Assembly: GCF_003208055.1 (NCBI RefSeq)
Contig: NZ_QJUE01000006.1
Span: 1 to 64,000 of the forward strand
Length of the DNA stretch: 64,000 nt
DNA from: Prochlorococcus marinus XMU1408
GTDB taxonomy: Bacteria > Cyanobacteriota > Cyanobacteriia > PCC-6307 > Cyanobiaceae
Reading direction: 5' to 3'
The translations under genes were made by a program, and so were the position numbers. Each line of letters begins with the position of its first letter. Position 1 is the first letter of the stretch. A model generated the notes under the pieces. It worked only from the letters and a program-made list of their open reading frames with translations, ran no database searches and was not told the origin of the DNA. Below, piece by piece: positions 1 through 64,000 of this stretch.

Positions 1-1
1 T

Positions 2-2008
2 TATAATCTAGGAAATATATTGAGAGCTCTTGGTAAATTACAAGAAGCAGAAGAATCCATCAGAAAAGCAATTGAACTTAAGCCTGATTTCGTAGAAGCA
101 CATTCAAATCTAGGACTTGTTTTAAAAAATCTTGGCAACTTAAGCGATGCAGAATTATCACTTCGCAAAGCAATTGAACTTAAACCTGATTTCGCCAATG
201 CTTATTCCAATCTAGGAACAATCTTGAAAGATCTTGGCAACTTACATGAGGCTGAATTATCACTTCGCAAAGCAATCGCACTTAAACCTGATTTCGCCAA
301 TGCTTATTCCAATCTGGGAACAATCTTAAAAAACCTTGGCAATTTAAAGGAAGCTGAATTATTTCAGCGCAAAGCAATTGAACTTAAACCTGATTTTGCA
401 AGTGCTTATTTAAACTTAGGAAATACATTACGAGATCTTGGTAATTTAAAAGAAGCTGAATTATTTCAGCGCAAAGCAATTGAACTTAAACCTGATTTCG
501 TCAATGCTTTTTTAAACTTAGGAAATACATTACGAGATCTTGGCAATTTAAAAGAAGCTCAATTATCACTTAGTAAAGCATTTAAACTTCAGCCTGAAAG
601 TGCTATTACTAATCACAATATGGGAATGATATTTAATGATCTTGGTAAATACCACACAGCTATAAAATTTTTTAAAAAGAGTATAGAGTTAGATAATGAT
701 TCAGTATTTCCCAAATGGGGCTTAATTACATCAAAAGGATATATATGCGATTGGAGTAACCATGAGAATCAAAATAAATGGTTGGAAAAGCTAGGAATTG
801 AGGGTTCACCTGTAATACCATTAAGCTTATTTTATTATGAAGATAATCCATTAAAACAATTAAAAAGAGCTCAGAATTTATATAAGAAAAAATATCAAAA
901 AGAAACTAAATCTATAGGACATTTTAAAAATAAAAAAATTCATATTGGATATTTCTCAGCTGACTTCAGAGCTCATCCCATGATGTATCTAATGAGCTCT
1001 ATGTTCAAATTACATGATAAATCTAAATTCAAAGTATACCTATACTCATTTGTGAATAAGGAAGATGAGTATACTAAAATAGCAAAGGAATCTGGATGTA
1101 TTTATAGAGATATAAAAGAATTAAATGATCTTGAGGCTGTTGAATTAGCAAGAAGTGATAGATTAGATATAGCTATTGATCGTATGGGTTATGTTAGTGG
1201 AAATAGAATGAATATATTTTCTTATAGAGTAGCACCTATACAAATTCATTATATGGCATATGCTGGAACACTTGGAGCTGATAGTATCGACTATCTTATA
1301 GCAGATAATATAATAATTCCAAAAGAATATGAAAAATATTATTCTGAAAAAATAATAAGGATGCCAAATACTTATCAATGTAATGATAATAAAAAAGAAA
1401 TATGTAAGGAGCCTATTACTCGTAAGGAATTCAATCTTCCTGAAGAAGCATTTGTATTTACTTGCTTTTGTGCTAATAAAAAGATCACTCCACAAGAATT
1501 CGATATTTGGATGAAATTACTTAGATCAATTAATGGGAGTGTTCTTTGGTTATATAAATCAAATGATTATTCAGAAAAGAACTTGATTTACGAAGCAGAA
1601 AAAAGAAAAGTAGATCCAGATAGATTAATTTTTGCCAATAAATTACCATTAAAAAAACATCTAGCAAGACATGCTCTTGGAGATTTAGCACTAGATACTT
1701 TTAATTATAATGGTCATACAACTACCTCAGATGCTTTATGGGCAGGATTACCAGTTTTAACAAAGATAGGGGAAAGTTTTTCTGCAAGAGTCTCTGCAAG
1801 TTTGCTAAACTCAATAGGACTTTCTGAACTTATTACTTCTAGTAAACAAGAATACGAAAAGAAAGCTTTAAAGATCGCTAGTAATCCTAACGAACTTATA
1901 AGATTAAAAACGAAATTAGCCCAATCAAGAGAGACGTCACCACTTTATAATTCAGAATTATTCACTAGAGATCTAGAGAGTAAATTCAAGGATTTGTTAA
2001 ATAAATAA
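2..2008 (+). CDS. TPR-repeat O-GlcNAc transferase-like (SPINDLY-type) protein, 5' partial
   Basis: The reading frame is open to the window edge (Y-N-L-G-N-I before the first possible TTG at 20), so the 5' end is missing. The N-terminal third is at least six tandem 34-residue TPR units of the form A-E-L-S-L-R-K-A-I-E-L-K-P-D-F. After a linker, residues from about 300 to the end match the catalytic region of family 41 glycosyltransferases: G-Y-F-S-A-D-F-R-A-H-P near residue 307 (the conserved His region) and G-H-T-T-T-S-D-A-L-W-A-G-L-P near 560 (nucleotide-sugar binding). Family members move a sugar onto proteins or glycans; the acceptor here is unknown. The TPR units are nearly identical at DNA level with a 102-bp period. 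Such genes are common in surface-modification islands. Confidence 0.85.
   Translation, partial: YNLGNILRALGKLQEAEESIRKAIELKPDFVEAHSNLGLVLKNLGNLSDAELSLRKAIELKPDFANAYSNLGTILKDLGNLHEAELSLRKAIALKPDFANAYSNLGTILKNLGNLKEAELFQRKAIELKPDFASAYLNLGNTLRDLGNLKEAELFQRKAIELKPDFVNAFLNLGNTLRDLGNLKEAQLSLSKAFKLQPESAITNHNMGMIFNDLGKYHTAIKFFKKSIELDNDSVFPKWGLITSKGYICDWSNHENQNKWLEKLGIEGSPVIPLSLFYYEDNPLKQLKRAQNLYKKKYQKETKSIGHFKNKKIHIGYFSADFRAHPMMYLMSSMFKLHDKSKFKVYLYSFVNKEDEYTKIAKESGCIYRDIKELNDLEAVELARSDRLDIAIDRMGYVSGNRMNIFSYRVAPIQIHYMAYAGTLGADSIDYLIADNIIIPKEYEKYYSEKIIRMPNTYQCNDNKKEICKEPITRKEFNLPEEAFVFTCFCANKKITPQEFDIWMKLLRSINGSVLWLYKSNDYSEKNLIYEAEKRKVDPDRLIFANKLPLKKHLARHALGDLALDTFNYNGHTTTSDALWAGLPVLTKIGESFSARVSASLLNSIGLSELITSSKQEYEKKALKIASNPNELIRLKTKLAQSRETSPLYNSELFTRDLESKFKDLLNK
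41..590 (+). repeat. 102-bp tandem coding repeats (TPR units)
   Basis: Successive units share long identical stretches such as GCAATTGAACTTAAACCTGA at 34-codon spacing. They encode the TPR solenoid of the glycosyltransferase-like gene. The low divergence between units implies recent duplication or ongoing homogenisation. Confidence 0.85.
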
Positions 2009-2367
2009 GTGTAAAAATGATATTAAATTAATATATTTATTTTTCTAGTAAAAGTAATAATTTTTTATAAAACAAATAATAAACTTATGTAATTGCAATA
2101 TTAACTATATAAAATCAAAAAAGTCATTATCAATGATAAGAATTATATTTCGAAGTTCATATTCCAAAAAAGTTCTACCAACAATATTCGAGTCAAATAA
2201 CATGAACAAATATTGTCCTCATTCCATATTCTTTAAGTCTATTAGTAATTTTTAGCGATTTCGAACTCGTCTGAACTAATTAAAGGAGGGAGAGTCTTCT
2301 CTGACACTGCAATTATTCCTGTTATTGGTTTATGTGCCTTTATGAGCTCTCATATCAACCTATGATG
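2009..2367. other. Gene-free stretch of 359 bases between two accessory genes
   Basis: It is very AT-rich at its left end, with a weak hairpin ATATTA-AAT-TAATAT just after the TPR gene stop, followed by a T-rich run that may act as a terminator. A 40-codon ORF begins with ATG at 2133 but shows no recognisable features. The right part holds a degenerate copy of the tRNA-Ser flank (2262-2294). No RNA gene was seen. Confidence 0.5.
2262..2294. repeat. Degenerate copy of the tRNA-Ser 3' flank (left)
   Basis: CGAACT-n4-TGAAC-n-AAT followed by AAAG and a GGAGGGAGAG purine tract aligns with the sequence just outside the tRNA-Ser 3' end (5282-5315). About 15 of the first 19 bases match, and both copies have GAAC words 10 bp apart. 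I read this as an old attachment-site scar, which is inference. Confidence 0.4.
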
Positions 2368-2389
2368 ACCAATAAGAACGGAGAGGGAG
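2368..2389. repeat. Direct repeat of the tRNA-Ser 3' end and flank (candidate att site)
   Basis: The 22-base segment contains GAACGGAGAGGGAG and matches 5295-5317 apart from one missing A. In the distal copy the purine tract is the last 8 bases of tRNA-Ser plus its T-stem side. It sits just before a GTG-started small gene and also forms a hairpin, AACGGA-gagggag-TCCGTT. A tRNA 3'-end direct repeat bounding accessory DNA is the usual mark of site-specific integration. Confidence 0.6.
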
Positions 2390-2396
2390 TCCGTTA

Positions 2397-2660
2397 GTGG
2401 CGAACCATAAAGAACGGCAGCGGAAGGGAATGAGAGCGTTAAAACTTCTTTTATTGGAATTGTGTATCAGAGAAGCGAAGTGGATAGGGAAGCATCCCAA
2501 CTCATTAAAACTTCAGAGAGTTCCAATAGAAGAGTTTGAACAAACCTTTGATTATGGATTAAAAGATATAACCAAATTTGACGACTTCAATCAAGTAGTT
2601 GATTGGCAAAATAGTTCATTTTATCAAGCAATTAATCAATCATCTAGCGTTATTAGTTAA
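2397..2660 (+). CDS. Small hypothetical protein, 87 aa
   Basis: I do not recognise this protein. It starts at GTG, preceded at 7 nt by GGGAG, which lies inside the tRNA-Ser-like direct repeat. The N-terminal half is basic (K-E-R-Q-R-K-G-M-R and I-R-E-A-K-W), with a leucine-rich helix at residues 13-24. The C-terminal half is acidic and polar. There is no signal peptide, membrane segment or cysteine motif. A further degenerate att-like copy lies inside its first codons. The gene lies between the two TPR genes and looks like island cargo; whether it is translated is unproven. Confidence 0.5.
   Translation: MANHKERQRKGMRALKLLLLELCIREAKWIGKHPNSLKLQRVPIEEFEQTFDYGLKDITKFDDFNQVVDWQNSSFYQAINQSSSVIS
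2404..2429. repeat. Second degenerate copy of the tRNA-Ser flank, inside the start of the small gene
   Basis: ACCATAAAGAACGG followed by a purine-rich tail matches 5295-5320, with about 4 differences in 26 bases. It lies 36 bp after the 2368 copy, and GAAC words are again 10 bp apart (2402 and 2412). It supports the view that this boundary holds several attachment-like sequences. Confidence 0.4.
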
Positions 2661-2742
2661 GTATTGATAATCTCAGAAAGAGGTTCAAATGGCACTTATA
2701 GTTAGTAGTAGAATTACTTCATACAAAAGTTCTTAGAAGATA

Positions 2743-4527
2743 ATGGAATCTAGTGATAAAGATCAAGGGAAAAAGAATACACCTCAAGTCCAAACATTTT
2801 CAATTCCATTTCCTTTAAGAGAAAATCAAGAAAACATCACTATTAATACAAATACTCCTACGCAACCTTCTAAAGAACAAATAATTAATCAAGCATTTAA
2901 GTTTCATTCACAAGGAAACATTTCAGAAGCAGCAAAATATTATCAATATTTCATAAATCAAGGTTTCAAAGATCACAGGATTTTTTCTAATTATGGAACA
3001 ATTTTACAAGGTCTTGGCAAATCACAAGACGCAGAATTGTCATTTCGTAAAGCAATTGAAATTAATCCTGATTACGCAGAGGCTTATTCCAATTTGGGAG
3101 TCTTATTGAATGATCTAGGCGAATTACAAGACGCAGAATTACATACTCTCAAAGCGATTGAAATTAAACCTGATTACGCAGAGGCTCATTCCAATCTGGG
3201 AAACATATTAAAAGAACTTGGAAAATTACAAGAAGCAGAATTACATACTCTCAAAGCGATTGAAATTAAACCTGATTACGCAGAGGCTCATTACAATCTA
3301 GGAATCATATTGAGAGCTCTTGGCAAGCTACAACAAGCAGAAATTTCATATCGCAAAGCAATTGAAATTAAACCTGATTACACAGAGGCTCATTCCAATC
3401 TGGGAAACATATTGAAAGAACTTGGAAAATTACAAGAAGCAGAATTGTCATTGCGCAAAGCAATAGAACTTAATCCTAATCTAGGAAACGCTTACTATCA
3501 TCTATCACTTCTTAATTCCTTATGTGACAACAAAAGTTGGCAGGACAGACTTTTCTCTGAAAGCATCTTAAAGAATCAAAAGGAAAAAGACCTAGTTGAT
3601 ATTTACTTTGCCAGGGCGAATATTCTAGAAGAAAATTATAATTTCCCTCAAGCCTCTCATTTTCTAAAGAAAGCAAATAATTTGAATAGAAATATATATG
3701 GCTCAAATTATTCAGATATCAGGCAAAAAATAGAGAGTTGCTATCATAAAGTTTGGGAAGAAAAAAAAATAGATTTAAATCAAATAAATAATCTTCCTAT
3801 TCCAATTTTTATAGTTGGATTACCACGATCTGGTAAAACAATTACCGAAACAATACTTGCCTGTAATAATAAATTAATAAAATGTGGAGAGGATTACACA
3901 CTTCCAAAGGCTATAAAAATATATCACGAGGAAAAAGAAAATTTACTTGATTCAAATTTATCCAAGCTCTACTTCGAAAATATAGAAGCAGATATTTCCG
4001 GGAAATCATTTATTTCTACAACATTGCCAATGAATTTCATCAACATTGGATTAATTACTAGTCAAATTCCTACAGCAAGGATTATTTATTGTTACAGAAA
4101 TCCTTTGGATAACATTAAAGAGACCTATAAAAAGAATATGGGAAATAAAAATACATACTCTTGTTCTATAGTTGAATCAGCAAATCTTTATATAGAAGTA
4201 TACTTTTTAATGAAAGAATATCAGAAAAGGTATAATTCTATAATATATTTTCTAAATTACGATGATCTAGTCACAAATACTGGAGAAGAAATAAAACATC
4301 TTATTGATTGGCTTGGTTGGGAAAACAATAATAAATATTTAGAGCCTAATCTAGATCCGAAGACAATAAAAATAACAGGAAAAATTGATCAACAAAGAAT
4401 AAATGAAAATGAAATATCCAGCTGGAAAAACTATAGAGATCTTTTAAAGCCCGCAATTCAAATATTTAATAGTAATACAAAATTTAGAAATCTATTTAAG
4501 CAATATGTAGAGGAAATGAATCAATAA
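2743..4527 (+). CDS. TPR-repeat sulfotransferase-like protein
   Basis: 594 aa. Residues 1-45 are a polar leader, and TPR units run from about residue 45 to 250 (A-I-E-I-K-P-D-Y-A-E-A-H type). A sulfotransferase domain starts near residue 352 with I-F-I-V-G-L-P-R-S-G-K-T, which matches the 5'-phosphosulfate-binding loop of PAPS-dependent sulfotransferases. Y-C-Y-R-N-P-L-D-N follows about 100 residues later and matches the 3'-phosphate-binding region. TPR-sulfotransferases move sulfate from PAPS to proteins or glycans; the target here is unknown. The TPR part is close at DNA level to the upstream TPR gene, suggesting a shared origin or recombination. No signal peptide is seen. It lies inside the putative tRNA-Ser island. 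Confidence 0.8.
   Translation: MESSDKDQGKKNTPQVQTFSIPFPLRENQENITINTNTPTQPSKEQIINQAFKFHSQGNISEAAKYYQYFINQGFKDHRIFSNYGTILQGLGKSQDAELSFRKAIEINPDYAEAYSNLGVLLNDLGELQDAELHTLKAIEIKPDYAEAHSNLGNILKELGKLQEAELHTLKAIEIKPDYAEAHYNLGIILRALGKLQQAEISYRKAIEIKPDYTEAHSNLGNILKELGKLQEAELSLRKAIELNPNLGNAYYHLSLLNSLCDNKSWQDRLFSESILKNQKEKDLVDIYFARANILEENYNFPQASHFLKKANNLNRNIYGSNYSDIRQKIESCYHKVWEEKKIDLNQINNLPIPIFIVGLPRSGKTITETILACNNKLIKCGEDYTLPKAIKIYHEEKENLLDSNLSKLYFENIEADISGKSFISTTLPMNFINIGLITSQIPTARIIYCYRNPLDNIKETYKKNMGNKNTYSCSIVESANLYIEVYFLMKEYQKRYNSIIYFLNYDDLVTNTGEEIKHLIDWLGWENNNKYLEPNLDPKTIKITGKIDQQRINENEISSWKNYRDLLKPAIQIFNSNTKFRNLFKQYVEEMNQ
2990..3500 (+). repeat. 102-bp tandem coding repeats (TPR units) in the sulfotransferase gene
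   Basis: Units share identical runs such as AAAGCGATTGAAATTAAACC and ATTACAAGAAGCAGAATT. The segment TTGAGAGCTCTTGG occurs both here (near 3308) and at the very start of the window in the first TPR gene, so the two genes could recombine. Confidence 0.75.
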
Positions 4528-4691
4528 ATGATAGTTTTTTAATCAATACTATGTCCTAGAAGATAATAAGCAAATAACCTTACAAAACTGAGAAAAGTTT
4601 GAAGAAAAACATCCCAACACTTTCGCGGGAATGTATCAGTTCTGGGTTTGAAAAAGCGAATAAATAATTATTCTAAAAATAAGAAAATCAA

Positions 4692-4901
4692 ATGAGAACA
4701 CAAGGTATTTACATAAATGTTTCACGCAGAAATGATGATTTACCAGAAATGATTGAGGAGTATTCAGAAAAGTTCAACCTATCCAAAGCGGATACGGTTG
4801 CTGAGATTCTTAGAGCGTATCCAAAACTTATTGCTTACAAGCAGAAGGTAATGGAAGAAGAAAGCAGATCATTTGGGAGGATGTTTTCTAATGCCGTATG
4901 A
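4692..4901 (+). CDS. Small ribbon-helix-helix-like protein, 69 aa
   Basis: A short beta strand (residues 5-10, I-Y-I-N-V-S) precedes two helices (about 17-30 and 32-43, with S-K-A-D-T-V-A-E-I-L in the second). This is the layout of Arc/CopG-type ribbon-helix-helix DNA-binding proteins, which often regulate mobile elements or toxin-antitoxin pairs. The family call comes from predicted layout, not from a search. The ATG has no strong ribosome-binding site. A 27-codon ORF overlaps its 3' end, and a strong terminator follows about 100 bases later, so it may be the regulator of a small island operon. Confidence 0.5.
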   Translation: MRTQGIYINVSRRNDDLPEMIEEYSEKFNLSKADTVAEILRAYPKLIAYKQKVMEEESRSFGRMFSNAV

Positions 4902-4974
4902 GAAGAACAAAACCTCCTACCAAGATGAGGAGTTGTTTGAGAGAGAGCAAAGAGAAGAGTTAGTGAATACATAG
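4891..4974 (+). CDS. Possible 27-aa overlapping ORF
   Basis: The ATG lies 11 bases inside the end of the ribbon-helix-helix-like gene, with GGGAGG 10 nt upstream, giving a coupled arrangement. The peptide is highly charged (D-E-E-L-F-E-R-E-Q-R-E-E-L) and would be helical. It could be a partner of the upstream DNA-binding protein or simply chance; support is weak. Confidence 0.25.
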   Translation: MPYEKNKTSYQDEELFEREQREELVNT

Positions 4975-5005
4975 AACAGAGAATCCTATTTCTCATTTGG
5001 AGTAG

Positions 5006-5037
5006 AGAGCACCCACCGTTACGGGTGCTCTTTTTTT
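5006..5037 (+). terminator. Strong Rho-independent terminator
   Basis: A 9-bp GC-rich stem AGAGCACCC / GGGTGCTCT with an 8-nt loop is followed by a run of T. It would end transcripts reading rightward from the small accessory genes and protect the convergent tRNA-Ser. It is the clearest canonical terminator in the window. Confidence 0.9.
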
Positions 5038-5070
5038 ATGCCTTCTTTTAAGGAGAGGGAGGAGAAAAGA

Positions 5071-5184
5071 AACCCCCACATCCTCAAAAAAGTTTCCCCC
5101 CACGCAGCACCCGAAAAAGAAAGATATACCTGAGATCTCCCTTCCCTTCAGTAATTTCCATTCCCCCCACATTTCCCCCCACAC
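5071..5184. repeat. Cluster of C-tract repeats (G-tracts on the minus strand)
   Basis: Four short repeats occur in 114 bases: AACCCCCACAT (5071), TTTCCCCCCAC (5093), TTCCCCCCACAT (5161) and TTTCCCCCCACAC (5172). This is striking in so AT-rich a genome. A minus-strand ORF over the region has low-complexity W-G-E repeats and is probably not a gene. Upstream, at 5052, lies a further GGAGAGGGAGG equal to the tRNA-Ser 3' tract. Confidence 0.55.
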
Positions 5185-5306
5185 AGAACTCGGAATCTGT
5201 GGCACACTACGAACAGGTGCGAACTCTTTATTCTTCTAATCCCTTACTGCTACTGAGTTATTTCTGTTTTCTGAACTTATACGAACTTACCTGAACCAAT
5301 AAAGAA

Positions 5307-5395
5307 CGGAGAGGGAGGGATTCGAACCCTCGACAGAAGTTACCTCCTGTAACTCCTTAGCAGGGAGCCGCTTTCAACCACTCAGCCACCTCTCC
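5307..5395 (-). tRNA. tRNA-Ser (anticodon GCU)
   Basis: The acceptor stem GGAGAGG pairs with CCTCTCC, and the discriminator base is G. The anticodon loop CTGCTAA lies on a GCTCC/GGAGT stem and reads AGC/AGU codons. A long variable arm, typical of serine tRNAs, and the T-arm GGGTTCGAATCCC are present. CCA is not encoded. Its 3' end borders the accessory region, and parts of that end recur at 2368-2389. Confidence 0.95.
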
Positions 5396-5455
5396 ATAAT
5401 TAATACATTATCAAGTCAAAGCTCAAAAAATATATATTGTGATCCTCTTCGGATG

Positions 5456-6655
5456 TTAAGTGATTACTCTAGGGAGTCGATTTCTAAAACTGCAAAGAAC
5501 TTCCCAAGGAATTGATCCAGATAAATCACTCCAATACTGAGGAGAAATAAAGTTTTCACCATCAGTTCCAAGAAGTGTTAAAACTTGGCCAACTCTGATA
5601 TCTGGTTTGTCAGTTATGTCAAAAACCATTTGATCCATAGCAATAGAACCAACTTGAGGTACTAAAACACCATCTATGGATGCAGATATCTTGCCAGAAA
5701 GAGCTCTACTCACTCCATCTGCATATCCAATAGAAACTACAGCAAGCTTGCTTTCCCTTTTAGTTTTAAATAAATGTCCATAGCCCACTCCTGTTCCCTC
5801 TTGCACTTCCCTAATTAATGTTACTCTGGCCTTAACTTTTAAGGCTGGCTGAAGATTCAAAATAGACTCAAAATTATTAATCGGTAGATAACCATACAAA
5901 CTTAGTCCAACTCGAACCATGTCAAAATGGAGTTGTTTATTGGAAAGTGTTCCTGCAGAATTTGCCAAGTGTCTACAAAGGGAATTGCTCCTCACACCTA
6001 TATCTTTCAATACCTTTTCAAATCTGTTTAATTGAATCTGAGTAAAACTGATAAAAGACTGATTCAAATTATCTTCATCAGCAATCGCAAGATGACTATA
6101 AATTCCTTGCAATGAAATACTGTCTAAGCAATCAATTTTAGAAACCAAATCTTCTACTTCATTGCAATTACATCCAAGTCTTGTCATTCCTGTATCTACC
6201 TTTAAGTGAATAACGAATTTTTTATACTTATGTTTAGCGATGTTGTTACAGATTATTGCCTCACGAATACCACTAATCGTAGGAATCAGATCCCAGTAAA
6301 AAGAGGAATACAATTCTTCTGAATTTATTAGATTTCCAAGAATCAATATCTGGCATGTCAAACCAGCATTTCTTAATTGAATTCCCTCTTCTAAAGTTGC
6401 TACACCAAGGGTATCAGCACCTCCATTTAAAGCAGCCTTTGCGACAGTCTCTGCTCCATGGCCATAACCATCAGCTTTGACAACTGCCATTAGTAAGCAA
6501 TCTTTGCCAATATAGTTTTTCAAGACTCTTGCATTATTTTCAATTGCTTTAGAATCAACTTCAACCCATGCACGACTACAAGGGTCAGGTTTAATTACAC
6601 TTTTAGATGTCTCATCAAAAGTGACTAACTTTTCACTCTTACGGATGTTGGACAT
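5456..6655 (-). CDS. alr: Alanine racemase
   Basis: 399 aa. PLP-dependent interconversion of L- and D-alanine, supplying D-Ala for peptidoglycan. The PLP lysine lies in V-V-K-A-D-G-Y-G-H-G near residue 60, the catalytic tyrosine region is G-V-G-Y-G-H near 290, and the C-terminal M-D-Q-M-V-F-D beta-domain motif is present. The first 25 residues are longer than in many homologues, so a later start is possible, although no better ATG precedes the conserved W-V-E-V-D-S. The gene is divergent from the HNH gene. Confidence 0.95.
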   Translation of the reverse strand: MSNIRKSEKLVTFDETSKSVIKPDPCSRAWVEVDSKAIENNARVLKNYIGKDCLLMAVVKADGYGHGAETVAKAALNGGADTLGVATLEEGIQLRNAGLTCQILILGNLINSEELYSSFYWDLIPTISGIREAIICNNIAKHKYKKFVIHLKVDTGMTRLGCNCNEVEDLVSKIDCLDSISLQGIYSHLAIADEDNLNQSFISFTQIQLNRFEKVLKDIGVRSNSLCRHLANSAGTLSNKQLHFDMVRVGLSLYGYLPINNFESILNLQPALKVKARVTLIREVQEGTGVGYGHLFKTKRESKLAVVSIGYADGVSRALSGKISASIDGVLVPQVGSIAMDQMVFDITDKPDIRVGQVLTLLGTDGENFISPQYWSDLSGSIPWEVLCSFRNRLPRVIT

Positions 6656-6737
6656 TATTTAGATGCAATCAATGTAATAAGGGAAACTGCAACAAGGCTG
6701 TAATACCACTAGCATGCCGCTTAAATAGCTTGCTTGC

Positions 6738-7244
6738 ATGGGTCAAGTTCTTGTTTTGAATGCGTCCTATGAACCATTGAACATCACTTCATGGCGTCGC
6801 GCGACTGTCTTAATGCTTAAAGGTAAGGCTGAAAGTCTTGAAGAAGATCCTGCTCACAATATTCGACAAGATGTAAAAGCCCCTACTGTAATAAGATTAA
6901 GACAATTTATTAGAGTTCCATATCGTGATATCCCTTTAAGTAGAAAAAATATATTTCAAAGAGATCATAACTGCTGTCAATATTGTGGCCAAAAAAATAA
7001 AAAACTTTCAATTGATCATGTCCTACCCCGCAGTAGAGGAGGAGCAGACAATTGGGAAAATGTTATTACTGCCTGTCTTCAATGTAACGTAATTAAAGGT
7101 AATAGGACACCTGAAGAGGCAAAAATGCCATTAATAACAAAACCTTACAAACCTTTGAATAATATGAGTTTTGAGACGACAAGACAAATTCACTCCGGAC
7201 GCCACAAGGAATGGGGTAAATATGTAATTGGATGGGTAGCTTAG
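6738..7244 (+). CDS. HNH endonuclease domain protein
   Basis: 168 aa. C-x2-C at 80/83, I-D-H-V-L-P at 92-97, R-G-G-x2-N-W-E-N-V and a second C-x2-C at 113/116 form a complete zinc-structured HNH nuclease fold. The N-terminal N-A-S-Y-E-P-L-N-I region is typical of a small HNH family found across cyanobacteria. The substrate is not known; nothing nearby suggests an intron, phage or restriction system. It converges on prfA with only 6 bases between the stops. Confidence 0.85.
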   Translation: MGQVLVLNASYEPLNITSWRRATVLMLKGKAESLEEDPAHNIRQDVKAPTVIRLRQFIRVPYRDIPLSRKNIFQRDHNCCQYCGQKNKKLSIDHVLPRSRGGADNWENVITACLQCNVIKGNRTPEEAKMPLITKPYKPLNNMSFETTRQIHSGRHKEWGKYVIGWVA

Positions 7245-7250
7245 TTCCTT

Positions 7251-8348
7251 TTACTCTACAGATTGATTACTAAGTTCTTCCATTTGTCTTTTTTGTTCTT
7301 CTGCAATACATGCTTCAATAACATCTTCCAGTTGACCAGATAAAACTTGTTCTAACGGAAAATTAATTCCCAATCTATGATCAGTGGTTCGGTTATCTTT
7401 GTAGTTATAAGTTCGTATTTTTTCACTTCTGTCACCTGTCCCCACCTGAGACAATCGCGCAGATCTTTCTTTTGCATTTGCCTCAGCTATTTCTAATTCT
7501 AATAATTTAGCTCTTAAAATCTCCATTGCTCTCTCTCTATTTTGTAATTGAGAACGTTCCTGTGTACAAAAAACTCTAATGCCAGATGGCTTATGAAATA
7601 AATCAATTGCTGTCTCAACTTTATTAACATTTTGTCCACCAGCACCACCTGACCTGGCCGTACTAATTTCTAAATCAGTGGCTTCTATTTTTACCTCAAC
7701 TGGATCAGCTTCAGGCATTACAGCAACAGTTGCCGTGGAAGTATGTATTCGTCCTTGAGATTCAGTTGAGGGGACTCTTTGGACTCTATGAACACCTGCT
7801 TCAAACTTCAATTGGCTATAAACAGAATCACCTTTCACAGAAATAATCATTTCACGAAAGCCGCCTACGTCAGCTTCGGTTGAGCTTATGGGTTTTACAT
7901 TCCACCCTAATTTTTGCCCATATCTCTCATACATTCTTGCTAAATCTCCAGCCCACAAACAAGCTTCGCTCCCTCCAGCTCCAGCTCTTATCTCAAGCAT
8001 CACACTTCTTTCGTCTCTTGGATCTTTAGGCAAAAGAGCTAAAGTCAATTTTTGAATTAATTGATTTTTTGTAAGTTCGAGGGTTTGAAGTTCTTCTTTA
8101 GCTAAAAGTTCCATTTCTTTATCGTCTCTACTATTTTTTACTAAATCTTTAGCTTCAGTACATTCTTTTTCTATATTTTGGAGTTTCAAATAATCATTAA
8201 CTAAAGGCTCAAGTTTTGATCTTTCCCTAGCAATTTTCTCTAATTGCTTTGGATCTGACGCAACATCTGGATCTGCTAGTTGCATCTCCAAATTTTGAAA
8301 ACTACTTTTAGCTGTTTCTAAACGTTTTATTAGGGTTGAAGAATCCAT
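7251..8348 (-). CDS. prfA: Peptide chain release factor 1
   Basis: 365 aa. It recognises UAA and UAG and triggers peptidyl-tRNA hydrolysis. The codon-recognition tripeptide P-S-T is at 193-195 in R-V-P-S-T-E-S-Q, and the catalytic G-G-Q is at 237-239. Length and order match RF1 rather than RF2. It is the last gene of the minus-strand block after rpmE and is probably cotranscribed with it. Confidence 0.96.
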
Positions 8349-8384
8349 TCTTTTTTTTCCCTAAGTCTTTTTAAATCAGCTCTA

Positions 8385-8645
8385 TCAACTTTCTTTTGTC
8401 TTTTTTGTTGAATTATCGTTATCTTTACTTGATTCAGATGAAGCCATACCATATTTCCTCATAAATCTGTCAACCCTGCCTTCAGTATCAAGTATCTTTT
8501 GAGTCCCTGTAAAGAAAGGATGATTTCCACTCCAAACATCAACCTGGATTTCCGGTTGTGTAGAACCCGTTGTCATTACAACTTCACCATTACAAATTAC
8601 TTTTGCATCTGGATACCAAGTTGGATGTATGTCTGATTTAGGCAT
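8385..8645 (-). CDS. rpmE: 50S ribosomal protein L31, zinc-independent form
   Basis: 86 aa. D-I-H-P at the N-terminus and H-P-F-F-T-G-T-Q-K with G-R-V-D-R-F identify L31. The usual four cysteines (C-x-C and C-x2-C) are reduced to one: V-I-C-N-G-E replaces the first pair and D-V-W-S-G-N replaces the second, so it should not bind zinc. A serine/lysine-rich tail extends the C-terminus. It follows rpsI by 35 bases. Confidence 0.93.
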   Translation of the reverse strand: MPKSDIHPTWYPDAKVICNGEVVMTTGSTQPEIQVDVWSGNHPFFTGTQKILDTEGRVDRFMRKYGMASSESSKDNDNSTKKTKES

Positions 8646-8680
8646 TTTAAAAAAAGAATAAGGTTAAGGTAAAAGTAAAG

Positions 8681-9088
8681 TTATCTCTTGGAAAATTGTG
8701 GGGCTTTACGAGCTTTCTTAAGACCATATTTACGCCTCTCTTTTGCTCTAGGGTCTCGACTTAGGTGACCCTCAACTTTAAGGGGCTTTCTATTATCAAG
8801 AGATAGTTCACACAAAGCTCTTGCAGCCCCTTGCTTTATCGCATCAGACTGACCAGTTAAACCTCCACCATATACATTTACTAAGACATCATATGATTCA
8901 CTTAAGCCTAAAGTTTTTAAAGGAGCTTTAACTGCAGATATATAGGCTGGATTAAAATTTAGATAATGATCACCAGGTCTCCCATTTATAACTATTTCAC
9001 CTTTGCCAGGAGTTAATCTCACTCTGGCTACAGATGTCTTACGTCTACCAGTTCCCCAGTAAACTACTTTGTTAGTGGAACTAGTCAT
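8681..9088 (-). CDS. rpsI: 30S ribosomal protein S9
   Basis: 135 aa. [14 protein letters not shown] near the N-terminus and the basic [11 protein letters not shown] tail, which reaches the P-site tRNA, are diagnostic. Its start overlaps the end of rplM by 8 bases, implying translational coupling. Confidence 0.96.
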
Positions 9089-9536
9089 TGTAAACAGAGT
9101 TAGAATTTAGATTAAGAACTTTAGGTTCTTGCGCTGAATGAGGGTGATCAGAACCTTTATAAACTTTTAGTTTATTAAATAATTGTCTGCCTAATCTCGT
9201 ATGAGGCAGCATTCCTTTGATTGCCTTCTCTACTATTCTTTCAGGAATTCTAGATTGAAGTGCCTTAAAGGTTTCAACTTTCATTCCTCCAGGACGTCCA
9301 GAGTGTCTTCGATAAAGTTTTTGATCAGATTTTTTACCGGTAACTTTGATCTTTTCTGCATTTACGACAATAACAAAATCACCTGTATCTAAATGAGGGG
9401 TGAAATTTGGCTTTGTCTTACCCCTAAGGACACTAGCAACTTCAGTTGCTAGTCGACCAAGAGTCTGATTCTCTGCATCCACCAGAAACCACTGGCGATC
9501 TATTGAATCCGATGATGGAACGGATGTCTTGTTCAT
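9081..9536 (-). CDS. rplM: 50S ribosomal protein L13
   Basis: 151 aa. [16 protein letters not shown] and [10 protein letters not shown] are L13 signatures. It heads the rplM-rpsI-rpmE-prfA set, and an inverted repeat lies 31-49 bases upstream of its start. It may be transcribed separately from truA, as 188 bases separate them. Confidence 0.96.
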
Positions 9537-9566
9537 TTTTCCTGGACGCCTTTAACACTGAATAAA

Positions 9567-9585
9567 CATTATCGTGTTGATAATG
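9567..9585 (-). promoter_or_regulatory. Inverted repeat in the rplM leader
   Basis: CATTATC-gtgtt-GATAATG (7-bp arms, 5-nt loop) sits 31 bases upstream of the rplM start. L13 leaders are autoregulated in some bacteria, so a control role is plausible but only inferred. Confidence 0.35.
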
Positions 9586-9724
9586 CTGTTTTAGGAAGTT
9601 ATCAAGTCAAATAATTGATCTGATTCTTCAGAAGTTTAATTCTACACTTTCATGGCTGAAAACTGGCCTTTTTTACTCATAAAATTTTAATTACTGATTT
9701 AATGAAATTCCAAATATGCAATCA

Positions 9725-10567
9725 TCAATCTTTTGTATTTTTTAATTCTTGAAAAGAATCTACAATTGGCAGAGAAAATCTAGGGAAAGTATCAAAACTT
9801 TTTTCTTTTGAAAAGATTTTCTCTTCATAACCAACTCTTATCAAACAAAGGCCATGAGGTGGAGCAGCTTCCCTAACCTCAGAACGCAAACCATTTCTCC
9901 ATCTATTTTTAAATTCTCTAAGAGTCAATCGGTTTTCTCCTAAAGCAACTAATTGACCCATTAAAAGTCTGACCATTCCATACAAAAAACCACTCGCCTG
10001 GATCTCAACCGTAACAATATCGCCATCTCGACAAATTGAAACTTCTTGAACCGTAGTCAATGAATTACTTCTATTACTTCCCGCTTTTTGAAAAGCAGCA
10101 AAATCATGAAAACCCACTAAGTCATTCAATGCATTTTTCATTAAATCAACATCTAATCGAACTTTATACTTGTGCCAACTGATATTTTGAAGAAAAAGAT
10201 TTGGATGGCAGCCATTAAAGATTGAATATCTATATCTTCTATTCTTGGCCGAATAACAAGCATGCCAATCTTTTGACACACTAGCTGCCTCAAGTACTCT
10301 AACTGTTGCTGGGAGCCTCCCATTAAGTGCTGATGGCCATTTATTAATAGGAATAGGCCCAGAAGAATCAAAATGAACAACTTGTCCAGAAGCATGTACA
10401 CCTGAATCAGTTCTGCCTGCTGCTATTACCTTTACTGGTCTATTCGGATCAAGCTCTGCAATTTTTTCTTCTAAAGTTCCTTGGACTGTAATTAAATTGC
10501 TTTGATTTTGCCAACCACTAAAACCTGAACCATTATATTGAATAACAAGTGCAATTCTATTAGTCAA
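9725..10567 (-). CDS. truA: tRNA pseudouridine synthase A
   Basis: 280 aa. It makes pseudouridine at positions 38-40 of tRNA anticodon arms. The catalytic aspartate is in [10 protein letters not shown] near residue 52; F-S-G-W-Q-N-Q near the N-terminus and [11 protein letters not shown] in the C-terminal half are family motifs. It lies after rplQ, the usual cyanobacterial order. The C-terminal 35 residues are a poorly conserved extension. Confidence 0.95.
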
Positions 10568-10637
10568 ATTAACCTAAAAATTTAAATTAACGAAAAATCT
10601 GAACGTATTAAATTAAGTAATGATAGTAATAAATAAT

Positions 10638-10988
10638 TTATACAAGCTCAACGATCGCCATTTCAGAATTATCTCCACGTCTTGGAGTGGTTCTTACGAT
10701 TCTCGTATATCCACCTTGACGATCACCATATCTTTCTTGAGCTTTTTCAAAAAGTGCGTGAACCAGCTGTTTATCGTATACATACCCAATAGCTCTTCTT
10801 CTAGAAGATAGACTTCCATCCTTAGCTAAGGTAATCATTCTCTCGGTTTCATCCCTTAAAGCTTTGGCTCTAGCTTTGGTTGTTGTGACTCTACCTTCAC
10901 GAATTAATTGAGTAGTTAATCCTCTTAGAAGAGCCTTCCTTTGGTCAGCGGGACGACTCAGTTGTGGAATTCGACGTTGATGACGCAT
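10638..10988 (-). CDS. rplQ: 50S ribosomal protein L17
   Basis: 116 aa. The [17 protein letters not shown] start and the [11 protein letters not shown] end match L17. It lies directly downstream of rpoA, as in most bacteria. Confidence 0.96.
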
Positions 10989-11027
10989 TGGATTAGCTTT
11001 GAAATGAAGTAAGAAAAAAACCGAACA

Positions 11028-11966
11028 TCATGCAGAGGTTCTACTTTGTGGAATAGAAATTCCTATTCTCTCGAGAGCTTCAATGACTTCATCAGCAGAT
11101 TTAGAACCGAAGTTCTTAATTTCCAATAAATCCTCATAACTGAAGCCCATCAAGTCTGAAACAGAGTTCACTTGGGCTCGTTTTAGGCAATTGTAAGCTC
11201 TTACTGATAAGTTTAACTCCTCAAGGGGAATTTGGGCCTCTGCAGCAGGCTCTGGCTCTTCAGGTATCTCTTCTACCATTGAAACAGTGGCAAGAGGTTG
11301 GAAAAGCTCAATTAATTGATTTGCAGCTTCAGCTAATGCATCATCAGGAGAGGTAGATCCATCAGTTACTAGCTCCATTTTCAATCTTTCTCTTGTTGAA
11401 CCACCCTCCGCTACTGCAGTTTCATCAATAGTAAAATTGACCCTAGTTATGGGCATAAATACAGCATCTATTTGAAGTAAATCAATCGCACTTGTCTCTT
11501 CGTTTCTTCTATCAACCGGTCTATATCCTATGCCTCTTTCAACATGCAATTCTAATTCTAGATTATGCCCCTCATGAACAGTTGCTATTGGACGATCCCC
11601 ATCGACAACGTCAACTTGAGATGAAAACTGAATATCCTTCGCTTTAACTTCAGCAGGACCAGTAACAACAAGTCTTCCAATCTCAAGATCTTGGCTGCGA
11701 CTATCAACCGAAAGTTGTTTGCAATTTAGAAGAATATCTAAAACGTCCTCTCTTACGCCTGGGATTGTTGCATATTCATGATTAATACCAGCAATCCTTA
11801 CAGCAGTAACTGCGCTGCCTTCTAGCCCCCCCATTAAAACTCTGCGTAGGGAATTACCCAAAGTTGTTGCTTGACCTCTCTCAAGAGGGCCAATTAGGAA
11901 GACGCCTGTTTGGGAACGATCATTAGAAACTTGATGGTCGATCCTGTCGATCTGGTATTGCAACAC
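11028..11966 (-). CDS. rpoA: RNA polymerase alpha subunit
   Basis: 312 aa. The N-terminal dimerisation domain (about 1-230) contains [18 protein letters not shown], and a Glu/Pro-rich linker separates it from the C-terminal DNA-binding domain (about 245-312) with [12 protein letters not shown]. Normal length for cyanobacteria. Gene order is rpsM-rpsK-rpoA-rplQ. Confidence 0.97.
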
Positions 11967-11997
11967 GGTCTAATGTGATGTGGAAAGAAAAGAAAGT

Positions 11998-12011
11998 TTC
12001 ACTTAAGTGAA
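11998..12011. repeat. 14-bp perfect palindrome between rpsK and rpoA
   Basis: TTCACTTAAGTGAA reads the same on both strands and lies in the 50-base spacer just after the rpsK stop. It is too tight to be a normal terminator hairpin; it could be a protein site or chance. Confidence 0.3.
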
Positions 12012-12016
12012 TAGAT

Positions 12017-12409
12017 TTAAACGCGTCTGCGTTTAGGTCTCCTACAACCATTATGAGGCAGAGGAGTTACATCTCTGATTAAAGTAATTTCAAGACCAGC
12101 TACTTGCAACGCACGTATTGCGGTTTCACGACCAGAGCCAGGTCCTCTTACAAGAACCTCTATTTGACGCATTCCTTGTTCTAAGGCTCTTCGAGCTGCA
12201 ACTTCAGCAGCGGTTTGGGCAGCGAAAGGAGTACCTTTTCGAGCTCCCTTAAAGCCGCTTGCTCCTGCGGATGACCATGAAATCACTTCACCCGAAGTGT
12301 CAGTGATTGAGACAATGGTGTTATTGAAGGTACTTTGAATATGCACAACTCCATTTGGAACGTTGCGCTTTGACTTCTTAGAACCGGTTTTCTTTGAGGT
12401 TGTAGCCAT
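12017..12409 (-). CDS. rpsK: 30S ribosomal protein S11
   Basis: 130 aa. [12 protein letters not shown] in the first half and the basic [19 protein letters not shown] end are diagnostic. The N-terminal lysine-rich run is normal for S11. Confidence 0.97.
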
Positions 12410-12442
12410 TAGGCTGTGCCTTATTTAAATAGATTTAAAAAT

Positions 12443-12456
12443 TTACCAAGTGGTAA
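12443..12456 (-). terminator. Small hairpin with T-run between rpsM and rpsK
   Basis: On the minus strand TTACCA-CT-TGGTAA is followed by ATTTTTAAA. It is a weak intra-operon hairpin that may be a partial attenuator, a processing site, or of no effect. Confidence 0.25.
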
Positions 12457-12472
12457 CAGGATAATTAAGAAA

Positions 12473-12838
12473 TTATTTCTTTCTTCCTGCAACAGTTTTT
12501 CTTGCTCCTCTTCGAGTTCGAGCATTTGTTCTGGTTCGTTGTCCACGAACAGGCAAACTCATTCTATGTCTACGCCCACGAACACATCCTATGTCTTGAA
12601 GTCGTTTGAGTGCCATTCCTTCTTGACGTCTCAAATCTCCCTCAAGAGTGAATTCTTCAGTAACAGCTCTAAGCTTCTGAACATCACTATCTTCTAGATC
12701 CTTTACACGTATATCAGGATTAACTCCTGATTTTTCGAGGATACTCTTGGCTCTGGTTAAGCCAATACCATAGATGTAAGTTAGGGCAACTTCGACCCGC
12801 TTTTCGCGTGGTATGTCGATGCCTACAATCCGTGCCAC
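12473..12838 (-). CDS. rpsM: 30S ribosomal protein S13
   Basis: 121 aa. R-I-V-G-I-D-I-P at the start, Y-I-Y-G-I-G near 23, and the C-terminal [14 protein letters not shown] form the S13 signature. It follows rpmJ after a 111-base spacer that holds two perfect inverted repeats. Confidence 0.97.
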
Positions 12839-12865
12839 TTAAGAATAATTCGAAGGGGAACAATG

Positions 12866-12893
12866 AAAGTCATCATAATTTAAAGATGACTTT
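12866..12893 (-). promoter_or_regulatory. Inverted repeat in the rpmJ-rpsM spacer, first
   Basis: AAAGTCATC and GATGACTTT form a perfect 9-bp stem with a 10-nt loop. On the transcribed strand no T-run follows, so it is more likely an attenuation, processing or protein-binding structure than a terminator. It lies just upstream of the rpsM start. Confidence 0.45.
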
Positions 12894-12894
12894 A

Positions 12895-12939
12895 TTTAAG
12901 AAGTAAACGAAAATAATTAATCGATAAAGACTTCTTAAA
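12895..12939 (-). promoter_or_regulatory. Inverted repeat in the rpmJ-rpsM spacer, second
   Basis: TTTAAGAAGT and ACTTCTTAAA form a perfect 10-bp stem around 25 bases. It stands only one base from the preceding hairpin, so the spacer RNA would be nearly fully structured. Confidence 0.45.
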
Positions 12940-12949
12940 ACTTCAGGGA

Positions 12950-13066
12950 TCAGCCCTGACGCTGTTTATTTCGAGGCCTTTTCTTGTTGATCACATAGAT
13001 CCGGCCTCTGCGCCTTACGATCTGGTCGTCAGGACTAATTTTTTTAACTGAGGATCTAACCTTCAT
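12950..13066 (-). CDS. rpmJ: 50S ribosomal protein L36, zinc-independent form
   Basis: 38 aa, short but unmistakable: it starts [10 protein letters not shown] and ends R-N-K-Q-R-Q-G. The three cysteines and the histidine that bind zinc in standard L36 are missing (S-P-D-D-Q-I replaces the C-x2-C region), making this the C-minus form. It lies between adk and rpsM; the infA gene often found here is absent. Confidence 0.95.
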
Positions 13067-13109
13067 TGGTGAGACTCTCCAATTTCCAAACTATTACTGT
13101 ACTACATCG

Positions 13110-13658
13110 TCAGCCTAAAGCTTTCTCGATACATGAAAACACAACATCTATGTCAGCATTACCATTAATCCCCTCCAGAATTCCTTGCTTGGTATACAAA
13201 TCAATTAGAGGAGAGGTTTTTTCTCTGTAGATTTTAAGCCTATTGATTATGACTTGTTCGTTATCATCCTGCCTTCCTCTTTCTAATAGCCTTTTAATCA
13301 AATAATCGTCGGCGGTTTTTATTAATATTACAGCCTCTAGAGGTTGATTAATTTTTTCTAAAAGTTTTTCTAACGAACTTGCTTGATTGACATTTCTAGG
13401 GAAGCCATCAAGCAACCAACCTTTTTTAGTATTCAACAACCTTCCCTCAACAATTGAGAGAACTAAATCATCACTTACTAATTCTCCTTTGTTCATAATC
13501 TCCGCAGCTTTAATACCTAAAACTGATCCAGAGGAGACCTCATCTCTAAGTAAATCTCCAGTTGAAAGATGATCTAGTCCATACTTCTTGCAATAAAGAT
13601 TGGCTTGGGTACCTTTACCTGCGCCAGGCGGACCAAGAAATAGTAATTTATTTTTCAT
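13110..13658 (-). CDS. adk: Adenylate kinase
   Basis: 182 aa. ATP + AMP = 2 ADP. The P-loop G-P-P-G-A-G-K-G is at 9-16, and D-G-F-P-R-N and R-Q-D-D are in place. The lid domain is short with no zinc cysteines, as usual in cyanobacteria. It sits between secY and rpmJ, as in the ancestral spc operon. Confidence 0.96.
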   Translation of the reverse strand: MKNKLLFLGPPGAGKGTQANLYCKKYGLDHLSTGDLLRDEVSSGSVLGIKAAEIMNKGELVSDDLVLSIVEGRLLNTKKGWLLDGFPRNVNQASSLEKLLEKINQPLEAVILIKTADDYLIKRLLERGRQDDNEQVIINRLKIYREKTSPLIDLYTKQGILEGINGNADIDVVFSCIEKALG

Positions 13659-13679
13659 TTAAAAATCATACTAAAGATT

Positions 13680-14999
13680 TTATTGACGAACTAATCCCTC
13701 ATATCTTTGTGAAATTACATAAGTCTGAACTTGCTTGGAGGTATCAATTGCAACTCCTACCAAAATCAATAATGAAGTTGCACCAAGCCCTTGAAAGGTT
13801 TGAACATTAGTTGCTCTCTCTACTGCAGCAGGGACAATTGCTACTGAACCGAGAAATAAACCACCAAGTAAAGTTAGACGGTTTTGAACACCTGAAAGAT
13901 AATTAGAAGTAGAACTACCAGGCCTTACGCCTGGAATTGCAACACCGCCTTTTTTTAAATTAGAGGCAATATCTATTGGATTAATTGTTAAAGAAGCGTA
14001 AAAATAAGCGAATCCCAATATCAATGCAAAAAATGTAATTGCATATGGCCATGGGTTCGATGAGCCAGGATTCAATGAGCTAGCAGCCTTAATAAGTAAT
14101 GGGTTTTGAGTGAAATTCGCAATTGTTATTGGCAGAAAAATCAATGCTGAGGCAAAAATTATTGGCATAACCCCACCAGCATTTAACTTTAGAGGTAAAT
14201 AACTTTGCCTACTTGGTAAAAGAGCTGTGCCTCCCATTTGACTTTTTGCACTTACTATTGGGATTCTTCTCGCACCTTCTTGAACAAAAATAATGCCAAC
14301 AATAGTAATCAAAAAAACTATTAGTAAAATTATTATGCCTAGAACATCTGCTCGATCTCCAGTTTGAGCTTTTTCAATCGTAGAACTAAGTGCCTTTGGT
14401 AAAGTTGCAACAATGTTCAAGAAAATAACCAAAGAAGCTCCTTGTCCTATTCCTTTTTCAGTAATAATCTCACTAAGCCACATAACTATCATCGATCCAG
14501 TAACTAATGCTAGGGATGTTTGTACAACAAATTCAGTTTCGCCAAGTCCTTCTACTGAATATTGTCTAAGAATTAAAGCAAAAACTGTACTTTGAACTAA
14601 TCCCCATCCTAAAGCGACATATCGAGTGATTTGAGCAATTTTTCTTCTTCCTGCCTCACCTTCATTTTTCTGTAAATCTTCTAATTGAGGTAAAGACGCA
14701 GTTAGCAACTGAATAATGATTGAAGCATTGATGAATGGAAGAATACCCAGTGCAAAAATACCCAAAGTTGAAATTCCACCGCCTGTAAAAATATCAAGGA
14801 ATCCAATTAATTGTCCCCCCTGATCAATAAAAGATTTAAAAGCCTCTCTATCTATTCCTGGCATAGGAATGTAAATTCCTAATCGAACAATTAATAAAAG
14901 CCCAAGGGTTGTAATTACTCTTCCCCTAAGCTCTTCGTTACTAAAAAGCTGAGTAATTACTTCGCCTGCGCTTGGGTTACGGCCACGACTTATTAACAT
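13680..14999 (-). CDS. secY: Protein translocase subunit SecY
   Basis: 439 aa with ten hydrophobic segments; central pore of the Sec translocon in plasma and thylakoid membranes. G-I-Y-I-P-M-P-G-I-D near the N-terminus and G-I-G-Q-G-A-S-L-V-I-F in the middle are SecY motifs. It follows rplO. Confidence 0.97.
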   Translation of the reverse strand: MLISRGRNPSAGEVITQLFSNEELRGRVITTLGLLLIVRLGIYIPMPGIDREAFKSFIDQGGQLIGFLDIFTGGGISTLGIFALGILPFINASIIIQLLTASLPQLEDLQKNEGEAGRRKIAQITRYVALGWGLVQSTVFALILRQYSVEGLGETEFVVQTSLALVTGSMIVMWLSEIITEKGIGQGASLVIFLNIVATLPKALSSTIEKAQTGDRADVLGIIILLIVFLITIVGIIFVQEGARRIPIVSAKSQMGGTALLPSRQSYLPLKLNAGGVMPIIFASALIFLPITIANFTQNPLLIKAASSLNPGSSNPWPYAITFFALILGFAYFYASLTINPIDIASNLKKGGVAIPGVRPGSSTSNYLSGVQNRLTLLGGLFLGSVAIVPAAVERATNVQTFQGLGATSLLILVGVAIDTSKQVQTYVISQRYEGLVRQ

Positions 15000-15059
15000 T
15001 TAAGAATGAAAATTTGTTTAAAACTAATGTATGAAAACTATATTTTCAAGGCTAAGAAC

Positions 15060-15512
15060 TTAGGAGAATAGCTCGCATGTTCCTCCTACTTCCTCTATTT
15101 TCTTTTTGGCAGTTTCTGTGAAAGCTGCTGCTTGAACAGTAAGTTTGACTTCTAACTTACCGTTTCCGAGAATTTTCAGTGGATTTTTTGGCTTCGTAAG
15201 AATACCCTGCTTAACCAACAAATCAAGATTAACGACTGTGCCTTCTTTTAACGAATTTAAACTAGAAACATTAAGTACAGAAAAATTTTTCTGATTCACT
15301 ATTGGAAAATGCTTTAATTTTGGAACTCGCCTGTATAAAGGCATCTGCCCTCCCTCAAAGCCAGGCCTAGTAGGTCTTCCTGAGCGAGATTTTTGTCCTC
15401 TCATCCCAAAGCCACAACTAGCACCCTGACCAGCAGCGATACCTCGACCTTTACGCATTTTTTTACGTCTAGATCCTGTATTTGGCTGAAGTGATTCCAA
15501 TTTAATAGTCAT
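15060..15512 (-). CDS. rplO: 50S ribosomal protein L15
   Basis: 150 aa. The glycine/arginine-rich N-terminus ([11 protein letters not shown]) and [14 protein letters not shown] identify L15. It is 6 bases after rpsE. Confidence 0.97.
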
Positions 15513-15518
15513 GATTTT

Positions 15519-16142
15519 TTAAGAATAAATCTGCTCAAGTGAAATACCACGCTCTCTTGCAGTGGCTTTATGAGTGCGCAATTCACTCAGCGCAACCATT
15601 GCAGCACGAGCATTATTTAGAGGGGTCTTACTACCTAATCTCTTTGCAAGTACGTTTTTTATTCCAGCCAACTCTAAAACAGTACGGATTGAACCACCCG
15701 CAATTACTCCTGTTCCTGGAGCCGCAGGACGAATCAGTACACTTGCAGCACCATCTCTTCCATTTGAGAGTGTAGGGATAGAGCTATTTCGTGTTAAAGG
15801 AACACGAACTAAATGTTTTTTTCCATCAGCTACACCTTTCCTTACGGCACCAATTACATCTCCAGCTTTTCCTACTCCAACGCCAACTTGCCCTTTTTCA
15901 TTGCCTACAACAACTATCGCCCTAAAACTCATTTTTTTTCCACCTTTAACTGTCTTTGATACCCTTCTGATTTGAACAACACGTTCTTGCCACTCAGAGT
16001 CTCTTTCCTGTCCTCTTCTTTCTCTCCTGCCACCACGTTTTTCGCCTCTGTTGCGACGATTTTCCTGTCTACCATCAGCAGAGGGTGCATCTGATGATCC
16101 AGAAGTTTTTTTATTTTGGGACTGGTTTTTAGTGTCTGTCAT
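15519..16142 (-). CDS. rpsE: 30S ribosomal protein S5
   Basis: 207 aa. The dsRNA-binding part starts at E-R-V-V-Q-I-R-R-V near 52, with [13 protein letters not shown] and G-V-G-V-G-K-A. A charged, low-complexity N-terminal extension of about 50 residues (Asn/Arg/Gly-rich) is typical of cyanobacterial S5. Confidence 0.97.
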
Positions 16143-16156
16143 TATTAAAGCAATGA

Positions 16157-16525
16157 TTAAAAGTTCAAGCCTGCCACTCTGGCAGCTTCGGCTAGAGCTT
16201 TAACCCTGCCATGATAGATGTTTCCACCTCTGTCAAAGATAACTTGTTTGATGCCTTTTGATAAAGCTTTTTTTGCAACAAGTTCTCCTACTGCTGTAGA
16301 GGCATCACAACTACCAGCATTAACTTTTAGAGAAGCTTTCAAATCTTTATCAAGGGTTGATGCAGCACATATGGTGTTTTGAGCATCATCATCAATTATT
16401 TGAGCATATATATGGTTGTTGGAACGAAAAACAGCAAGCCTTGGTCGAGCTTCTGTTCCACTTAAGTGCCTTCTCAAGCGTTTATGACGTTTTTGAGTCT
16501 GTTGTTTTCTAGAAAGTTTTGACAT
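16157..16525 (-). CDS. rplR: 50S ribosomal protein L18
   Basis: 122 aa. [18 protein letters not shown] and the F-D-R-G-G-x2[13 protein letters not shown] end are L18 signatures. It binds 5S rRNA. Confidence 0.97.
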
Positions 16526-16557
16526 GACAAAAAATTTTTTAAAAAAGATAATGAAAA

Positions 16558-17097
16558 TTAAGCTTTGCCAGATTTACCAGCTTTTCTGATTATCTGTTCT
16601 CCTTCATATTTGATTCCTTTACCTTTGTAAGGCTCTGGAGGCCTTATCGCTCTTATTTTTGCAGCTTCATTACCAACTAGTTCTTTATCGGGACCTGTAA
16701 CAGAAACATTTGTATTGTTTTCAACTTTAAAAGTTATACCTTCTGGAGGAACAACCTCAACTGGATGACTATACCCAGCACTAACAACAAGTGTTTTCCC
16801 TTTTACTTGCGCTCTAGAACCAACCCCAACAATCTCAAGTTTTTTTGTAAAGCCATTACTTACTCCCTCAATCATGTTTGCTACTAATGATCTGCATAAT
16901 CCATGCATTTCTCTGGACTTTCTCTTTTCATTGAGAGGGGAAACCACAATGGAATTATCGTTTTTACTTATGCTCACTCCATCAGGAAGGATTCTCTGCA
17001 ATTGACCATTGGGTCCTTTTACAGTGATTAATAGACCTTCGATTTTTACATCTACCTTTTCAGGAAGGGAGATTGGTTTTTTTCCAGTACGAGACAT
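16558..17097 (-). CDS. rplF: 50S ribosomal protein L6
   Basis: 179 aa from the ATG at 17097 (M-S-R-T-G-K-K-P-I). I prefer this start to an in-frame ATG six codons upstream because homologues begin at [16 protein letters not shown] near the C-terminus is the L6 signature. Confidence 0.96.
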
Positions 17098-17115
17098 AAT
17101 TAAGTACCTAATCAA

Positions 17116-17517
17116 TCAACAGACATAGCAGAGGACTTCTCCTCCAACACCTTGTTTTCGGGCATCACGATCACTCATGACTCCTTTAGAGGTGGAAATT
17201 ATTGCAACTCCAAGACCTCCTAAAACTTTTGGTAATCCTCGAGTATTTTTATAAATCCTCAAACCTGGCTTACTCACTCGCTGCATTGAACGAATAATTG
17301 GTGAGCGATGCTTACCGGTATATTTCAATCCAAGAATGAGCTGCTTTCTAAAGCCTTCTCCTTCTTCATTGATCTCTGCTATGAACCCCTCTCGCTGAAG
17401 AACCTTAGCGATGCTAAGAGACATTCTTGAGGCTGGGACTTTTGTTTGTTCATGACGTTTTTCACTTGCATTTCGAATGCGAGTGAGCATGTCTGAAATT
17501 GGATCGTGGTTGGACAT
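17116..17517 (-). CDS. rpsH: 30S ribosomal protein S8
   Basis: 133 aa. [13 protein letters not shown] at the start and [10 protein letters not shown] at the end are diagnostic. It lies 19 bases after rplE. Confidence 0.97.
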
Positions 17518-17536
17518 AGTATTTAGCTAATCAAAC

Positions 17537-18076
17537 TCATTTTTTACGGAAAGGCATTCCCATTTCACTAAGGAGAGCCTTGCCTTGTTCATCGGTAGAA
17601 GCACTGGTCACAATAGTGATATCCATGCCTCTAATTGTGTCGACTTTGTCAAAAGTAACCTCAGGGAAAATAAGTTGTTCTTTGACTCCAATGGTGTAAT
17701 TTCCTCGCCCGTCAAAGCTTTTTGGACTCACACCACGAAAATCTCTGATCCTTGGAAGTGCCAAATTAATGAACCTCTCCAAGAACGCGTACATACGATC
17801 ACCTCTAAGTGTAACTGCACAACCTATTGGCATTCCTTGTCGAATCTTAAAAGTGGCGATTGCTTTCTTTGCTCTCGTTACAAGAGCTTTTTGACCTGAA
17901 ATAGTAGCCATTTCAGCTAGAGAAGCTTCTAAAGATTTTGAATTCTGTGCAGCTTCACCAAGTCCTCTATTTAAGGTGACCTTTTGCACTTTGGGAACTT
18001 GATGAATATTTGTCAGACCAAGATCTTTTAAAAGTTTTGGTCTGATTGTCTCTCGGTAGCGGGTTTTTAATGACAT
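17537..18076 (-). CDS. rplE: 50S ribosomal protein L5
   Basis: 179 aa. [22 protein letters not shown] and [17 protein letters not shown] are L5 motifs. It contacts 5S rRNA and the P-site tRNA. A terminator-like hairpin stands just upstream of its start. Confidence 0.97.
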
Positions 18077-18080
18077 GGCT

Positions 18081-18112
18081 TAAAAAAATTAATTCTGGTC
18101 TTGGTCAGAATT
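18081..18112 (-). terminator. Terminator-like hairpin inside the ribosomal operon (rplX-rplE spacer)
   Basis: On the minus strand AATTCTG-accaagac-CAGAATT (7-bp perfect stem) is followed by AATTTTTTT. It has the form of a Rho-independent terminator, yet lies between two cotranscribed ribosomal genes, so partial termination or attenuation is likely. Confidence 0.5.
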
Positions 18113-18168
18113 GAATTAGGAAAAGAAAGTCTGCTTTAGTTAATTCAGACAAAGGAATAGTGAATTAA

Positions 18169-18525
18169 TTAATCAATTAATTCTCCAGTCTTCTTTAATC
18201 GTCGTTTCTTTGATCCGTCTTTATCTACAAAAATTTCAACCTTGCTAGCAACTTTTTCTTTACTTGAGTAGATCATTACATTTGAAGCATGTAAAGAAGT
18301 TTCTTTTGTCTCAATTCGACCAGTTTCTCCTTCCTGTGATGGCTTTACATGCTTTGTAATTTGATTAATTCCCTTCACTACAACTCTATTTTCATAAGGG
18401 AGGATTTGAAGAACTTCTCCTGTTTTTCCCTTATCCTTACCAGAAATGATCTGAACTGTATCTCCTTTGCGAATCTTCATTTTGATACGACCAGAAGAAA
18501 CTTTACTTTTGTTAATTGCTGGCAT
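18169..18525 (-). CDS. rplX: 50S ribosomal protein L24
   Basis: 118 aa. The core begins [18 protein letters not shown] at residue 16 (KOW motif), with L-H-A-S-N-V-M-I-Y further on. The 15-residue N-terminal extension may be real, as in relatives, or translation may start at the internal ATG. Confidence 0.93.
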
Positions 18526-18527
18526 GA

Positions 18528-18893
18528 CTAAATAACCTCCGGAGCTAAAGAGACAATTTTCGTAAAATTACGTTCTCTTAATTCTCGAGCTACAGGACCA
18601 AATACCCTTGTCCCTCTTGGGTTTTGATCATCATTTATAAGAACAGCAGCATTATCATCAAATCGAATTGAATTTCCAGTATCTCTTCTCATTGTTGCTC
18701 TAGTGCGAACCACAACAGCTTTGACTACATCAGATTTTTTGACCCCCATATTTGGCATCGCATCTTTAACAGAAGCAACAATAACATCGCCAACATGGGC
18801 ATAACGACGATTAGAACCTAATACCCTAATACATTGCAAACGCTTGGCACCACTGTTGTCTGCGACAGTGAGGAATGTTTCTTGCTGAATCAT
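18528..18893 (-). CDS. rplN: 50S ribosomal protein L14
   Basis: 121 aa. [17 protein letters not shown] and the [13 protein letters not shown] end are L14 signatures. It overlaps the end of rpsQ by 4 bases. Confidence 0.97.
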
Positions 18894-19156
18894 TTGACTG
18901 CCTCCTTGGATTTCATACCCTTAACAAGAACTTCAGTCACAGTCCATCTTTTTTGAGCGCTCATGGGAGGAGACTCTTTAATTCGAACTCTATCTCCAAC
19001 TTTGCAATGATTTTCAGCATCATGAGCTTTATATCGAGTAGTTCGACTAATGATTTTTTGGTAGATAGGATGTGGAAATCGATTTTCCACTGCAACTACA
19101 ACTGTTTTTTGCATTTTGTCACTGACAACAGTGCCGACCATTTCCTTAAGTGCCAT
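18890..19156 (-). CDS. rpsQ: 30S ribosomal protein S17
   Basis: 88 aa from ATG 19156 ([12 protein letters not shown]). The frame stays open upstream into rpmC, but homologues start here. [12 protein letters not shown] is the S17 signature. Confidence 0.95.
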
Positions 19157-19166
19157 AACTAAAAAA

Positions 19167-19379
19167 TCAAGATGATGTATTTGAGCGGCTTCGCTCATTA
19201 GAAACCGTTAAAAGCTGAGCCAACTCGATTCGTGCCTCTTTAAAACGGTGAGTTTTCACTAGCTGTCTAGTAGCCTGCTTAAATCGAAGATCAAAAAGTT
19301 CTTTTCGAAGATTTTCAATCTTTTCTGATATATCGGAATCAGAGAGATTCCTTACATCTTCCGTAGTTGTTTTGCTCAT
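19167..19379 (-). CDS. rpmC: 50S ribosomal protein L29
   Basis: 70 aa. [17 protein letters not shown] in the middle is the L29 motif. It overlaps rplP by 4 bases. Confidence 0.95.
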
Positions 19380-19861
19380 GATGATGACTCCGAATCATCT
19401 GCTGAAACTTGCGTTTTAGCAGGTTTATAATTTCCCTTATTGAGATCTTCCTCTAGGGAAATAAATTTTGTTTTTACTGGCAACTTGTATTGAGCAAGAC
19501 GCATTGCCTCTTTTGCAATTTCCTCTGTAATCTCATCCCCACCCATTTCAAACAATATTCGACCTGGCTTAACAACTGCAACCCAAAATTCTGGATTACC
19601 TTTACCAGATCCCATTCTTGTTTCAGCGGGCCTCATAGTTACCGGCTTATCAGGGAAAATACGAATCCAGATCTGTCCTCCCCTTTTTACATAACGAGTC
19701 ATTGCTCGTCTACTAGCCTCGATTTGCCTTGAGGTAACCCACCCACAGTCTTGTGCCTGCAATGCAAACTGACCAAAAGCGATTTTGTTGCCTCTAGTAG
19801 CAACGCCGCGCATACGGCCTCTTTGTTGTTTGCGAAATTTAGTTCTTTTGGGACTAAGCAT
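19376..19861 (-). CDS. rplP: 50S ribosomal protein L16
   Basis: 161 aa. [19 protein letters not shown] at the start and R-M-G-S-G-K-G in the middle identify L16. A Ser/Asp-rich tail of about 20 residues extends the usual length. Confidence 0.97.
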
Positions 19862-19873
19862 GATTAAACCTCC

Positions 19874-20608
19874 TTATTTGCCTTCATTGGATCGATCCTC
19901 AAATTGTTGAGGTCTTCGGTTCGACCTATTTCGCCTAGGTGAAGAACCAACAGGTAAAGGCTGTTCTTCTTTAGGAAGAACTTCACCTTTAAAAACCCAT
20001 ACTTTGATTCCTAAGACTCCATAAGTTGTACTAGCAACTTTGGTTGCATAGTCGATTTCTGCTCTCAAAGTATGCAGAGGGACTCTTCCCTCTCGTGTCC
20101 ATTCAGAACGTGCAATTTCAGCTCCATTCAATCTTCCACCAACTTGTATTTTCAAACCTAAAACACCTGCTCTTTGTGCTCTTTGAACAGCCATTCGAAT
20201 TGTTCGTCTGAATGCAACACGCTTTTCTAATTGTTGAGCAATATATTCTGCAAGTAAAAAAGCATCAGCATCAACTTTTTCTACTTCAACAACATTTATT
20301 CGTACTTGCCTATTCCTATCTCCAATTGTTTTTTGAATACCAGACCTGAGTTCTTCGATACCACTGCCTTGTCTTCCAACAATTACTCCAGGCCGAGCAG
20401 TTTTTAATTCGACCTCAAGTTGATCTGCTTTTCGAGCAATCAATACATCACTTATCCCGGCCGCACCATACTTTTTCTTGATAAAAGTACGAATACGGTC
20501 ATCTTCTTGCAGTAGCAAAGGATAAGTTTTACTAGGTGCGTACCATTTAGAACGATGCTCTTGGGTGATACCAAGCCTGATTCCAGTTGGATGAATTTTA
20601 TGTCCCAT
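19874..20608 (-). CDS. rpsC: 30S ribosomal protein S3
   Basis: 244 aa. [13 protein letters not shown] at the start and a KH domain with [11 protein letters not shown] near residue 77 are clear. The C-terminal 25 residues are basic, low-complexity. Its start overlaps the rplV stop by one base. Confidence 0.97.
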
Positions 20609-20988
20609 CAGTCTGAACCCTCAGAAGTGATTGATTGATTGGCCGAAACAGAAATGCTGATATGACATGTCTGCTTTTTGATAGCAAATGCTCTACCTTG
20701 AGCCCTAGGTCTGTAGCGTTTCATTGGGGGTCCCATATCAGCCGTAGCAGTGGTAATAACCAGAGAAGAAGGATCTAAACCAAGGTTGTGTTCTGCATTA
20801 GCAACAGCAGATCTCAATACCTTCGTTATTGGCTCCGTTGATCTATAAGGCATAAATTCAAGCATGATTAATGCATCTCTGTAAGTTCTTCCTCTAATTT
20901 GATCAAGAACACGTCGTACTTTTGAAGCAGATCCTCGAATGTAACGACCATGAGCTTGGGCTGCAGTTTTGGTAGGTGAAATAGTCAT
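20608..20988 (-). CDS. rplV: 50S ribosomal protein L22
   Basis: 126 aa. [21 protein letters not shown] and the [12 protein letters not shown] loop reaching the exit tunnel mark L22. It is 2 bases after rpsS. Confidence 0.97.
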
Positions 20989-20990
20989 GA

Positions 20991-21266
20991 TTAACGTGCT
21001 CCTTTTTTATCTCTAATGTGACCTTTATAGGTTCGAGTTGGAGCAAACTCACCTAACTTGTGTCCAACCATTTGCTCTGTTATGAAAACAGGTATATGGC
21101 TCTTCCCATTATGAACAGCAATAGTATGGCCAATCATCATTGGCAAAATTGTTGAAGCTCTGGACCAGGTTTTGATGACAGTTTTATCTTCATTTGAGTT
21201 TTGCTTCTCGATTTTACGAAGCAAACTATCTGAAATAAAAGGCCCTTTTTTGAGTGAACGTCCCAT
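20991..21266 (-). CDS. rpsS: 30S ribosomal protein S19
   Basis: 91 aa. [11 protein letters not shown] at the start, [11 protein letters not shown] and L-G-E-F-A-P-T-R-T are diagnostic for S19. Confidence 0.97.
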
Positions 21267-21301
21267 AACGATTTAAAAGAATTGATAAAGAGAGATAGAA
21301 A

Positions 21302-22165
21302 TCATGAATCGCGACCTCCTCTACTACGTTTAGAAACTCGACGACGTTTTCGGAGAACGTACTTATTACTCGGCTTATTCTTCTTCCTGGTTTTTAAACC
21401 AAGAGCAGCTTTACCCCAAGGAGTCACAGGACCAGCACGACCAACTGGGGCCTTGCCCTCGCCTCCTCCATGTGGGTGATCACATGGATTCATAACACTT
21501 CCTCTAACTTGAGGGCGTCTGCCAAGCCATCTTCTCCTTCCAGCTTTCCCAAGGCTTGTATTTCTAATTTCAGAATTACCAACCTCTCCAAGGGTCGCAT
21601 AGCATTCTTTTCTGACTAAACGAACCTCTGTTGAGGGTAATTTCAATGCAACATAATCTCCTTCTTTAGCCATGACCTGGGCACTAGCTCCAGCTGTGCG
21701 AACCATTTGTCCCCCTCGACCGGGATACAACTCAACACAATGAACACTGGATCCTAAAGGCATTGAAGAAAGTGGTAAAGCATTACCAGTTTCAATTGGT
21801 GCATCTGGACCTGAAATAACTTCTTGGCCAACACTTATACCAGCAGGTGCAAGAATATACCTCTTCTCACCATCTGAATAGAAGAGAAGTGCAAGTCTTG
21901 CATTGCGATGAGGGTCATAATGAATTGCTGCGACCTTTGCAGAAACACCGTGCTTGTTTCGACGAAAATCAACAATTCTATATAACCTTTTATGTCCTCC
22001 ACCTCTATGCCGACAAGTAATTATGCCTCTGTTATTGCGTCCTTTTTTGCGATGTTTAGATACTACAAGTGAACGCTCAGGCTTACTAGATGTAACTTCA
22101 CTAAAATCAGTTACAACTCTTGTCCTAGTACCTGGAGTATAGGGTTTGAAACTTCTTATAGCCAT
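21302..22165 (-). CDS. rplB: 50S ribosomal protein L2
   Basis: 287 aa, full length. The C-terminal [14 protein letters not shown] containing the conserved His is present, as is [12 protein letters not shown]2 helps form the peptidyl-transferase centre. Confidence 0.97.
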
Positions 22166-22169
22166 TGTT

Positions 22170-22481
22170 TTAAGCCTCCTCAGATTCTGGGAACAACTGG
22201 ATGGAGTTGCCTTCTGCTAGACGAACAACAGCCTTCTTCACTTGTGGCCTCTTGCCAGAAAACCTACCAACTCTTCTACTTTTTCTAGGGGGATTCATGG
22301 TACTAATACCAAGAACCTTTACATCAAACATTTTTTCAATAGCAGCTTTAATATCTGGCTTAGCTGCTCTTGGATCGACTTCAAAGGTGTACTGATTTAA
22401 ATCCAAAGCTTTTGTCGCCTTCTCTGTTATCAAAGGACGCTTAATCACATCAGTAAGTCGTTGATCAAAAAATTTAGTCAT
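22170..22481 (-). CDS. rplW: 50S ribosomal protein L23
   Basis: 103 aa from ATG 22481 (M-T-K-F-F-D-Q-R-L). An upstream in-frame ATG would add 13 residues and overlap rplD by 47 bases; the chosen start overlaps by 8. [10 protein letters not shown] and Y-T-F-E-V-D match L23. Confidence 0.94.
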
Positions 22482-23112
22482 TACCGTAGACCTCCTTAAT
22501 TGTTGATAATGCGTCTTCACCTATTACCAATGAATTAGCATTGAGAAGATCAAACACATTTAATTGATCAGCAGAAATAAGCTTGATTTTCTCCAAGTTT
22601 CTGATTGAACGCTTAATAATATCTGAAGGTTGATTCAGAATGATTAAAACTTTTCCATCAGAATCAATTCCTACTCGCTTGAGTAGTGAAACGATTTCAC
22701 TGGTTTTAGGAACTTCTAGTTTTAAACCAAAGTCTTTAATTATTTTTGCATCTGAAATTCTGCTCATAAGAGCAGTTCTCAGAGCAAGTCTACGTTCCTT
22801 CCTATTCATTTCCAAATTATATTTCCTGGGCTTAGGACCAAATACGATTCCACCTCCTGGACGAAGAGGGGTTCTAATTGAACCTTGTCTAGCTCTACCA
22901 GTCCCTTTTTGTTTGTAGGGTTTGCGACCACCGCCTCGAACCTCTGATCTAGTCAAAGTGCTTGCAGTTCCCTGACGGCTGTGAGCTTGCTGACGCAACA
23001 CAGCTCGATGTAATAGATCTACTGCCGTAGATTCCTTGGCAGTTTTCAAGTCAATTGATAATTCGCCAGATTCTTTACCTTGCCAATCAAGAACAGTACA
23101 GTTAGCCATCAT
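22474..23112 (-). CDS. rplD: 50S ribosomal protein L4
   Basis: 212 aa. [17 protein letters not shown] and [12 protein letters not shown] are L4 motifs. Two adjacent ATG codons (23112 and 23109) are possible starts; both overlap or abut the rplC stop, implying coupling. Confidence 0.96.
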
Positions 23113-23765
23113 TTACCTCCTTGTTGGGTAGAGACGCCAACTTTTTTGGCTGGTCTTATGTTTAGAAGAGATCCAGGCTTCCCTGGAACAGATCCTTTTA
23201 CTACCAAAAGATTGTGATTAATATCTATCTTAAGAATTTCAAGGCCTCTAGTAGTTACTTTTTTACCACCAAAACGACCCGCCATTCTCTTGCCTGGGTA
23301 AACACGACCTGGAGTTGTTCCAGCTCCTGTTGAACCAGGTAATCGATGATTCTTTGAACCGTGGCTCATAGGACCTCGACTAAACCCATGTCGTTTTTGA
23401 TAACCAGCAAATCCCCTACCCATAGTGTCGCCACTAACATCAACCTTCTGACCTTTTTCGAAATCATCTACAGTTATTGAAGCCCCAAGTTCAAATTCAC
23501 TGGAATTTTCAACTCGGTATTCTCGAAGATGACGCAAAAGATCATCCCCTGATTTAGAAAGATGACCTTTTGAAGGCTTGTTGATTAGTTTTTCACGAAT
23601 TAATTGAAAACCTATCTGTACAGCGGCATAACCATCTGTATCAGCAGACTTCAATTGAGTTATTCGACAGGGACCCGCTTCGATCAAAGTGACTGGAACG
23701 GCTCTGCCTTGATCATCGAAGAGTTGGGACATCCCCAACTTCTTACCTAAGATTCCTAAAGACAT
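23109..23765 (-). CDS. rplC: 50S ribosomal protein L3
   Basis: 218 aa, first gene of the operon here, as is normal in cyanobacteria where rpsJ is elsewhere. [10 protein letters not shown] and [21 protein letters not shown] are L3 signatures. Confidence 0.97.
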
Positions 23766-24130
23766 GAGTTAAATTAACGCCAGCGAAAGGTCAATCTGTA
23801 TAAAGAAAGACTTGTAATCTGAATAAATCGCTTATCTAGCCAAAAAAGTTGAAATTAATTTAAATTCAATTTGTTTGGAAATGCTAGCGATAATAAGCTG
23901 GCTGAGACTTTTCTAAACTTTCTTAAAAGTTCAAATAGTATCTCGACAAAAGTAAATTAATTCTTCTGTACTGGCCAAAAAGACTAAACGCATACGCCTA
24001 GTCTGCTTAAGGTTCTAGAGGCTCGGCTAGCGGACGGGCTTAGAAAGCTTTAGCAACTTATAAGATTACACTATTAACGTCCATTTTGTGTGATGCTTCA
24101 CATGAACAAGATAAAGAATTTGATTTAAGG
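23766..24130. promoter_or_regulatory. 365-base divergent spacer: ribosomal operon leader and ndhN upstream region
   Basis: No gene or RNA is visible. It should contain the main promoter of the leftward rplC operon and that of ndhN. An upstream in-frame ATG for ndhN (24086) lies in this stretch, but that extension is not conserved in the family. I could not assign promoter elements with confidence. Confidence 0.5.
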
Positions 24131-24595
24131 ATGCCTTTATTACTTTCTGGTCAGAAATTTCGCACTGATCTTGAATCATTTGGGTGTCTTGCCATCCTGA
24201 CGCCATTAGAAGGAGGAGCAGAAACTCGTTTACTTCGAAGACTTAGAGCTAATGGATATCAGACTCAGATAACTTCCGCGAGGGGATTGGGTGACCCTGT
24301 TGTCTTTCTTAGCCAATTACATGGGATCAGGCCACCACATTTGGGACATCAAAATGTTGGGAGAAATGGTGCATTGGGTGAGGTACAACAAGTCATTCCA
24401 CAATTAAATGAATTATTGGTAGAAAATAAAACCTTAGTCCTTTGGTTGTTAGAGGGCCAAGTCTTGTCAAAGTCTGAACTACTATCCATCAATAATCTTT
24501 GCCAAAAAGAACCACGCATAAAAATTGTTATTGAAATGGGAGGAGCTCGAAGTATTAAATGGCAACCATTAAATGAATTCATCAGTGAAAATTAA
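24131..24595 (+). CDS. ndhN: NAD(P)H-quinone oxidoreductase subunit N
   Basis: 154 aa from ATG 24131 ([11 protein letters not shown]). The family starts at this methionine, and AAGG precedes it. [19 protein letters not shown] and the [14 protein letters not shown] end are NdhN signatures. NdhN is an oxygenic-phototroph-specific subunit of thylakoid NDH-1, used in cyclic electron flow and respiration. ldpA follows after 12 bases. Confidence 0.95.
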
Positions 24596-24607
24596 AGATT
24601 AATCCAG

Positions 24608-25630
24608 GTGATTACTAACAATTCGATTTGTAATTCTGAAGCTCTCAAAAAAGGTAACTGGGTCAAATTAATCTGCGGAGCTAGTAATCAAGATTTACCA
24701 TCAATAGTTGATCTTTGCTCAATTTATGGAGCAGCAGGTGTTCATTGCATTGACCTTGCAGCAGACGAAGCAGTTATCAATGCAGCTCGCAATTCTATTG
24801 ACTGGGTTTTTGAAACTTATGGGAAAAAGCCATGGCTGATGATTAGCTTGAGTGATGGACAAGATGCACATTTTCGAAAAGCTTGGTTTAACCCAGACTT
24901 GTGTCCTTCGAATTGCTTACGACCCTGTCAAAATATTTGTCCAGCTCTTGCGATAGGAAACGAGGGTGGTGTAAACACCAATAAATGTTATGGATGTGGA
25001 CGATGTATTGATACATGCCCATTAGGAATCATTCAAGAAAAGGATCGAAGATTAACTCTGAAAGATTTCGCTCCATTGTTAACGACGATTAAACCAGATG
25101 CAGTAGAAATTCATACTGCTCCTGGAAGAGTCAAAGAGTTTGAAAAGACAATCAAGGAAATTTTCAAAGCAAATCTAAAGCTAAAGCGATTATCTGTTAG
25201 TTGCGGATTACAAGGGCATGGAATCAATCATGAAGAATTAGCTGAAGAACTTTGGCTTCGCCATAAATTCCTGAGAATTCATAATCAAAAACCTCTTTGG
25301 CAACTTGATGGACGGAGGATGAGTGGAGACCTAGGAGCAGGTGCGGCCAAAATCGCAGTAAAACTCTGGGAAAAGATACGCCCAATAGCCCCACCAGGAC
25401 CTTTACAACTTGCTGGCGGTACTAATGAATCAACAATTAAGTACTTACCAGAGATTAATGGACCTGAAGGCGTTGCTTTTGGAGGTAAAGCAAGAAAAAT
25501 AATTCAACCATGGTTAGAGGAGGCTCAACGAAAACGAATTAGTCTTAAAGATTGGCCAGAAGGCTGGGAAGCAGCTCTTTCAGAAGCAAAACGATTAGTA
25601 AATCCTTGGCTCATAAGAAAATCTTCATAA
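24608..25630 (+). CDS. ldpA: Light-dependent period protein LdpA (iron-sulfur)
   Basis: 340 aa, GTG start. Two cysteine clusters, C-P-S-N-C-L-R-P-C-Q-N-I-C-P and C-Y-G-C-G-R-C-I-D-T-C-P, lie near residues 98-140 and fit two Fe-S centres. LdpA senses redox state and feeds light information to the circadian clock in Synechococcus elongatus; the role in this organism, which may lack parts of that clock, is inferred. Likely cotranscribed with ndhN. Confidence 0.9.
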   Translation: MITNNSICNSEALKKGNWVKLICGASNQDLPSIVDLCSIYGAAGVHCIDLAADEAVINAARNSIDWVFETYGKKPWLMISLSDGQDAHFRKAWFNPDLCPSNCLRPCQNICPALAIGNEGGVNTNKCYGCGRCIDTCPLGIIQEKDRRLTLKDFAPLLTTIKPDAVEIHTAPGRVKEFEKTIKEIFKANLKLKRLSVSCGLQGHGINHEELAEELWLRHKFLRIHNQKPLWQLDGRRMSGDLGAGAAKIAVKLWEKIRPIAPPGPLQLAGGTNESTIKYLPEINGPEGVAFGGKARKIIQPWLEEAQRKRISLKDWPEGWEAALSEAKRLVNPWLIRKSS

Positions 25631-25811
25631 TTGAATGTTCCTAACCAAATCAGTCATACGAAAGCATTAGTTAGGTTCTATCAAGAAGAAATTTTGGTAT
25701 TAACTCAAAAAATCTTGATAAGGACATGACAGGATTGAATCAAATATGCAATTATCTAAGAGAAAGAATCCAAATCTGTGTCTATCCATTGCAAACATAG
25801 ATCTGGAATAA

Positions 25812-25883
25812 TGGGCCGTCGCCAAGTGGTAAGGCATCGGGTTTTGGTCTCGACATTCCTAGGTTCGAATCCTAGCGGCCCAG
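25812..25883 (+). tRNA. tRNA-Gln (anticodon UUG)
   Basis: The acceptor stem TGGGCCG/CGGCCCA has discriminator G, the D-arm GCCAAGTGGTAAGGC is present, the anticodon loop carries TTG, and the T-arm is AGGTTCGAATCCT. 72 nt, no encoded CCA. Confidence 0.95.
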
Positions 25884-25896
25884 TTTTCAACTTTTA

Positions 25897-26676
25897 GTGA
25901 TAGATAAACCGTTACTTATTCTTGATTTTGATGGTGTCATCGTTGACGGCATTAAGGAGTATTGGGCAAGTTCTAGTCAAACTTTTCTAAACATAATTTC
26001 TTCTCAAGAAAAAGAAATAATTTTTTTGCCGCATGAGATCCCTACAACTTTTAAGGCCATGAGACCCTGGGTTCACCATGGTTGGGAAATGGTTATCCTG
26101 GCTGCTGAATGTTCAGATAAAACCAGTCAAATCAACTTAAATGGGATTGAAAAGTTCTCAAAAAATTACTCAAAAGAATGCTCTTCTATACTGAATAGAT
26201 GGGGTTGGACACCTTCTCAATTACAAGAAGCTTTAAATCAAACGCGACGAGAAGCGATATCAAATAATTTTGATCAATGGTTAAATTATCACCAACCTTT
26301 TGCTTCAGTAGTTCAACGGCTCCATCAACTTGAGAAAGAAAGTATTGAATTTGCTGTTTTAACTACAAAAAGTTTTGAGTTTACAAAAAAACTTTTGCAT
26401 TCTTTCAGCCTTCAGCCCAAACTTATTTTTGGTCACGAGTCAGGCAGTAAAATCGATATCTTGAAGAAACTCTTACACAAAAGAGTAATCCGAGGATTTA
26501 TTGAAGATCGGAGAAGCACCTTAGAAAAAGTCCTTGAAGATCCCCAGCTAAGATCTATCCCTTGTTATTTAGCAAGCTGGGGATACTTAAAACCCCACGA
26601 TCGAAAGAATCTTCCTTCTGGTATTAAATTAATAGATCTAGAAATTTTAAGAGAACCCATTTCGAACTGGCCTTGA
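25897..26676 (+). CDS. HAD-superfamily hydrolase
   Basis: 259 aa, GTG start only 13 bases after tRNA-Gln, so probably on the same transcript. Motif I D-F-D-G-V-I-V-D at 10-17 gives the nucleophile and acid/base aspartates. Motif II is L-T-T-K-S near 150, and motif IV G-F-I-E-D-R near 207. A helical cap lies between motifs I and II. Substrate unknown; phosphatase activity is the family default. Confidence 0.75.
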   Translation: MIDKPLLILDFDGVIVDGIKEYWASSSQTFLNIISSQEKEIIFLPHEIPTTFKAMRPWVHHGWEMVILAAECSDKTSQINLNGIEKFSKNYSKECSSILNRWGWTPSQLQEALNQTRREAISNNFDQWLNYHQPFASVVQRLHQLEKESIEFAVLTTKSFEFTKKLLHSFSLQPKLIFGHESGSKIDILKKLLHKRVIRGFIEDRRSTLEKVLEDPQLRSIPCYLASWGYLKPHDRKNLPSGIKLIDLEILREPISNWP

Positions 26677-26684
26677 CTAAATAG

Positions 26685-26698
26685 CGTACGTCTGTACT
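26685..26698. promoter_or_regulatory. Putative LexA (SOS) box upstream of recA
   Basis: CGTACGTCTGTACT fits the cyanobacterial pattern RGTACNNNDGTWCB at every position but the first, and is 95 bases before the recA ATG. It implies DNA-damage control of recA; lexA itself is not in the window. Confidence 0.55.
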
Positions 26699-26792
26699 AT
26701 CGGTGTAATTGATATTCGTTGAGAATTTGAGTATTTAATCATCAATCTCAATCAACATCTGTTGTTATCCATTTGAATTAAAGTTATTTGTC

Positions 26793-27926
26793 ATGCCAAG
26801 CGAAGTCAAGCCATTCCAATCATCTGACTCTAAAAAAATAGAACCAAAATCTGGAGAGAAAGAAAAAGCATTGAGTTTGGTAGTTGGACAAATAGAACGC
26901 AACTTCGGGAAGGGGTCGATCATGCGTCTAGGGGATGCTTCAAAGATGCGAGTAGAAACGATATCGACGGGTGCTCTAACACTTGATTTAGCTCTTGGTG
27001 GCGGCTATCCCAAAGGACGTGTAGTAGAGATTTATGGTCCAGAAAGTTCTGGAAAAACAACGCTTACATTACATGCAATAGCAGAGATTCAACGGAATGG
27101 CGGAGTTGCTGCCTTTGTAGATGCAGAACATGCTCTTGATCCCGTCTATGCAGCCTCTCTCGGTGTTGATGTAGAGAATCTTCTCGTATCTCAACCAGAT
27201 ACAGGAGAGATGGCATTGGAAATCGTTGACCAACTTATTAGGTCTGCTGCAGTTGATCTAGTTGTTGTTGACTCAGTCGCTGCACTGACACCTCGTTCGG
27301 AGATAGAAGGGGAAATGGGTGATCATTCAGTAGGTGCCCAAGCCCGTCTAATGAGCCAAGCGATGAGAAAAATTACTGGAAATATTGGTAAATCTGGATG
27401 CACAGTCATTTTCTTAAATCAATTACGTCTAAAAATTGGTATTACATATGGGAATCCAGAAACAACAACTGGTGGAAATGCTCTTAAATTTTATGCCTCT
27501 GTAAGATTAGATATTCGTCGTATTCAAACATTAAAGAGAGGAACTGAAGAATATGGGATTCGTGCGAAAGTAAAAGTCGCAAAAAATAAAGTCGCACCCC
27601 CATTTCGAATAGCTGAATTTGATATCCTTTTCGGGAAAGGGATTAGTACTCTTGGTTGTCTTCTAGATTTAGCAGATGAAACTAATATCGTTACTCGTAA
27701 AGGGGCTTGGTATAGCTATGAAGGCGACAATATTGGGCAAGGAAGAGACAATACCATTACTTGGCTTGAACAAAATCCAGAATCAAAAGAAATCATTGAA
27801 AAGTTGGTAAAAGAAAAATTAACTGAAGGCTCAGAAGTAAGTGCTAATTCAATGCGTCCATTAGCTACTGCTGCGCGCAATACTTCATCGCGAGCAAATT
27901 TAGGCCAAGTTTCGGCAAACGGCTAA
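26793..27926 (+). CDS. recA: Recombinase RecA
   Basis: 377 aa. Walker A G-P-E-S-S-G-K-T is at 82-89, and [12 protein letters not shown] and the F-L-N-Q-L-R loop region are intact. It has a long upstream leader (about 116 bases) with a LexA-like box. The C-terminal 40 residues are variable, as in other RecA proteins. Confidence 0.98.
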
Positions 27927-27955
27927 AGGGAAGAAATATAGATTACTTGAATTCA

Positions 27956-28192
27956 TCAGATATCTGCAGGAACCCACCACCCTGCCGCAGGTCCAATAAA
28001 ACGAACAACGATCCAAAGAACAACTAAAGCAGCAATACCTATCCATCCTGTACGAATACTTAATTGAATAAATTGATCTCTTTGTGCTTGAGTAACAGGG
28101 AACCAAGAGACAATGCGGGGTGACTGATTACTAGAGTTTTTTTTACCACGTGGTTTCAAACCTTGTTCAGATCTTCGACGAGCTTCTCCCAT
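27956..28192 (-). CDS. DUF2839-type small membrane protein
   Basis: 78 aa. The basic N-terminus M-G-E-A-R-R-R-S-E-Q-G-L is followed by a single hydrophobic helix (about 48-68) and a short W-W-V-P-A-D tail. This matches a small cyanobacterial family of unknown function. It converges with recA (29 bases apart). Confidence 0.7.
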   Translation of the reverse strand: MGEARRRSEQGLKPRGKKNSSNQSPRIVSWFPVTQAQRDQFIQLSIRTGWIGIAALVVLWIVVRFIGPAAGWWVPADI

Positions 28193-28193
28193 T

Positions 28194-28216
28194 ATTAAAA
28201 AACAATATTTTTTAAT
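28194..28216 (-). terminator. A/T-rich hairpin between the helicase-like and DUF2839 genes
   Basis: ATTAAAAAA-caata-TTTTTTAAT forms a perfect 9-bp stem with a T-run on the transcribed strand. Weak terminators of this type are common in AT-rich picocyanobacteria. Confidence 0.4.
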
Positions 28217-28230
28217 CTAAGAGATTGATT

Positions 28231-29697
28231 TTAATAAGGCAATAAACGTTCCAAAATGACCCAAGGCTCAAGAGCTTCAAATATTAATTTTCCCCAACTT
28301 CTATTACGCATACGACCATCAAGTATGGCGACTCGAACATCTTTACCTCTAATGAATGCAACAGATTTGAGAAGGGTAGCAAGAGTTTCTGGCAGAAGGA
28401 AGTCTCGAAACCAGTTACGACCTTGCTGCTTCAGCATTTCAACTCTAGCAGCAATCCAAGGTGATTCTAAAGTAGGCAATGGAATTATAGGGAAAATCAA
28501 TTGATCAGGAACAGGTAGATTGTGTTGATTAATAATCCACCAATTACAACTACAACAAATAATCCCATTAGTTTCAATATTAGTGGTTTCATGAACAACT
28601 CTCAATCCAAACTCTCCAGCCAATTCACTAGTTAGTTGAAGTCGTAGTTGTAGATCATCAACTAAAATAATGGTTGCATGAATACGACAAAGGATTAATC
28701 TTTGACATTGTCTTAAAATATACCGATAAAATTGAGATGTATTTGGTAGCGGTTGTCTTTTAGGTACAAATAAAGGAATGGGTTCTTGCTCAAGCCTATT
28801 CCCTAAATTCACCTTCAAAGTAAAAGAGATTTTCTTACTGTTTAAATCTAAAAAGAAAGAATCAGTATTGCCTGAATTAGTCAGAAGCAAAAGAGTGTTA
28901 TTAGATAACAAACCTGAGAGAGTTTGCAAAGGAACCAAAGGTTGAATATGCCAATCCCAGCCGAGTGTTTTATTATCTAATTTTGCCCATGTGACCCATT
29001 CATTATTGACCACGTTAAAAGCTCTTTCCCAAGGTATTGCTAAAGGTAATTCATTTTTCAGAATTTCTTTTAAAGTTAAAATTTCTCTATTATCAATTCT
29101 GATGGCAGCATCAGTAGTAGCAGATTGACAGAAAAGTCGCCTACTTAAACGCTCATGAACTTCAATGATTGATTTTTCATAACTTGAATGAGAATCAATT
29201 AACTGCTCCCAATCTTTTGAAGTAATTTTAATCGACATCGACTCTCTAAGCTCATTAGCCATAAACTCAGATTCAGGAAAAATTAATTGGCGATTTTTTA
29301 ATAAACCATTTTCATTTGCAAAAATAAGATCTTGATACCTAAGAATCCATATTTTTTTATCTGAGGGAATTAATTCTATTCCTTCTACATAATCGAAAAC
29401 CAATCGACTAGATCTTAATTTTGGTAACTCAACTTCAAACAATTGTCGACATTGTTTCTCTGAAAGAATCAGCACAATATTATTGTTATGCAAACAAAGT
29501 GGAATCAAAAGACCCGGCCACCAAAAATTTCTACTATCACTTGTTAATTGAATAAAAGTATTGTCTTTACGGCTTAAACTTCTAGAAATCAATCTTGTTA
29601 GCGTCAAATTATGAGGCCATAGAACAACATTATTTTGATAGTATTTTTTTAAATGATTATGTGAATTCACTTCAAGCATTAGAAAACCCTTTATCAA
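28231..29697 (-). CDS. DinG/Rad3-type helicase-related protein
   Basis: 488 aa. The C-terminal third (L-I-F-P-I-I-P-L-P-T-L-E-S-P-W near 400 and V-A-I-L-D-G-R-M-R-N-R-S-W-G-K near 460) resembles the C-terminal helicase domain of DinG-type proteins. No Walker A or DEAD/DEAH box is visible in the N-terminal part, so it may be a non-catalytic remnant or a divergent ATPase. An internal ATG at residue 7 is an alternative start. Divergent from tyrA. Confidence 0.55.
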   Translation of the reverse strand: MIKGFLMLEVNSHNHLKKYYQNNVVLWPHNLTLTRLISRSLSRKDNTFIQLTSDSRNFWWPGLLIPLCLHNNNIVLILSEKQCRQLFEVELPKLRSSRLVFDYVEGIELIPSDKKIWILRYQDLIFANENGLLKNRQLIFPESEFMANELRESMSIKITSKDWEQLIDSHSSYEKSIIEVHERLSRRLFCQSATTDAAIRIDNREILTLKEILKNELPLAIPWERAFNVVNNEWVTWAKLDNKTLGWDWHIQPLVPLQTLSGLLSNNTLLLLTNSGNTDSFFLDLNSKKISFTLKVNLGNRLEQEPIPLFVPKRQPLPNTSQFYRYILRQCQRLILCRIHATIILVDDLQLRLQLTSELAGEFGLRVVHETTNIETNGIICCSCNWWIINQHNLPVPDQLIFPIIPLPTLESPWIAARVEMLKQQGRNWFRDFLLPETLATLLKSVAFIRGKDVRVAILDGRMRNRSWGKLIFEALEPWVILERLLPY

Positions 29698-29751
29698 TAA
29701 ATTCTTTTAATCATGTTGCCCTATCAATGAAGATATAGAACAATAATACTT

Positions 29752-30615
29752 ATGGAGCTTAAATCAAAACCCTCAAAAAATATTGGAATTGTGGGATTGG
29801 GTCTAATTGGAGGGTCCTTAGGCTTAGATCTCCAAAAGCTTGGCTATACAGTGTATGGAGTTACTCATCGAGAAAAAACTGCAATAAAAGCAAGAGAACG
29901 AAAACTCGCCCAGATAGTAAGTACAGATCCAGATATATTAAAAGATTGTTCCGTTATATATATAGCTTTACCACTTGATCAACTCCTAAAGCCGTCATCA
30001 ATTTTAATTAATGCCATTCCTAGAAATGCTGTTGTTACAGATGTTGGATCTGTAAAAGTTCCTATTTTAAATACCTGGAAGAGCTTACATCCGCGTTTTA
30101 TAGCAAGTCATCCAATGACAGGAACAGAAGAATCTGGAGTTAATGCAGGTCAACACAATTTATTTAAAAATAAGCCATGGGTTGTAACTCCAGATAAAGA
30201 AACTGATCAGAAAGCACTCGAAATAATTCATCAAATTTCTCTGTCACTAGGCTGTAAATGGATAAGCGCTGAAGCTCAAATACATGATGAAGCTGTTAGC
30301 TTAATTTCACATTTACCCGTTCTTATTAGCGCGGCTTTGCTAAATACACTCTTTACCAATACAAACCCTTCTATATATTCACTTACAAAAAGTATTGCAT
30401 CCAATGGGTTTGCGGATACATCTCGGGTAGGAGGGGGCAATCCAGCATTAGGAGTATCTATGGCAAAATTAAATAAGAAAAATTTAATGAAGAATTTATT
30501 ATTCTATAGACATTCTCTAGATCTTTTTGAAAAATATTTACTTGAAGAGAATTGGAATGAACTCGAAAATATACTAATCAGAACGCAGGAAGGACGAAAA
30601 AATTTTATTTCATAA
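29752..30615 (+). CDS. tyrA: Prephenate/arogenate dehydrogenase
   Basis: 287 aa. It oxidises prephenate or arogenate for tyrosine synthesis. The NAD(P)-binding G-I-V-G-L-G-L-I-G-G-S-L-G is at residues 12-24, and S-H-P-M-T-G-T-E and D-E-A-V-S-L-I-S-H-L-P carry the catalytic histidines. Cyanobacterial enzymes usually use arogenate. It converges on the desaturase gene with 4 bases between stops. Confidence 0.92.
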   Translation: MELKSKPSKNIGIVGLGLIGGSLGLDLQKLGYTVYGVTHREKTAIKARERKLAQIVSTDPDILKDCSVIYIALPLDQLLKPSSILINAIPRNAVVTDVGSVKVPILNTWKSLHPRFIASHPMTGTEESGVNAGQHNLFKNKPWVVTPDKETDQKALEIIHQISLSLGCKWISAEAQIHDEAVSLISHLPVLISAALLNTLFTNTNPSIYSLTKSIASNGFADTSRVGGGNPALGVSMAKLNKKNLMKNLLFYRHSLDLFEKYLLEENWNELENILIRTQEGRKNFIS

Positions 30616-30619
30616 GCTA

Positions 30620-32137
30620 CTATCTAAAGACAGGAATATTCAAATGTCTACCTTTACGTTCCATTAATTGTCTCACAACCATCATTGCTGATTGACTTAC
30701 ACCTGCTGTACCTTCACCAGGATATATTGAATCTCCACACAGCCATAACCCTTTAAGTGGGGTTCTACTTGGCAAGCCAAAAGGGCCGAATTGAGATGGA
30801 TGTTGGCCGAGACCTCCGACTATGCCACCAGGACGTCCTGTCCATCTTTCAAAGCTTCGAGGCGTAGAAAGTTCTTTATGAGTCCAACTAGTTTCTCGTA
30901 AATCAAACTTGTTATTTAAAATAGCAATAATCTGCTTAGCTGCGATATTTTTTTTACTGATATAGGATTGACTCTCTAGATGAGACCATTGATCAATATC
31001 AACGAATATACTTGCAATTAAAGTAGCCATACCAATAGGCGCACGTTGATCATCTTCCATGCTTATAGAAATAAAGATAGAGCCAAAATGCTCATCAAAT
31101 ATTTGAATATGAGCTGGACAATTATCCGGCAAATCAGAACGGATTAGAGCTCCATAAAAGACAAGTGCACCACTTGGTTGTGGTAATTTATTTATACTTT
31201 CACGATATCCTTTCGACAAACCTCCATCAATGGGAATTAAATCTAAAAGAGATTGAGGAGGCAAGCTAAAAACAATATCTGTCGCATTTATCTGTATCAA
31301 CTTATTTCTTCTATCAATGAGACTGACATCAAAAGTATTTGTATCTTTTTTACTGAATATACGAGTAACTCTATGGGCAATCAAAAGATTCCCACCATCT
31401 CTTAAAAAACTATTTTTCAATAGCTCGCTAAGGATTTGCATTGATCCATGAAGATGCCAAAGACCTCTAGGCGACTGAGCCATTTGAAGAACAGTTGCAC
31501 CATATAATGCTGCAGTTCTACTTGCTGGCTCTTGAGAATAAAGTTTTAATTGAAGGTCAAGAAATCTTCGAAGACGTCTATCTCTATGGCAACCTGTGAT
31601 TCTAAGCAAATCAGCAATAGTCAACTTGCTCAAAACACCTGTTAAAAGATTTGAAGGACGTATTGCTCTAATTAATTGACTTAAGTCCCAAAAATTTCTT
31701 ACTGGAAGGATTGGATCTCTATCGACAAATTCCCAATTACTTTTGTGAATTTGAGAACATAGAAACCAAAAGGGATCACTTCCTGGAAACTGTTGTTGTC
31801 TCTCTTTCTCCCACCTTAATGGATCATGCCAAAGATTAATTGGCTCAGTCCCATCACCTAGAACAACCGAACATCCAGGATCTAAAATTGTTGCCTCTGG
31901 TATTGGAACATCTAAAAAATTAAATAAACGATGGTGAATACCTCCTTTCTCGAGACCTGCTACTTGCGTAGCTCCTACATCGAAAGTATATGGACCTCTT
32001 TGAAAAGTTCCGGCACAACCACCTAATTGAGTATGTGCTTCAATTAAAGTTACTGAATAGCCTTCTTTTGCTAGCAAAGCTGCACCTGTTAAGCCAGCTA
32101 TACCTCCTCCAACAACAATGATAGATTCTTCAGACAT
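30620..32137 (-). CDS. crtD: FAD-dependent carotenoid desaturase-like protein (CrtD type)
   Basis: 505 aa. The FAD-binding [16 protein letters not shown] is at 7-22, followed by the E-A-H-x3-G-G motif. The C-terminal [18 protein letters not shown] is the second flavin motif of phytoene desaturase/CRTISO-like proteins. I prefer CrtD to CrtH/CrtP from overall resemblance, but the substrate cannot be fixed from sequence alone. Confidence 0.65.
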
Positions 32138-32163
32138 AAAAAATTATCAGGTAAAATAAGTGA

Positions 32164-33051
32164 ATGGAGGACTTAATAAAAAAGGCTCTCTCAAAATCAA
32201 ATAAAATAAACGGAAACTCCTTAGTCGATAAGATAATTCCCGTAGGGGGGGGGTGTATTCATAAAGCTTGGTGCGTTCATTTCCAAAATGGGAAAAAAGT
32301 TTTTGCCAAATCAAATCATATAAACAATCTTAATATGTTTGAGTTCGAACGTGAGTGTCTTTTAGTCCTCACAAGATTTGCGAACGGATCTTATATTTGT
32401 GTTCCTAAGCCCCTTGATCTAATAATTGTTCAGAAGATATCTATACTTTTTCTAGAGTGGATTGATCTCAAACAATCTAAACAAAATTTACTAGGTAAAG
32501 GGTTAGCTCTACTGCATAAATCATCAACTGAAGAAAACAATAAAAACTTTGGATGGGAGAAAGAAGGCTTTATAGGTTCTAATCCCCAATCAAAAGGATG
32601 GGATAGTAATTGGGGAATGTTTTTTGTTAATTACCGACTGAGACCACAACTTATACAAGCCGCTAAATGGGGAGTAGAAATTGAAGAGCATGAAGATGTT
32701 TTAACATATTTAAGCTCATATCTAAATAATCATCGTCCACAAGCGTCGCTAGTGCATGGTGATCTTTGGTCAGGTAATTGTGGAAACACTAAAAATGGTT
32801 TAGGGAGTCTATTTGACCCTGCTAGTTACTGGGGAGACAGAGAAGTTGACATATCTATGACTAAATTATTTGGTGGTTTTAATAAAGAGTTTTATGAGGG
32901 ATATGAGGAAATTTGGCCACTAGATAAATTTTCAAAAGATAGAACTTTGATCTACAATCTTTACCATTTGCTTAATCATGCAAATATTTTCGGTGGTTCT
33001 TACAAAGAAAACTCATTAAAAATATTAAAAGATCTAAGATCACGTCGTTAA
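32164..33051 (+). CDS. Fructosamine kinase family protein
   Basis: 295 aa. P-V-G-G-G-C-I-H-K-A-W near 29, the ATP-lysine region K-K-V-F-A-K near 49, and the catalytic L-V-H-G-D-L-W-S-G-N near 200 place it in the fructosamine/ketosamine-3-kinase family, which repairs glycated amines. The final codons form one arm of a long hairpin. It diverges from the desaturase gene with 26 bases between starts. Confidence 0.85.
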   Translation: MEDLIKKALSKSNKINGNSLVDKIIPVGGGCIHKAWCVHFQNGKKVFAKSNHINNLNMFEFERECLLVLTRFANGSYICVPKPLDLIIVQKISILFLEWIDLKQSKQNLLGKGLALLHKSSTEENNKNFGWEKEGFIGSNPQSKGWDSNWGMFFVNYRLRPQLIQAAKWGVEIEEHEDVLTYLSSYLNNHRPQASLVHGDLWSGNCGNTKNGLGSLFDPASYWGDREVDISMTKLFGGFNKEFYEGYEEIWPLDKFSKDRTLIYNLYHLLNHANIFGGSYKENSLKILKDLRSRR

Positions 33052-33078
33052 CGAAATCTTAGATCTTTTAATATTTTT
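33018..33078. terminator. 23-bp perfect hairpin, bidirectional terminator between convergent genes
   Basis: Arms 33018-33040 and 33056-33078 are exactly complementary, with a 15-nt loop. Both ends give T-runs on the outgoing strand. The left arm is the last codons of the fructosamine kinase gene and the stop lies in the loop. It should end transcripts from both sides. Confidence 0.8.
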
Positions 33079-33085
33079 AATAAAT

Positions 33086-33448
33086 TTAACCTAAGTACTC
33101 TTTTTTCAGAGTCTGAACTTTATCAAATACAGCAGTTCTTTTTTCACTTGTTGTTAAGTTCTGCCAACTCCATTGACCTAACACTACAATTCCAAGAAGT
33201 TCTAGCAAACCGGGAAGAATTGGGAAGAAATTAACTGTATCAATTACAACCTTGATTAATACTTGAGCAAGAACAACCACAGCAATAATACCTGCTGCCT
33301 TGCCATACTTACCCATCTGAGTCCAATCAATCTTGCTCAAAGATTCATTAACTTTTCCCATCACATCACTGTAACGTTCCGAAAAGTTAACACCTTCAGT
33401 TTTCCCAGCCTTTGATTCATCTTTAGAATCAGGATTTACATCAGACAT
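33086..33448 (-). CDS. CAAD/CURT1-domain thylakoid membrane protein
   Basis: 120 aa from ATG 33448 (M-S-D-V-N-P); an ATG two codons upstream is possible. A polar N-terminus is followed by an amphipathic stretch, two hydrophobic helices (about 53-73 and 75-95) with F-F-P-I-L-P-G-L-L-E-L-L-G between them, and a basic C-terminus. This matches the CAAD/CURT1 domain that bends thylakoid membranes at grana margins or anchors some cyanobacterial tRNA synthetases. It diverges from the JAMM gene. Confidence 0.8.
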   Translation of the reverse strand: MSDVNPDSKDESKAGKTEGVNFSERYSDVMGKVNESLSKIDWTQMGKYGKAAGIIAVVVLAQVLIKVVIDTVNFFPILPGLLELLGIVVLGQWSWQNLTTSEKRTAVFDKVQTLKKEYLG

Positions 33449-33571
33449 GAACACAAGCTACTAAGCAAATATGGACTGAGCGTATCGAATTAATTAAATA
33501 AATGCCATAGGCATAATAGAGATAAGTCCGAACCAAAATAGAGAGGATGCCGAATCAAATCATTTTTCCCA

Positions 33572-34084
33572 ATGAAAATTCCAAATTATATTGAATTCCA
33601 TAACAACACCAATAGTATTCTTTCTAGGTTTTTAAAGGCAGCAGAGCCCAAAGAAGGCTGCGCAATATTAATTGGTCAAAAAAAAAGCTCAGCAACAGAT
33701 TACAAAAATAATTTTTGGGAGATAAAATATGTATGGAATTGTCGCAATATATGGGGGCAAGAAGAATCGAAATTAATCCATTTAAAGGCAAGGACAATAC
33801 TTAATCAAAAAAATATACAACTTTCAAAAAATAATTACTTCGAAATAGACCCTAAAGATCAAATTGCAGCTCAAAAATGGGCAAGGAGAAATGAGCTAGA
33901 AGTTTTATGCTGTGCTCACTCACATCCATTGGGTAAAAATAGACCGTCAGAAATGGATTTATTCTGGCACAGATCTCCTGGTCTTATGGTTATCTCAAAC
34001 AAGGATGGAAATTTAAAAGCATGGTGGATTAAAAATAAATTTAGCTTTCATAAAGTGAAAATTGAAATTTTTTCTTTAACCTAA
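33572..34084 (+). CDS. JAMM (MPN+) metalloprotease-like protein
   Basis: 170 aa. The motif H-S-H-P-L-G-K-N-R-P-S-E-M-D near 125 matches the JAMM zinc site H-x-H-P-x6-S-x2-D, and the glutamate lies in P-K-E-G-C near 27. Family members cleave isopeptide or thiocarboxylate-linked bonds from ubiquitin-like proteins, or release sulfur in cysteine synthesis. The next gene, 23 bases on, is an E1-like enzyme, so both probably act on the same small sulfur carrier; no such carrier is seen here. Confidence 0.85.
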   Translation: MKIPNYIEFHNNTNSILSRFLKAAEPKEGCAILIGQKKSSATDYKNNFWEIKYVWNCRNIWGQEESKLIHLKARTILNQKNIQLSKNNYFEIDPKDQIAAQKWARRNELEVLCCAHSHPLGKNRPSEMDLFWHRSPGLMVISNKDGNLKAWWIKNKFSFHKVKIEIFSLT

Positions 34085-34107
34085 ATTAATCATTAAGGGT
34101 TTGATGA

Positions 34108-35256
34108 ATGGATCATAACCAGAGTGAATCTAATTTAAGTTCTGATGAATTTTCTAGGTATGCAAGACATATAAGTCTTCCTGAAATAGGTATTAAAGGC
34201 CAAGAGAAACTTAAAACTAGTTCGGTTGCTTGCATAGGAACTGGAGGTCTAGGATCCCCTCTTTTAATTTATCTTGCCGCAGCAGGAATTGGAAATATCG
34301 GCATAGTTGATTTTGATGTCGTTGAATTATCAAATTTACAAAGACAAATTATTCATACAACACATTCGATAGGTATCCTAAAAACACTCTCTGCAAAAGA
34401 ACAAATTCTCAAAATAAATCCTTCTTGCAAAGTCGATTTATTCAATGAAAAGTTAACAAGTAACAATGCCCTAGCTATACTTAAAAATTATGACGTAATA
34501 TGTGATTGTTCAGACAACTTTCCAACTAGATATTTAATTAATGATGCTTGTCTGTTACTTAACAAACCAAGTATATATGGTTCAATTGCAAAATTCGAAG
34601 GCCAAGCAAGTGTATTTAATTTAAAAGCAGATAGCCCTAACTATAGAGATCTAATTCCTACACCCCCACCAAAAGAGCTAATACCCTCGTGCTCTGAGGC
34701 AGGAGTCATGGGAATTCTTCCAGGTATTATTGGTACAATCCAGGCAACTGAAGTAATAAAAATAATAACAAATATTGGTTTTCCACTTAATGGAAGAGTC
34801 TTAATATTTAATGCATTAACAATGAATTTTAAAGAGCTAAAATTGAGATCTAATCCAGAAAACAGAAATATCAGCCAACTAATAGATTACGAAAGTTATT
34901 GTTCGAATATTAAAGTTAAAAATGAGGTAAATTTTGATATAAAAAATATTTCGGCAACTGAATTAAAGTTACTGCTTAGTAAAGCATCACAAGAAATATT
35001 ATTAATTGATGTTCGCAACCCAAATGAACATATTGAAGGTTCTATTTCTGGATCCAGACTAATACCTCTTAGTACAATTGAAAGTGGAGCCGCCATTAAT
35101 GAAATGAAAAATCTTGCCGCACAAAAAAAACTTTATATATTTTGTAAAAGTGGGAAAAGATCATTGCGCGCAATAAAGCACTTAAAAAAATTTGGAATTA
35201 CTGGTATTAATATTGAAGGAGGTATTGAAGCCTGGTATAAAGAAAAACTTAATTAA
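34108..35256 (+). CDS. moeB: MoeB/ThiF-type adenylyltransferase with C-terminal rhodanese domain
   Basis: 382 aa. The nucleotide-binding G-T-G-G-L-G-S-P is near 46, D-x-V-E-L-S-N-L-Q-R-Q near 72, and G-V-M-G-I-L-P-G-I-I-G-T near 205. It activates a MoaD/ThiS-like carrier C-terminus. The rhodanese domain (about 280-382) has the active C-K-S-G-K-R loop near 350. The usual two zinc C-x2-C motifs are lost (P-N-Y-R-D-L-I-P and N-P-E-N-R-N-I-S). The name moeB follows family use; its true carrier could be for thiamine, molybdopterin or another pathway. Confidence 0.85.
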   Translation: MDHNQSESNLSSDEFSRYARHISLPEIGIKGQEKLKTSSVACIGTGGLGSPLLIYLAAAGIGNIGIVDFDVVELSNLQRQIIHTTHSIGILKTLSAKEQILKINPSCKVDLFNEKLTSNNALAILKNYDVICDCSDNFPTRYLINDACLLLNKPSIYGSIAKFEGQASVFNLKADSPNYRDLIPTPPPKELIPSCSEAGVMGILPGIIGTIQATEVIKIITNIGFPLNGRVLIFNALTMNFKELKLRSNPENRNISQLIDYESYCSNIKVKNEVNFDIKNISATELKLLLSKASQEILLIDVRNPNEHIEGSISGSRLIPLSTIESGAAINEMKNLAAQKKLYIFCKSGKRSLRAIKHLKKFGITGINIEGGIEAWYKEKLN

Positions 35257-35258
35257 AA

Positions 35259-36410
35259 CTAATAATCGACTCCTTTTTTTAAATCAACTCCTTTTTCTGC
35301 ATAGTGCTTATGACACACCATCTCAGAATGAACGCTTGCTAAATCAAAATATACAGGATGATTTTTACACCTTCCAGTAATGATTACCTCAGTCTCTGAC
35401 GGTTTGCGCAGTAATGTTTGAACAATCGGCTCAACTGGTAGCAGCTCCAAATCAACCGTTGGATTCAGCTCATCCAAAATCACAGTCTTATATAAACCGC
35501 TTGCAATCCCTGCCCTTGCAATTTCCCATGCCCTTTCAGCTTCTACATAATCAATAGGCTTTTGTTGCCCCCTCCAAACAATTGCATCTCTCCCAGATCG
35601 AAGATGATCTACTAAATGAGGATAACTCTCTCGAAGAGCTGCAATGGCCGCATCCTCCGTATAACCACTACCACCCTTAAGCCATTGCAAAATTAATACA
35701 CGATGACTCTTGTCTTGACTGATCCCTCTACCTATAGCTTGTAAAGCTTTACCCAAAGCACTCGTTGATTTTCCTTTCCCTTCACCGGTATATATTTCAA
35801 TCCCACCAATATTATTCTCAAATAAATTTTCATCGTGATTCATATCAGGGCGTCTATGAGCTTTCATCTCAGAATGCAGTTCTGCAACTTTAATGAGAGA
35901 ATTTGGTGCAGCCCTCCCAGTGACGATAATTTCCATACCGTTAGGTCTTGAGGTCAAAGTTTTAACAACTTCCTCAATAGGTAACAATCCTAAATCTAGA
36001 ACTGGATTCAATTCATCTAAGACAACTACCGAATACAAAGCACTCGCAATTGCCCCTTTTGCGATATCCCATCCTCTTTGAGCTTCTTGATAATCAAACT
36101 GTGTAGATTGATCAGCGTTAAAAAATTCACCTCTACCAGTTCTAACTTGATCAATTAGATGGGGGAAACCTTGCTGCAAAGCATCAATTGCTGCATCCTC
36201 GTCATATGCACGTCCAGGTCCTTTCAAAAATCTGAGAAGTAGTACTCTTGTTTGTCTTTTCTCACATATTCCTAAACCTATAGTTCTCAAAACCACTCCC
36301 AAAGCAGCCTGACTCTTTCCTTTTCCCTCTCCGTCATATACATGTAATTGTCCATGACTACGTTCCTGGCTTTCCGATGCTGTAGTAATTCCTATACCGT
36401 TTGATACCAC
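35259..36410 (-). CDS. Tandem-duplicated cob(I)alamin adenosyltransferase (CobO type)
   Basis: 383 aa made of two CobO-like halves. The first P-loop G-E-G-K-G-K-S-Q is near residue 28 and the second G-E-G-K-G-K-S-T near 213. Each half also has D-E-L-N-P and the H-S-E-M end motif. CobO puts the 5'-deoxyadenosyl group on cobalt in corrinoid synthesis. Both halves keep the ATP motifs, so both may be active, or they may form one pseudo-dimer. It ends 2 bases from moeB, tail to tail. Confidence 0.85.
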   Translation of the reverse strand: MVSNGIGITTASESQERSHGQLHVYDGEGKGKSQAALGVVLRTIGLGICEKRQTRVLLLRFLKGPGRAYDEDAAIDALQQGFPHLIDQVRTGRGEFFNADQSTQFDYQEAQRGWDIAKGAIASALYSVVVLDELNPVLDLGLLPIEEVVKTLTSRPNGMEIIVTGRAAPNSLIKVAELHSEMKAHRRPDMNHDENLFENNIGGIEIYTGEGKGKSTSALGKALQAIGRGISQDKSHRVLILQWLKGGSGYTEDAAIAALRESYPHLVDHLRSGRDAIVWRGQQKPIDYVEAERAWEIARAGIASGLYKTVILDELNPTVDLELLPVEPIVQTLLRKPSETEVIITGRCKNHPVYFDLASVHSEMVCHKHYAEKGVDLKKGVDY

Positions 36411-36542
36411 GATCGATAATTCTGATTCTTATAAATGCAACTTAACTTCTTCTACATGAGGCGTCATAGAATATGCATAATACATACAAAATGAACGAGT
36501 GTAGAAGTTTCAATTTCATCAAATTAATGATCTTATAAAAAA

Positions 36543-37385
36543 GTGTTTTTTAGTCAACTTGAATCCTTAACCGACTTAGAACTCAAACAACTAAAGTTGT
36601 TAAGAGAGTTTATTAAAGATACAAATAATGTTTGTGTTGCTTATTCAGGAGGAGTCGATAGTTCTTTAATTGCGACCATATCACAAGAGCAACTAGGTTC
36701 CAAAGCCTTTGCTGTTACTGGTGTCTCACCCTCATTAGCTCCATATTTGCTTAGACAAGCTCGTCTTCAAGCCGCTTGGATTGGTATACGTCATGAAGAA
36801 TGCCAAACGAATGAACTCAAGGAACCAAATTACTTTAAGAATCCTGAAAATAGATGCTATGCGTGCAAAAAAGAATTGCACAAACATTTAAATCAAATTT
36901 CACAAAGATCAAATAATGCTCAAGTACTGGATGGAGTTAATTATGACGACCTTCACGACTTTCGACCAGGAATTAATGCATCTACTCAGGCAGGAGTGAA
37001 ATCGCCTCTAGCCGAACTCAAAATTGATAAAAAATCAATTCGTTCAATTTCTAAATCATTAGGTTTACCTTGGTGGGATAAACCTGCTCAACCTTGTTTA
37101 GCATCTCGCATTCCTTTTGGAGAAGAAATCAGTTCGAAAAGACTTGAGAAAATTGCGTTAGCAGAAGAATGGATTATTAATCAAGGGTTTTCAAAAGTAC
37201 GTGTAAGAAGTCAAGGTCTAGCGGCAAGAATCGAATTGCCTGCAAATCAAATAGATGACTTTCTTAAAATTATTGAAAGGAATAAATTAATTAAATATTT
37301 TTTATCTTTAGGTTTTCATTCAATAAGCGTTGATCTTGAGGGTTTGATTAGTGGAAAGCTTACTAGAGATATAACGACAAGTTAG
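36543..37385 (+). CDS. larE: LarE-like PP-loop ATP pyrophosphatase
   Basis: 280 aa, GTG start. The PP-loop S-G-G-V-D-S-S is near residue 35. R-C-Y-A-C-K-K-E-L near 102 and P-C-L-A-S-R-I-P near 190 are typical of LarE sulfur-transferring enzymes for the nickel-pincer cofactor. No LarA, LarB or LarC is nearby, so the function in this organism is uncertain. It diverges from the CobO gene and converges on speD. Confidence 0.75.
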   Translation: MFFSQLESLTDLELKQLKLLREFIKDTNNVCVAYSGGVDSSLIATISQEQLGSKAFAVTGVSPSLAPYLLRQARLQAAWIGIRHEECQTNELKEPNYFKNPENRCYACKKELHKHLNQISQRSNNAQVLDGVNYDDLHDFRPGINASTQAGVKSPLAELKIDKKSIRSISKSLGLPWWDKPAQPCLASRIPFGEEISSKRLEKIALAEEWIINQGFSKVRVRSQGLAARIELPANQIDDFLKIIERNKLIKYFLSLGFHSISVDLEGLISGKLTRDITTS

Positions 37386-37432
37386 AAATAAACTGCAATA
37401 GCGAAATTATCATTGATATACTGATCATTTCA

Positions 37433-37900
37433 TCAAGGTTGACGATGCAAGGTTTGAATCCCTAAAGGGATTTCTCTTGGGATATTTTTCAAAGAAAAGT
37501 GCTTAGCCATAAAATCTTCAGCTAGAAACTTGCAGGCCTTTTCAGGCATAGTATGGTCCCCACACGTGAACACATCAATTGCTGCATAAGCAATCTCAGG
37601 CCATGTATGTATTGAGATATGCGATTCAGCCAATAAAGCTAGTCCAGTAACACCCTGAGGTTTAAAACTATGTGTTACCAAATTCAAAAGTGTTGCTCCT
37701 GCAATTTTGGCTGATGAAGTAATGGTTGTCCTTACAAAAGCTTCATCATTAAGCTTCACAAGATCACATTGATAAAGTTCAAGTATGCAGTGTTTGCCAA
37801 TATTCTCACTAGTAATAGTATGTAAAGCTTCCGTATCATTTAACTTGCACGACTCATGCCATCCAGGATTTGGATGCAATTCTGAAAAAAAAGGTTCCAT
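37433..37900 (-). CDS. speD: S-adenosylmethionine decarboxylase proenzyme
   Basis: 155 aa. The self-cleavage site is [11 protein letters not shown] with Ser-93, which becomes the pyruvoyl group. F-T-C-G-D-H near 113 carries the catalytic Cys and His. It makes decarboxylated SAM for spermidine. Normal length for the bacterial short form, with a short N-terminal extension. Confidence 0.93.
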
Positions 37901-37942
37901 ATCTATTCAGAAAATCATTCCCACAATAACCGACAAATAGTT

Positions 37943-39043
37943 TCAACCAATGGAATCTAATTCAATTAATTGTGAGTTACGTACCCATTCACCTTCAAAA
38001 GATTCCACATGTGTTGCACTTATTAAGCATTGATGTTTTTGACCGACAGCATCTAAAAGCAATAATTGTCTTTTGGGGTCCAGCTCCGCCAATACATCAT
38101 CTAAAAGTAAAATTGGAGATTGGCCATACAAAGTTTTAATTAATTCTAATTCTGCTAATTTCAAAGACAAAACAATTGTTCTCTGCTGACCAGCAGAACC
38201 AAAACGTCTAGCATCTACTCCATTTACTAAAAACTGAACATCATCACGATGAGGACCAACTCGACAATTACCCGTCATCTCTTCCTCAGTCCTCATCTCA
38301 AAAAGTTGACGTTCAATACTCTCCCTCCAAATCTTTTCACTTTCTTCGCCTTCAAGTTTACTACCTGGTAAATATGTAATATTCAGTTTTTCTTTACTAT
38401 TACTTAAATGTTGTTGCCAGCATGCAGCAATTGGAAGTAGGCGATTTAAGATACGCCTACGTCTTCGATGAATTCTGGTACTCACTAAAGCCATTTGCAT
38501 ATCAAAAGAATCTAATAAAATATTTTTGTCATTATTCGATTCAATAGTAAAATTACGCCAAAGCTGGCTTCGTTGCCTAAGCAGCCTAGAGAACCTACTA
38601 ATCAAGTCAGAGTAAATTGGCTCAAGTTGTTGAACAATTCTATCTAGCCAATTTCTTCTTAAAGATGGCTCTCCTCTTATTAAGTCAAGATCCAAAGCAC
38701 TAAACCCTACACTTCTCATAGGTCCAATCAAATCAATTTGACGACTTAAAAGTTTGTCATTTTTGTAAGCTTTTCTACCACCTTTTCGATTTAACTCCAA
38801 CGAAAGTTTTTGATCATCATCAATCAATGCAGTTAAGAAAGCCTTGTCTTCGTCCCAAAAAATCAAGTCCTGATTTCGGTTGGATCGATGAGAACGTAAA
38901 CTAGACAATAACTCTACCGATTCAAGAAGATTAGATTTACCAACTCCATTTTGACCAATTACTATCAATCTATTTGCAGTTAACTCAAACTGAAAACGTC
39001 GATAATTACGAAAATTATTAAGTTCTAACTGATGAAGTTGAAT
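37943..39043 (-). CDS. recF: DNA replication/repair protein RecF, apparent ATT start
   Basis: 366 aa when begun at ATT 39043. The conserved N-terminus L-E-L-N-N-F-R-N-Y precedes the Walker [10 protein letters not shown] and lies upstream of the first TTG at 38968. The only start-like codon between it and an in-frame TAA (39050-39052) is ATT. Signature [11 protein letters not shown] is present near the end. RecF loads RecA at gaps. If ATT is not used, translation starts at an internal TTG and loses a conserved beta strand, or the assembly has an error. Confidence 0.85.
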
Positions 39044-39122
39044 GTTTCTTTATGGAATTTGTATGTAAGCTAATTTTAATAAGGTCTCAGTATTTGGCCT
39101 TTTTTTAATCACAACCCTTTTT

Positions 39123-39196
39123 GGGCATGTAGCTCAGTTGGATAGAGCATCAGATTCCGGTTCTGAGAGTCGGGGGTTCGAGTCCCTCCATGCTCG
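39123..39196 (+). tRNA. tRNA-Arg (anticodon CCG)
   Basis: The acceptor stem GGGCATG/CATGCTC has one G-T pair, and the discriminator is G. D-arm GCTCAGTTGGATAGAGC, anticodon loop TTCCGGT, T-arm GGGGGTTCGAGTCCCTC. 74 nt, no encoded CCA. It reads the rare CGG codon. Confidence 0.95.
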
Positions 39197-39212
39197 TGAG
39201 CATTATTTTATT

Positions 39213-39665
39213 TCACAGTCTAAATCCCATTGTTTTAATACCATTTGGATCCAACAAAAATCCATTTGCTTTTAATGCTTTAAGAGAAATCAATGGTGCA
39301 GCAACCGAAATGCTACACCCTGGTAATTCACGTCTAATAATTTCAATTGCCTTGAAAACTACGATAGAAATATATTTTTCTTGCTGATCTCCAGGTTCTG
39401 CCACTAAATCCCACAAATTGGCATTTAAACCTTTATCACTTGTCACACGAACAAAACCTACAAGGTCATCAGAAGTCTTGTGAATAAGAGTTAAATAAAA
39501 ATCACTACTTTTCAAGGCTAATTCTAACTTTCTTGGTTGATGAGTATCTTGATTACATTTGGATAGAAGCCTATTGATTTTACGTACCGAACCAATTTCA
39601 CTTCTAAGAAGAACAAAGCCCTCAGGAATTTGAGGACATTTATTTGCTGAATTTAATCCAAGCAT
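39213..39665 (-). CDS. GNAT-like acetyltransferase family protein
   Basis: 150 aa. L-V-G-F-V-R-V-T-S-D near residue 68 followed by L-W-D-L-V-A-E-P looks like strands beta 4-5 of the GNAT fold. S-L-K-A-L-K-A-N-G-F near the end resembles its alpha 4 region. The acetyl-CoA loop (R/Q-x2-G-x-G/A) is not clear. Substrate unknown. It starts 1 base after the ppc stop and is probably cotranscribed. Confidence 0.5.
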   Translation of the reverse strand: MLGLNSANKCPQIPEGFVLLRSEIGSVRKINRLLSKCNQDTHQPRKLELALKSSDFYLTLIHKTSDDLVGFVRVTSDKGLNANLWDLVAEPGDQQEKYISIVVFKAIEIIRRELPGCSISVAAPLISLKALKANGFLLDPNGIKTMGFRL

Positions 39666-39666
39666 G

Positions 39667-42600
39667 TCATCCTGTATTTCTCATACCTGCAGCAATGCCA
39701 TTAATTGTCAACAATGCTCCACGTAATAATTCACTACGACTATATGTTCGAGAACTCTGAGTAGAGTCCATACTCAAATCTTCACTAATTGGAGGTTGAC
39801 GATTCTGATCTCTTAATCGTTTCAGAAGAGCGACTTGTAAAAATCCTAGTGGAACAATTGTCCTATTGCGTAGATTTACAGACAATTGCAATGCAGGATC
39901 CGCACTTAATAATTTTGGCTTATCAGTAATTTCCAGAATTAATTTCTTAGTCAAACTATACTCACTAGATATAATCTCGAAAATACGAGCAAAAGCATCT
40001 CGATTATCATTGCCACCTAGACTAACCATATAGTGATGTGCAACATCTAAATCTACTTTTGAAAGTGTCATCTCTACTTTAGAAATCAACATCCTGAAAA
40101 ATGGCCATCTTTGATTCAACATTCGAAGCATCTCCAATTGGTCGGGATCTTTATTCAGTTCAGTGGCGAAAGCTGTGCCAACACCGAACCAACTTGGCAA
40201 GAGGAAACGACTCTGAGTCCAACCAAAGACCCATGGGATAGCACGAAGACTTGATAAGTCTTTTGCGCCACTCTTCCTTCGAGCAGGACGACTAGAAATT
40301 TGCAACTTACTTATTTCCTCTATTGGAGTCACTACTTGAAAAAATTGAACTAATTCTGGATTATCATGTACTAGAGCACGATAATGCTCTCTTGAACGAG
40401 CTGCAAGTCTCGTCATCAATTCATTCCAACTTGGCGTAGCATCTAATTTATTAGTAACTAAGCTATTCTGGAGAACAGCTGTAGTTACAGTCTCAAGATT
40501 ATAAAGAGCCAGTTCTGGAAGACTATATTTTGAAGCAAGAACCTCTCCTTGCTCAGTTATTTTTATTCGGCCTTGAAGGGTACCACTTGGTTGAGCCAAA
40601 ATTGCTTGATAAGCAGGTCCTCCTCCCCTTCCTACTGACCCACCTCTACCATGGAAAATACGTAATGCTATTCCTTGTCTACTAGCAAGATCCTGAAGTG
40701 CTATTTGGGCCTTGTGAATTTCCCAATTACTGGAAAGAAAACCAGAATCCTTATTACTATCAGAATATCCAAGCATAAGTTCCTGAAGTGGTTGGATTCT
40801 TTCTCCTACTCGTGGCAATAAGTCACGATAAATATCTGACTGAAGCAGCGACTCCATTACAGAAGGAGCATGTTGTAAATCCTCCACAGTTTCAAATAAT
40901 GGAACAACAAGAAAATCAGCAGCTCCTAAAGTTGGATCAATTAAACCTGACTCTTTTGCTAAAAGAAGAACTTCTAATAAATCCGAAGCTGTATGACTCA
41001 TTGAAATTACATATGAGCGACATATACGAGTACCAAATTCTTTCTGAAGCCTATGAAGCATATGAAAAACTGAGATCGTTTCCTGAGTACTTTTTGACCA
41101 CTCAAAAGCAGGGGGGATCAATGGTCGCCGAGTTTGCAATTCTTTCATTAACCATTCAACTCGACTTTTCTCGTCCATCACCCCATATGAAGTTGATAAA
41201 TCTAAATACTTAGTGAGTTCATCCAAAGCATCACTATGTCTTGTACTCTCTTGCCTTATATCTAAGCTGGCCAAAGAGAAGCCAAAGATATGCACTTGAT
41301 TCAATAAAGTATCTAGAGGTTCACAAGTCAGATCTGTACTAACTAAGCTATTTTTAATAAGTTCTAATTCATTCTTAAATTCATCTACAGACCTATAGTG
41401 GAGAAATTCATCAAAGCTATTATTTGTAGTTGTTAAAGGTTTACCTTCGGGTGAGAATTGCCATCCAGCATCTGCTAACTGTTTATTACGAAGTTGAGTA
41501 AGTCGTAATCGTTCTAATGTATAACTTAGTTTCAAACGGTAAGGTTCTAAACGATATCTAGCAGCCCTTTCCTCATAGATATCAGGAAAACGGACTCTGT
41601 CCATTTCTAATGATTCTAACAAAGGAGCACTTACTTGACTCCATTGCATAGATATACTCAATTGGTCTCTAAGCTCTTGCACGGATGCAATATATCTATC
41701 CAACATTAATTGTCTTTGATAGCAAGCTGTTCTCCATGTGATTTCTGGAGTTACAGATGGGTTCCCATCACGATCGGAACCTACCCAAGAACCAAATGTA
41801 CAAAAAGCTTCATTAGGAATCTCAACATCTGGATAACTAGAGGCTAAAGCTGTAGTGAGTCTCCTTCTTAATTGAGGCATTGCGTCAAACAAAACCTGCT
41901 GAAAATAATGAAGTGCATAATCGACCTCATCAAGAACAGTTGGTTTAAATTGATGAAGCTCATCAGTTCTCCACCAAAGTCTTATCTCCTCCTCTAATTG
42001 CAATCTAAATATCTCCTTCTCAGAGTCAGAGATTAAGTTATTTGATTGCAGTTGTTGTAACAGAGTGGCTACTCTGCGTTGTTTGTGTCTAACAGTGTGT
42101 CTAACTATTTCAGTTGGATGAGCCGTAAAAACAAGGCGAATATCCATTTCCCTCATCAAAGCATCTAGCTGAGCAGGAGGGACATTGAGACAACGTAATC
42201 GCTCAAACAATTGTCTAAAAGTTGCTGGCGCTGTCTGATTAGCTAAAGCTGGAGCAAAAGGATCTATTTTATAAGTGTTTTGATCTTGCTTTCCTTTTTT
42301 CATACTGTCTAAATAACTATCTTCTTCTATTCGTTGCTCAAGAATATTTACCAATTGAAAATAAAGAGAGAAAGCCCTTGCAGCAGAAATAGCCTCAGCT
42401 AAGTCCATTTCCGTAATTAATTTAACTATTGCCTGCGAAGAATTATCTTGATTTGACTTGCTAGGGTCACTTAATTGCTTTAAACGCAATAATCGCTCAG
42501 TTTGCTCATGGGGACATTCACTTTTGAGAACTGTTTTCCAAAGGTCCTCGACTAGTTCAAGCCTTTGCTGCAATAAATATCCAGGGTCTTGATCCTCAAC

Positions 42601-42687
42601 ACACGCTGTCGAGTGATTAGAGATATTTTCGTTAGGAAGATTTTTCAACATAAACCTATTATGAGGCAGTTCTACCGACTTAGTCAC
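39667..42687 (-). CDS. ppc: Phosphoenolpyruvate carboxylase
   Basis: 1006 aa from GTG 42687, or 994 from ATG 42651. It fixes bicarbonate onto PEP to make oxaloacetate. V-F-T-A-H-P-T-E-I near 180, [11 protein letters not shown] near 665 and [14 protein letters not shown] near 700 hold the catalytic histidine, lysine and arginines; the C-terminus R-N-T-G is normal. The GTG shares one base with the gshA stop and is inside a perfect hairpin, so ATG 42651 is a credible alternative start. Confidence 0.97.
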
Positions 42688-42696
42688 TAAGTCGGT
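42674..42696 (-). promoter_or_regulatory. Perfect 10-bp hairpin across the gshA stop and ppc GTG
   Basis: On the minus strand ACCGACTTAG-TGA-CTAAGTCGGT pairs completely around three bases. The arms hold the gshA stop and the first ppc codons. It has no T-run. It could block initiation at the GTG unless ribosomes arriving from gshA open it. Confidence 0.6.
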
Positions 42697-43826
42697 GATT
42701 TCATTTGAATGAAATTCGCTTCTTCTCGTTCCATATCATTAATACCTTTATGAAGCAAGGACTGAATTGATGCACCCTTCGAATAAGAATCAAGCCATAT
42801 CATTGATTGATTTCCATTTGTTAAAACAGATTCGATAGGTTTAAGTAATTCAAAGATATCAAGCTCCTTCGCCAAAGGAGTAACATCTAACAGAATTTCC
42901 TTTATCCAATCTATACACTTTATTTGTTTTCCATCTCTCCAATGAGATAAATCTGCATCAAGACTAAATTTAGCTGCATTCAAATCATTTTCATCTGATA
43001 AAAAAGCCAATTCTGTTGACGATTTTGAGCTTGCTTCGATTGGATCATACTTTTTTAAGTTGTTTTTAAGATTAATAATTCTCAGTTCCAATAATGCAGT
43101 AATTGCCAAAAGCAAGTCAACATTGCATACCAAATCACATATCCTCAGTTCTAATCTATTTAAAAGATGAGGCCTCTCTGGCCCATTTGGTCTGACTGAT
43201 GTCCATAAATGTCTTTCATTAAGCATTTTGCCCTGACTTAGTTGCTCTTCAATCCAGGTCACATAATGTGCATGATCCAAAAACATAGGAACATTTGATG
43301 GTGTCTTCGGGAATTGCACCCATCTTTGAGAATGCACCCCTGTTGCCTTCCCTTCCAAGAAAGGAGAACTAGCACTTAATGCAAGAAATAAGGATGCTTC
43401 ACATCTAACCAAACGAAGGGCTGAAAAAAGTAAGGACAAATTTTCAATACCTAAATTGATATGAATACTTGCTGTTACAACCTTTGTTCCATAATTTTTT
43501 TCTATAAATGAGTGATATAAATTTTTTGAATCTGACCTTTCAAAAATTTTTGTATTTCCAAGACTCAATGTACTTCCTGGAAGAATAGTCAATTTTTTTA
43601 AATCAAGCCATTTTCTAAGTTTTTGTCTGGGTAGTAAAAGCGCATGTTTTAAAACTGCATATCTTTTATCTGGAACTGTTATGTACTCAATATTTCTTTG
43701 ATCAGGCTCTTTTACAAAATCTAAAAGATCTTTAGTAACAGATGACGCAACCCCTACATTTGTACCAGCAAATGTACCTGTAAAAAGCTCCACTTCAAAG
43801 CCCTTTAAAAGCATAAGATCGGTCAT
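42687..43826 (-). CDS. gshA: Glutamate-cysteine ligase, cyanobacterial type
   Basis: 379 aa. First step of glutathione synthesis. [13 protein letters not shown] near the N-terminus and A-S-I-H-I-N-L-G in the middle match the cyanobacterial family. It overlaps the trpE stop by 4 bases, so trpE-gshA-ppc look like one operon. Confidence 0.9.
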
Positions 43827-45343
43827 AAGTCAGGACCTACTAAGCAAGCTAAAGCAGTAAACATTCCTCTCGCCTTATTTAAAGTTTCTTGATACTCATT
43901 AGAAGGAATGGAATCCGCAACAACTCCAGCCCCAGCCTGAACTTGTACAGTAAAATCATGTTTATTTTTCTTACGTACAACCATTGTTCTGATAGTAATA
44001 GCTGTATTCAATGCTCCATTTAGATCAATAGACCCATAAACGCCAGAATAAGGGCCTCGTCGTTGTTTTTCTAGTTGATTAATTAATTGCATTGCTCTTA
44101 TCTTTGGAGCACCACTAACAGTCCCAGCAGGGAAAGAAGCAATCAACAAATCCCAAACATCCTTTCCTTTTTCTAGATAGCCTTCCACCTCACTAACTAT
44201 GTGCATTACATGCGAATATTTTTCTATGACCATTAATTCTTTTACAAAAACACTACCTGGAAAGCAAACTCGACCTAAATCATTTCGACCAAGATCTACT
44301 AACATGACATGTTCAGCTCTTTCTTTAGGATCTTTTAAAAGATCTTTCTCTAGCATTGCATCTTCTAACTCATTTTTACCTCTTGGACGAGTGCCTGCTA
44401 TTGGTCTCAAACTAGCTTGAATGCCTTTTTCTGTTTGTTGGGCTTTAACCATCACTTCCGGACTTGAGCCGATCAGTTGCCAATCTCCAAAATCAAAAAA
44501 TGCCATAAATGGTGAAGGATTAACCATCCTCAAGCTTCTATATAATTCAAATGGCTTTTGCGAAACAGTCGACTCCAATTTTTGACTAAGGACTAATTGA
44601 AAAACATCACCTTTTTTAATAAATTCTTTTGCTAATCTAACACTATTTTCAAATTCACTTTTTGTAGTATTGAAAGTCATATCAATTGATCTATTACCTT
44701 TTTCATTCCACTTTAAAGACTTAATAGGCTTTAAAGGCTCTGCCATTAAATCTTGAAGTTCGTTGATTTGTTTACAGGCAGTTTCATAAGCCTTTTCAAC
44801 AGAAATACCCTGACTTAAATTTCCATATGCAACAGCTGTGATTAGACGTTTGACTTGATCAAAAATAAGAATTTTATCCATAAACATCCAAATCCCATCT
44901 GGCAACTCTTGATCAGTTAATTCATAAGTAGGAACTGAAGGCTCAATCCATTGAATTAGTTCATACCCCCACATTCCAAAGAGTTGTCCTAATTGCGGTA
45001 AGCCTGACAAAGAAACAGATTTATAGGGCGCAAGCATTTTTCTTAGAGTTTCAATCGGACTTCCATGGAACTTTTCTTCTTTCCCATCTCTCCATAATCT
45101 TGTCAATTCATTACCCCTAACTATCACCTTCCAAAGAGGATCTGATGCAACTACACTCCACCTCCCTATGTTTTCTCCACCTTCCACTGATTCAAGTAAA
45201 ACCCCTGGTGCGTTATGGTTCCCAACCTTAAGCCAAGTCGATAGGGGTGTTTCTAGATCCGCTGGCCAACTTTTTGCCAGTGGAATATAGTTTGCCCCGC
45301 TGGAGGCTGATAGAAGAAATTGTTTCTTATCTGAACTATGCAT
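43823..45343 (-). CDS. trpE: Anthranilate synthase component I
   Basis: 506 aa from ATG 45343 (M-H-S-S-D-K-K-Q-F); an ATG seven codons upstream is possible. It turns chorismate into anthranilate with TrpG. D-L-G-R-N-D-L-G-R-V, F-P-A-G-T-V-S-G-A-P-K and V-Q-A-G-A-G-V-V-A-D-S at the C-terminus are diagnostic, and E-S-V-E-G-G-E-N near 55 is the tryptophan-feedback region. It follows psaD after a short gap. Confidence 0.93.
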   Translation of the reverse strand: MHSSDKKQFLLSASSGANYIPLAKSWPADLETPLSTWLKVGNHNAPGVLLESVEGGENIGRWSVVASDPLWKVIVRGNELTRLWRDGKEEKFHGSPIETLRKMLAPYKSVSLSGLPQLGQLFGMWGYELIQWIEPSVPTYELTDQELPDGIWMFMDKILIFDQVKRLITAVAYGNLSQGISVEKAYETACKQINELQDLMAEPLKPIKSLKWNEKGNRSIDMTFNTTKSEFENSVRLAKEFIKKGDVFQLVLSQKLESTVSQKPFELYRSLRMVNPSPFMAFFDFGDWQLIGSSPEVMVKAQQTEKGIQASLRPIAGTRPRGKNELEDAMLEKDLLKDPKERAEHVMLVDLGRNDLGRVCFPGSVFVKELMVIEKYSHVMHIVSEVEGYLEKGKDVWDLLIASFPAGTVSGAPKIRAMQLINQLEKQRRGPYSGVYGSIDLNGALNTAITIRTMVVRKKNKHDFTVQVQAGAGVVADSIPSNEYQETLNKARGMFTALACLVGPDL

Positions 45344-45404
45344 GACTGCATAATGGCAGCCCAATATATGGATTTAAAGGGAGCAAAAGTTTAAATTCGA
45401 TTAC

Positions 45405-45830
45405 TTATGCATCGTAAGTATTTTTTCCGCTAAATTTCAAGCTTGCTGGATTAGGATTTTCGCCAATTCGCCTATTGTTATAACCTTCTTTCAGACGACC
45501 TTCATTTGGCTTCTCAGAGAAAACGCCATCTTTCGGGAAAAGTAATTCTCTATCTCCTCCAGGATAAATTCTATATATTTGACAAGTTTCTATTCTTGGC
45601 TTAAATCCTCTCAATTGAGTATTCAAAGCAAAACACTGTTCTTTTCGAGCAAAGTACATAAGATTTTCACCCGCATGCATTACGGCAGCGCCACCAGTTG
45701 GAAGTTCAAAGACCTCAGAAGACTTACTTGTCCAAGTAATTGCATATTTTTCCTCGGTTTCAGCCGAGTTTAATAATCCCCCAGTGCTACCAATATGCTT
45801 CGGAAGTGATCCAGGTAATACTTCGGTCAT
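45405..45830 (-). CDS. psaD: Photosystem I subunit II
   Basis: 141 aa. A stromal-side subunit that docks ferredoxin. Y-A-I-T-W-T-S-K near 30, [16 protein letters not shown] near 51 and P-S-G-G-type [10 protein letters not shown] near 87 are PsaD motifs, with a basic C-terminus. It has its own leader with an inverted repeat, so it is probably transcribed strongly from its own promoter. Confidence 0.97.
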
Positions 45831-45890
45831 TTTTTCAATTAAATCTGCTTTTTCTTTATATTTTTAAATTAGCACTTTATTTTGTGCCTT

Positions 45891-45909
45891 TTGACTCATT
45901 TCAAGTCAA
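45891..45909. promoter_or_regulatory. Inverted repeat upstream of psaD
   Basis: TTGACT-catttca-AGTCAA is a perfect 6-bp inverted repeat, 61 bases before the psaD start and 17 bases after the kinase stop. On the psaD strand the TTGACT could be a -35 element or part of an operator. Confidence 0.35.
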
Positions 45910-45926
45910 CTTCACACGCGTCAACA

Positions 45927-47321
45927 TTAATCAACAGAATCAAATTCTTTTAATTCGGAAATAGGAAAAAATATTGTTATTCCACTATCTCTCCTATTAG
46001 TAAGACGACCACCAAGACTTTTTAACAGCCTTTGAGTAGCAGCCTGACTAAGCTGTAAATTTCCCGTTGCTGGATTCCAGCTAAGAACTGGACCAATTTC
46101 CTCATTTGAAACGTTTTCAGGCGCTTCTGAAGTATGGGTTGTAGAAAGCTGCGTTAAGATTTGAAGCTTTAGTCTTTGCCCAGCTGGTCTCAATTTCAAA
46201 GTTAATTCCCCACCAGTTTGTAATCCTCGAGTATTGCGGTCAATAAGACCAGTCAACATCAATTCAAGACCTTCAGAATCACTCAAAACTTTTGGCAAAT
46301 CTGAAGTGATGTCAAGAATAAGTTTTAACCCTTTTCGCTCTAGCTGATTACTCCAAACGGGAGAAAGCATTGTGATCATTTTACCTAAATCAGTTAGAGC
46401 TAAATTAGTTTGTTCTGGCTTGCTTCTCTCCAACTCAACTGCATTAAAAATCAAACCAAATCGATCAATTTGTTCTGTACATTCAATATCTATTTGCTTC
46501 AAACGATTTGCAACAACTTTAGGTAAATCTTGCTTTCTCATAAGAGATCTTATCAAAGTTCTGATTGTCGCCAAAGGAGTTCTAATTTCATGTGTCAAAG
46601 CTTCAAGCAAGGTGATTTCATTACTTTTTGAACTTGATTTATCATCATCATTAATTATGTTGTCTGGCAAAGTCTGGATATTTAAACTTGGTGCAATATC
46701 TGCCAAACGTTGAGATAATAAAGGCCAAAAGACTTTGGATAGATCATCATTTGTTTTTAACTGACCCATCTCTTCAAGAGCGTTTCTAAGATTATTAGCC
46801 TGTTCAATATTTTCTGTATTCAATCTATTATCAAGCAATGTTAAAAGATCACTCAAAGTTTCAGGATCACTGCGCATCAATAATTTGCGCTCATGACATT
46901 CACCTTCTAAAGCAAGTGCAATCTGAATTTCAGGAGTAATAACTATTAGCAAAGGATCATTCCCATCTTCCTCAAGAAGAGTCAATCGCTCATAGTTTGA
47001 GGAATCACTATGAATATCCATCGAAACTGATTGACTGGGAGGCAATATCCCCACAGAAGGATTTGCAAGATTAAACAAATCCTTTGGTGCCCAAACCCAT
47101 CCTTGAAATTTCTTCAATAATTTTGGTTCATAAAGAGCCGGTAATGGAGAAGACAGCCACAAACCTCTAGTCAGATTCATAGGCATCAAAATATCTGACT
47201 GCAGAGTATCCAACGCTGCCCACCACATTCTTCGCACTGCAGATTCACTGCATGAAGTGTTAAGGACGCCTTGAGCCATCCTTTTTTGTAAATCTTGAAT
47301 TGTTACTAGAGACGAGCTCAC
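45927..47321 (-). CDS. Sensor histidine kinase-like protein with degenerate ATP domain
   Basis: 464 aa from GTG 47321, with AGGAGG 5 nt upstream. The H-box A-L-T-H-E-I-R-T-P-L-A-T-I is at 241-253 (His-244), followed by a dimerisation helix. The ATP-binding region (about 310-460) keeps the general layout, but the N-box is L-T-G-L-I-D-R-N-T and no D-x-G-x-G is found, so ATP binding is doubtful. No membrane segment is seen, so it is soluble. The partner is unknown. Confidence 0.75.
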   Translation of the reverse strand: MSSSLVTIQDLQKRMAQGVLNTSCSESAVRRMWWAALDTLQSDILMPMNLTRGLWLSSPLPALYEPKLLKKFQGWVWAPKDLFNLANPSVGILPPSQSVSMDIHSDSSNYERLTLLEEDGNDPLLIVITPEIQIALALEGECHERKLLMRSDPETLSDLLTLLDNRLNTENIEQANNLRNALEEMGQLKTNDDLSKVFWPLLSQRLADIAPSLNIQTLPDNIINDDDKSSSKSNEITLLEALTHEIRTPLATIRTLIRSLMRKQDLPKVVANRLKQIDIECTEQIDRFGLIFNAVELERSKPEQTNLALTDLGKMITMLSPVWSNQLERKGLKLILDITSDLPKVLSDSEGLELMLTGLIDRNTRGLQTGGELTLKLRPAGQRLKLQILTQLSTTHTSEAPENVSNEEIGPVLSWNPATGNLQLSQAATQRLLKSLGGRLTNRRDSGITIFFPISELKEFDSVD

Positions 47322-47560
47322 ACAAACCTCCTGACTTTATACAATCCTTTAAATCCGTTTGATTGAATAGATTTTGAAGGATGAAAAAGCATAGAAAGCA
47401 GAGTTGAATTTTCTGGAAGAATTTTTATCTGACTATTTTGCTTAAATTGAATTGAGATCCTCTCAATCAATCTGTGCAAAGAAGCAAATGAAAGACTTAT
47501 TGAACAAAATAGGATAATGGGACCTAACTGGTCTATATATCCAATAGTTAAAAAGGTAAT
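47318..47560 (-). CDS. Small hydrophobic protein overlapping the kinase gene, non-standard start
   Basis: An open frame of 93 codons (47318-47599) ends with TGA that shares GTGA with the kinase GTG, and it contains the kinase's AGGAGG. The translation has a membrane-like segment (L-G-P-I-I-L-F-C-S-I-S-L-S-F-A) and a basic tail (Y-K-V-R-R-F-V). It has no ATG or GTG. The best start is ATT at 47560 with AGAAGG 4 nt upstream (80 aa). I do not recognise the family. The coordinates are a proposal. Confidence 0.45.
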   Translation of the reverse strand: MTFLTIGYIDQLGPIILFCSISLSFASLHRLIERISIQFKQNSQIKILPENSTLLSMLFHPSKSIQSNGFKGLYKVRRFV

Positions 47561-47769
47561 TAAACCTTCTAAAGCAAATACTTTTACATAACAAGATAAC
47601 TAATTTAGTGAAAATATTGGTTTATTCAGATAGTGAGGATTTCTTTCCTTTACATGAAGGATAAAACTAATCACTCATTCTTCCCGATAATAAATCCAAT
47701 CAAAACTGAAACCTCTATTCCTAATCATTTAAAATTTTTTTTAAGCTACACATCAATTAAAGCTTTTGA

Positions 47770-49041
47770 TCAGAGATTTTTTCTTATAGATTGACCTCTT
47801 CTAGAGACAGATAAACAAAAACCTAAACTTATAAAATTAACTAATAAAGCAGTCCTTCCATAGCTCATAAAAGGTAATGGAATTCCTGTGACAGGACCAA
47901 GACCAATTGTCATAAATATATTCACCATAATCTGAAAAATAAACATTGAAGCTATTCCAATCACAATTAAAGACTCAAAGTTTGTTCGAGCTTCAATAGA
48001 TATTCTTATTAATCGAAAAATTAAAATAAAGAATAAAAATATAACCAACAAAGAACCTAAAAAACCAGTTTCTTCTCCAAGAGCACTAAAAATAAAATCA
48101 GTATGTTGCTCTGGTATAAATTTTAGTTTTGTCAATTGTCCTTGCATTAGACCTGAGCCAATCAAGCCTCCTGATCCAATACCAATTTTGCTTTGGAGCA
48201 TATGGTAACCACCACCTAATGGATCTTGAGTGGGATCAACAAAAATAATTAATCTATCTCTTTGATAATCCTTCAATACATTTAACCAAAACCAAGGAGT
48301 AATTTTTGCTATACAAGAATGAAATAAGATTACAAGTAATGTTAATAATTTTTTTTTGGGTAGAGATTTATACGCTAAAAAACCAATTATTGGTATCCAA
48401 ATAATCAGACCTATTTTGTACAAGCATGCAAGTAAACCTGTCACCAAAGTAGCCAAAATAATAAATGCCCATTCATATGGCATTCCTGACCAATACAACA
48501 TTCCAAGTAGTATTGCTCCAAAAACAAGAGATGTTCCAAGATCAGGCTGTAAAAAAACCAAAATCCAAGGTAAAAAAGAAACTAATAAAGGTTTCGTTAA
48601 ATGAGATAAATCAGCAAACCGCCGTCGATCTAAAATCGAAGCTAAGACCAGTATTAAAGTTATTTTTGCAACCTCCGATGGTTGAATATTGAAACCAGCA
48701 AAACTGAGCCATCTCTGAGCACCAAGGGCAGAAGTACCACTAAAATTTACATATAGAAGTATTAAAAGAGTAATTAAGTATATTGGGAAAATATATTTTC
48801 TTAAACCTTCCAAAGGAAATTGAGCAATAAAATAAATAATTAAAAAACCAATATAAGCCATAATTGCATGTTGATACCAATCTGTAATTCCAATAACTCT
48901 TTGAGTACTCGCAATTAAAAAACATGATAAATGTACTAAAATAATAGGTACAATCCAAATTATATAATCTACATTCTTCCAAAATTTTTTATTCCTAATT
49001 AGATTCAACCCAGATATTTTTTTACGGCCAAAGTCAATCAT
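47770..49041 (-). CDS. rodA: Peptidoglycan polymerase RodA
   Basis: 423 aa with about ten hydrophobic segments. SEDS-family glycosyltransferase for cell-wall elongation. W-L-S-F-A-G-F-N-I-Q-P-S-E-V-A-K near 110 and G-Y-H-M-L-Q-S-K-I-G-I-G-S-G-G near 275 are typical, and P-F-M-S-Y-G-R-T-A near 400 ends the family core. It starts 9 bases after mrp. Confidence 0.93.
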   Translation of the reverse strand: MIDFGRKKISGLNLIRNKKFWKNVDYIIWIVPIILVHLSCFLIASTQRVIGITDWYQHAIMAYIGFLIIYFIAQFPLEGLRKYIFPIYLITLLILLYVNFSGTSALGAQRWLSFAGFNIQPSEVAKITLILVLASILDRRRFADLSHLTKPLLVSFLPWILVFLQPDLGTSLVFGAILLGMLYWSGMPYEWAFIILATLVTGLLACLYKIGLIIWIPIIGFLAYKSLPKKKLLTLLVILFHSCIAKITPWFWLNVLKDYQRDRLIIFVDPTQDPLGGGYHMLQSKIGIGSGGLIGSGLMQGQLTKLKFIPEQHTDFIFSALGEETGFLGSLLVIFLFFILIFRLIRISIEARTNFESLIVIGIASMFIFQIMVNIFMTIGLGPVTGIPLPFMSYGRTALLVNFISLGFCLSVSRRGQSIRKNL

Positions 49042-49050
49042 AATTGTAAG

Positions 49051-50136
49051 TTAGTATTTAACAGATAGTGAATTACTAACCGTTCTAGCAAGTTCTAAAA
49101 ATACCTTTGCTGTTATTGAATCTCGAGACGTATGAACGACTGGAAGATCATTGCCTGTACCCGAATAGATGTCTGTTTCTATTGGTATCTGAGCAAGTAA
49201 TGGGACATTGTTTTCTTTAGATAATTGTTTACCTCCACCTGAACCAAAAATCTCATAAGATTTTTGAGGCTGATCTGGAGGAATGAAATAAGTCATATTT
49301 TCAATAACCCCAAGGATAGGAATATTCATTTGTTTAAACATTGCCAACCCCCTTCTTGAGTCTTGAAGGGATACATTTTGTGGAGTTGTCACTATGATCA
49401 CACCTGCCATAGGCACTGCCTGAGCCAATGAAAGTTGAGCATCTCCAGTTCCAGGAGGAAGGTCTACTATCAAAAAATCACGTTCTCCCCAAGAAGCTTG
49501 ATATAAAAATTGCCTAATAATTCCATTCAGCATTGGTCCACGCCAAATAACTGGCTGATCTTGATCAATTAATAATCCCATTGAAACCATGCCGATTCCG
49601 CAGGTTTCAATGGGAATAATCTTTTGATCAGAACCAGAACCACTAACTTCAGGTGTTATTTCACTCACACCAAGCATATAGGGGGTATTTGGACCATAGA
49701 TATCCGCATCAAGCAAGCCAACCTTGAACCCATTTTGACTTAGTGCACACGCTAAATTCACCGCAATCGTACTTTTTCCTACGCCGCCTTTACCACTGCT
49801 TATGGCAAGCACATTTTTTACATTTGGTACAGGGCTTAGTCCCTGAGATTGACCACCGTGACCAGCTTTACCAATTGGAGACTGATCAGATGAAGATGAA
49901 TTACCTATCTCAATTTGAACTTCTTCAAAATCCTCCAAAGACTTTATACTTTCCCTAATATCGCCAGCAATGCGATCTCTCTGAGCTTGAGCAAAATCTG
50001 GAAGAGTCAATCTTACAACTATTTTTGGTGGAGTTACTGAAACTATTTTCAGCCATCCAAGCTCACTAATAGATCGCTTACTTCCTACATCTTTGACTGA
50101 ATCAAAAGCCTTTAAAACCTTGTCGATGGTTTTCAT
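49051..50136 (-). CDS. mrp: Mrp/NBP35-type iron-sulfur carrier ATPase
   Basis: 361 aa. The N-terminal domain (about 1-90) is MIP18/DUF59-like. Walker A S-G-K-G-G-V-G-K-S-T is near 113, D-L-P-P-G-T-G-D near 226. A C-x2-C pair common in Mrp is not clear here. It delivers Fe-S clusters, as an ApbC homologue. Confidence 0.93.
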   Translation of the reverse strand: MKTIDKVLKAFDSVKDVGSKRSISELGWLKIVSVTPPKIVVRLTLPDFAQAQRDRIAGDIRESIKSLEDFEEVQIEIGNSSSSDQSPIGKAGHGGQSQGLSPVPNVKNVLAISSGKGGVGKSTIAVNLACALSQNGFKVGLLDADIYGPNTPYMLGVSEITPEVSGSGSDQKIIPIETCGIGMVSMGLLIDQDQPVIWRGPMLNGIIRQFLYQASWGERDFLIVDLPPGTGDAQLSLAQAVPMAGVIIVTTPQNVSLQDSRRGLAMFKQMNIPILGVIENMTYFIPPDQPQKSYEIFGSGGGKQLSKENNVPLLAQIPIETDIYSGTGNDLPVVHTSRDSITAKVFLELARTVSNSLSVKY

Positions 50137-50317
50137 TCTTAATTTCTAATACACTTGATAATAGTGAAAAAATCAACGCAATTTCCACTTCCTAACCCAA
50201 TGATAGGCCCTTTGGTAATAAATAAAAAACTATTCGCAATACAAACTTTTCCAATATTGGTGTGAAATTTGCATCATTTGAAAGTATTTTTCTAAAGAAA
50301 GAAAAATAAAATTAATT

Positions 50318-51364
50318 TTGTCCTCCTCACAAAATCTTGCCAATTTACCGGCAAAAAATTCAAGAGAAAGAGCTAAAAAGCTTGTCTTAGGGCTACAAGA
50401 TGAAATTTGTGCTGGCCTTGAAACTATTGATGGAGAAGGGAAATTCTTAGAAGAATCTTGGGAGAGACCTGAGGGTGGCGGAGGGCGCTCCAGGGTCTTA
50501 AAAGATGGAAAAATCTTTGAACAAGGAGGCGTGAATTTTTCTGAAGTACATGGCAATGAACTACCACCTTCAATTATCAGCCAAAGGCCTGAAGCAAAAG
50601 GTCACTCTTGGTTTGCAACAGGAACCTCAATGGTTCTGCACCCCAAAAGTCCCTACATACCAACTGTGCATCTTAATTACAGATATTTTGAAGCTGGTCC
50701 TGTTTGGTGGTTTGGTGGAGGTGCGGATCTAACCCCTTTCTATCCATACCTTTCTGATACACGTCACTTTCACTCATGTCATAAAGCTGCATGTGACACC
50801 ATTAACACTGATCTTCATAAGGTTTTTAAACCTTGGTGTGACGAATATTTCTTCTTAAAACATCGAAATGAAACAAGAGGAGTTGGAGGTATTTTTTATG
50901 ACTATCAAGATGGATCAGGTTTACTATATAAAGGACAAAATGCCAATGGGAAAGCCTCTCACATATCAAAAGAGCTAGGGAACTATTCTTTAAATTGGGA
51001 AAATCTTTTTTCACTTGCCAAAGCATGCGGGCAGGCATTTCTGCCCTCCTATGAGCCAATAATAAAAAAGCGAAAAAATCAGATATTTTCAACAAAAGAA
51101 AGAGACTTTCAACTTTATAGGCGAGGTAGATATGCTGAATTCAATTTGGTATGGGATAGAGGCACCATTTTTGGCTTGCAAACTAATGGAAGAACTGAGT
51201 CAATATTGATGTCTTTACCACCCTTAGCAAGATGGGAGTATGGATATAAGCCAGAAGAAAATTCACGTGAGGCTCTTTTAACAGATTTATTTACTAAGCC
51301 TCAAGATTGGTTTACAGATAAATCTCTGGAAGAGAGGTGTTCAACTCATAAAGCATTGGATTAG
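50318..51364 (+). CDS. hemF: Oxygen-dependent coproporphyrinogen III oxidase
   Basis: 348 aa, TTG start with a weak ribosome-binding site. It makes protoporphyrinogen IX for heme and chlorophyll. V-H-L-N-Y-R-Y-F-E near 110, [11 protein letters not shown] near 128 and [13 protein letters not shown] near 270 are family motifs. It diverges from mrp. Confidence 0.96.
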
Positions 51365-51375
51365 ATACTGCACTT

Positions 51376-52128
51376 CTAGATTATTCCATCTAAAAAAGCC
51401 TGAACTATTTCATTTGCAAGAAGCTTGATTGTTTTTTGCCTTGTTTTTAAATTTCTGAGATTTTTTTCTAGCAAACCCTCTAATTTCCCAATTTCAAGAA
51501 TCCTTATTTGCCTTCTTGGAGCACCTAAACCTCCTCTAAATAGAACAGGAAACCTTCCAAATGTTCTTGCGATTGACTCATCTATTTTATTTGGCTTCTC
51601 AGAGAAAGGAGGGATCAAGCCTGAACCAACTCCATACTTACCATATGCATCAAAATGAATCTCAATCGCGTACCCACCACGCTTGGCGAATCTCCTACCT
51701 ACTGACCAATTCGTTCTTGGATCATTAGCATCATCTATATTTCGTATCCCTGGGTCATAAGAACTGATATTTAAACCTTTCTTTTTACCAAGTTTAACAA
51801 TTGATTCTTGTAATTTTAAATTCCAAAAAAGTTCATCGCTAATTTCAGGATCCATTGGATTCAAACCAAACTTATCAACAGCTTCGCCAGGGGTCCCAGC
51901 TCCAGCCAATCCCTGAGAATCTGCATGACCAGCTAATATTAAAATAGGGATATTTTTATCCACATCTATACTTCCAACCCAGGCTGCAGGAAGATTGGAA
52001 CTTTCACCAATAATCAGTTCAAAATCTTCAGTAAGATTAAAATTCCTATTGTAATAATCTTGAGAGAAAACATAAAAAGTAATTAAGAATACTATTAATT
52101 TTAAACTATTTAATAATTTATTTCTCAC
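51376..52128 (-). CDS. Distant N-acetylmuramoyl-L-alanine amidase-like protein
   Basis: 250 aa. A hydrophobic N-terminal segment (about 9-22) suggests secretion or anchoring. I-L-A-G-H-A-D-S-Q-G near 65 and A-I-E-I-H-F-D-A-Y-G near 155 resemble the first and last zinc histidine regions of Amidase_3 enzymes (G-H-x-x and S-I-H-x-N/D-A), and a glutamate in between could be the third ligand. The likeness is limited, so the cell-wall role is tentative. It converges with hemF. Confidence 0.45.
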   Translation of the reverse strand: MRNKLLNSLKLIVFLITFYVFSQDYYNRNFNLTEDFELIIGESSNLPAAWVGSIDVDKNIPILILAGHADSQGLAGAGTPGEAVDKFGLNPMDPEISDELFWNLKLQESIVKLGKKKGLNISSYDPGIRNIDDANDPRTNWSVGRRFAKRGGYAIEIHFDAYGKYGVGSGLIPPFSEKPNKIDESIARTFGRFPVLFRGGLGAPRRQIRILEIGKLEGLLEKNLRNLKTRQKTIKLLANEIVQAFLDGII

Positions 52129-52140
52129 CGCTAATAATAA

Positions 52141-52698
52141 TTAAATAGGTGAAGAAAGTAGAGAATTTTCACTACTAAGCTCGAGAGTTTCAGATAATTC
52201 CGACTGAATTGCTATCAGCTCATCACGATGAGCTTTGATTCGTAAAATACTGATCTCTGATAAATCTGAACTTAATAACTTAACTTCTAATGATTCCTCT
52301 CTTTTGGATTTAACACGATAAATGAATCCAGCTAGAGGTGCACCAATTGCAGCCAGTAATAATGGCCACCAACTCAAAAATGGATAAAGCTGAATCAGAA
52401 CAAGGCCCAAACAGGCTGAGCCAACTCCACCTAGGCAAGATAAAAAGATCACCAAAAAAGTACTAGAAGCAACATTGCCATTAAAGATCAACAATTTCTC
52501 TTCAACATTGCCTCCATTTCTTTTCCAACCACGTTCTTCTAACCAAAAACTAATGCCTTTCAAAACTTCCAAAGGAGGCAAAGGAGACTGAACATCTACT
52601 ACTGTTGTACGGTCCTTACTAGCAGCTCGCAGAAAAAACCCTAAGCCTATCGCTAATAGGATAGTCAAAAATAAAGTTGAGGAGAATGCAGATTGCAT
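52141..52698 (-). CDS. Membrane protein of the CCB (cofactor assembly of complex C) type
   Basis: 185 aa. Hydrophobic segments are at about 7-23, 78-102 and 106-124. The layout with L-P-P-L-E-V-L-K-G-I near 42 and the W-P-L-L-L-A-A-I-G-A-P-L-A-G middle fits the DUF2930/CCB2-CCB4 family, which attaches heme ci to cytochrome b6. Assigned from overall resemblance. It is 12 bases upstream of the amidase-like gene. Confidence 0.6.
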   Translation of the reverse strand: MQSAFSSTLFLTILLAIGLGFFLRAASKDRTTVVDVQSPLPPLEVLKGISFWLEERGWKRNGGNVEEKLLIFNGNVASSTFLVIFLSCLGGVGSACLGLVLIQLYPFLSWWPLLLAAIGAPLAGFIYRVKSKREESLEVKLLSSDLSEISILRIKAHRDELIAIQSELSETLELSSENSLLSSPI

Positions 52699-52884
52699 CT
52701 CAAAAATACGACCTTTTTTATTTTAATTGTTCTGGAAAACATAGCTACAAAAGTGAGCTAAAAAAATTAAAAGATATTTGAAAAGATAAAATCGTTTAAT
52801 TTACTGAATATTTCCAATCATTTGAGGTATTAGAATTAGATCATAAAGAAATTACTGATCAATTAAATTCCCATTAAATTCGTT

Positions 52885-53529
52885 ATGCCAAAAAAACTTG
52901 ATGAGCCCTCTACTTTCAAGATCTTTGATAAAGACATAGATAATGAAACGGAAATTGCTTTAAGCTCATCTTTAGCTTTAGCAGTTGATACCGAAGCCAT
53001 GGGATTAATTCATGGTAGAGACAGGCTATGTTTAATACAAATATGTGATGAATTTGATAATGTTATTTGTATTCGTATAGAACGAAATCAAAATTCAGCA
53101 CCACACTTAAAATCTATTCTTGAAAAAAAAACAATTGAAAAAGTCTTTCATTTTGCAAGATTTGATGTGGCTGCCTTAGCAAGTAATTTAAATATTTACG
53201 TTAATCCAATTTTTTGTACAAAAATAGCAAGTAAAATAGGTAGAACTTACAGTCCAAGGCATGGATTGAAAGAAGTAGTTATGGAAACTGTTGGAGTGGA
53301 ATTAGATAAACAAGCTCAAAGCAGTGACTGGGGAAAAGTTGGTGATTTAACTCAAAAACAACTTATCTATGCGGCTAATGATGTTAGATTTTTACTAGGA
53401 GCAAAACACAAACTTGAAGAGATGTTGAAACGTGAAGAAAGATGGGAATTAGCCAAAAAATGTTTCCAATGCGTACCAGTTTTGTCCGAGCTTGATAGAA
53501 AAAGATTTATAAATATTTTTGATCATTAA
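52885..53529 (+). CDS. RNase D-like 3'-5' exonuclease
   Basis: 214 aa. DEDD exonuclease motifs: A-V-D-T-E-A-M-G-L near 33, V-F-H-F-A-R-F-D-V-A near 88 and Y-A-A-N-D-V-R-F-L near 160. There is no HRDC domain, so it is a short RNase D. Likely role in tRNA or RNA 3' trimming. It converges with the small gene downstream. Confidence 0.88.
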   Translation: MPKKLDEPSTFKIFDKDIDNETEIALSSSLALAVDTEAMGLIHGRDRLCLIQICDEFDNVICIRIERNQNSAPHLKSILEKKTIEKVFHFARFDVAALASNLNIYVNPIFCTKIASKIGRTYSPRHGLKEVVMETVGVELDKQAQSSDWGKVGDLTQKQLIYAANDVRFLLGAKHKLEEMLKREERWELAKKCFQCVPVLSELDRKRFINIFDH

Positions 53530-53550
53530 TTTTTTCAATCTACAGATCTC

Positions 53551-53820
53551 TTAATCCTCAAGCATAAAATTCTCCTCTTCTTTTAGAGCCTTTAATAATT
53601 GATCAAATGATGCCGAGGCGGATTCACTCTGGTTTTTATCCTCATTTAAAGTTTGCTCAAGGATCTTTTGAGCAATTTCTTTTCTAGATTGCAAATCTTT
53701 TTTCCCTTCTTTAGCTGCCTCGACCTCTACTTTTCGTCGAGCGGCTGAAATACTAATACTTAAAGAAGATGCTATCTGAGCACAAATTTTAAGATAATGA
53801 TGATCTTCAATTAGTGGCAT
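53551..53820 (-). CDS. Conserved-type small hypothetical protein, 89 aa
   Basis: I do not recognise it. It is charged, likely alpha-helical (A-R-R-K-V-E-V-E-A-A-K-E-G-K-K near 28; coiled-coil-like) and acidic at the C-terminus. No membrane segment. It begins 42 bases after the LpxB-like gene and is probably cotranscribed with it. Confidence 0.55.
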   Translation of the reverse strand: MPLIEDHHYLKICAQIASSLSISISAARRKVEVEAAKEGKKDLQSRKEIAQKILEQTLNEDKNQSESASASFDQLLKALKEEENFMLED

Positions 53821-53862
53821 AGGCAGAAGATTGAATCGAAAATCTTCATAAAAAATCTTCTC

Positions 53863-55098
53863 CTAGATTACACCGCACTCTAAACCCTTGGACAAGTGAG
53901 TAGAAATAATAAGGGCTATAGCATGACTTCCACCCTCGGGACCCATTCTTTTTGATCCTCTTAAGCCAATAATCTCTCTATCAAAATCAGAATTTAGTAA
54001 AAACCCCACTTGTTTGGCGAGAGTTTCATCCCTCTTCGCAATAGTTACAGCACCTCCTAATAAACGACTTTGGCGCTTAGCAAAATTGAAATTAAATTGA
54101 TGTCCCTTACCCGGCAAGGACACGCATGGGATACCTAAACCTACTAATTGTTCTGTGGCTGTTCCTGCATTAGCTACTCCTACTTCTCCCCACTTAGCCC
54201 AACAAGAAAACTTATTAAAACCTATCAATATGAGTAATGAGTTTTTTTTCCATGTTTCCGAAATTCCATTTTCATCTGATGATTGATAAGTAGGTTTAAA
54301 ACCTAAGTCAATCAAAATCAATTCTATTTTTTCTCTCATTGAAGAAGAACTTAAAGGCACAAATACTGCAATTAAGGATGAAATTTGAATAAGCTGAATT
54401 GCAATTAGAAGTCTTTTAAAATTCTGATACGCCTCAGGCAAACGACTTCCACATAACAAAATCAAACGTCTATATTTTTTAAAATCATCAGGACATTCTC
54501 TCTTAGAAATCCCATCCATCATTGGATTTCCCGGCGATAATGCCTTTACTCCATGATTTCTCAAACCTCTAGCGGTAATTTTATCTCTGACTACAACCAT
54601 CCTGCATCGACTAGATCGCATCAACCAATATTCCCAAGGATCCCACTCAGTTCCTTTCAATCGATGGTAAAAATCACTCAAAGATGATCTAGGCCCACTC
54701 GCCCATGTGTAATCACTTTTAGGAGTACCAACAAACAAATAATTTGCCCCACTAGCCCATGCGAACAAAAGAGGTAATAAATCTCCAACTGCAACGACAA
54801 TTCTTCCTTCTTTAGCTGATCTATGAATCAAAGTCCATTGTCTCCAGAGACTTCCTAATAATCCAGCTTTTAAATCTAAAACCAAGCCACTAAAACTCTG
54901 ATTACTAAATCCCCCGCTTGGTAAAATTGTTGAGGGGCCAATTTTGGTAAGCCAGCCATCTTTTACAAGCTTTGAGAATGCGTCACCATCTCCAACCATC
55001 GGGAGAACCGCAGGGGAGATATCTGGATTAATTTCATGGAGAGCTTCTATAACCTTGCAAGCAATCGTGTCTTCTCCATGACCATTACAAAGAAACAA
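53863..55098 (-). CDS. LpxB-like glycosyltransferase-related protein
   Basis: 411 aa from TTG 55098. The frame extends upstream through tRNA-Cys, which cannot be coding, so the start must be after 55155. No ATG or GTG is in frame there; TTG 55098 gives F-L-C-N-G-H-G-E-D-T-I-A. The motif N-G-H-G-E-D is the typical start of this family. G-N-P-M-M-D-G near 190 and G-T-A-T-E-Q-L-V-G-L-G-I-P near 325 resemble UDP-sugar-binding parts of lipid-A-disaccharide synthase and MurG-like enzymes. The substrate is unknown. Confidence 0.65.
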   Translation of the reverse strand: MFLCNGHGEDTIACKVIEALHEINPDISPAVLPMVGDGDAFSKLVKDGWLTKIGPSTILPSGGFSNQSFSGLVLDLKAGLLGSLWRQWTLIHRSAKEGRIVVAVGDLLPLLFAWASGANYLFVGTPKSDYTWASGPRSSLSDFYHRLKGTEWDPWEYWLMRSSRCRMVVVRDKITARGLRNHGVKALSPGNPMMDGISKRECPDDFKKYRRLILLCGSRLPEAYQNFKRLLIAIQLIQISSLIAVFVPLSSSSMREKIELILIDLGFKPTYQSSDENGISETWKKNSLLILIGFNKFSCWAKWGEVGVANAGTATEQLVGLGIPCVSLPGKGHQFNFNFAKRQSRLLGGAVTIAKRDETLAKQVGFLLNSDFDREIIGLRGSKRMGPEGGSHAIALIISTHLSKGLECGVI

Positions 55099-55155
55099 AA
55101 GATTTTGTTCGGTTTGACTGATACGATTTGAATTGGAAATGAAGATTGCATTTTC

Positions 55156-55226
55156 GGCGGCATGGCCAAGTGGTAAGGCAGAGGATTGCAAATCCTTTAT
55201 CCCCAGTTCGAATCTGGGTGCCGCCT
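55156..55226 (+). tRNA. tRNA-Cys (anticodon GCA)
   Basis: The acceptor stem GGCGGCA/TGCCGCC has discriminator T, the expected base for cysteine. D-arm GCCAAGTGGTAAGGC, anticodon loop TTGCAAA, T-arm CCAGTTCGAATCTGG. 71 nt. It lies opposite the 5' side of the LpxB-like gene. Confidence 0.95.
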
Positions 55227-55567
55227 TAATTATTATTCGTTTAATTTTTCTAAGGAAGCCTTCCAGCTCAATGCTCCATGTGTAGCGAGTAGCAAGTTTC
55301 AAGAAGGTTCAGAAATTAATAAATTGATTTTGGTACTAGATCTAAATTTTGATCATATATCCATTCTTACAGTTAGCCTCAAAAAGAACCACTAGCGAAA
55401 AGCTTACAGGTAATCAGCATAACAATTAATTACATCTTATTTTGACTACTTGATAGAATATTTTTTGCTCATGTTATGAAGGTTTTTTTTCATTACAATT
55501 AAATAGAAGAATTCACATGAAAACATTATTCATGAATTAATATTAATCATATTAAACAATAAGAACA
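55227..55567. other. 341-base stretch without a supported gene
   Basis: AT-rich. The short ORFs that cross it on both strands include tRNA-Cys sequence and are not credible. No strong hairpin terminator was found after the tRNA. It presumably holds the promoter for the 55568 gene. Confidence 0.5.
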
Positions 55568-55999
55568 GTGTCTGATCAAATTGAATTCAGTTCTTTTTAT
55601 AAATTATTAAATTCAATAAAGGAAGGTAAATTAGATCAAATATCGTTACTTGATGAAAAGATCAATGAATTCAAAAATGGTAATAACACGAAAAGTTTTC
55701 TTGATGAGTTAGGATCTCTTTATCTTTCTATAGGTATAACAGAGTTATATAATTTCACGAATACAAAAAATCTACAGGAAATAGGACTAATCGATAAAGA
55801 AGGATGGGAAACTTTATCTTCTTCGAATCAACAAGAATTACCTGTATACTTAGCAAATAAAATGATTGAGTACGTTAAAGAGAATAAAAAAGTAAAGGAA
55901 ATGTCTAAAAAGTGGAATGTTAGAGAAGGTGAAATAAGAAAACATATAACTAAAATGGCAAGATATATAACTGAAGGGATTATTGATGTAATTGAATAA
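55568..55999 (+). CDS. Hypothetical protein, 143 aa
   Basis: GTG start. I do not recognise the family. It is rich in Lys, Glu, Asn and Ile and predicted to be helical. The last 50 residues (V-K-E-M-S-K-K-W-N-V-R-E-G-E-I-R-K-H-I) could form a helix-turn-helix-like structure, but without clear motifs. No membrane segment. It stands alone between tRNA-Cys and a small zinc-ribbon gene on the other strand. Confidence 0.55.
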   Translation: MSDQIEFSSFYKLLNSIKEGKLDQISLLDEKINEFKNGNNTKSFLDELGSLYLSIGITELYNFTNTKNLQEIGLIDKEGWETLSSSNQQELPVYLANKMIEYVKENKKVKEMSKKWNVREGEIRKHITKMARYITEGIIDVIE

Positions 56000-56064
56000 T
56001 AAAAAAGAAAGATTAATACTTTAAATTAGGAATATTTTTGATAATCTTATGTATAAATTATAAG

Positions 56065-56244
56065 TTAATAGTCATTATCTGCGACACAAATACCTAGACA
56101 TCTTATCCCGTTACTAGAGGTTCTTCCACAATGATTGCATAGGACTTTTTCTTGTTGATCTTTACTTTCATTATCATTGTGATTTTCTTCATTGCTATGT
56201 TTTTTTTCTAAAGAAGATTCTTGAAAGCTATTTAATTTATTCAT
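56065..56244 (-). CDS. Small zinc-ribbon-like protein, 59 aa
   Basis: It starts at ATG 56244. The first 33 residues are polar (Asn/Glu/Lys/Ser-rich). The C-terminus has C-N-H-C-G-R-T near 36-42 and R-C-L-G-I-C-V-A-D near 48-56, four cysteines fit to bind one zinc. I recall similar tiny C-N-x-C-G-R-T proteins in picocyanobacteria, but no function is known. Stop to stop, it lies 65 bases from the 55568 gene. Confidence 0.65.
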   Translation of the reverse strand: MNKLNSFQESSLEKKHSNEENHNDNESKDQQEKVLCNHCGRTSSNGIRCLGICVADNDY

Positions 56245-56294
56245 GTAAGATAATGATATTAATTTTCTTTATTAGAAATAACTTTAATGTAGTC

Positions 56295-57266
56295 ATGACT
56301 AAGAAAAAAATGGGAATTGGTTTTGGAACTTGGGCTTGGGGAAATAAGCTTGTTTGGGGCTACAAAGCTGAAACAGATGATATTTTACTTAAAAAAACTT
56401 TTTTTGATGCAATAGATGGAGGATTAGATCTTGTTGACAGTGCAGATTCATATGGGACTGGAAATTTATTTGGACAAAGTGAAAAACTTATCGGCGATTT
56501 CCTAGAAGAATTACCCAAAAGAAAGCTCAAAAAAATTACCATCGCTACAAAGCTTGCCCCCTTTCCATGGAGAATAGGTCGCAATGGTCTAAATAAAGCT
56601 TTTCAAGAAAGTAATCAGCGTCTGAAAGGGAATATGAAAAGAGTGCAGCTTCATTGGAGTACTTATCGCTATGCACCTTGGCAAGAAGAGCAATTACTTA
56701 ATGGCCTAGGAGATTTATATGAAGAAGGTTTAATTAAAGAAATTGGGCTCTCTAATACTGGTCCAAGAAGACTCAGTTTTTTATTCAAAAAACTGAAAAA
56801 AAGAGGAATTAAAATTAATAGTATCCAAATGCAACTTTCGTTATTAACAAAACCATCTTTAGACGATGAAAATATCAAAAATATATGTGATGAAAATGAA
56901 ATTGAATATTTAGCTTATAGTCCATTAGGGCTGGGAATCCTAACAATTCCACCTAATCAATCACCCAAACCGAACACATTCTTACGACAAAAATTATTCG
57001 AAAGAATACTGCCAAAAACTATAGAATTGAGAACATTGATGTCGAATATTGGAAAAAGATATTCAGCATCCCAGGCACAAGTTGCATTGAATTGGGTAAG
57101 ATCTCACGGAGCTAAGCCAATAGTCGGGATTCGAAATCCGTTTCAAGCTAAAGATGCAGTATCTGCATTTAATTGGTCTTTAACTAAAAGTGAAAAAGAA
57201 AGTCTGGATTTTTACAGGAATAAATGTCTAGCAAATATGCCTCAAAATCCTTTCATTAGTCCCTAA
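56295..57266 (+). CDS. Aldo/keto reductase family protein
   Basis: 323 aa from ATG 56295 (M-T-K-K-K-M-G-I-G-F-G-T-W). An upstream ATG would add a 14-residue hydrophobic stretch, which the family lacks. D-S-A-D-S-Y-G near 50 holds the catalytic Asp and Tyr, and K-L-A near 85 the Lys; the G-I-R-N-P region binds NADPH. Substrate unknown. Confidence 0.88.
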   Translation: MTKKKMGIGFGTWAWGNKLVWGYKAETDDILLKKTFFDAIDGGLDLVDSADSYGTGNLFGQSEKLIGDFLEELPKRKLKKITIATKLAPFPWRIGRNGLNKAFQESNQRLKGNMKRVQLHWSTYRYAPWQEEQLLNGLGDLYEEGLIKEIGLSNTGPRRLSFLFKKLKKRGIKINSIQMQLSLLTKPSLDDENIKNICDENEIEYLAYSPLGLGILTIPPNQSPKPNTFLRQKLFERILPKTIELRTLMSNIGKRYSASQAQVALNWVRSHGAKPIVGIRNPFQAKDAVSAFNWSLTKSEKESLDFYRNKCLANMPQNPFISP

Positions 57267-57273
57267 TAAAAAT

Positions 57274-57906
57274 TCAAGTATCAGGACTGACAATCACTTT
57301 CATTGAATCTGAGGAAGTTGGAAGACTAATCACTTTTGCTGGTGGAATAGGCTGTGAATTTGTATTTTTTTCAATTATTTCTTTTTCAGGCTCTTTTTCA
57401 TCTTTAGCACAAGCTTCTAATGCTTCTCGCAACAAAGAGTCAAAGGTTGCACCTGGCAATCTATGCCTAGCGACCTCAAGGAATGTGAGTGGTAAAGACT
57501 CTGAAGCCGCATCTTTTAATGCAGGATTATTTTTTCTATGTTCTTGTTCGTCCTGAATGGCTCGTATAAATCTGAGAGTTACTTCATGCTTAGTCGAAGC
57601 TTTTATCAAAGTATCGTTATCTCTTTGCCCATTAGTTGCTTCTTGTTCAAGGTCATTAATTCTACTCTCTAAACTTGTTAGCACTTCATCAGCTTCTTTC
57701 CCAATGTGTGAAAGTTGTCCGTCAGACAAATTTGGTAAATCCGCTACATAGACTTTTCCATGATCTCTAAGGGTTAAGAAAGTTGGTCTTGGGCCACCAT
57801 TCTGTCGCATTCCCGAATCTACTTGACCTCCTAAAGGCCTTTTAGGAGGTGTTGGACCTGCAGAACTTCTCCTACGCGTTAGACGCTGTTGATTTTCAAA
57901 AGGCAT
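57274..57906 (-). CDS. Conserved cyanobacterial hypothetical protein, 210 aa
   Basis: The basic, Pro-rich N-terminus (R-R-R-S-S-A-G-P-T-P-P-K-R-P) is followed by a helical region with coiled-coil character (about 66-95) and an acidic C-terminal tail. No enzyme motif or membrane segment. I recall similar proteins in marine picocyanobacteria, with no function. It converges with the aldo/keto reductase gene. Confidence 0.6.
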   Translation of the reverse strand: MPFENQQRLTRRRSSAGPTPPKRPLGGQVDSGMRQNGGPRPTFLTLRDHGKVYVADLPNLSDGQLSHIGKEADEVLTSLESRINDLEQEATNGQRDNDTLIKASTKHEVTLRFIRAIQDEQEHRKNNPALKDAASESLPLTFLEVARHRLPGATFDSLLREALEACAKDEKEPEKEIIEKNTNSQPIPPAKVISLPTSSDSMKVIVSPDT

Positions 57907-58068
57907 AGAGCTAATTAAGATCTAACTTCGCATTACCCGAACTAATATCCGGCTTGCGTTTTTTTTACATCTTACTGTTTTTTTTCCGTTATAGAAAATC
58001 TTTTTTAACCTTCATTTAATTTGTTCAAAAACTTTACTTCAGAATTTTATAAAATTACGCTTAAAGCC

Positions 58069-59109
58069 TCACAAAGGTATTCCTAAAATCTCGAGATTGT
58101 TTGAATTATTCTGACTTTCAACAACTTGACCTATTTCCCAAGCTTCAAAACCATTTTTAATACATATTTCTAAAGCAGAGTTCACTTTATTTTTAGAGAT
58201 AATTAAACAAAAACCGATCCCCATATTAAAAGTATTCCAAAGATCAATTTCAGGAATATCTCCAGTATTTTTTAACCAATTAAAGATTTCAGGTATTTCC
58301 CAAGTAGTTATATTTATATGTGGTGATAATCCGGAAGGAAAAATTCTAGGGAGATTCTCTGGCAAACCTCCACCTGTGATGTGAGTCATTCCATGAATTG
58401 GTAAATTTTCTCTCAACAATTGCTCAACAAGTTGAACATATATTGCGGTTGGTTCCAGCAAAGCTTGCAGCAAGTTCCTTTTGTTTTTCCCATAAAGAGT
58501 ATTTTCATTCACATTAGCCATGGAAAGAACTTTACGAACAAGACTAAAACCATTGCTATGAACACCATTACTTTTAATCCCAATAATCTTATCTTCACAA
58601 TTAATTTGCGTGCCATCTATTAAGTGATGATTTTCAACGATCCCAACACAAAAACCTGCTAGATCATATCTTCCACTTGGATAAAAACCTGGCATTTCAG
58701 CAGTTTCGCCTCCCAAGAGAGAACAATTCGATTGAGTACAGCCAGCTGCGATCCCCTCTATTACTTCAGCCAAAGCATCAGGAGTCAAAGTTCCACTTGC
58801 TATGTAATCAAGAAAGAATAAAGGTCGAGCACCATTTGTTATTACGTCATTGACGCACATTGCGACTAAGTCTATTCCAACACCAAAATGACAACCACAT
58901 TGCTGAGCTAATTCTAATTTTGTACCAACACCATCTGTCCCTGATACCAAAACTGGACTTTCATAACCTTTTGGAATTCTTATACATCCTCCAAAACCTC
59001 CTAACCCCCCTATGACCTCACTTCTATGAGTTTTTTCAACGCATGATTTAATTCTCTCCACAAAGGCTCTTCCAGCAGTAACATCAACTCCCGCAGTTTT
59101 GTAATCCAT
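58069..59109 (-). CDS. purM: Phosphoribosylformylglycinamidine cyclo-ligase (AIR synthase)
   Basis: 346 aa. Fifth step of purine synthesis. [10 protein letters not shown] near 57, [11 protein letters not shown] near 138 and [10 protein letters not shown] near 242 are diagnostic. It diverges from panC-cmk. Confidence 0.96.
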
Positions 59110-59232
59110 CAGTAAAAAGCTTTCTTATTCAAAAGATATGAACCCTAATATGAAATCCATATGGGATCAGTATGCAATCAACCTATTTCATTTCAATCAT
59201 AAGTTGATGAAATTAATTTATTTACCAACATA

Positions 59233-60783
59233 GTGGTACAAAAAATCTTCCAAACTAATGCTGAATTAAAAGATTGGCTTAGTGAACAAAATTCAGCAAT
59301 AATTTTCATCCCAACAATGGGAGGACTTCACCCTGGCCATCAATATTTAATTGAGAAAGCAAAAGCAAGAAAAACAAAACCAAACCAAATTATTCTTGTA
59401 AGTATTTTTATAAATCCATTACAATTTGGAAAAAATGAAGACTTCAAAAAATATCCCAGGAACATAAGCAAAGATGCTGAATTAGCTTTTAATGCTGGGG
59501 CAGATGCAATTTGGACTCCAGATTATTTTGAAGTATTTCCTGGGGGAGAAAATTCACATTTTAAAATTCAAGTTCCTCAAACATTAAACAATCAACTATG
59601 TGGGGCTGAGAGACCAGGGCATTTTGATGGAGTTGCTACAGTTATTATTCGTCTCGTCAAAATCATCAGACCAGAGAAACTAATCCTAGGAGAAAAAGAC
59701 TGGCAACAATTGATTATCATTAGAAGGCTATTTCAAGAACTATCTATACCTATAAAAATTGAATCCTATTCCACACAAAGAGACCAAAGTGGATTTGCTT
59801 ATAGTTCAAGGAATTCTTATCTGAGCGATTCTGAAAGATTAAATGCTCAATCATTACCAAGTGCAATCAAAGTAGCAAAAACAGAATTTGAGAAAGAGAA
59901 AATAATAAATCTCAAGAAAATAGCTTCTATACTTAAAGAAAATCATTTACAAATTGAATACCTAAAAGTCGTAGATCCATTTTCATTAAAAGAAACAGAA
60001 AATATAAATGGTCTGTGCCTTTTAGCAGCAGCAGTAAAATGTGGATCCACAAGGCTAATTGATCACACTTTTCTTATGCAACGAAAACCAATTATTGCAA
60101 TTGATGGGCCAGCCGGTGCAGGTAAAAGCACAGTAACTAAAGCATTTGCCAAAAGACTTGGTTTCATTTATTTAGATACTGGCGCAATGTATCGAGCGGT
60201 GACTTGGTTAATAATAAGCAATTCGATTAATCCAAGTGATCAAGCGCAAATCAAAAATATCTTGAAAGATTCAAAATTAGAATTTCAAAGCTCAAACTTT
60301 GTTGACCAAAAAATATTAATAAATAATATTGACGTAACAGAGAAGATACGATCCCCAGAGGTGACTTCAAGGGTTTCTGAAATTGCCAAACAACAATTTG
60401 TAAGAGAGTTACTCACAAAACAACAACAAGTAATTGGAGAGGGTGGAGGTTTAGTTGCTGAAGGAAGAGACATTGGCACAGCTGTATTTCCAGATGCAGA
60501 TGTAAAAATCTTTCTAACAGCTACTCCAAAAGAAAGAGCAAAACGAAGATCTATTGATTTAGAAAAAAGGGGTTATGAATACTCAAGTATTGAAGATCTT
60601 GAAAAAGAAATTGAAGAAAGAGACAAGCAAGATAGTGAAAGAGAAATCGCCCCCTTAAAAAAAGCTCATGATGCTGTAGAGCTTTGTACTGATGGAATGA
60701 ACATTGAAAAAGTTTTAGAAGAACTAACTTATATTTTCAGATCAAAGATTCCAGAAGAGGTATGGGCTACACCTAATCTATAA
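59233..60783 (+). CDS. panC-cmk: Bifunctional pantothenate synthetase/cytidylate kinase
   Basis: 516 aa, GTG start. The PanC half (about 1-275) has I-F-I-P-T-M-G-G-L-H-P-G-H near 26 and A-Y-S-S-R-N-S-Y-L-S near 190, joining pantoate and beta-alanine. The Cmk half starts near residue 285 with A-I-D-G-P-A-G-A-G-K-S-T and has D-T-G-A-M-Y-R-A and G-R-D-I-G-T. The fusion is usual in cyanobacteria. The stop overlaps the convergent phosphatase gene by 11 bases. Confidence 0.95.
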   Translation: MVQKIFQTNAELKDWLSEQNSAIIFIPTMGGLHPGHQYLIEKAKARKTKPNQIILVSIFINPLQFGKNEDFKKYPRNISKDAELAFNAGADAIWTPDYFEVFPGGENSHFKIQVPQTLNNQLCGAERPGHFDGVATVIIRLVKIIRPEKLILGEKDWQQLIIIRRLFQELSIPIKIESYSTQRDQSGFAYSSRNSYLSDSERLNAQSLPSAIKVAKTEFEKEKIINLKKIASILKENHLQIEYLKVVDPFSLKETENINGLCLLAAAVKCGSTRLIDHTFLMQRKPIIAIDGPAGAGKSTVTKAFAKRLGFIYLDTGAMYRAVTWLIISNSINPSDQAQIKNILKDSKLEFQSSNFVDQKILINNIDVTEKIRSPEVTSRVSEIAKQQFVRELLTKQQQVIGEGGGLVAEGRDIGTAVFPDADVKIFLTATPKERAKRRSIDLEKRGYEYSSIEDLEKEIEERDKQDSEREIAPLKKAHDAVELCTDGMNIEKVLEELTYIFRSKIPEEVWATPNL

Positions 60784-61246
60784 GACTATCTATTAATTCA
60801 TCTATAGCATCATTCAATAAATCTAGAACCTGTTCAAAGCCGTTCTGTCCACCATAATAAGGATCAGGGACTTCTTCTAATTGAGAGTTTTTTGAATAAC
60901 TTAAAATCAGCTTTATTTTAGAATTTACTGGATTCATATCATCTTTAGTTAATGATTTAACAGCATCAAGATTATCTTTATCCATAACAAGAATTTGATC
61001 AAATTCATATAAATCATTTTCCTCTATTTGTCTTGACCTACTTGTCAGCTCTATTCCTCTAGATAATGCTGTTGCACGCATTCTTTTATCAGGAAGGTTT
61101 CCGACATGCCAACTACCAGTACCTGCGGAATCAACGACAAACAATTTTTCTAAATCTCGTTCTTTAATTTTTTGATTAAAAATTCCTTCAGCTGCAGGAG
61201 AACGACAAATATTTCCCAAACAAACAAAGAGAATTTTTTGAACCAT
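60773..61246 (-). CDS. Low-molecular-weight protein-tyrosine phosphatase
   Basis: 157 aa. The P-loop V-C-L-G-N-I-C-R-S-P at 8-17 gives nucleophile Cys-9 and Arg-15, and the general acid lies in E-V-P-D-P-Y-Y near 127. It may control exopolysaccharide or stress signalling; the substrate is not shown. It is 19 bases downstream of pebB and may share its transcript. Confidence 0.92.
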   Translation of the reverse strand: MVQKILFVCLGNICRSPAAEGIFNQKIKERDLEKLFVVDSAGTGSWHVGNLPDKRMRATALSRGIELTSRSRQIEENDLYEFDQILVMDKDNLDAVKSLTKDDMNPVNSKIKLILSYSKNSQLEEVPDPYYGGQNGFEQVLDLLNDAIDELIDSLID

Positions 61247-61265
61247 TTTTTTTCTTTACTTTATT

Positions 61266-62042
61266 TTATTTTAGGTCAAAAAGAATGTTATTTATATAGT
61301 TTTCAGTCCATTGCTCACCAAAAAAGCCTCTTAACATCCCTCTTGCAGGATCTTTTTCCGCTCGATATCGCATATATTTTTTCTGACCATTTAACAATTT
61401 AAAAGATCTTTCCTTAGAAATCATCTTTGCATCTCTAACTAAGTCTAAGAAACAATTCAAGTATTCATCAAAAGCAGGTTTAATTATCTGACTAATTAAT
61501 TTGTCACCTTCATCTCCTAATGGAATCCTAGACCAAAGAAAAGCTGGAGAAAAGTATTGTCTAGCCTCAGAAGGAATATCACCTCCTGACGGAAGTTTAG
61601 ATTGCCATTTAGCATGTATTGGTATTAATTTATCCCAAACATATTGAGTATGCTTTGCATCATCTTTTAAAGCAGGTTGAAGATCTAATGCAATAAGATG
61701 TCCATTTGGAAGTGTTACAAAATCAGCTCCAAAAAAAGGTAGATCATAATTATTTAACGGTGAAGCGACCAAATTCATGACGGAAGTGATTTCACCTGCT
61801 TGCAGGCAAGCACATCTAGCCTTTCGTATTTTTTCCGTCTTTAAACCCCATGTTTCCAAAATAACTTTTTTAGGATTAGAACTTGAACCAATCTCAGATT
61901 TTCTAAAAAGAAAATCATTTTCTATAGGATAAAATCTAGGCTGAAAAATAGAAAAGCCCTTAATAGTTTCATCTAAGAAATAAGACCAGCGCCAATTAGA
62001 AATTGAAATAGGCTCAAGACTATTATTTCGGTTGCTTTGCAT
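61266..62042 (-). CDS. pebB: Phycoerythrobilin:ferredoxin oxidoreductase
   Basis: 258 aa. It reduces 15,16-dihydrobiliverdin to phycoerythrobilin. F-G-A-D-F-V-T-L-P-N-G-H-L-I-A-L-D-L-Q-P near 105 is the ferredoxin-dependent bilin reductase core, and D-P-A-R-G-M-L-R-G-F-F-G near 230 ends it. The partner PebA is 7 bases upstream. Its presence points to a low-light strain that keeps phycoerythrin. Confidence 0.92.
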   Translation of the reverse strand: MQSNRNNSLEPISISNWRWSYFLDETIKGFSIFQPRFYPIENDFLFRKSEIGSSSNPKKVILETWGLKTEKIRKARCACLQAGEITSVMNLVASPLNNYDLPFFGADFVTLPNGHLIALDLQPALKDDAKHTQYVWDKLIPIHAKWQSKLPSGGDIPSEARQYFSPAFLWSRIPLGDEGDKLISQIIKPAFDEYLNCFLDLVRDAKMISKERSFKLLNGQKKYMRYRAEKDPARGMLRGFFGEQWTENYINNILFDLK

Positions 62043-62049
62043 TTAAAGA

Positions 62050-62772
62050 CTAAAATAAAGAATTATTATTTTCTTGGCTTAATGGAAATAAAAACTCTTG
62101 CATATATTTTTCAGACCATTCTTTACCAAAAAAACCAGAAAATAAACTATGAGCAGGATCTTTTTCAGAACTGTATTTATCATAATCTATATGCAATAAA
62201 CTGACCTCTTTAGATTTAATATAATTTTTATTAGCTTTAGATAAATCAAGATTTACCCAATAACATTTAAGAAAAGAGCTAAAAACCTTTGGTAAAATAT
62301 TCTCTACTTCAAAATTACCACCTTTGCAAAATAGAGCCCATGGAGAAAAGTATTTACTTGGATCATATATATTACTGTTCATATCATAATTAAATTCATT
62401 AAAGTATTGTTTGAGGCTTTTTAAACCATCAAAGTATCTATCAAAATATTCTTTATCTTGTACAAGAGGCTGAAAATCAAGAATAGCAACTAGCTTTTTA
62501 GTTTTTTCAAACCACAAAAGATCAATACCCATAATTGGCATATCATTTTGATCATTAGGATAAGCAACTGAATTTAATACTTGAAGACGATCCCCTGCGT
62601 CCAATCTAGTCACTCTCCATCTTCGAAATTCTGGAACATCCCATAACCAGCTATTCAGTTTGCAATTACCGTTTTTAGAAACACGTTCACAAAATTCATT
62701 CGGAACAATCAAGTTTTTACCACCATGTTCAAGAATATTTGTTGTTAATTCACTTAAAAGATCATCAAACAT
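62050..62772 (-). CDS. pebA: 15,16-dihydrobiliverdin:ferredoxin oxidoreductase
   Basis: 240 aa. First reductase of the phycoerythrobilin pathway. R-R-W-R-V-T-R-L-D-A-G near 50, M-G-I-D-L-L-W-F near 80 and D-P-A-H-S-L-F-S-G-F-F-G-K-E-W near 207 match PebA. It has GGAG 10 nt before the ATG. It acts on the product of the heme oxygenase gene just upstream. Confidence 0.92.
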   Translation of the reverse strand: MFDDLLSELTTNILEHGGKNLIVPNEFCERVSKNGNCKLNSWLWDVPEFRRWRVTRLDAGDRLQVLNSVAYPNDQNDMPIMGIDLLWFEKTKKLVAILDFQPLVQDKEYFDRYFDGLKSLKQYFNEFNYDMNSNIYDPSKYFSPWALFCKGGNFEVENILPKVFSSFLKCYWVNLDLSKANKNYIKSKEVSLLHIDYDKYSSEKDPAHSLFSGFFGKEWSEKYMQEFLFPLSQENNNSLF

Positions 62773-62908
62773 ATACTGTCATCTCCTTAGAAAATTTAAT
62801 ACTTTACTCACACTTAAAGTGATGAAATCAGTTAAAAACAATAAATTCAAAACTTTTGCACTATCTTAATAGATATTGAGCAATGGCTTTGTCCAAGTAT
62901 GGATTTCA

Positions 62909-63616
62909 TTACTCTGTACTACCTTTTCGCTTTTTGCTTGCAAAAAATCTAAATAAAACTTTTCCTATCGCTGCAATTAAATTTCCTTCCAATTCATTGA
63001 AAATATCCATATTATATTTAAAAGATCTATTAGCCTCTTCAATAATTGAATCTGCTATCTTTTGATCTATCGGAAGATTATCCAAAGTATTTCGATACTT
63101 AATTTTAAATTCTTTTTCATCTCTGATTTCCTCAAAAATATAAAAGCTCAGTCCCTCATCACCTGGAAGATTCATGGCTTTTTTAGTGATAGTTTTCAAA
63201 AGCTGTCCGCCAGACAAATCACCTATATATCTACTGTAATGATGCCCAATTAAAAGTTCAGGGTTATCTTTAGCAATTTCTCTAATTCTTGCTTCATATT
63301 CAACAGCTGGCTTAGAGGGTTTTACCAATTCAGACCACTGACTACCAAAGTAGAACGACAGGTCTTGTTCCAATTTTTCCTTCCTAAAAAGCTCTTTAAA
63401 TCCAATCGGAGAAATTATCGGATGTGAGTTTTCACAAAGTTTTTCTATCTCTTCCTCCATCGCAGAGTAAACAAAATATAAATCAGCTAATAAATTTCTG
63501 TATGAGGACTTATCAACTACTCCCTTGAGAAAACAACTTATAAAACCTGTATTTTCAGCCATCGTATGAGACTTTTTAGTCCCTTCACGAAGTTGCCTAG
63601 CCAAGGCTACTGCCAT
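62909..63616 (-). CDS. ho1: Heme oxygenase
   Basis: 235 aa. It cuts heme to biliverdin, CO and iron with ferredoxin. The proximal histidine is in G-T-K-K-S-H-T-M-A-E near 16, and Y-S-R-Y-I-G-D-L-S-G-G-Q near 130 is the distal helix. It starts the ho1-pebA-pebB set, which makes phycoerythrobilin from heme. It diverges from icd with 79 bases between starts. Confidence 0.95.
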   Translation of the reverse strand: MAVALARQLREGTKKSHTMAENTGFISCFLKGVVDKSSYRNLLADLYFVYSAMEEEIEKLCENSHPIISPIGFKELFRKEKLEQDLSFYFGSQWSELVKPSKPAVEYEARIREIAKDNPELLIGHHYSRYIGDLSGGQLLKTITKKAMNLPGDEGLSFYIFEEIRDEKEFKIKYRNTLDNLPIDQKIADSIIEEANRSFKYNMDIFNELEGNLIAAIGKVLFRFFASKKRKGSTE

Positions 63617-63695
63617 GAGTTCAAAATCATTTAATCAAAACTTACCACTTAGACATAAGCTCAACATTAGATCTATTAATCGCTGAATAAAAATT

Positions 63696-64000
63696 ATGGA
63701 AAATTTTGAAAAGCTTACTGCCCCATCCGAAGGCCAAAGAATTACTTTTGCTGATGGAAACCCAGTTGTTCCAGACCATCCAATTATTCCATTTATCAGA
63801 GGTGATGGAACAGGTATAGATATTTGGCCTGCTACACAATTAGTAATCGATAAAGCTATAGAAAAAGCTTATGGAAACAATCGATCCATTGAATGGTTCA
63901 AAATTTATGCAGGTGATGAAGCTTGCGACTTATATGGAACTTATCAATACTTACCGAACGATACTCTTGAGGCGATACGAACTTACGGGATAGCAATCAA
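63696..64000 (+). CDS. icd: Isocitrate dehydrogenase (NADP), 3' partial
   Basis: Only the first 101 codons are in the window. M-E-N-F-E-K-L-T near the start and I-P-F-I-R-G-D-G-T-G-I-D-I-W-P near 32, followed by W-F-K-I-Y-A-G-D-E-A, match NADP-type isocitrate dehydrogenase. It supplies 2-oxoglutarate for nitrogen assimilation. The ATG is the first in frame. Confidence 0.93.
   Translation, partial: MENFEKLTAPSEGQRITFADGNPVVPDHPIIPFIRGDGTGIDIWPATQLVIDKAIEKAYGNNRSIEWFKIYAGDEACDLYGTYQYLPNDTLEAIRTYGIAI

Follow-up and report, generated by a model that had tools for sequence, protein, structure and literature searches.

A tRNA-Ser(GCU) island site in Prochlorococcus marinus XMU1408 composed of tandem, integrase-less units with attP-like arms

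Several systems are known in which mobile units gather at a fixed chromosomal site. Integron cassette arrays are made up of small tandem units joined at a recombination site, with attC and IntI as their hallmarks. Tycheposons border on one of the seven tRNA genes that they use; those of Prochlorococcus were reportedly described by Hackl et al. in 2023. Passages of PMC10872708, PMC10654061 and PMC11389934 treat tycheposons in Prochlorococcus, with a size range of 4-200 kb quoted in PMC10872708, and a passage of PMC10654061 has it that Prochlorococcus lacks the canonical routes of horizontal transfer and apparently makes use of tycheposons. Cis-mobilizable elements (CIMEs) are defined in a passage of PMC5704250. 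For Methylophilaceae, part of PMC10872708 presents a flexible genomic island of the additive type in which the last 20 nt of tRNA-Lys are repeated.

Here, we analyzed a window of 64,000 nucleotides (the whole stretch of DNA studied, from the first base of its contig) that holds a variable region beside tRNA-Ser(GCU). We read this region as a tycheposon-like tRNA-island site whose units are non-autonomous, CIME-like, and would be served by an integrase acting in trans; the probability of this reading is about 0.7.

The site beside tRNA-Ser(GCU) and its displaced cores

In relatives (designated by G numbers), the site between the psaA-psaB-psaL block and tRNA-Ser(GCU)-alr varies from 0.13 kb in G007, a near-empty site of the same genus, to 28.9 kb, the largest whole site measured. 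Empty sites were compared between different species rather than strains of the window species, namely through G007 in the genus and through G156 against G397 in another genus of the family. Displaced cores follow the original flank in G010 and G029. The tRNA 3' end is repeated at both island ends in G010, G029, and G397, and the window has internal copies only; base 1 of the window is base 1 of the contig, which puts the left island end out of view. The first-pass annotation had proposed an island targeted to tRNA-Ser, and the near-empty site, the variation in size, the displaced tRNA 3' ends, the tandem units, and horizontal spread seen for some units support this target by comparison. The proposal of a single island was too simple, since several nested or tandem units lie inside the window, among them one of 2.9 kb (2374-5317). 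The features are as follows.

20..2008, +, gene with TPR and glycosyltransferase family 41 parts, cargo left of the first core (PF13844, E 8e-78)
2164..2294, +, decayed left (P) arm ending in an eroded core (alignment)
2295..2373, +, second decayed arm, which runs into the intact core (alignment)
2374..2389, +, intact att core AAGAACGGAGAGGGAG, a displaced tRNA-Ser 3' end (genome-wide exact match; core counts)
2390..2440, +, right (P') arm of type TCCGTTAGTGG, covering 2404-2429, C-rich arm word absent
2397..2660, +, 87-aa ORF that starts within the right arm; relatives known from other islands, without a family match that passes the cut-off
2743..4527, +, TPR and sulfotransferase gene, cargo (PF13469, E 5.7e-21)
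4692..4901, +, 69-aa protein, possibly ribbon-helix-helix (weak model)
5004..5033, +, intrinsic-terminator-like hairpin (two such hairpins against a shuffle mean of 1.3)
5052..5061, +, probable remnant of a core (GGAGAGGGAG), at which a 256-bp arm unit begins on the left
5063..5301, +, arm unit resembling attP, its C-rich words at 5073, 5096, 5163, and 5175
5302..5317, +, att core that extends into the tRNA 3' end
5306..5396, -, tRNA-Ser(GCU), integration target
5456..6655, -, alr (alanine racemase), conserved right flank

The ribbon-helix-helix identity of the 69-aa protein is weakly supported by a model of mean pLDDT 61.5, in which helices are predicted at residues 14-27 and 32-42. The motif GAAC recurs in the region of the arm unit at 5186, 5211, 5221, 5273, 5283, 5293, and 5304, several of these copies being spaced by 10-11 bp.

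The core AAGAACGGAGAGGGAG has two exact copies in the 1.795-Mb genome, 2374-2389 and 5302-5317, and ten further places lie within three mismatches, each with three. The best local match of 5282-5317 within 2008-5281 scored 39 against a maximum of 28 in 300 dinucleotide shuffles, which confirms that more copies of the tRNA-Ser(GCU) 3' end and flank are present than chance would give. With partners chosen post hoc from four, 2101-2300 scored 62 against the arm and core of G015 (1000-shuffle maximum 29), 2295-2390 scored 67 against the arm of G013 (27), and 2390-2440 scored 78 against the right arm of G001 (25); the fourth partner, G012, reached only 35.

Four repeats had been described as attachment-like, and they proved to be of different kinds. 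The copy at 2368-2389 holds the intact core. Because alignments to the arms of relatives exceed the shuffle maxima, 2262-2294 is taken as the end of a decayed arm with an eroded core. Alignment places 2404-2429 within the right arm rather than in a separate att site, and that arm recurs in G001, G002, G004, G006, G030, and G063. Within the first 6 kb, the 10-mer GGAGAGGGAG stands at 2380, 5052, and 5308. The arm unit starting at 5052 aligns in eight loci, with the 10-mer kept in five and eroded in three, and in G025 and G001 it is joined at this end to another arm via the 16-bp core; 5052 is therefore likely, not certainly, an old core. Its left neighbor, the terminator segment, is common to the window, G034, G026, and G021, and partly to G029.

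Several of the window copies are eroded, and one may ask whether short purine-rich sequences coincide here by chance. We consider the probability of this negligible. The annotation had proposed a comparison with random windows as a way to refute the repeats; they exceed their shuffles, and for the three remaining tRNAs the 3' end does not recur in the window at up to 4 mismatches of 20, with a single place at 5. Among 20 island sequences (164 kb in all), the core at up to two mismatches is present 55 times in one orientation, a count that includes 19 copies in the tRNA itself, and the opposite orientation and a reversed control give 0 each; at three mismatches the counts are 4, 1, and 0 in this order. 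Chance coincidence is rejected on the shuffles and the orientation control.

Tandem units, arms and arm words

Comparison of the islands shows tandem units bounded by the tRNA-derived core. We read 28 sequences of the genus and found an internal core (up to three mismatches) in 25, among them three contigs that lack the tRNA (G001, G019, G063). No such core is present in the near-empty G007 or in G021 and G035, whose contigs end 1-2 kb from the tRNA. The 25 sequences hold 55 core-to-core units, catalogued with cores of up to three mismatches except the window core at 5046 (GGAGAGGGAG at 5052), which was placed by hand. Eleven units of 201-257 bp are too short for more than arms. As cargo, units of the genus carry methyltransferases, oxygenases, and TPR genes that also encode sulfotransferase, glycosyltransferase, or other parts, among others. 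A 76-aa protein of a 0.87-kb unit is also found at other loci, beside other short repeats and in permuted order.

The arm unit of the window is 98.3% identical in G035, 97.9% in G021, 96.2% in G001, 93.2% in G034, and 90.0% in G025, while the neighboring alr is 74-82% identical in the 24 sequences of the genus that hold it. This comparison therefore shows, at the level of sequence, that some units spread horizontally between species.

Both sides of the cores bear attP-like arms with repeated C-rich words. Their density is 6.9 per kb within 260 bp left of the cores against 0.33 per kb elsewhere, 135 are on the plus strand and 1 is on the minus strand, and they sit at preferred distances. Left and right arms pair in different combinations at the core. 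We tested whether the words at one end of a unit match those at the other. Twelve units below 600 bp were excluded: in 11 of 201-257 bp the stretches taken as arms overlap, and one, of 540 bp, fell under the length limit. Of the 43 units of at least 600 bp, 19 lacked a word on at least one side, which left 24. Words matched at both ends in 11 of these 24 (shuffle mean 4.1; reached by 1 of 10,000 shuffles) and, without look-alikes, in 11 of 21 units (3.7; 0 of 10,000). The remaining 13 of the 24 have words on both sides yet none in common. The 2.7-kb cargo unit of the window is degraded; neither of its arms contains an arm word, and it may therefore be inert.

Genes could also have been shuffled by homologous recombination between TPR repeats or repeated flanks, with no site-specific step. 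TPR coding repeats about 65-90% alike are present in many islands, among the matches listed, and recombination between TPR genes could move some cargo. As a general account this is improbable, however: the arm changes map to the 16-bp core in one orientation, arm words keep preferred distances, and the empty sites are clean.

Integrases and the proposed mechanism

The genus was searched with the PF00589 profile and, since this profile did not report the integrase of G397 (only PF14659 did, below the cut-off), again with the G397 protein. No intact integrase was detected at the site in 41 genomes of the genus, compared by place (six unbroken, many draft), although many draft sites end at contig edges, where a missing integrase is weak evidence. 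The first pass had likewise seen no integrase gene in the window region. The island of G013 contains an integrase fragment with a stop. A 285-aa ORF of G011 was considered as an integrase and rejected, with no Pfam match at E 0.1 or better. In the window genome, a tRNA-Ser-type integrase was not detected and the only PF00589 match is far away on another contig; a helper would therefore have to come from outside.

In the other genus, comparison shows elements with integrases at the same tRNA in G397, G404, and G410; the G397 integrase has an AlpA-like neighbor. The word TCCCAACAACA of G397 and G404 and the word TACCAACAACA of G397 also occur in units of the window genus; the arms of G410 have a different word. 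G402 encodes a related integrase, with the tRNA absent from the 15 kb read. The empty site of G156 matches G397 at 186 of 200 positions left of the outer core, 34 of 100 to the right and 100 of 100 on the tRNA side. Against G410, 83 of 200 positions left of the core agree, an ungapped count lowered by a small length difference.

A viral origin was considered and rejected: the arm region gave one 28-bp match in phage records, to a Burkholderia phage, and of five pattern matches in viral contigs, none was confirmed as a relative of the G018 integrase. A search of IMG/VR for the 16-mer core returned seven contigs, a raw count.

Integrase-less units stacked like cassettes in relatives suggest an enzyme borrowed from related elements. 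The mechanism that we infer, including order of arrival, trans action, helper identity, vehicle between cells, and present activity, would start from a hot spot of site-specific integration, the tRNA-Ser(GCU) 3' end. An element would enter by recombination at the core, its P arm ending up beside the tRNA and its P' arm on the far side; later arrivals would use the core at the tRNA and displace older units into a tandem array. The units would most likely be non-autonomous kin of integrase-bearing tRNA-Ser elements; the integrase of such an element would integrate and excise them in trans, or they would be carried along in cis once accreted. The earlier suggestion of reliance on another integrase is supported by the integrase-bearing elements at the same tRNA, but not proved.

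Alternatively, the units may be decayed remains of elements that lost their own integrase, with movement dependent on an integrase in cis. The G013 fragment, the eroded cores and arms of the window, the lack of matching words in 13 of 24 units, and the occupation of tRNA-Ser(GCU) by integrase-bearing elements in another genus agree with decay. We regard it as unlikely, given 0 intact integrases detected at the site in 41 genomes, compared by place, against 55 core-to-core units in 25 of 28 island sequences, the existence of units only 201-257 bp long, and arm units 90-98% alike across species.

A further reading, tentative and with odds somewhat below even, is that the units are tRNA-anchored cassettes with single-gene, multi-gene, and cargo-less lineages (the last about 200-257 bp of bare attP), stacked at tRNA-Ser(GCU), in which one of several words, present in both arms, would act as an "address" that selects a helper from a set of related tRNA-Ser integrases. 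Such helpers would act in trans and come from elements at tRNA-Ser(CGA) or in other cells. If true, the accumulation of integrase-less units with integrase-naming arm words would explain how cargo spreads without an integrase of its own. Helper dependence would become testable by challenging one integrase with attP sites bearing different words, and bare units would be natural minimal attP sites, usable for a site-specific integration tool.

Comparison with known systems

The window site, with its border at tRNA-Ser(GCU), resembles tycheposons in having a tRNA target and cargo, and Prochlorococcus records from another genus of the family include integrase-bearing elements at this tRNA. The comparison to tycheposons made at first pass fails for the recombinase and the size: a tyrosine recombinase is borne by the elements of G397, G404, and G410, whereas none was detected at the site in the 41 genomes of the window genus (the G013 fragment aside), and the window unit of 2.9 kb is under the range quoted in the passage of PMC10872708. 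Tandem, integrase-less units, some of them arms alone, also differ from tycheposons.

Units of the window genus retain att sites and have lost the integration gene, as CIMEs do in the definition given in that part of PMC5704250, and they likewise accrete in tandem at a tRNA 3' end. Many small units, possibly mobilized in trans rather than in cis, set them apart from this definition. The Methylophilaceae island shares tRNA 3' ends recurring beside the tRNA, a streamlined aquatic host, and variable size; attP-like arms, matched arm words, and a helper integrase are not mentioned in the passages on it in PMC10872708.

The integrase islands at tRNA-Ser(CGA) of the same family (PF13356 and PF00589 in G018) are close in other respects. 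The two tRNA 3' ends differ at a single position of 22 nt. Arm words of this kind number three or more in 17 of 21 loci, and a word pair stands 12 bp apart, as in the window. These islands use another serine tRNA and encode their integrase within. Integron arrays share small tandem units that meet at a recombination site, but the joint here is a tRNA-derived core with arm words.

The tRNA-Ser(GCU) site and the repeats of its 3' end

The window lies at the start of contig C6 (131,791 bp), in a genome of 1,795,147 bp and seven contigs. The repeats derive from one gene:
5306-5396, minus strand, tRNA-Ser(GCT)

The first-pass annotation had noted that the 3' end and flank of this gene recur in degenerate form, and this is borne out. 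Local alignment of 5282-5317 with 2008-5281 scored 39, exceeding all 300 dinucleotide shuffles, that is, random sequence of like composition (maximum 28), and the 16-bp core, AAGAACGGAGAGGGAG, was found without mismatch at two places in the whole genome, 2374 and 5302. No comparable repeats of the three other tRNAs were found in the window at up to four mismatches. Alignments with relatives (G-numbers) lend support to the putative weaker copies. The repeat at 2262-2294 is backed by alignment of 2164-2294 with an arm (an attP-like flank of the core) plus core in G015, and 2295-2390 aligns with an arm in G013. The repeat at 2404-2429 does recur, but as part of a right arm (2390-2440) matched in G001 rather than as an att copy of its own. 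An arm unit that aligns in eight loci has the 5052 10-mer at its left end; the 10-mer is kept in five of them and eroded in three, and in G025 and G001 it forms a full junction with another arm; in the window, however, its left neighbour is common to G034, G026, G021 and, partly, G029.

In relatives, the site is bounded on the left by a block which we take to be psaA-psaB-psaL, followed by five more genes and one of low complexity, and on the right by tRNA-Ser(GCU)-alr. In the window, alr is adjoined, outside the island, by a gene of the HNH endonuclease family (6738-7244). The proposed island is not constant among relatives: the start of the low-complexity gene lies 0.13 kb from the tRNA in G007, 1.7 kb in G010, 4.7 kb in G026, 4.8 kb in G029, 10.7 kb in G011, 10.9 kb in G033, 11.1 kb in G020 and 28.9 kb in G034. 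The G002 site measures about 14 kb by sequence matches, the start of this gene not having been located. As predicted for integration into a tRNA 3' end, the first core past the original flank in G010 and G029 is the displaced tRNA end; it is eroded at that place in G034.

The cargo of the window comprises TPR-GT41, TPR-sulfotransferase and small proteins, and that of relatives includes TPR genes with different C-terminal parts and, among ten proteins scanned, FkbM methyltransferase, 2OG-Fe(II) oxygenases and DUF1651. Such cargo may act on surface glycans or in phage resistance. One small protein had been called ribbon-helix-helix-like:
4692-4901, 69-aa protein, helices modelled at 14-27 and 32-42 (mean pLDDT 61.5)
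No family match passed the cut-off; given the two modelled helices, the protein may be of ribbon-helix-helix type. TPR coding repeats at 2985-3494 and 1-650 (102-bp period, 74-82% alike) recur, among the matches listed, across many compared island sequences, and one tract meets the contig end at base 1.

Arms, words and exchange of units

Across 20 sequences (164 kb), the core at up to two mismatches was present 55 times in one orientation (19 being the tRNA itself), with none in the opposite orientation and none in the reversed control. Its left and right neighbours are of recurring types, differently combined at the core. Short C-rich words, including TTCCCCCCACA, CTCCCAACAACA, CACCCAACA, CTCCTCACA and TTCCTACAACA, have, in the 260 bp to the left of cores, a density of 6.9 per kb on the plus strand and 0.05 on the minus strand, vs 0.33 elsewhere (28 sequences). 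They are most frequent at 121-140 bp to the left of the core and at 80-119 bp to its right. In the attP of tyrosine integrases, the core is flanked by arm-type sites; by analogy, the layout of words is that of such an attP, the two flanks being putative P (left) and P' (right) arms.

Core-to-core units numbered 55, of which 43 were at least 600 bp long and 24 carried a word on both sides. A 9-mer word was common to both ends in 11 of these 24 (shuffle mean 4.1; 11 attained in 1 of 10,000) and, with look-alikes removed, in 11 of 21 (shuffle mean 3.7, 0 of 10,000); 13 of the 24 had no word in common. The chief rival explanation is that the integrase-less units are relics. In the window, the word search found no words in either arm of the unit 2374-5046, and its own mobility is therefore doubtful; what looks intact there is the arm unit next to the tRNA. 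Eleven of the 55 units are 201-257 bp long, with room for arms alone, and five of 255-257 bp share one arm type (G001, two in G006, G025 and the window, whose left core was set by hand).

Sequence identities show that some units have spread horizontally. The window arm unit (5063-5301) recurs in G035 (98.3% identical), G021 (97.9%), G001 (96.2%), G034 (93.2%) and G025 (90.0%), with shorter alignments in G002 (91.1%, 213 bp) and G029 (97.9%, 141 bp), and the remaining copies are 68-80% identical; alr identity is 74-82% among the 24 genus sequences holding it. A 0.87-kb unit of G029, encoding a 76-aa protein, matches seven genomes over nearly its full length at 89.5-95.6%. In G034 and G002, the place at the tRNA is taken by another unit, with a window-like arm inward of it; we read the unit at the tRNA as the newer arrival.

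The 76-aa protein (L053 13411-14299, L181 9.8-10.4 kb, L190 5.3-5.8 kb, also L183 and L185) is present in 23 of 41 genus genomes; in the tRNA-Ser(GCU) site it sits in units of 0.87-1.4 kb. Elsewhere its neighbours are other short repeats, about 57 bp long and permuted in order, a hint that cassettes bounded by repeats may be of a second kind as well.

Candidate integrases for the site

The lack of an integrase gene noted in the window extends to this site in the genus genomes searched. Searches of 41 genus genomes with PF00589 and the G397 integrase, and of 400 family genomes, part of them from this genus, with the G018 integrase, comparing match positions and contigs with cores, found no intact integrase in the tRNA-Ser(GCU) site, an absence that is weaker for drafts, whose sites are often cut by contig ends (six of the 41 genomes are single contigs: G002, G011, G020, G026, G033 and G034). 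The G013 island contains an integrase fragment with a stop codon.

One lead to a helper is a 427-aa integrase (PF13356, PF00589) of the same genus, in G018, located at tRNA-Ser(CGA), which differs from tRNA-Ser(GCU) at one of 22 bases of the 3' end. Its relatives were found in 79 of the 400 family genomes. tRNA-Ser(CGA) was present at 21 of 30 such loci read; 17 of the 21 carried a similar word in at least three copies, typically 177, 158, 137 and 125 bp to the left of the core, while two had two copies and two had other or no such words.

A second lead is the G397-type integrase. Relatives bearing it are shown by sequence to occupy the same tRNA-Ser(GCU) site. In G397 (another genus of the family), a 9.7-kb element with cores at 1571273 and 1580950 ends at tRNA-Ser(GCU) and encodes a 430-aa integrase, an AlpA-like protein (PF05930) and a resolvase (PF00239); an extra core (1570267) lies 1 kb outside. 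G156 represents the empty site: it agrees with G397 at 186 of 200 positions to the left of the outer core and at 34 of 100 to its right, and at all 100 positions compared on the tRNA side. Both G397 arm words, TCCCAACAACA and TACCAACAACA, occur in units of the window's genus. Related integrases lie at tRNA-Ser(GCU) in G404 (56% identical, word TCCCAACAACA) and G410 (45%, another word); that of G402 had no tRNA within the 15 kb read. Among named genomes, tRNA-Ser(GCU) lies no more than about 6 kb away, on the same contig, at five of seven loci with this integrase type; four of these belong to Prochlorococcus records and the fifth to a record labelled Spirochaeta. The latter, a MAG contig (L266) whose integrase is 41% identical to that of G397, is perhaps misbinned.

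The G397 integrase (L238 8748-10040) was unreported by PF00589 at E 0.01, so surveys by PF00589 alone may undercount such elements. Other genus integrases lie no more than a few kb from tmRNA, tRNA-Arg(CCT) and a tRNA-Thr(GGT)-Tyr pair (L193 and L194 in G007, contigs C3 and C12; L192 in G002; L182 in G031), and this pair occurs twice in the stretches read of G002 and G031.

Proposed mobilization and comparison with known systems

The comparisons show the locus to be a tRNA-Ser(GCU) integration site with tandem units and attP-like arms, whose integrase-less units would be moved by an integrase acting in trans or, once accreted, in cis. We give this whole reading a probability of about 70%, lowered because the 5052 junction did not arise independently but is also found in four relatives, and because in drafts the site is frequently incomplete. 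For the same two reasons we also set slightly lower a more specific version, itself less likely than not, in which the units would be lineages of their own whose arm words select a trans-acting tRNA-Ser integrase.

Tycheposons are described as 4-200 kb long elements that target seven tRNA genes and carry a tyrosine recombinase (PMC10872708). The first-pass comparison with them holds for a tRNA target and cargo, but the window unit lacks the recombinase and falls outside that size range, and is therefore not classed as a tycheposon; it may still be functionally dependent on one. Additive islands in which the last 20 nt of tRNA-Lys are repeated are described in the same paper. In the literature searched, to which the original tycheposon paper did not belong, no account was found of tandem units without an integrase at the tRNA-Ser(GCU) of Prochlorococcus, and we do not claim that there is none. 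Cis-mobilizable elements (CIMEs) have lost integration and transfer genes, retain attL and attR and undergo tandem accretion (PMC5704250); in their anatomy the units fit this description.
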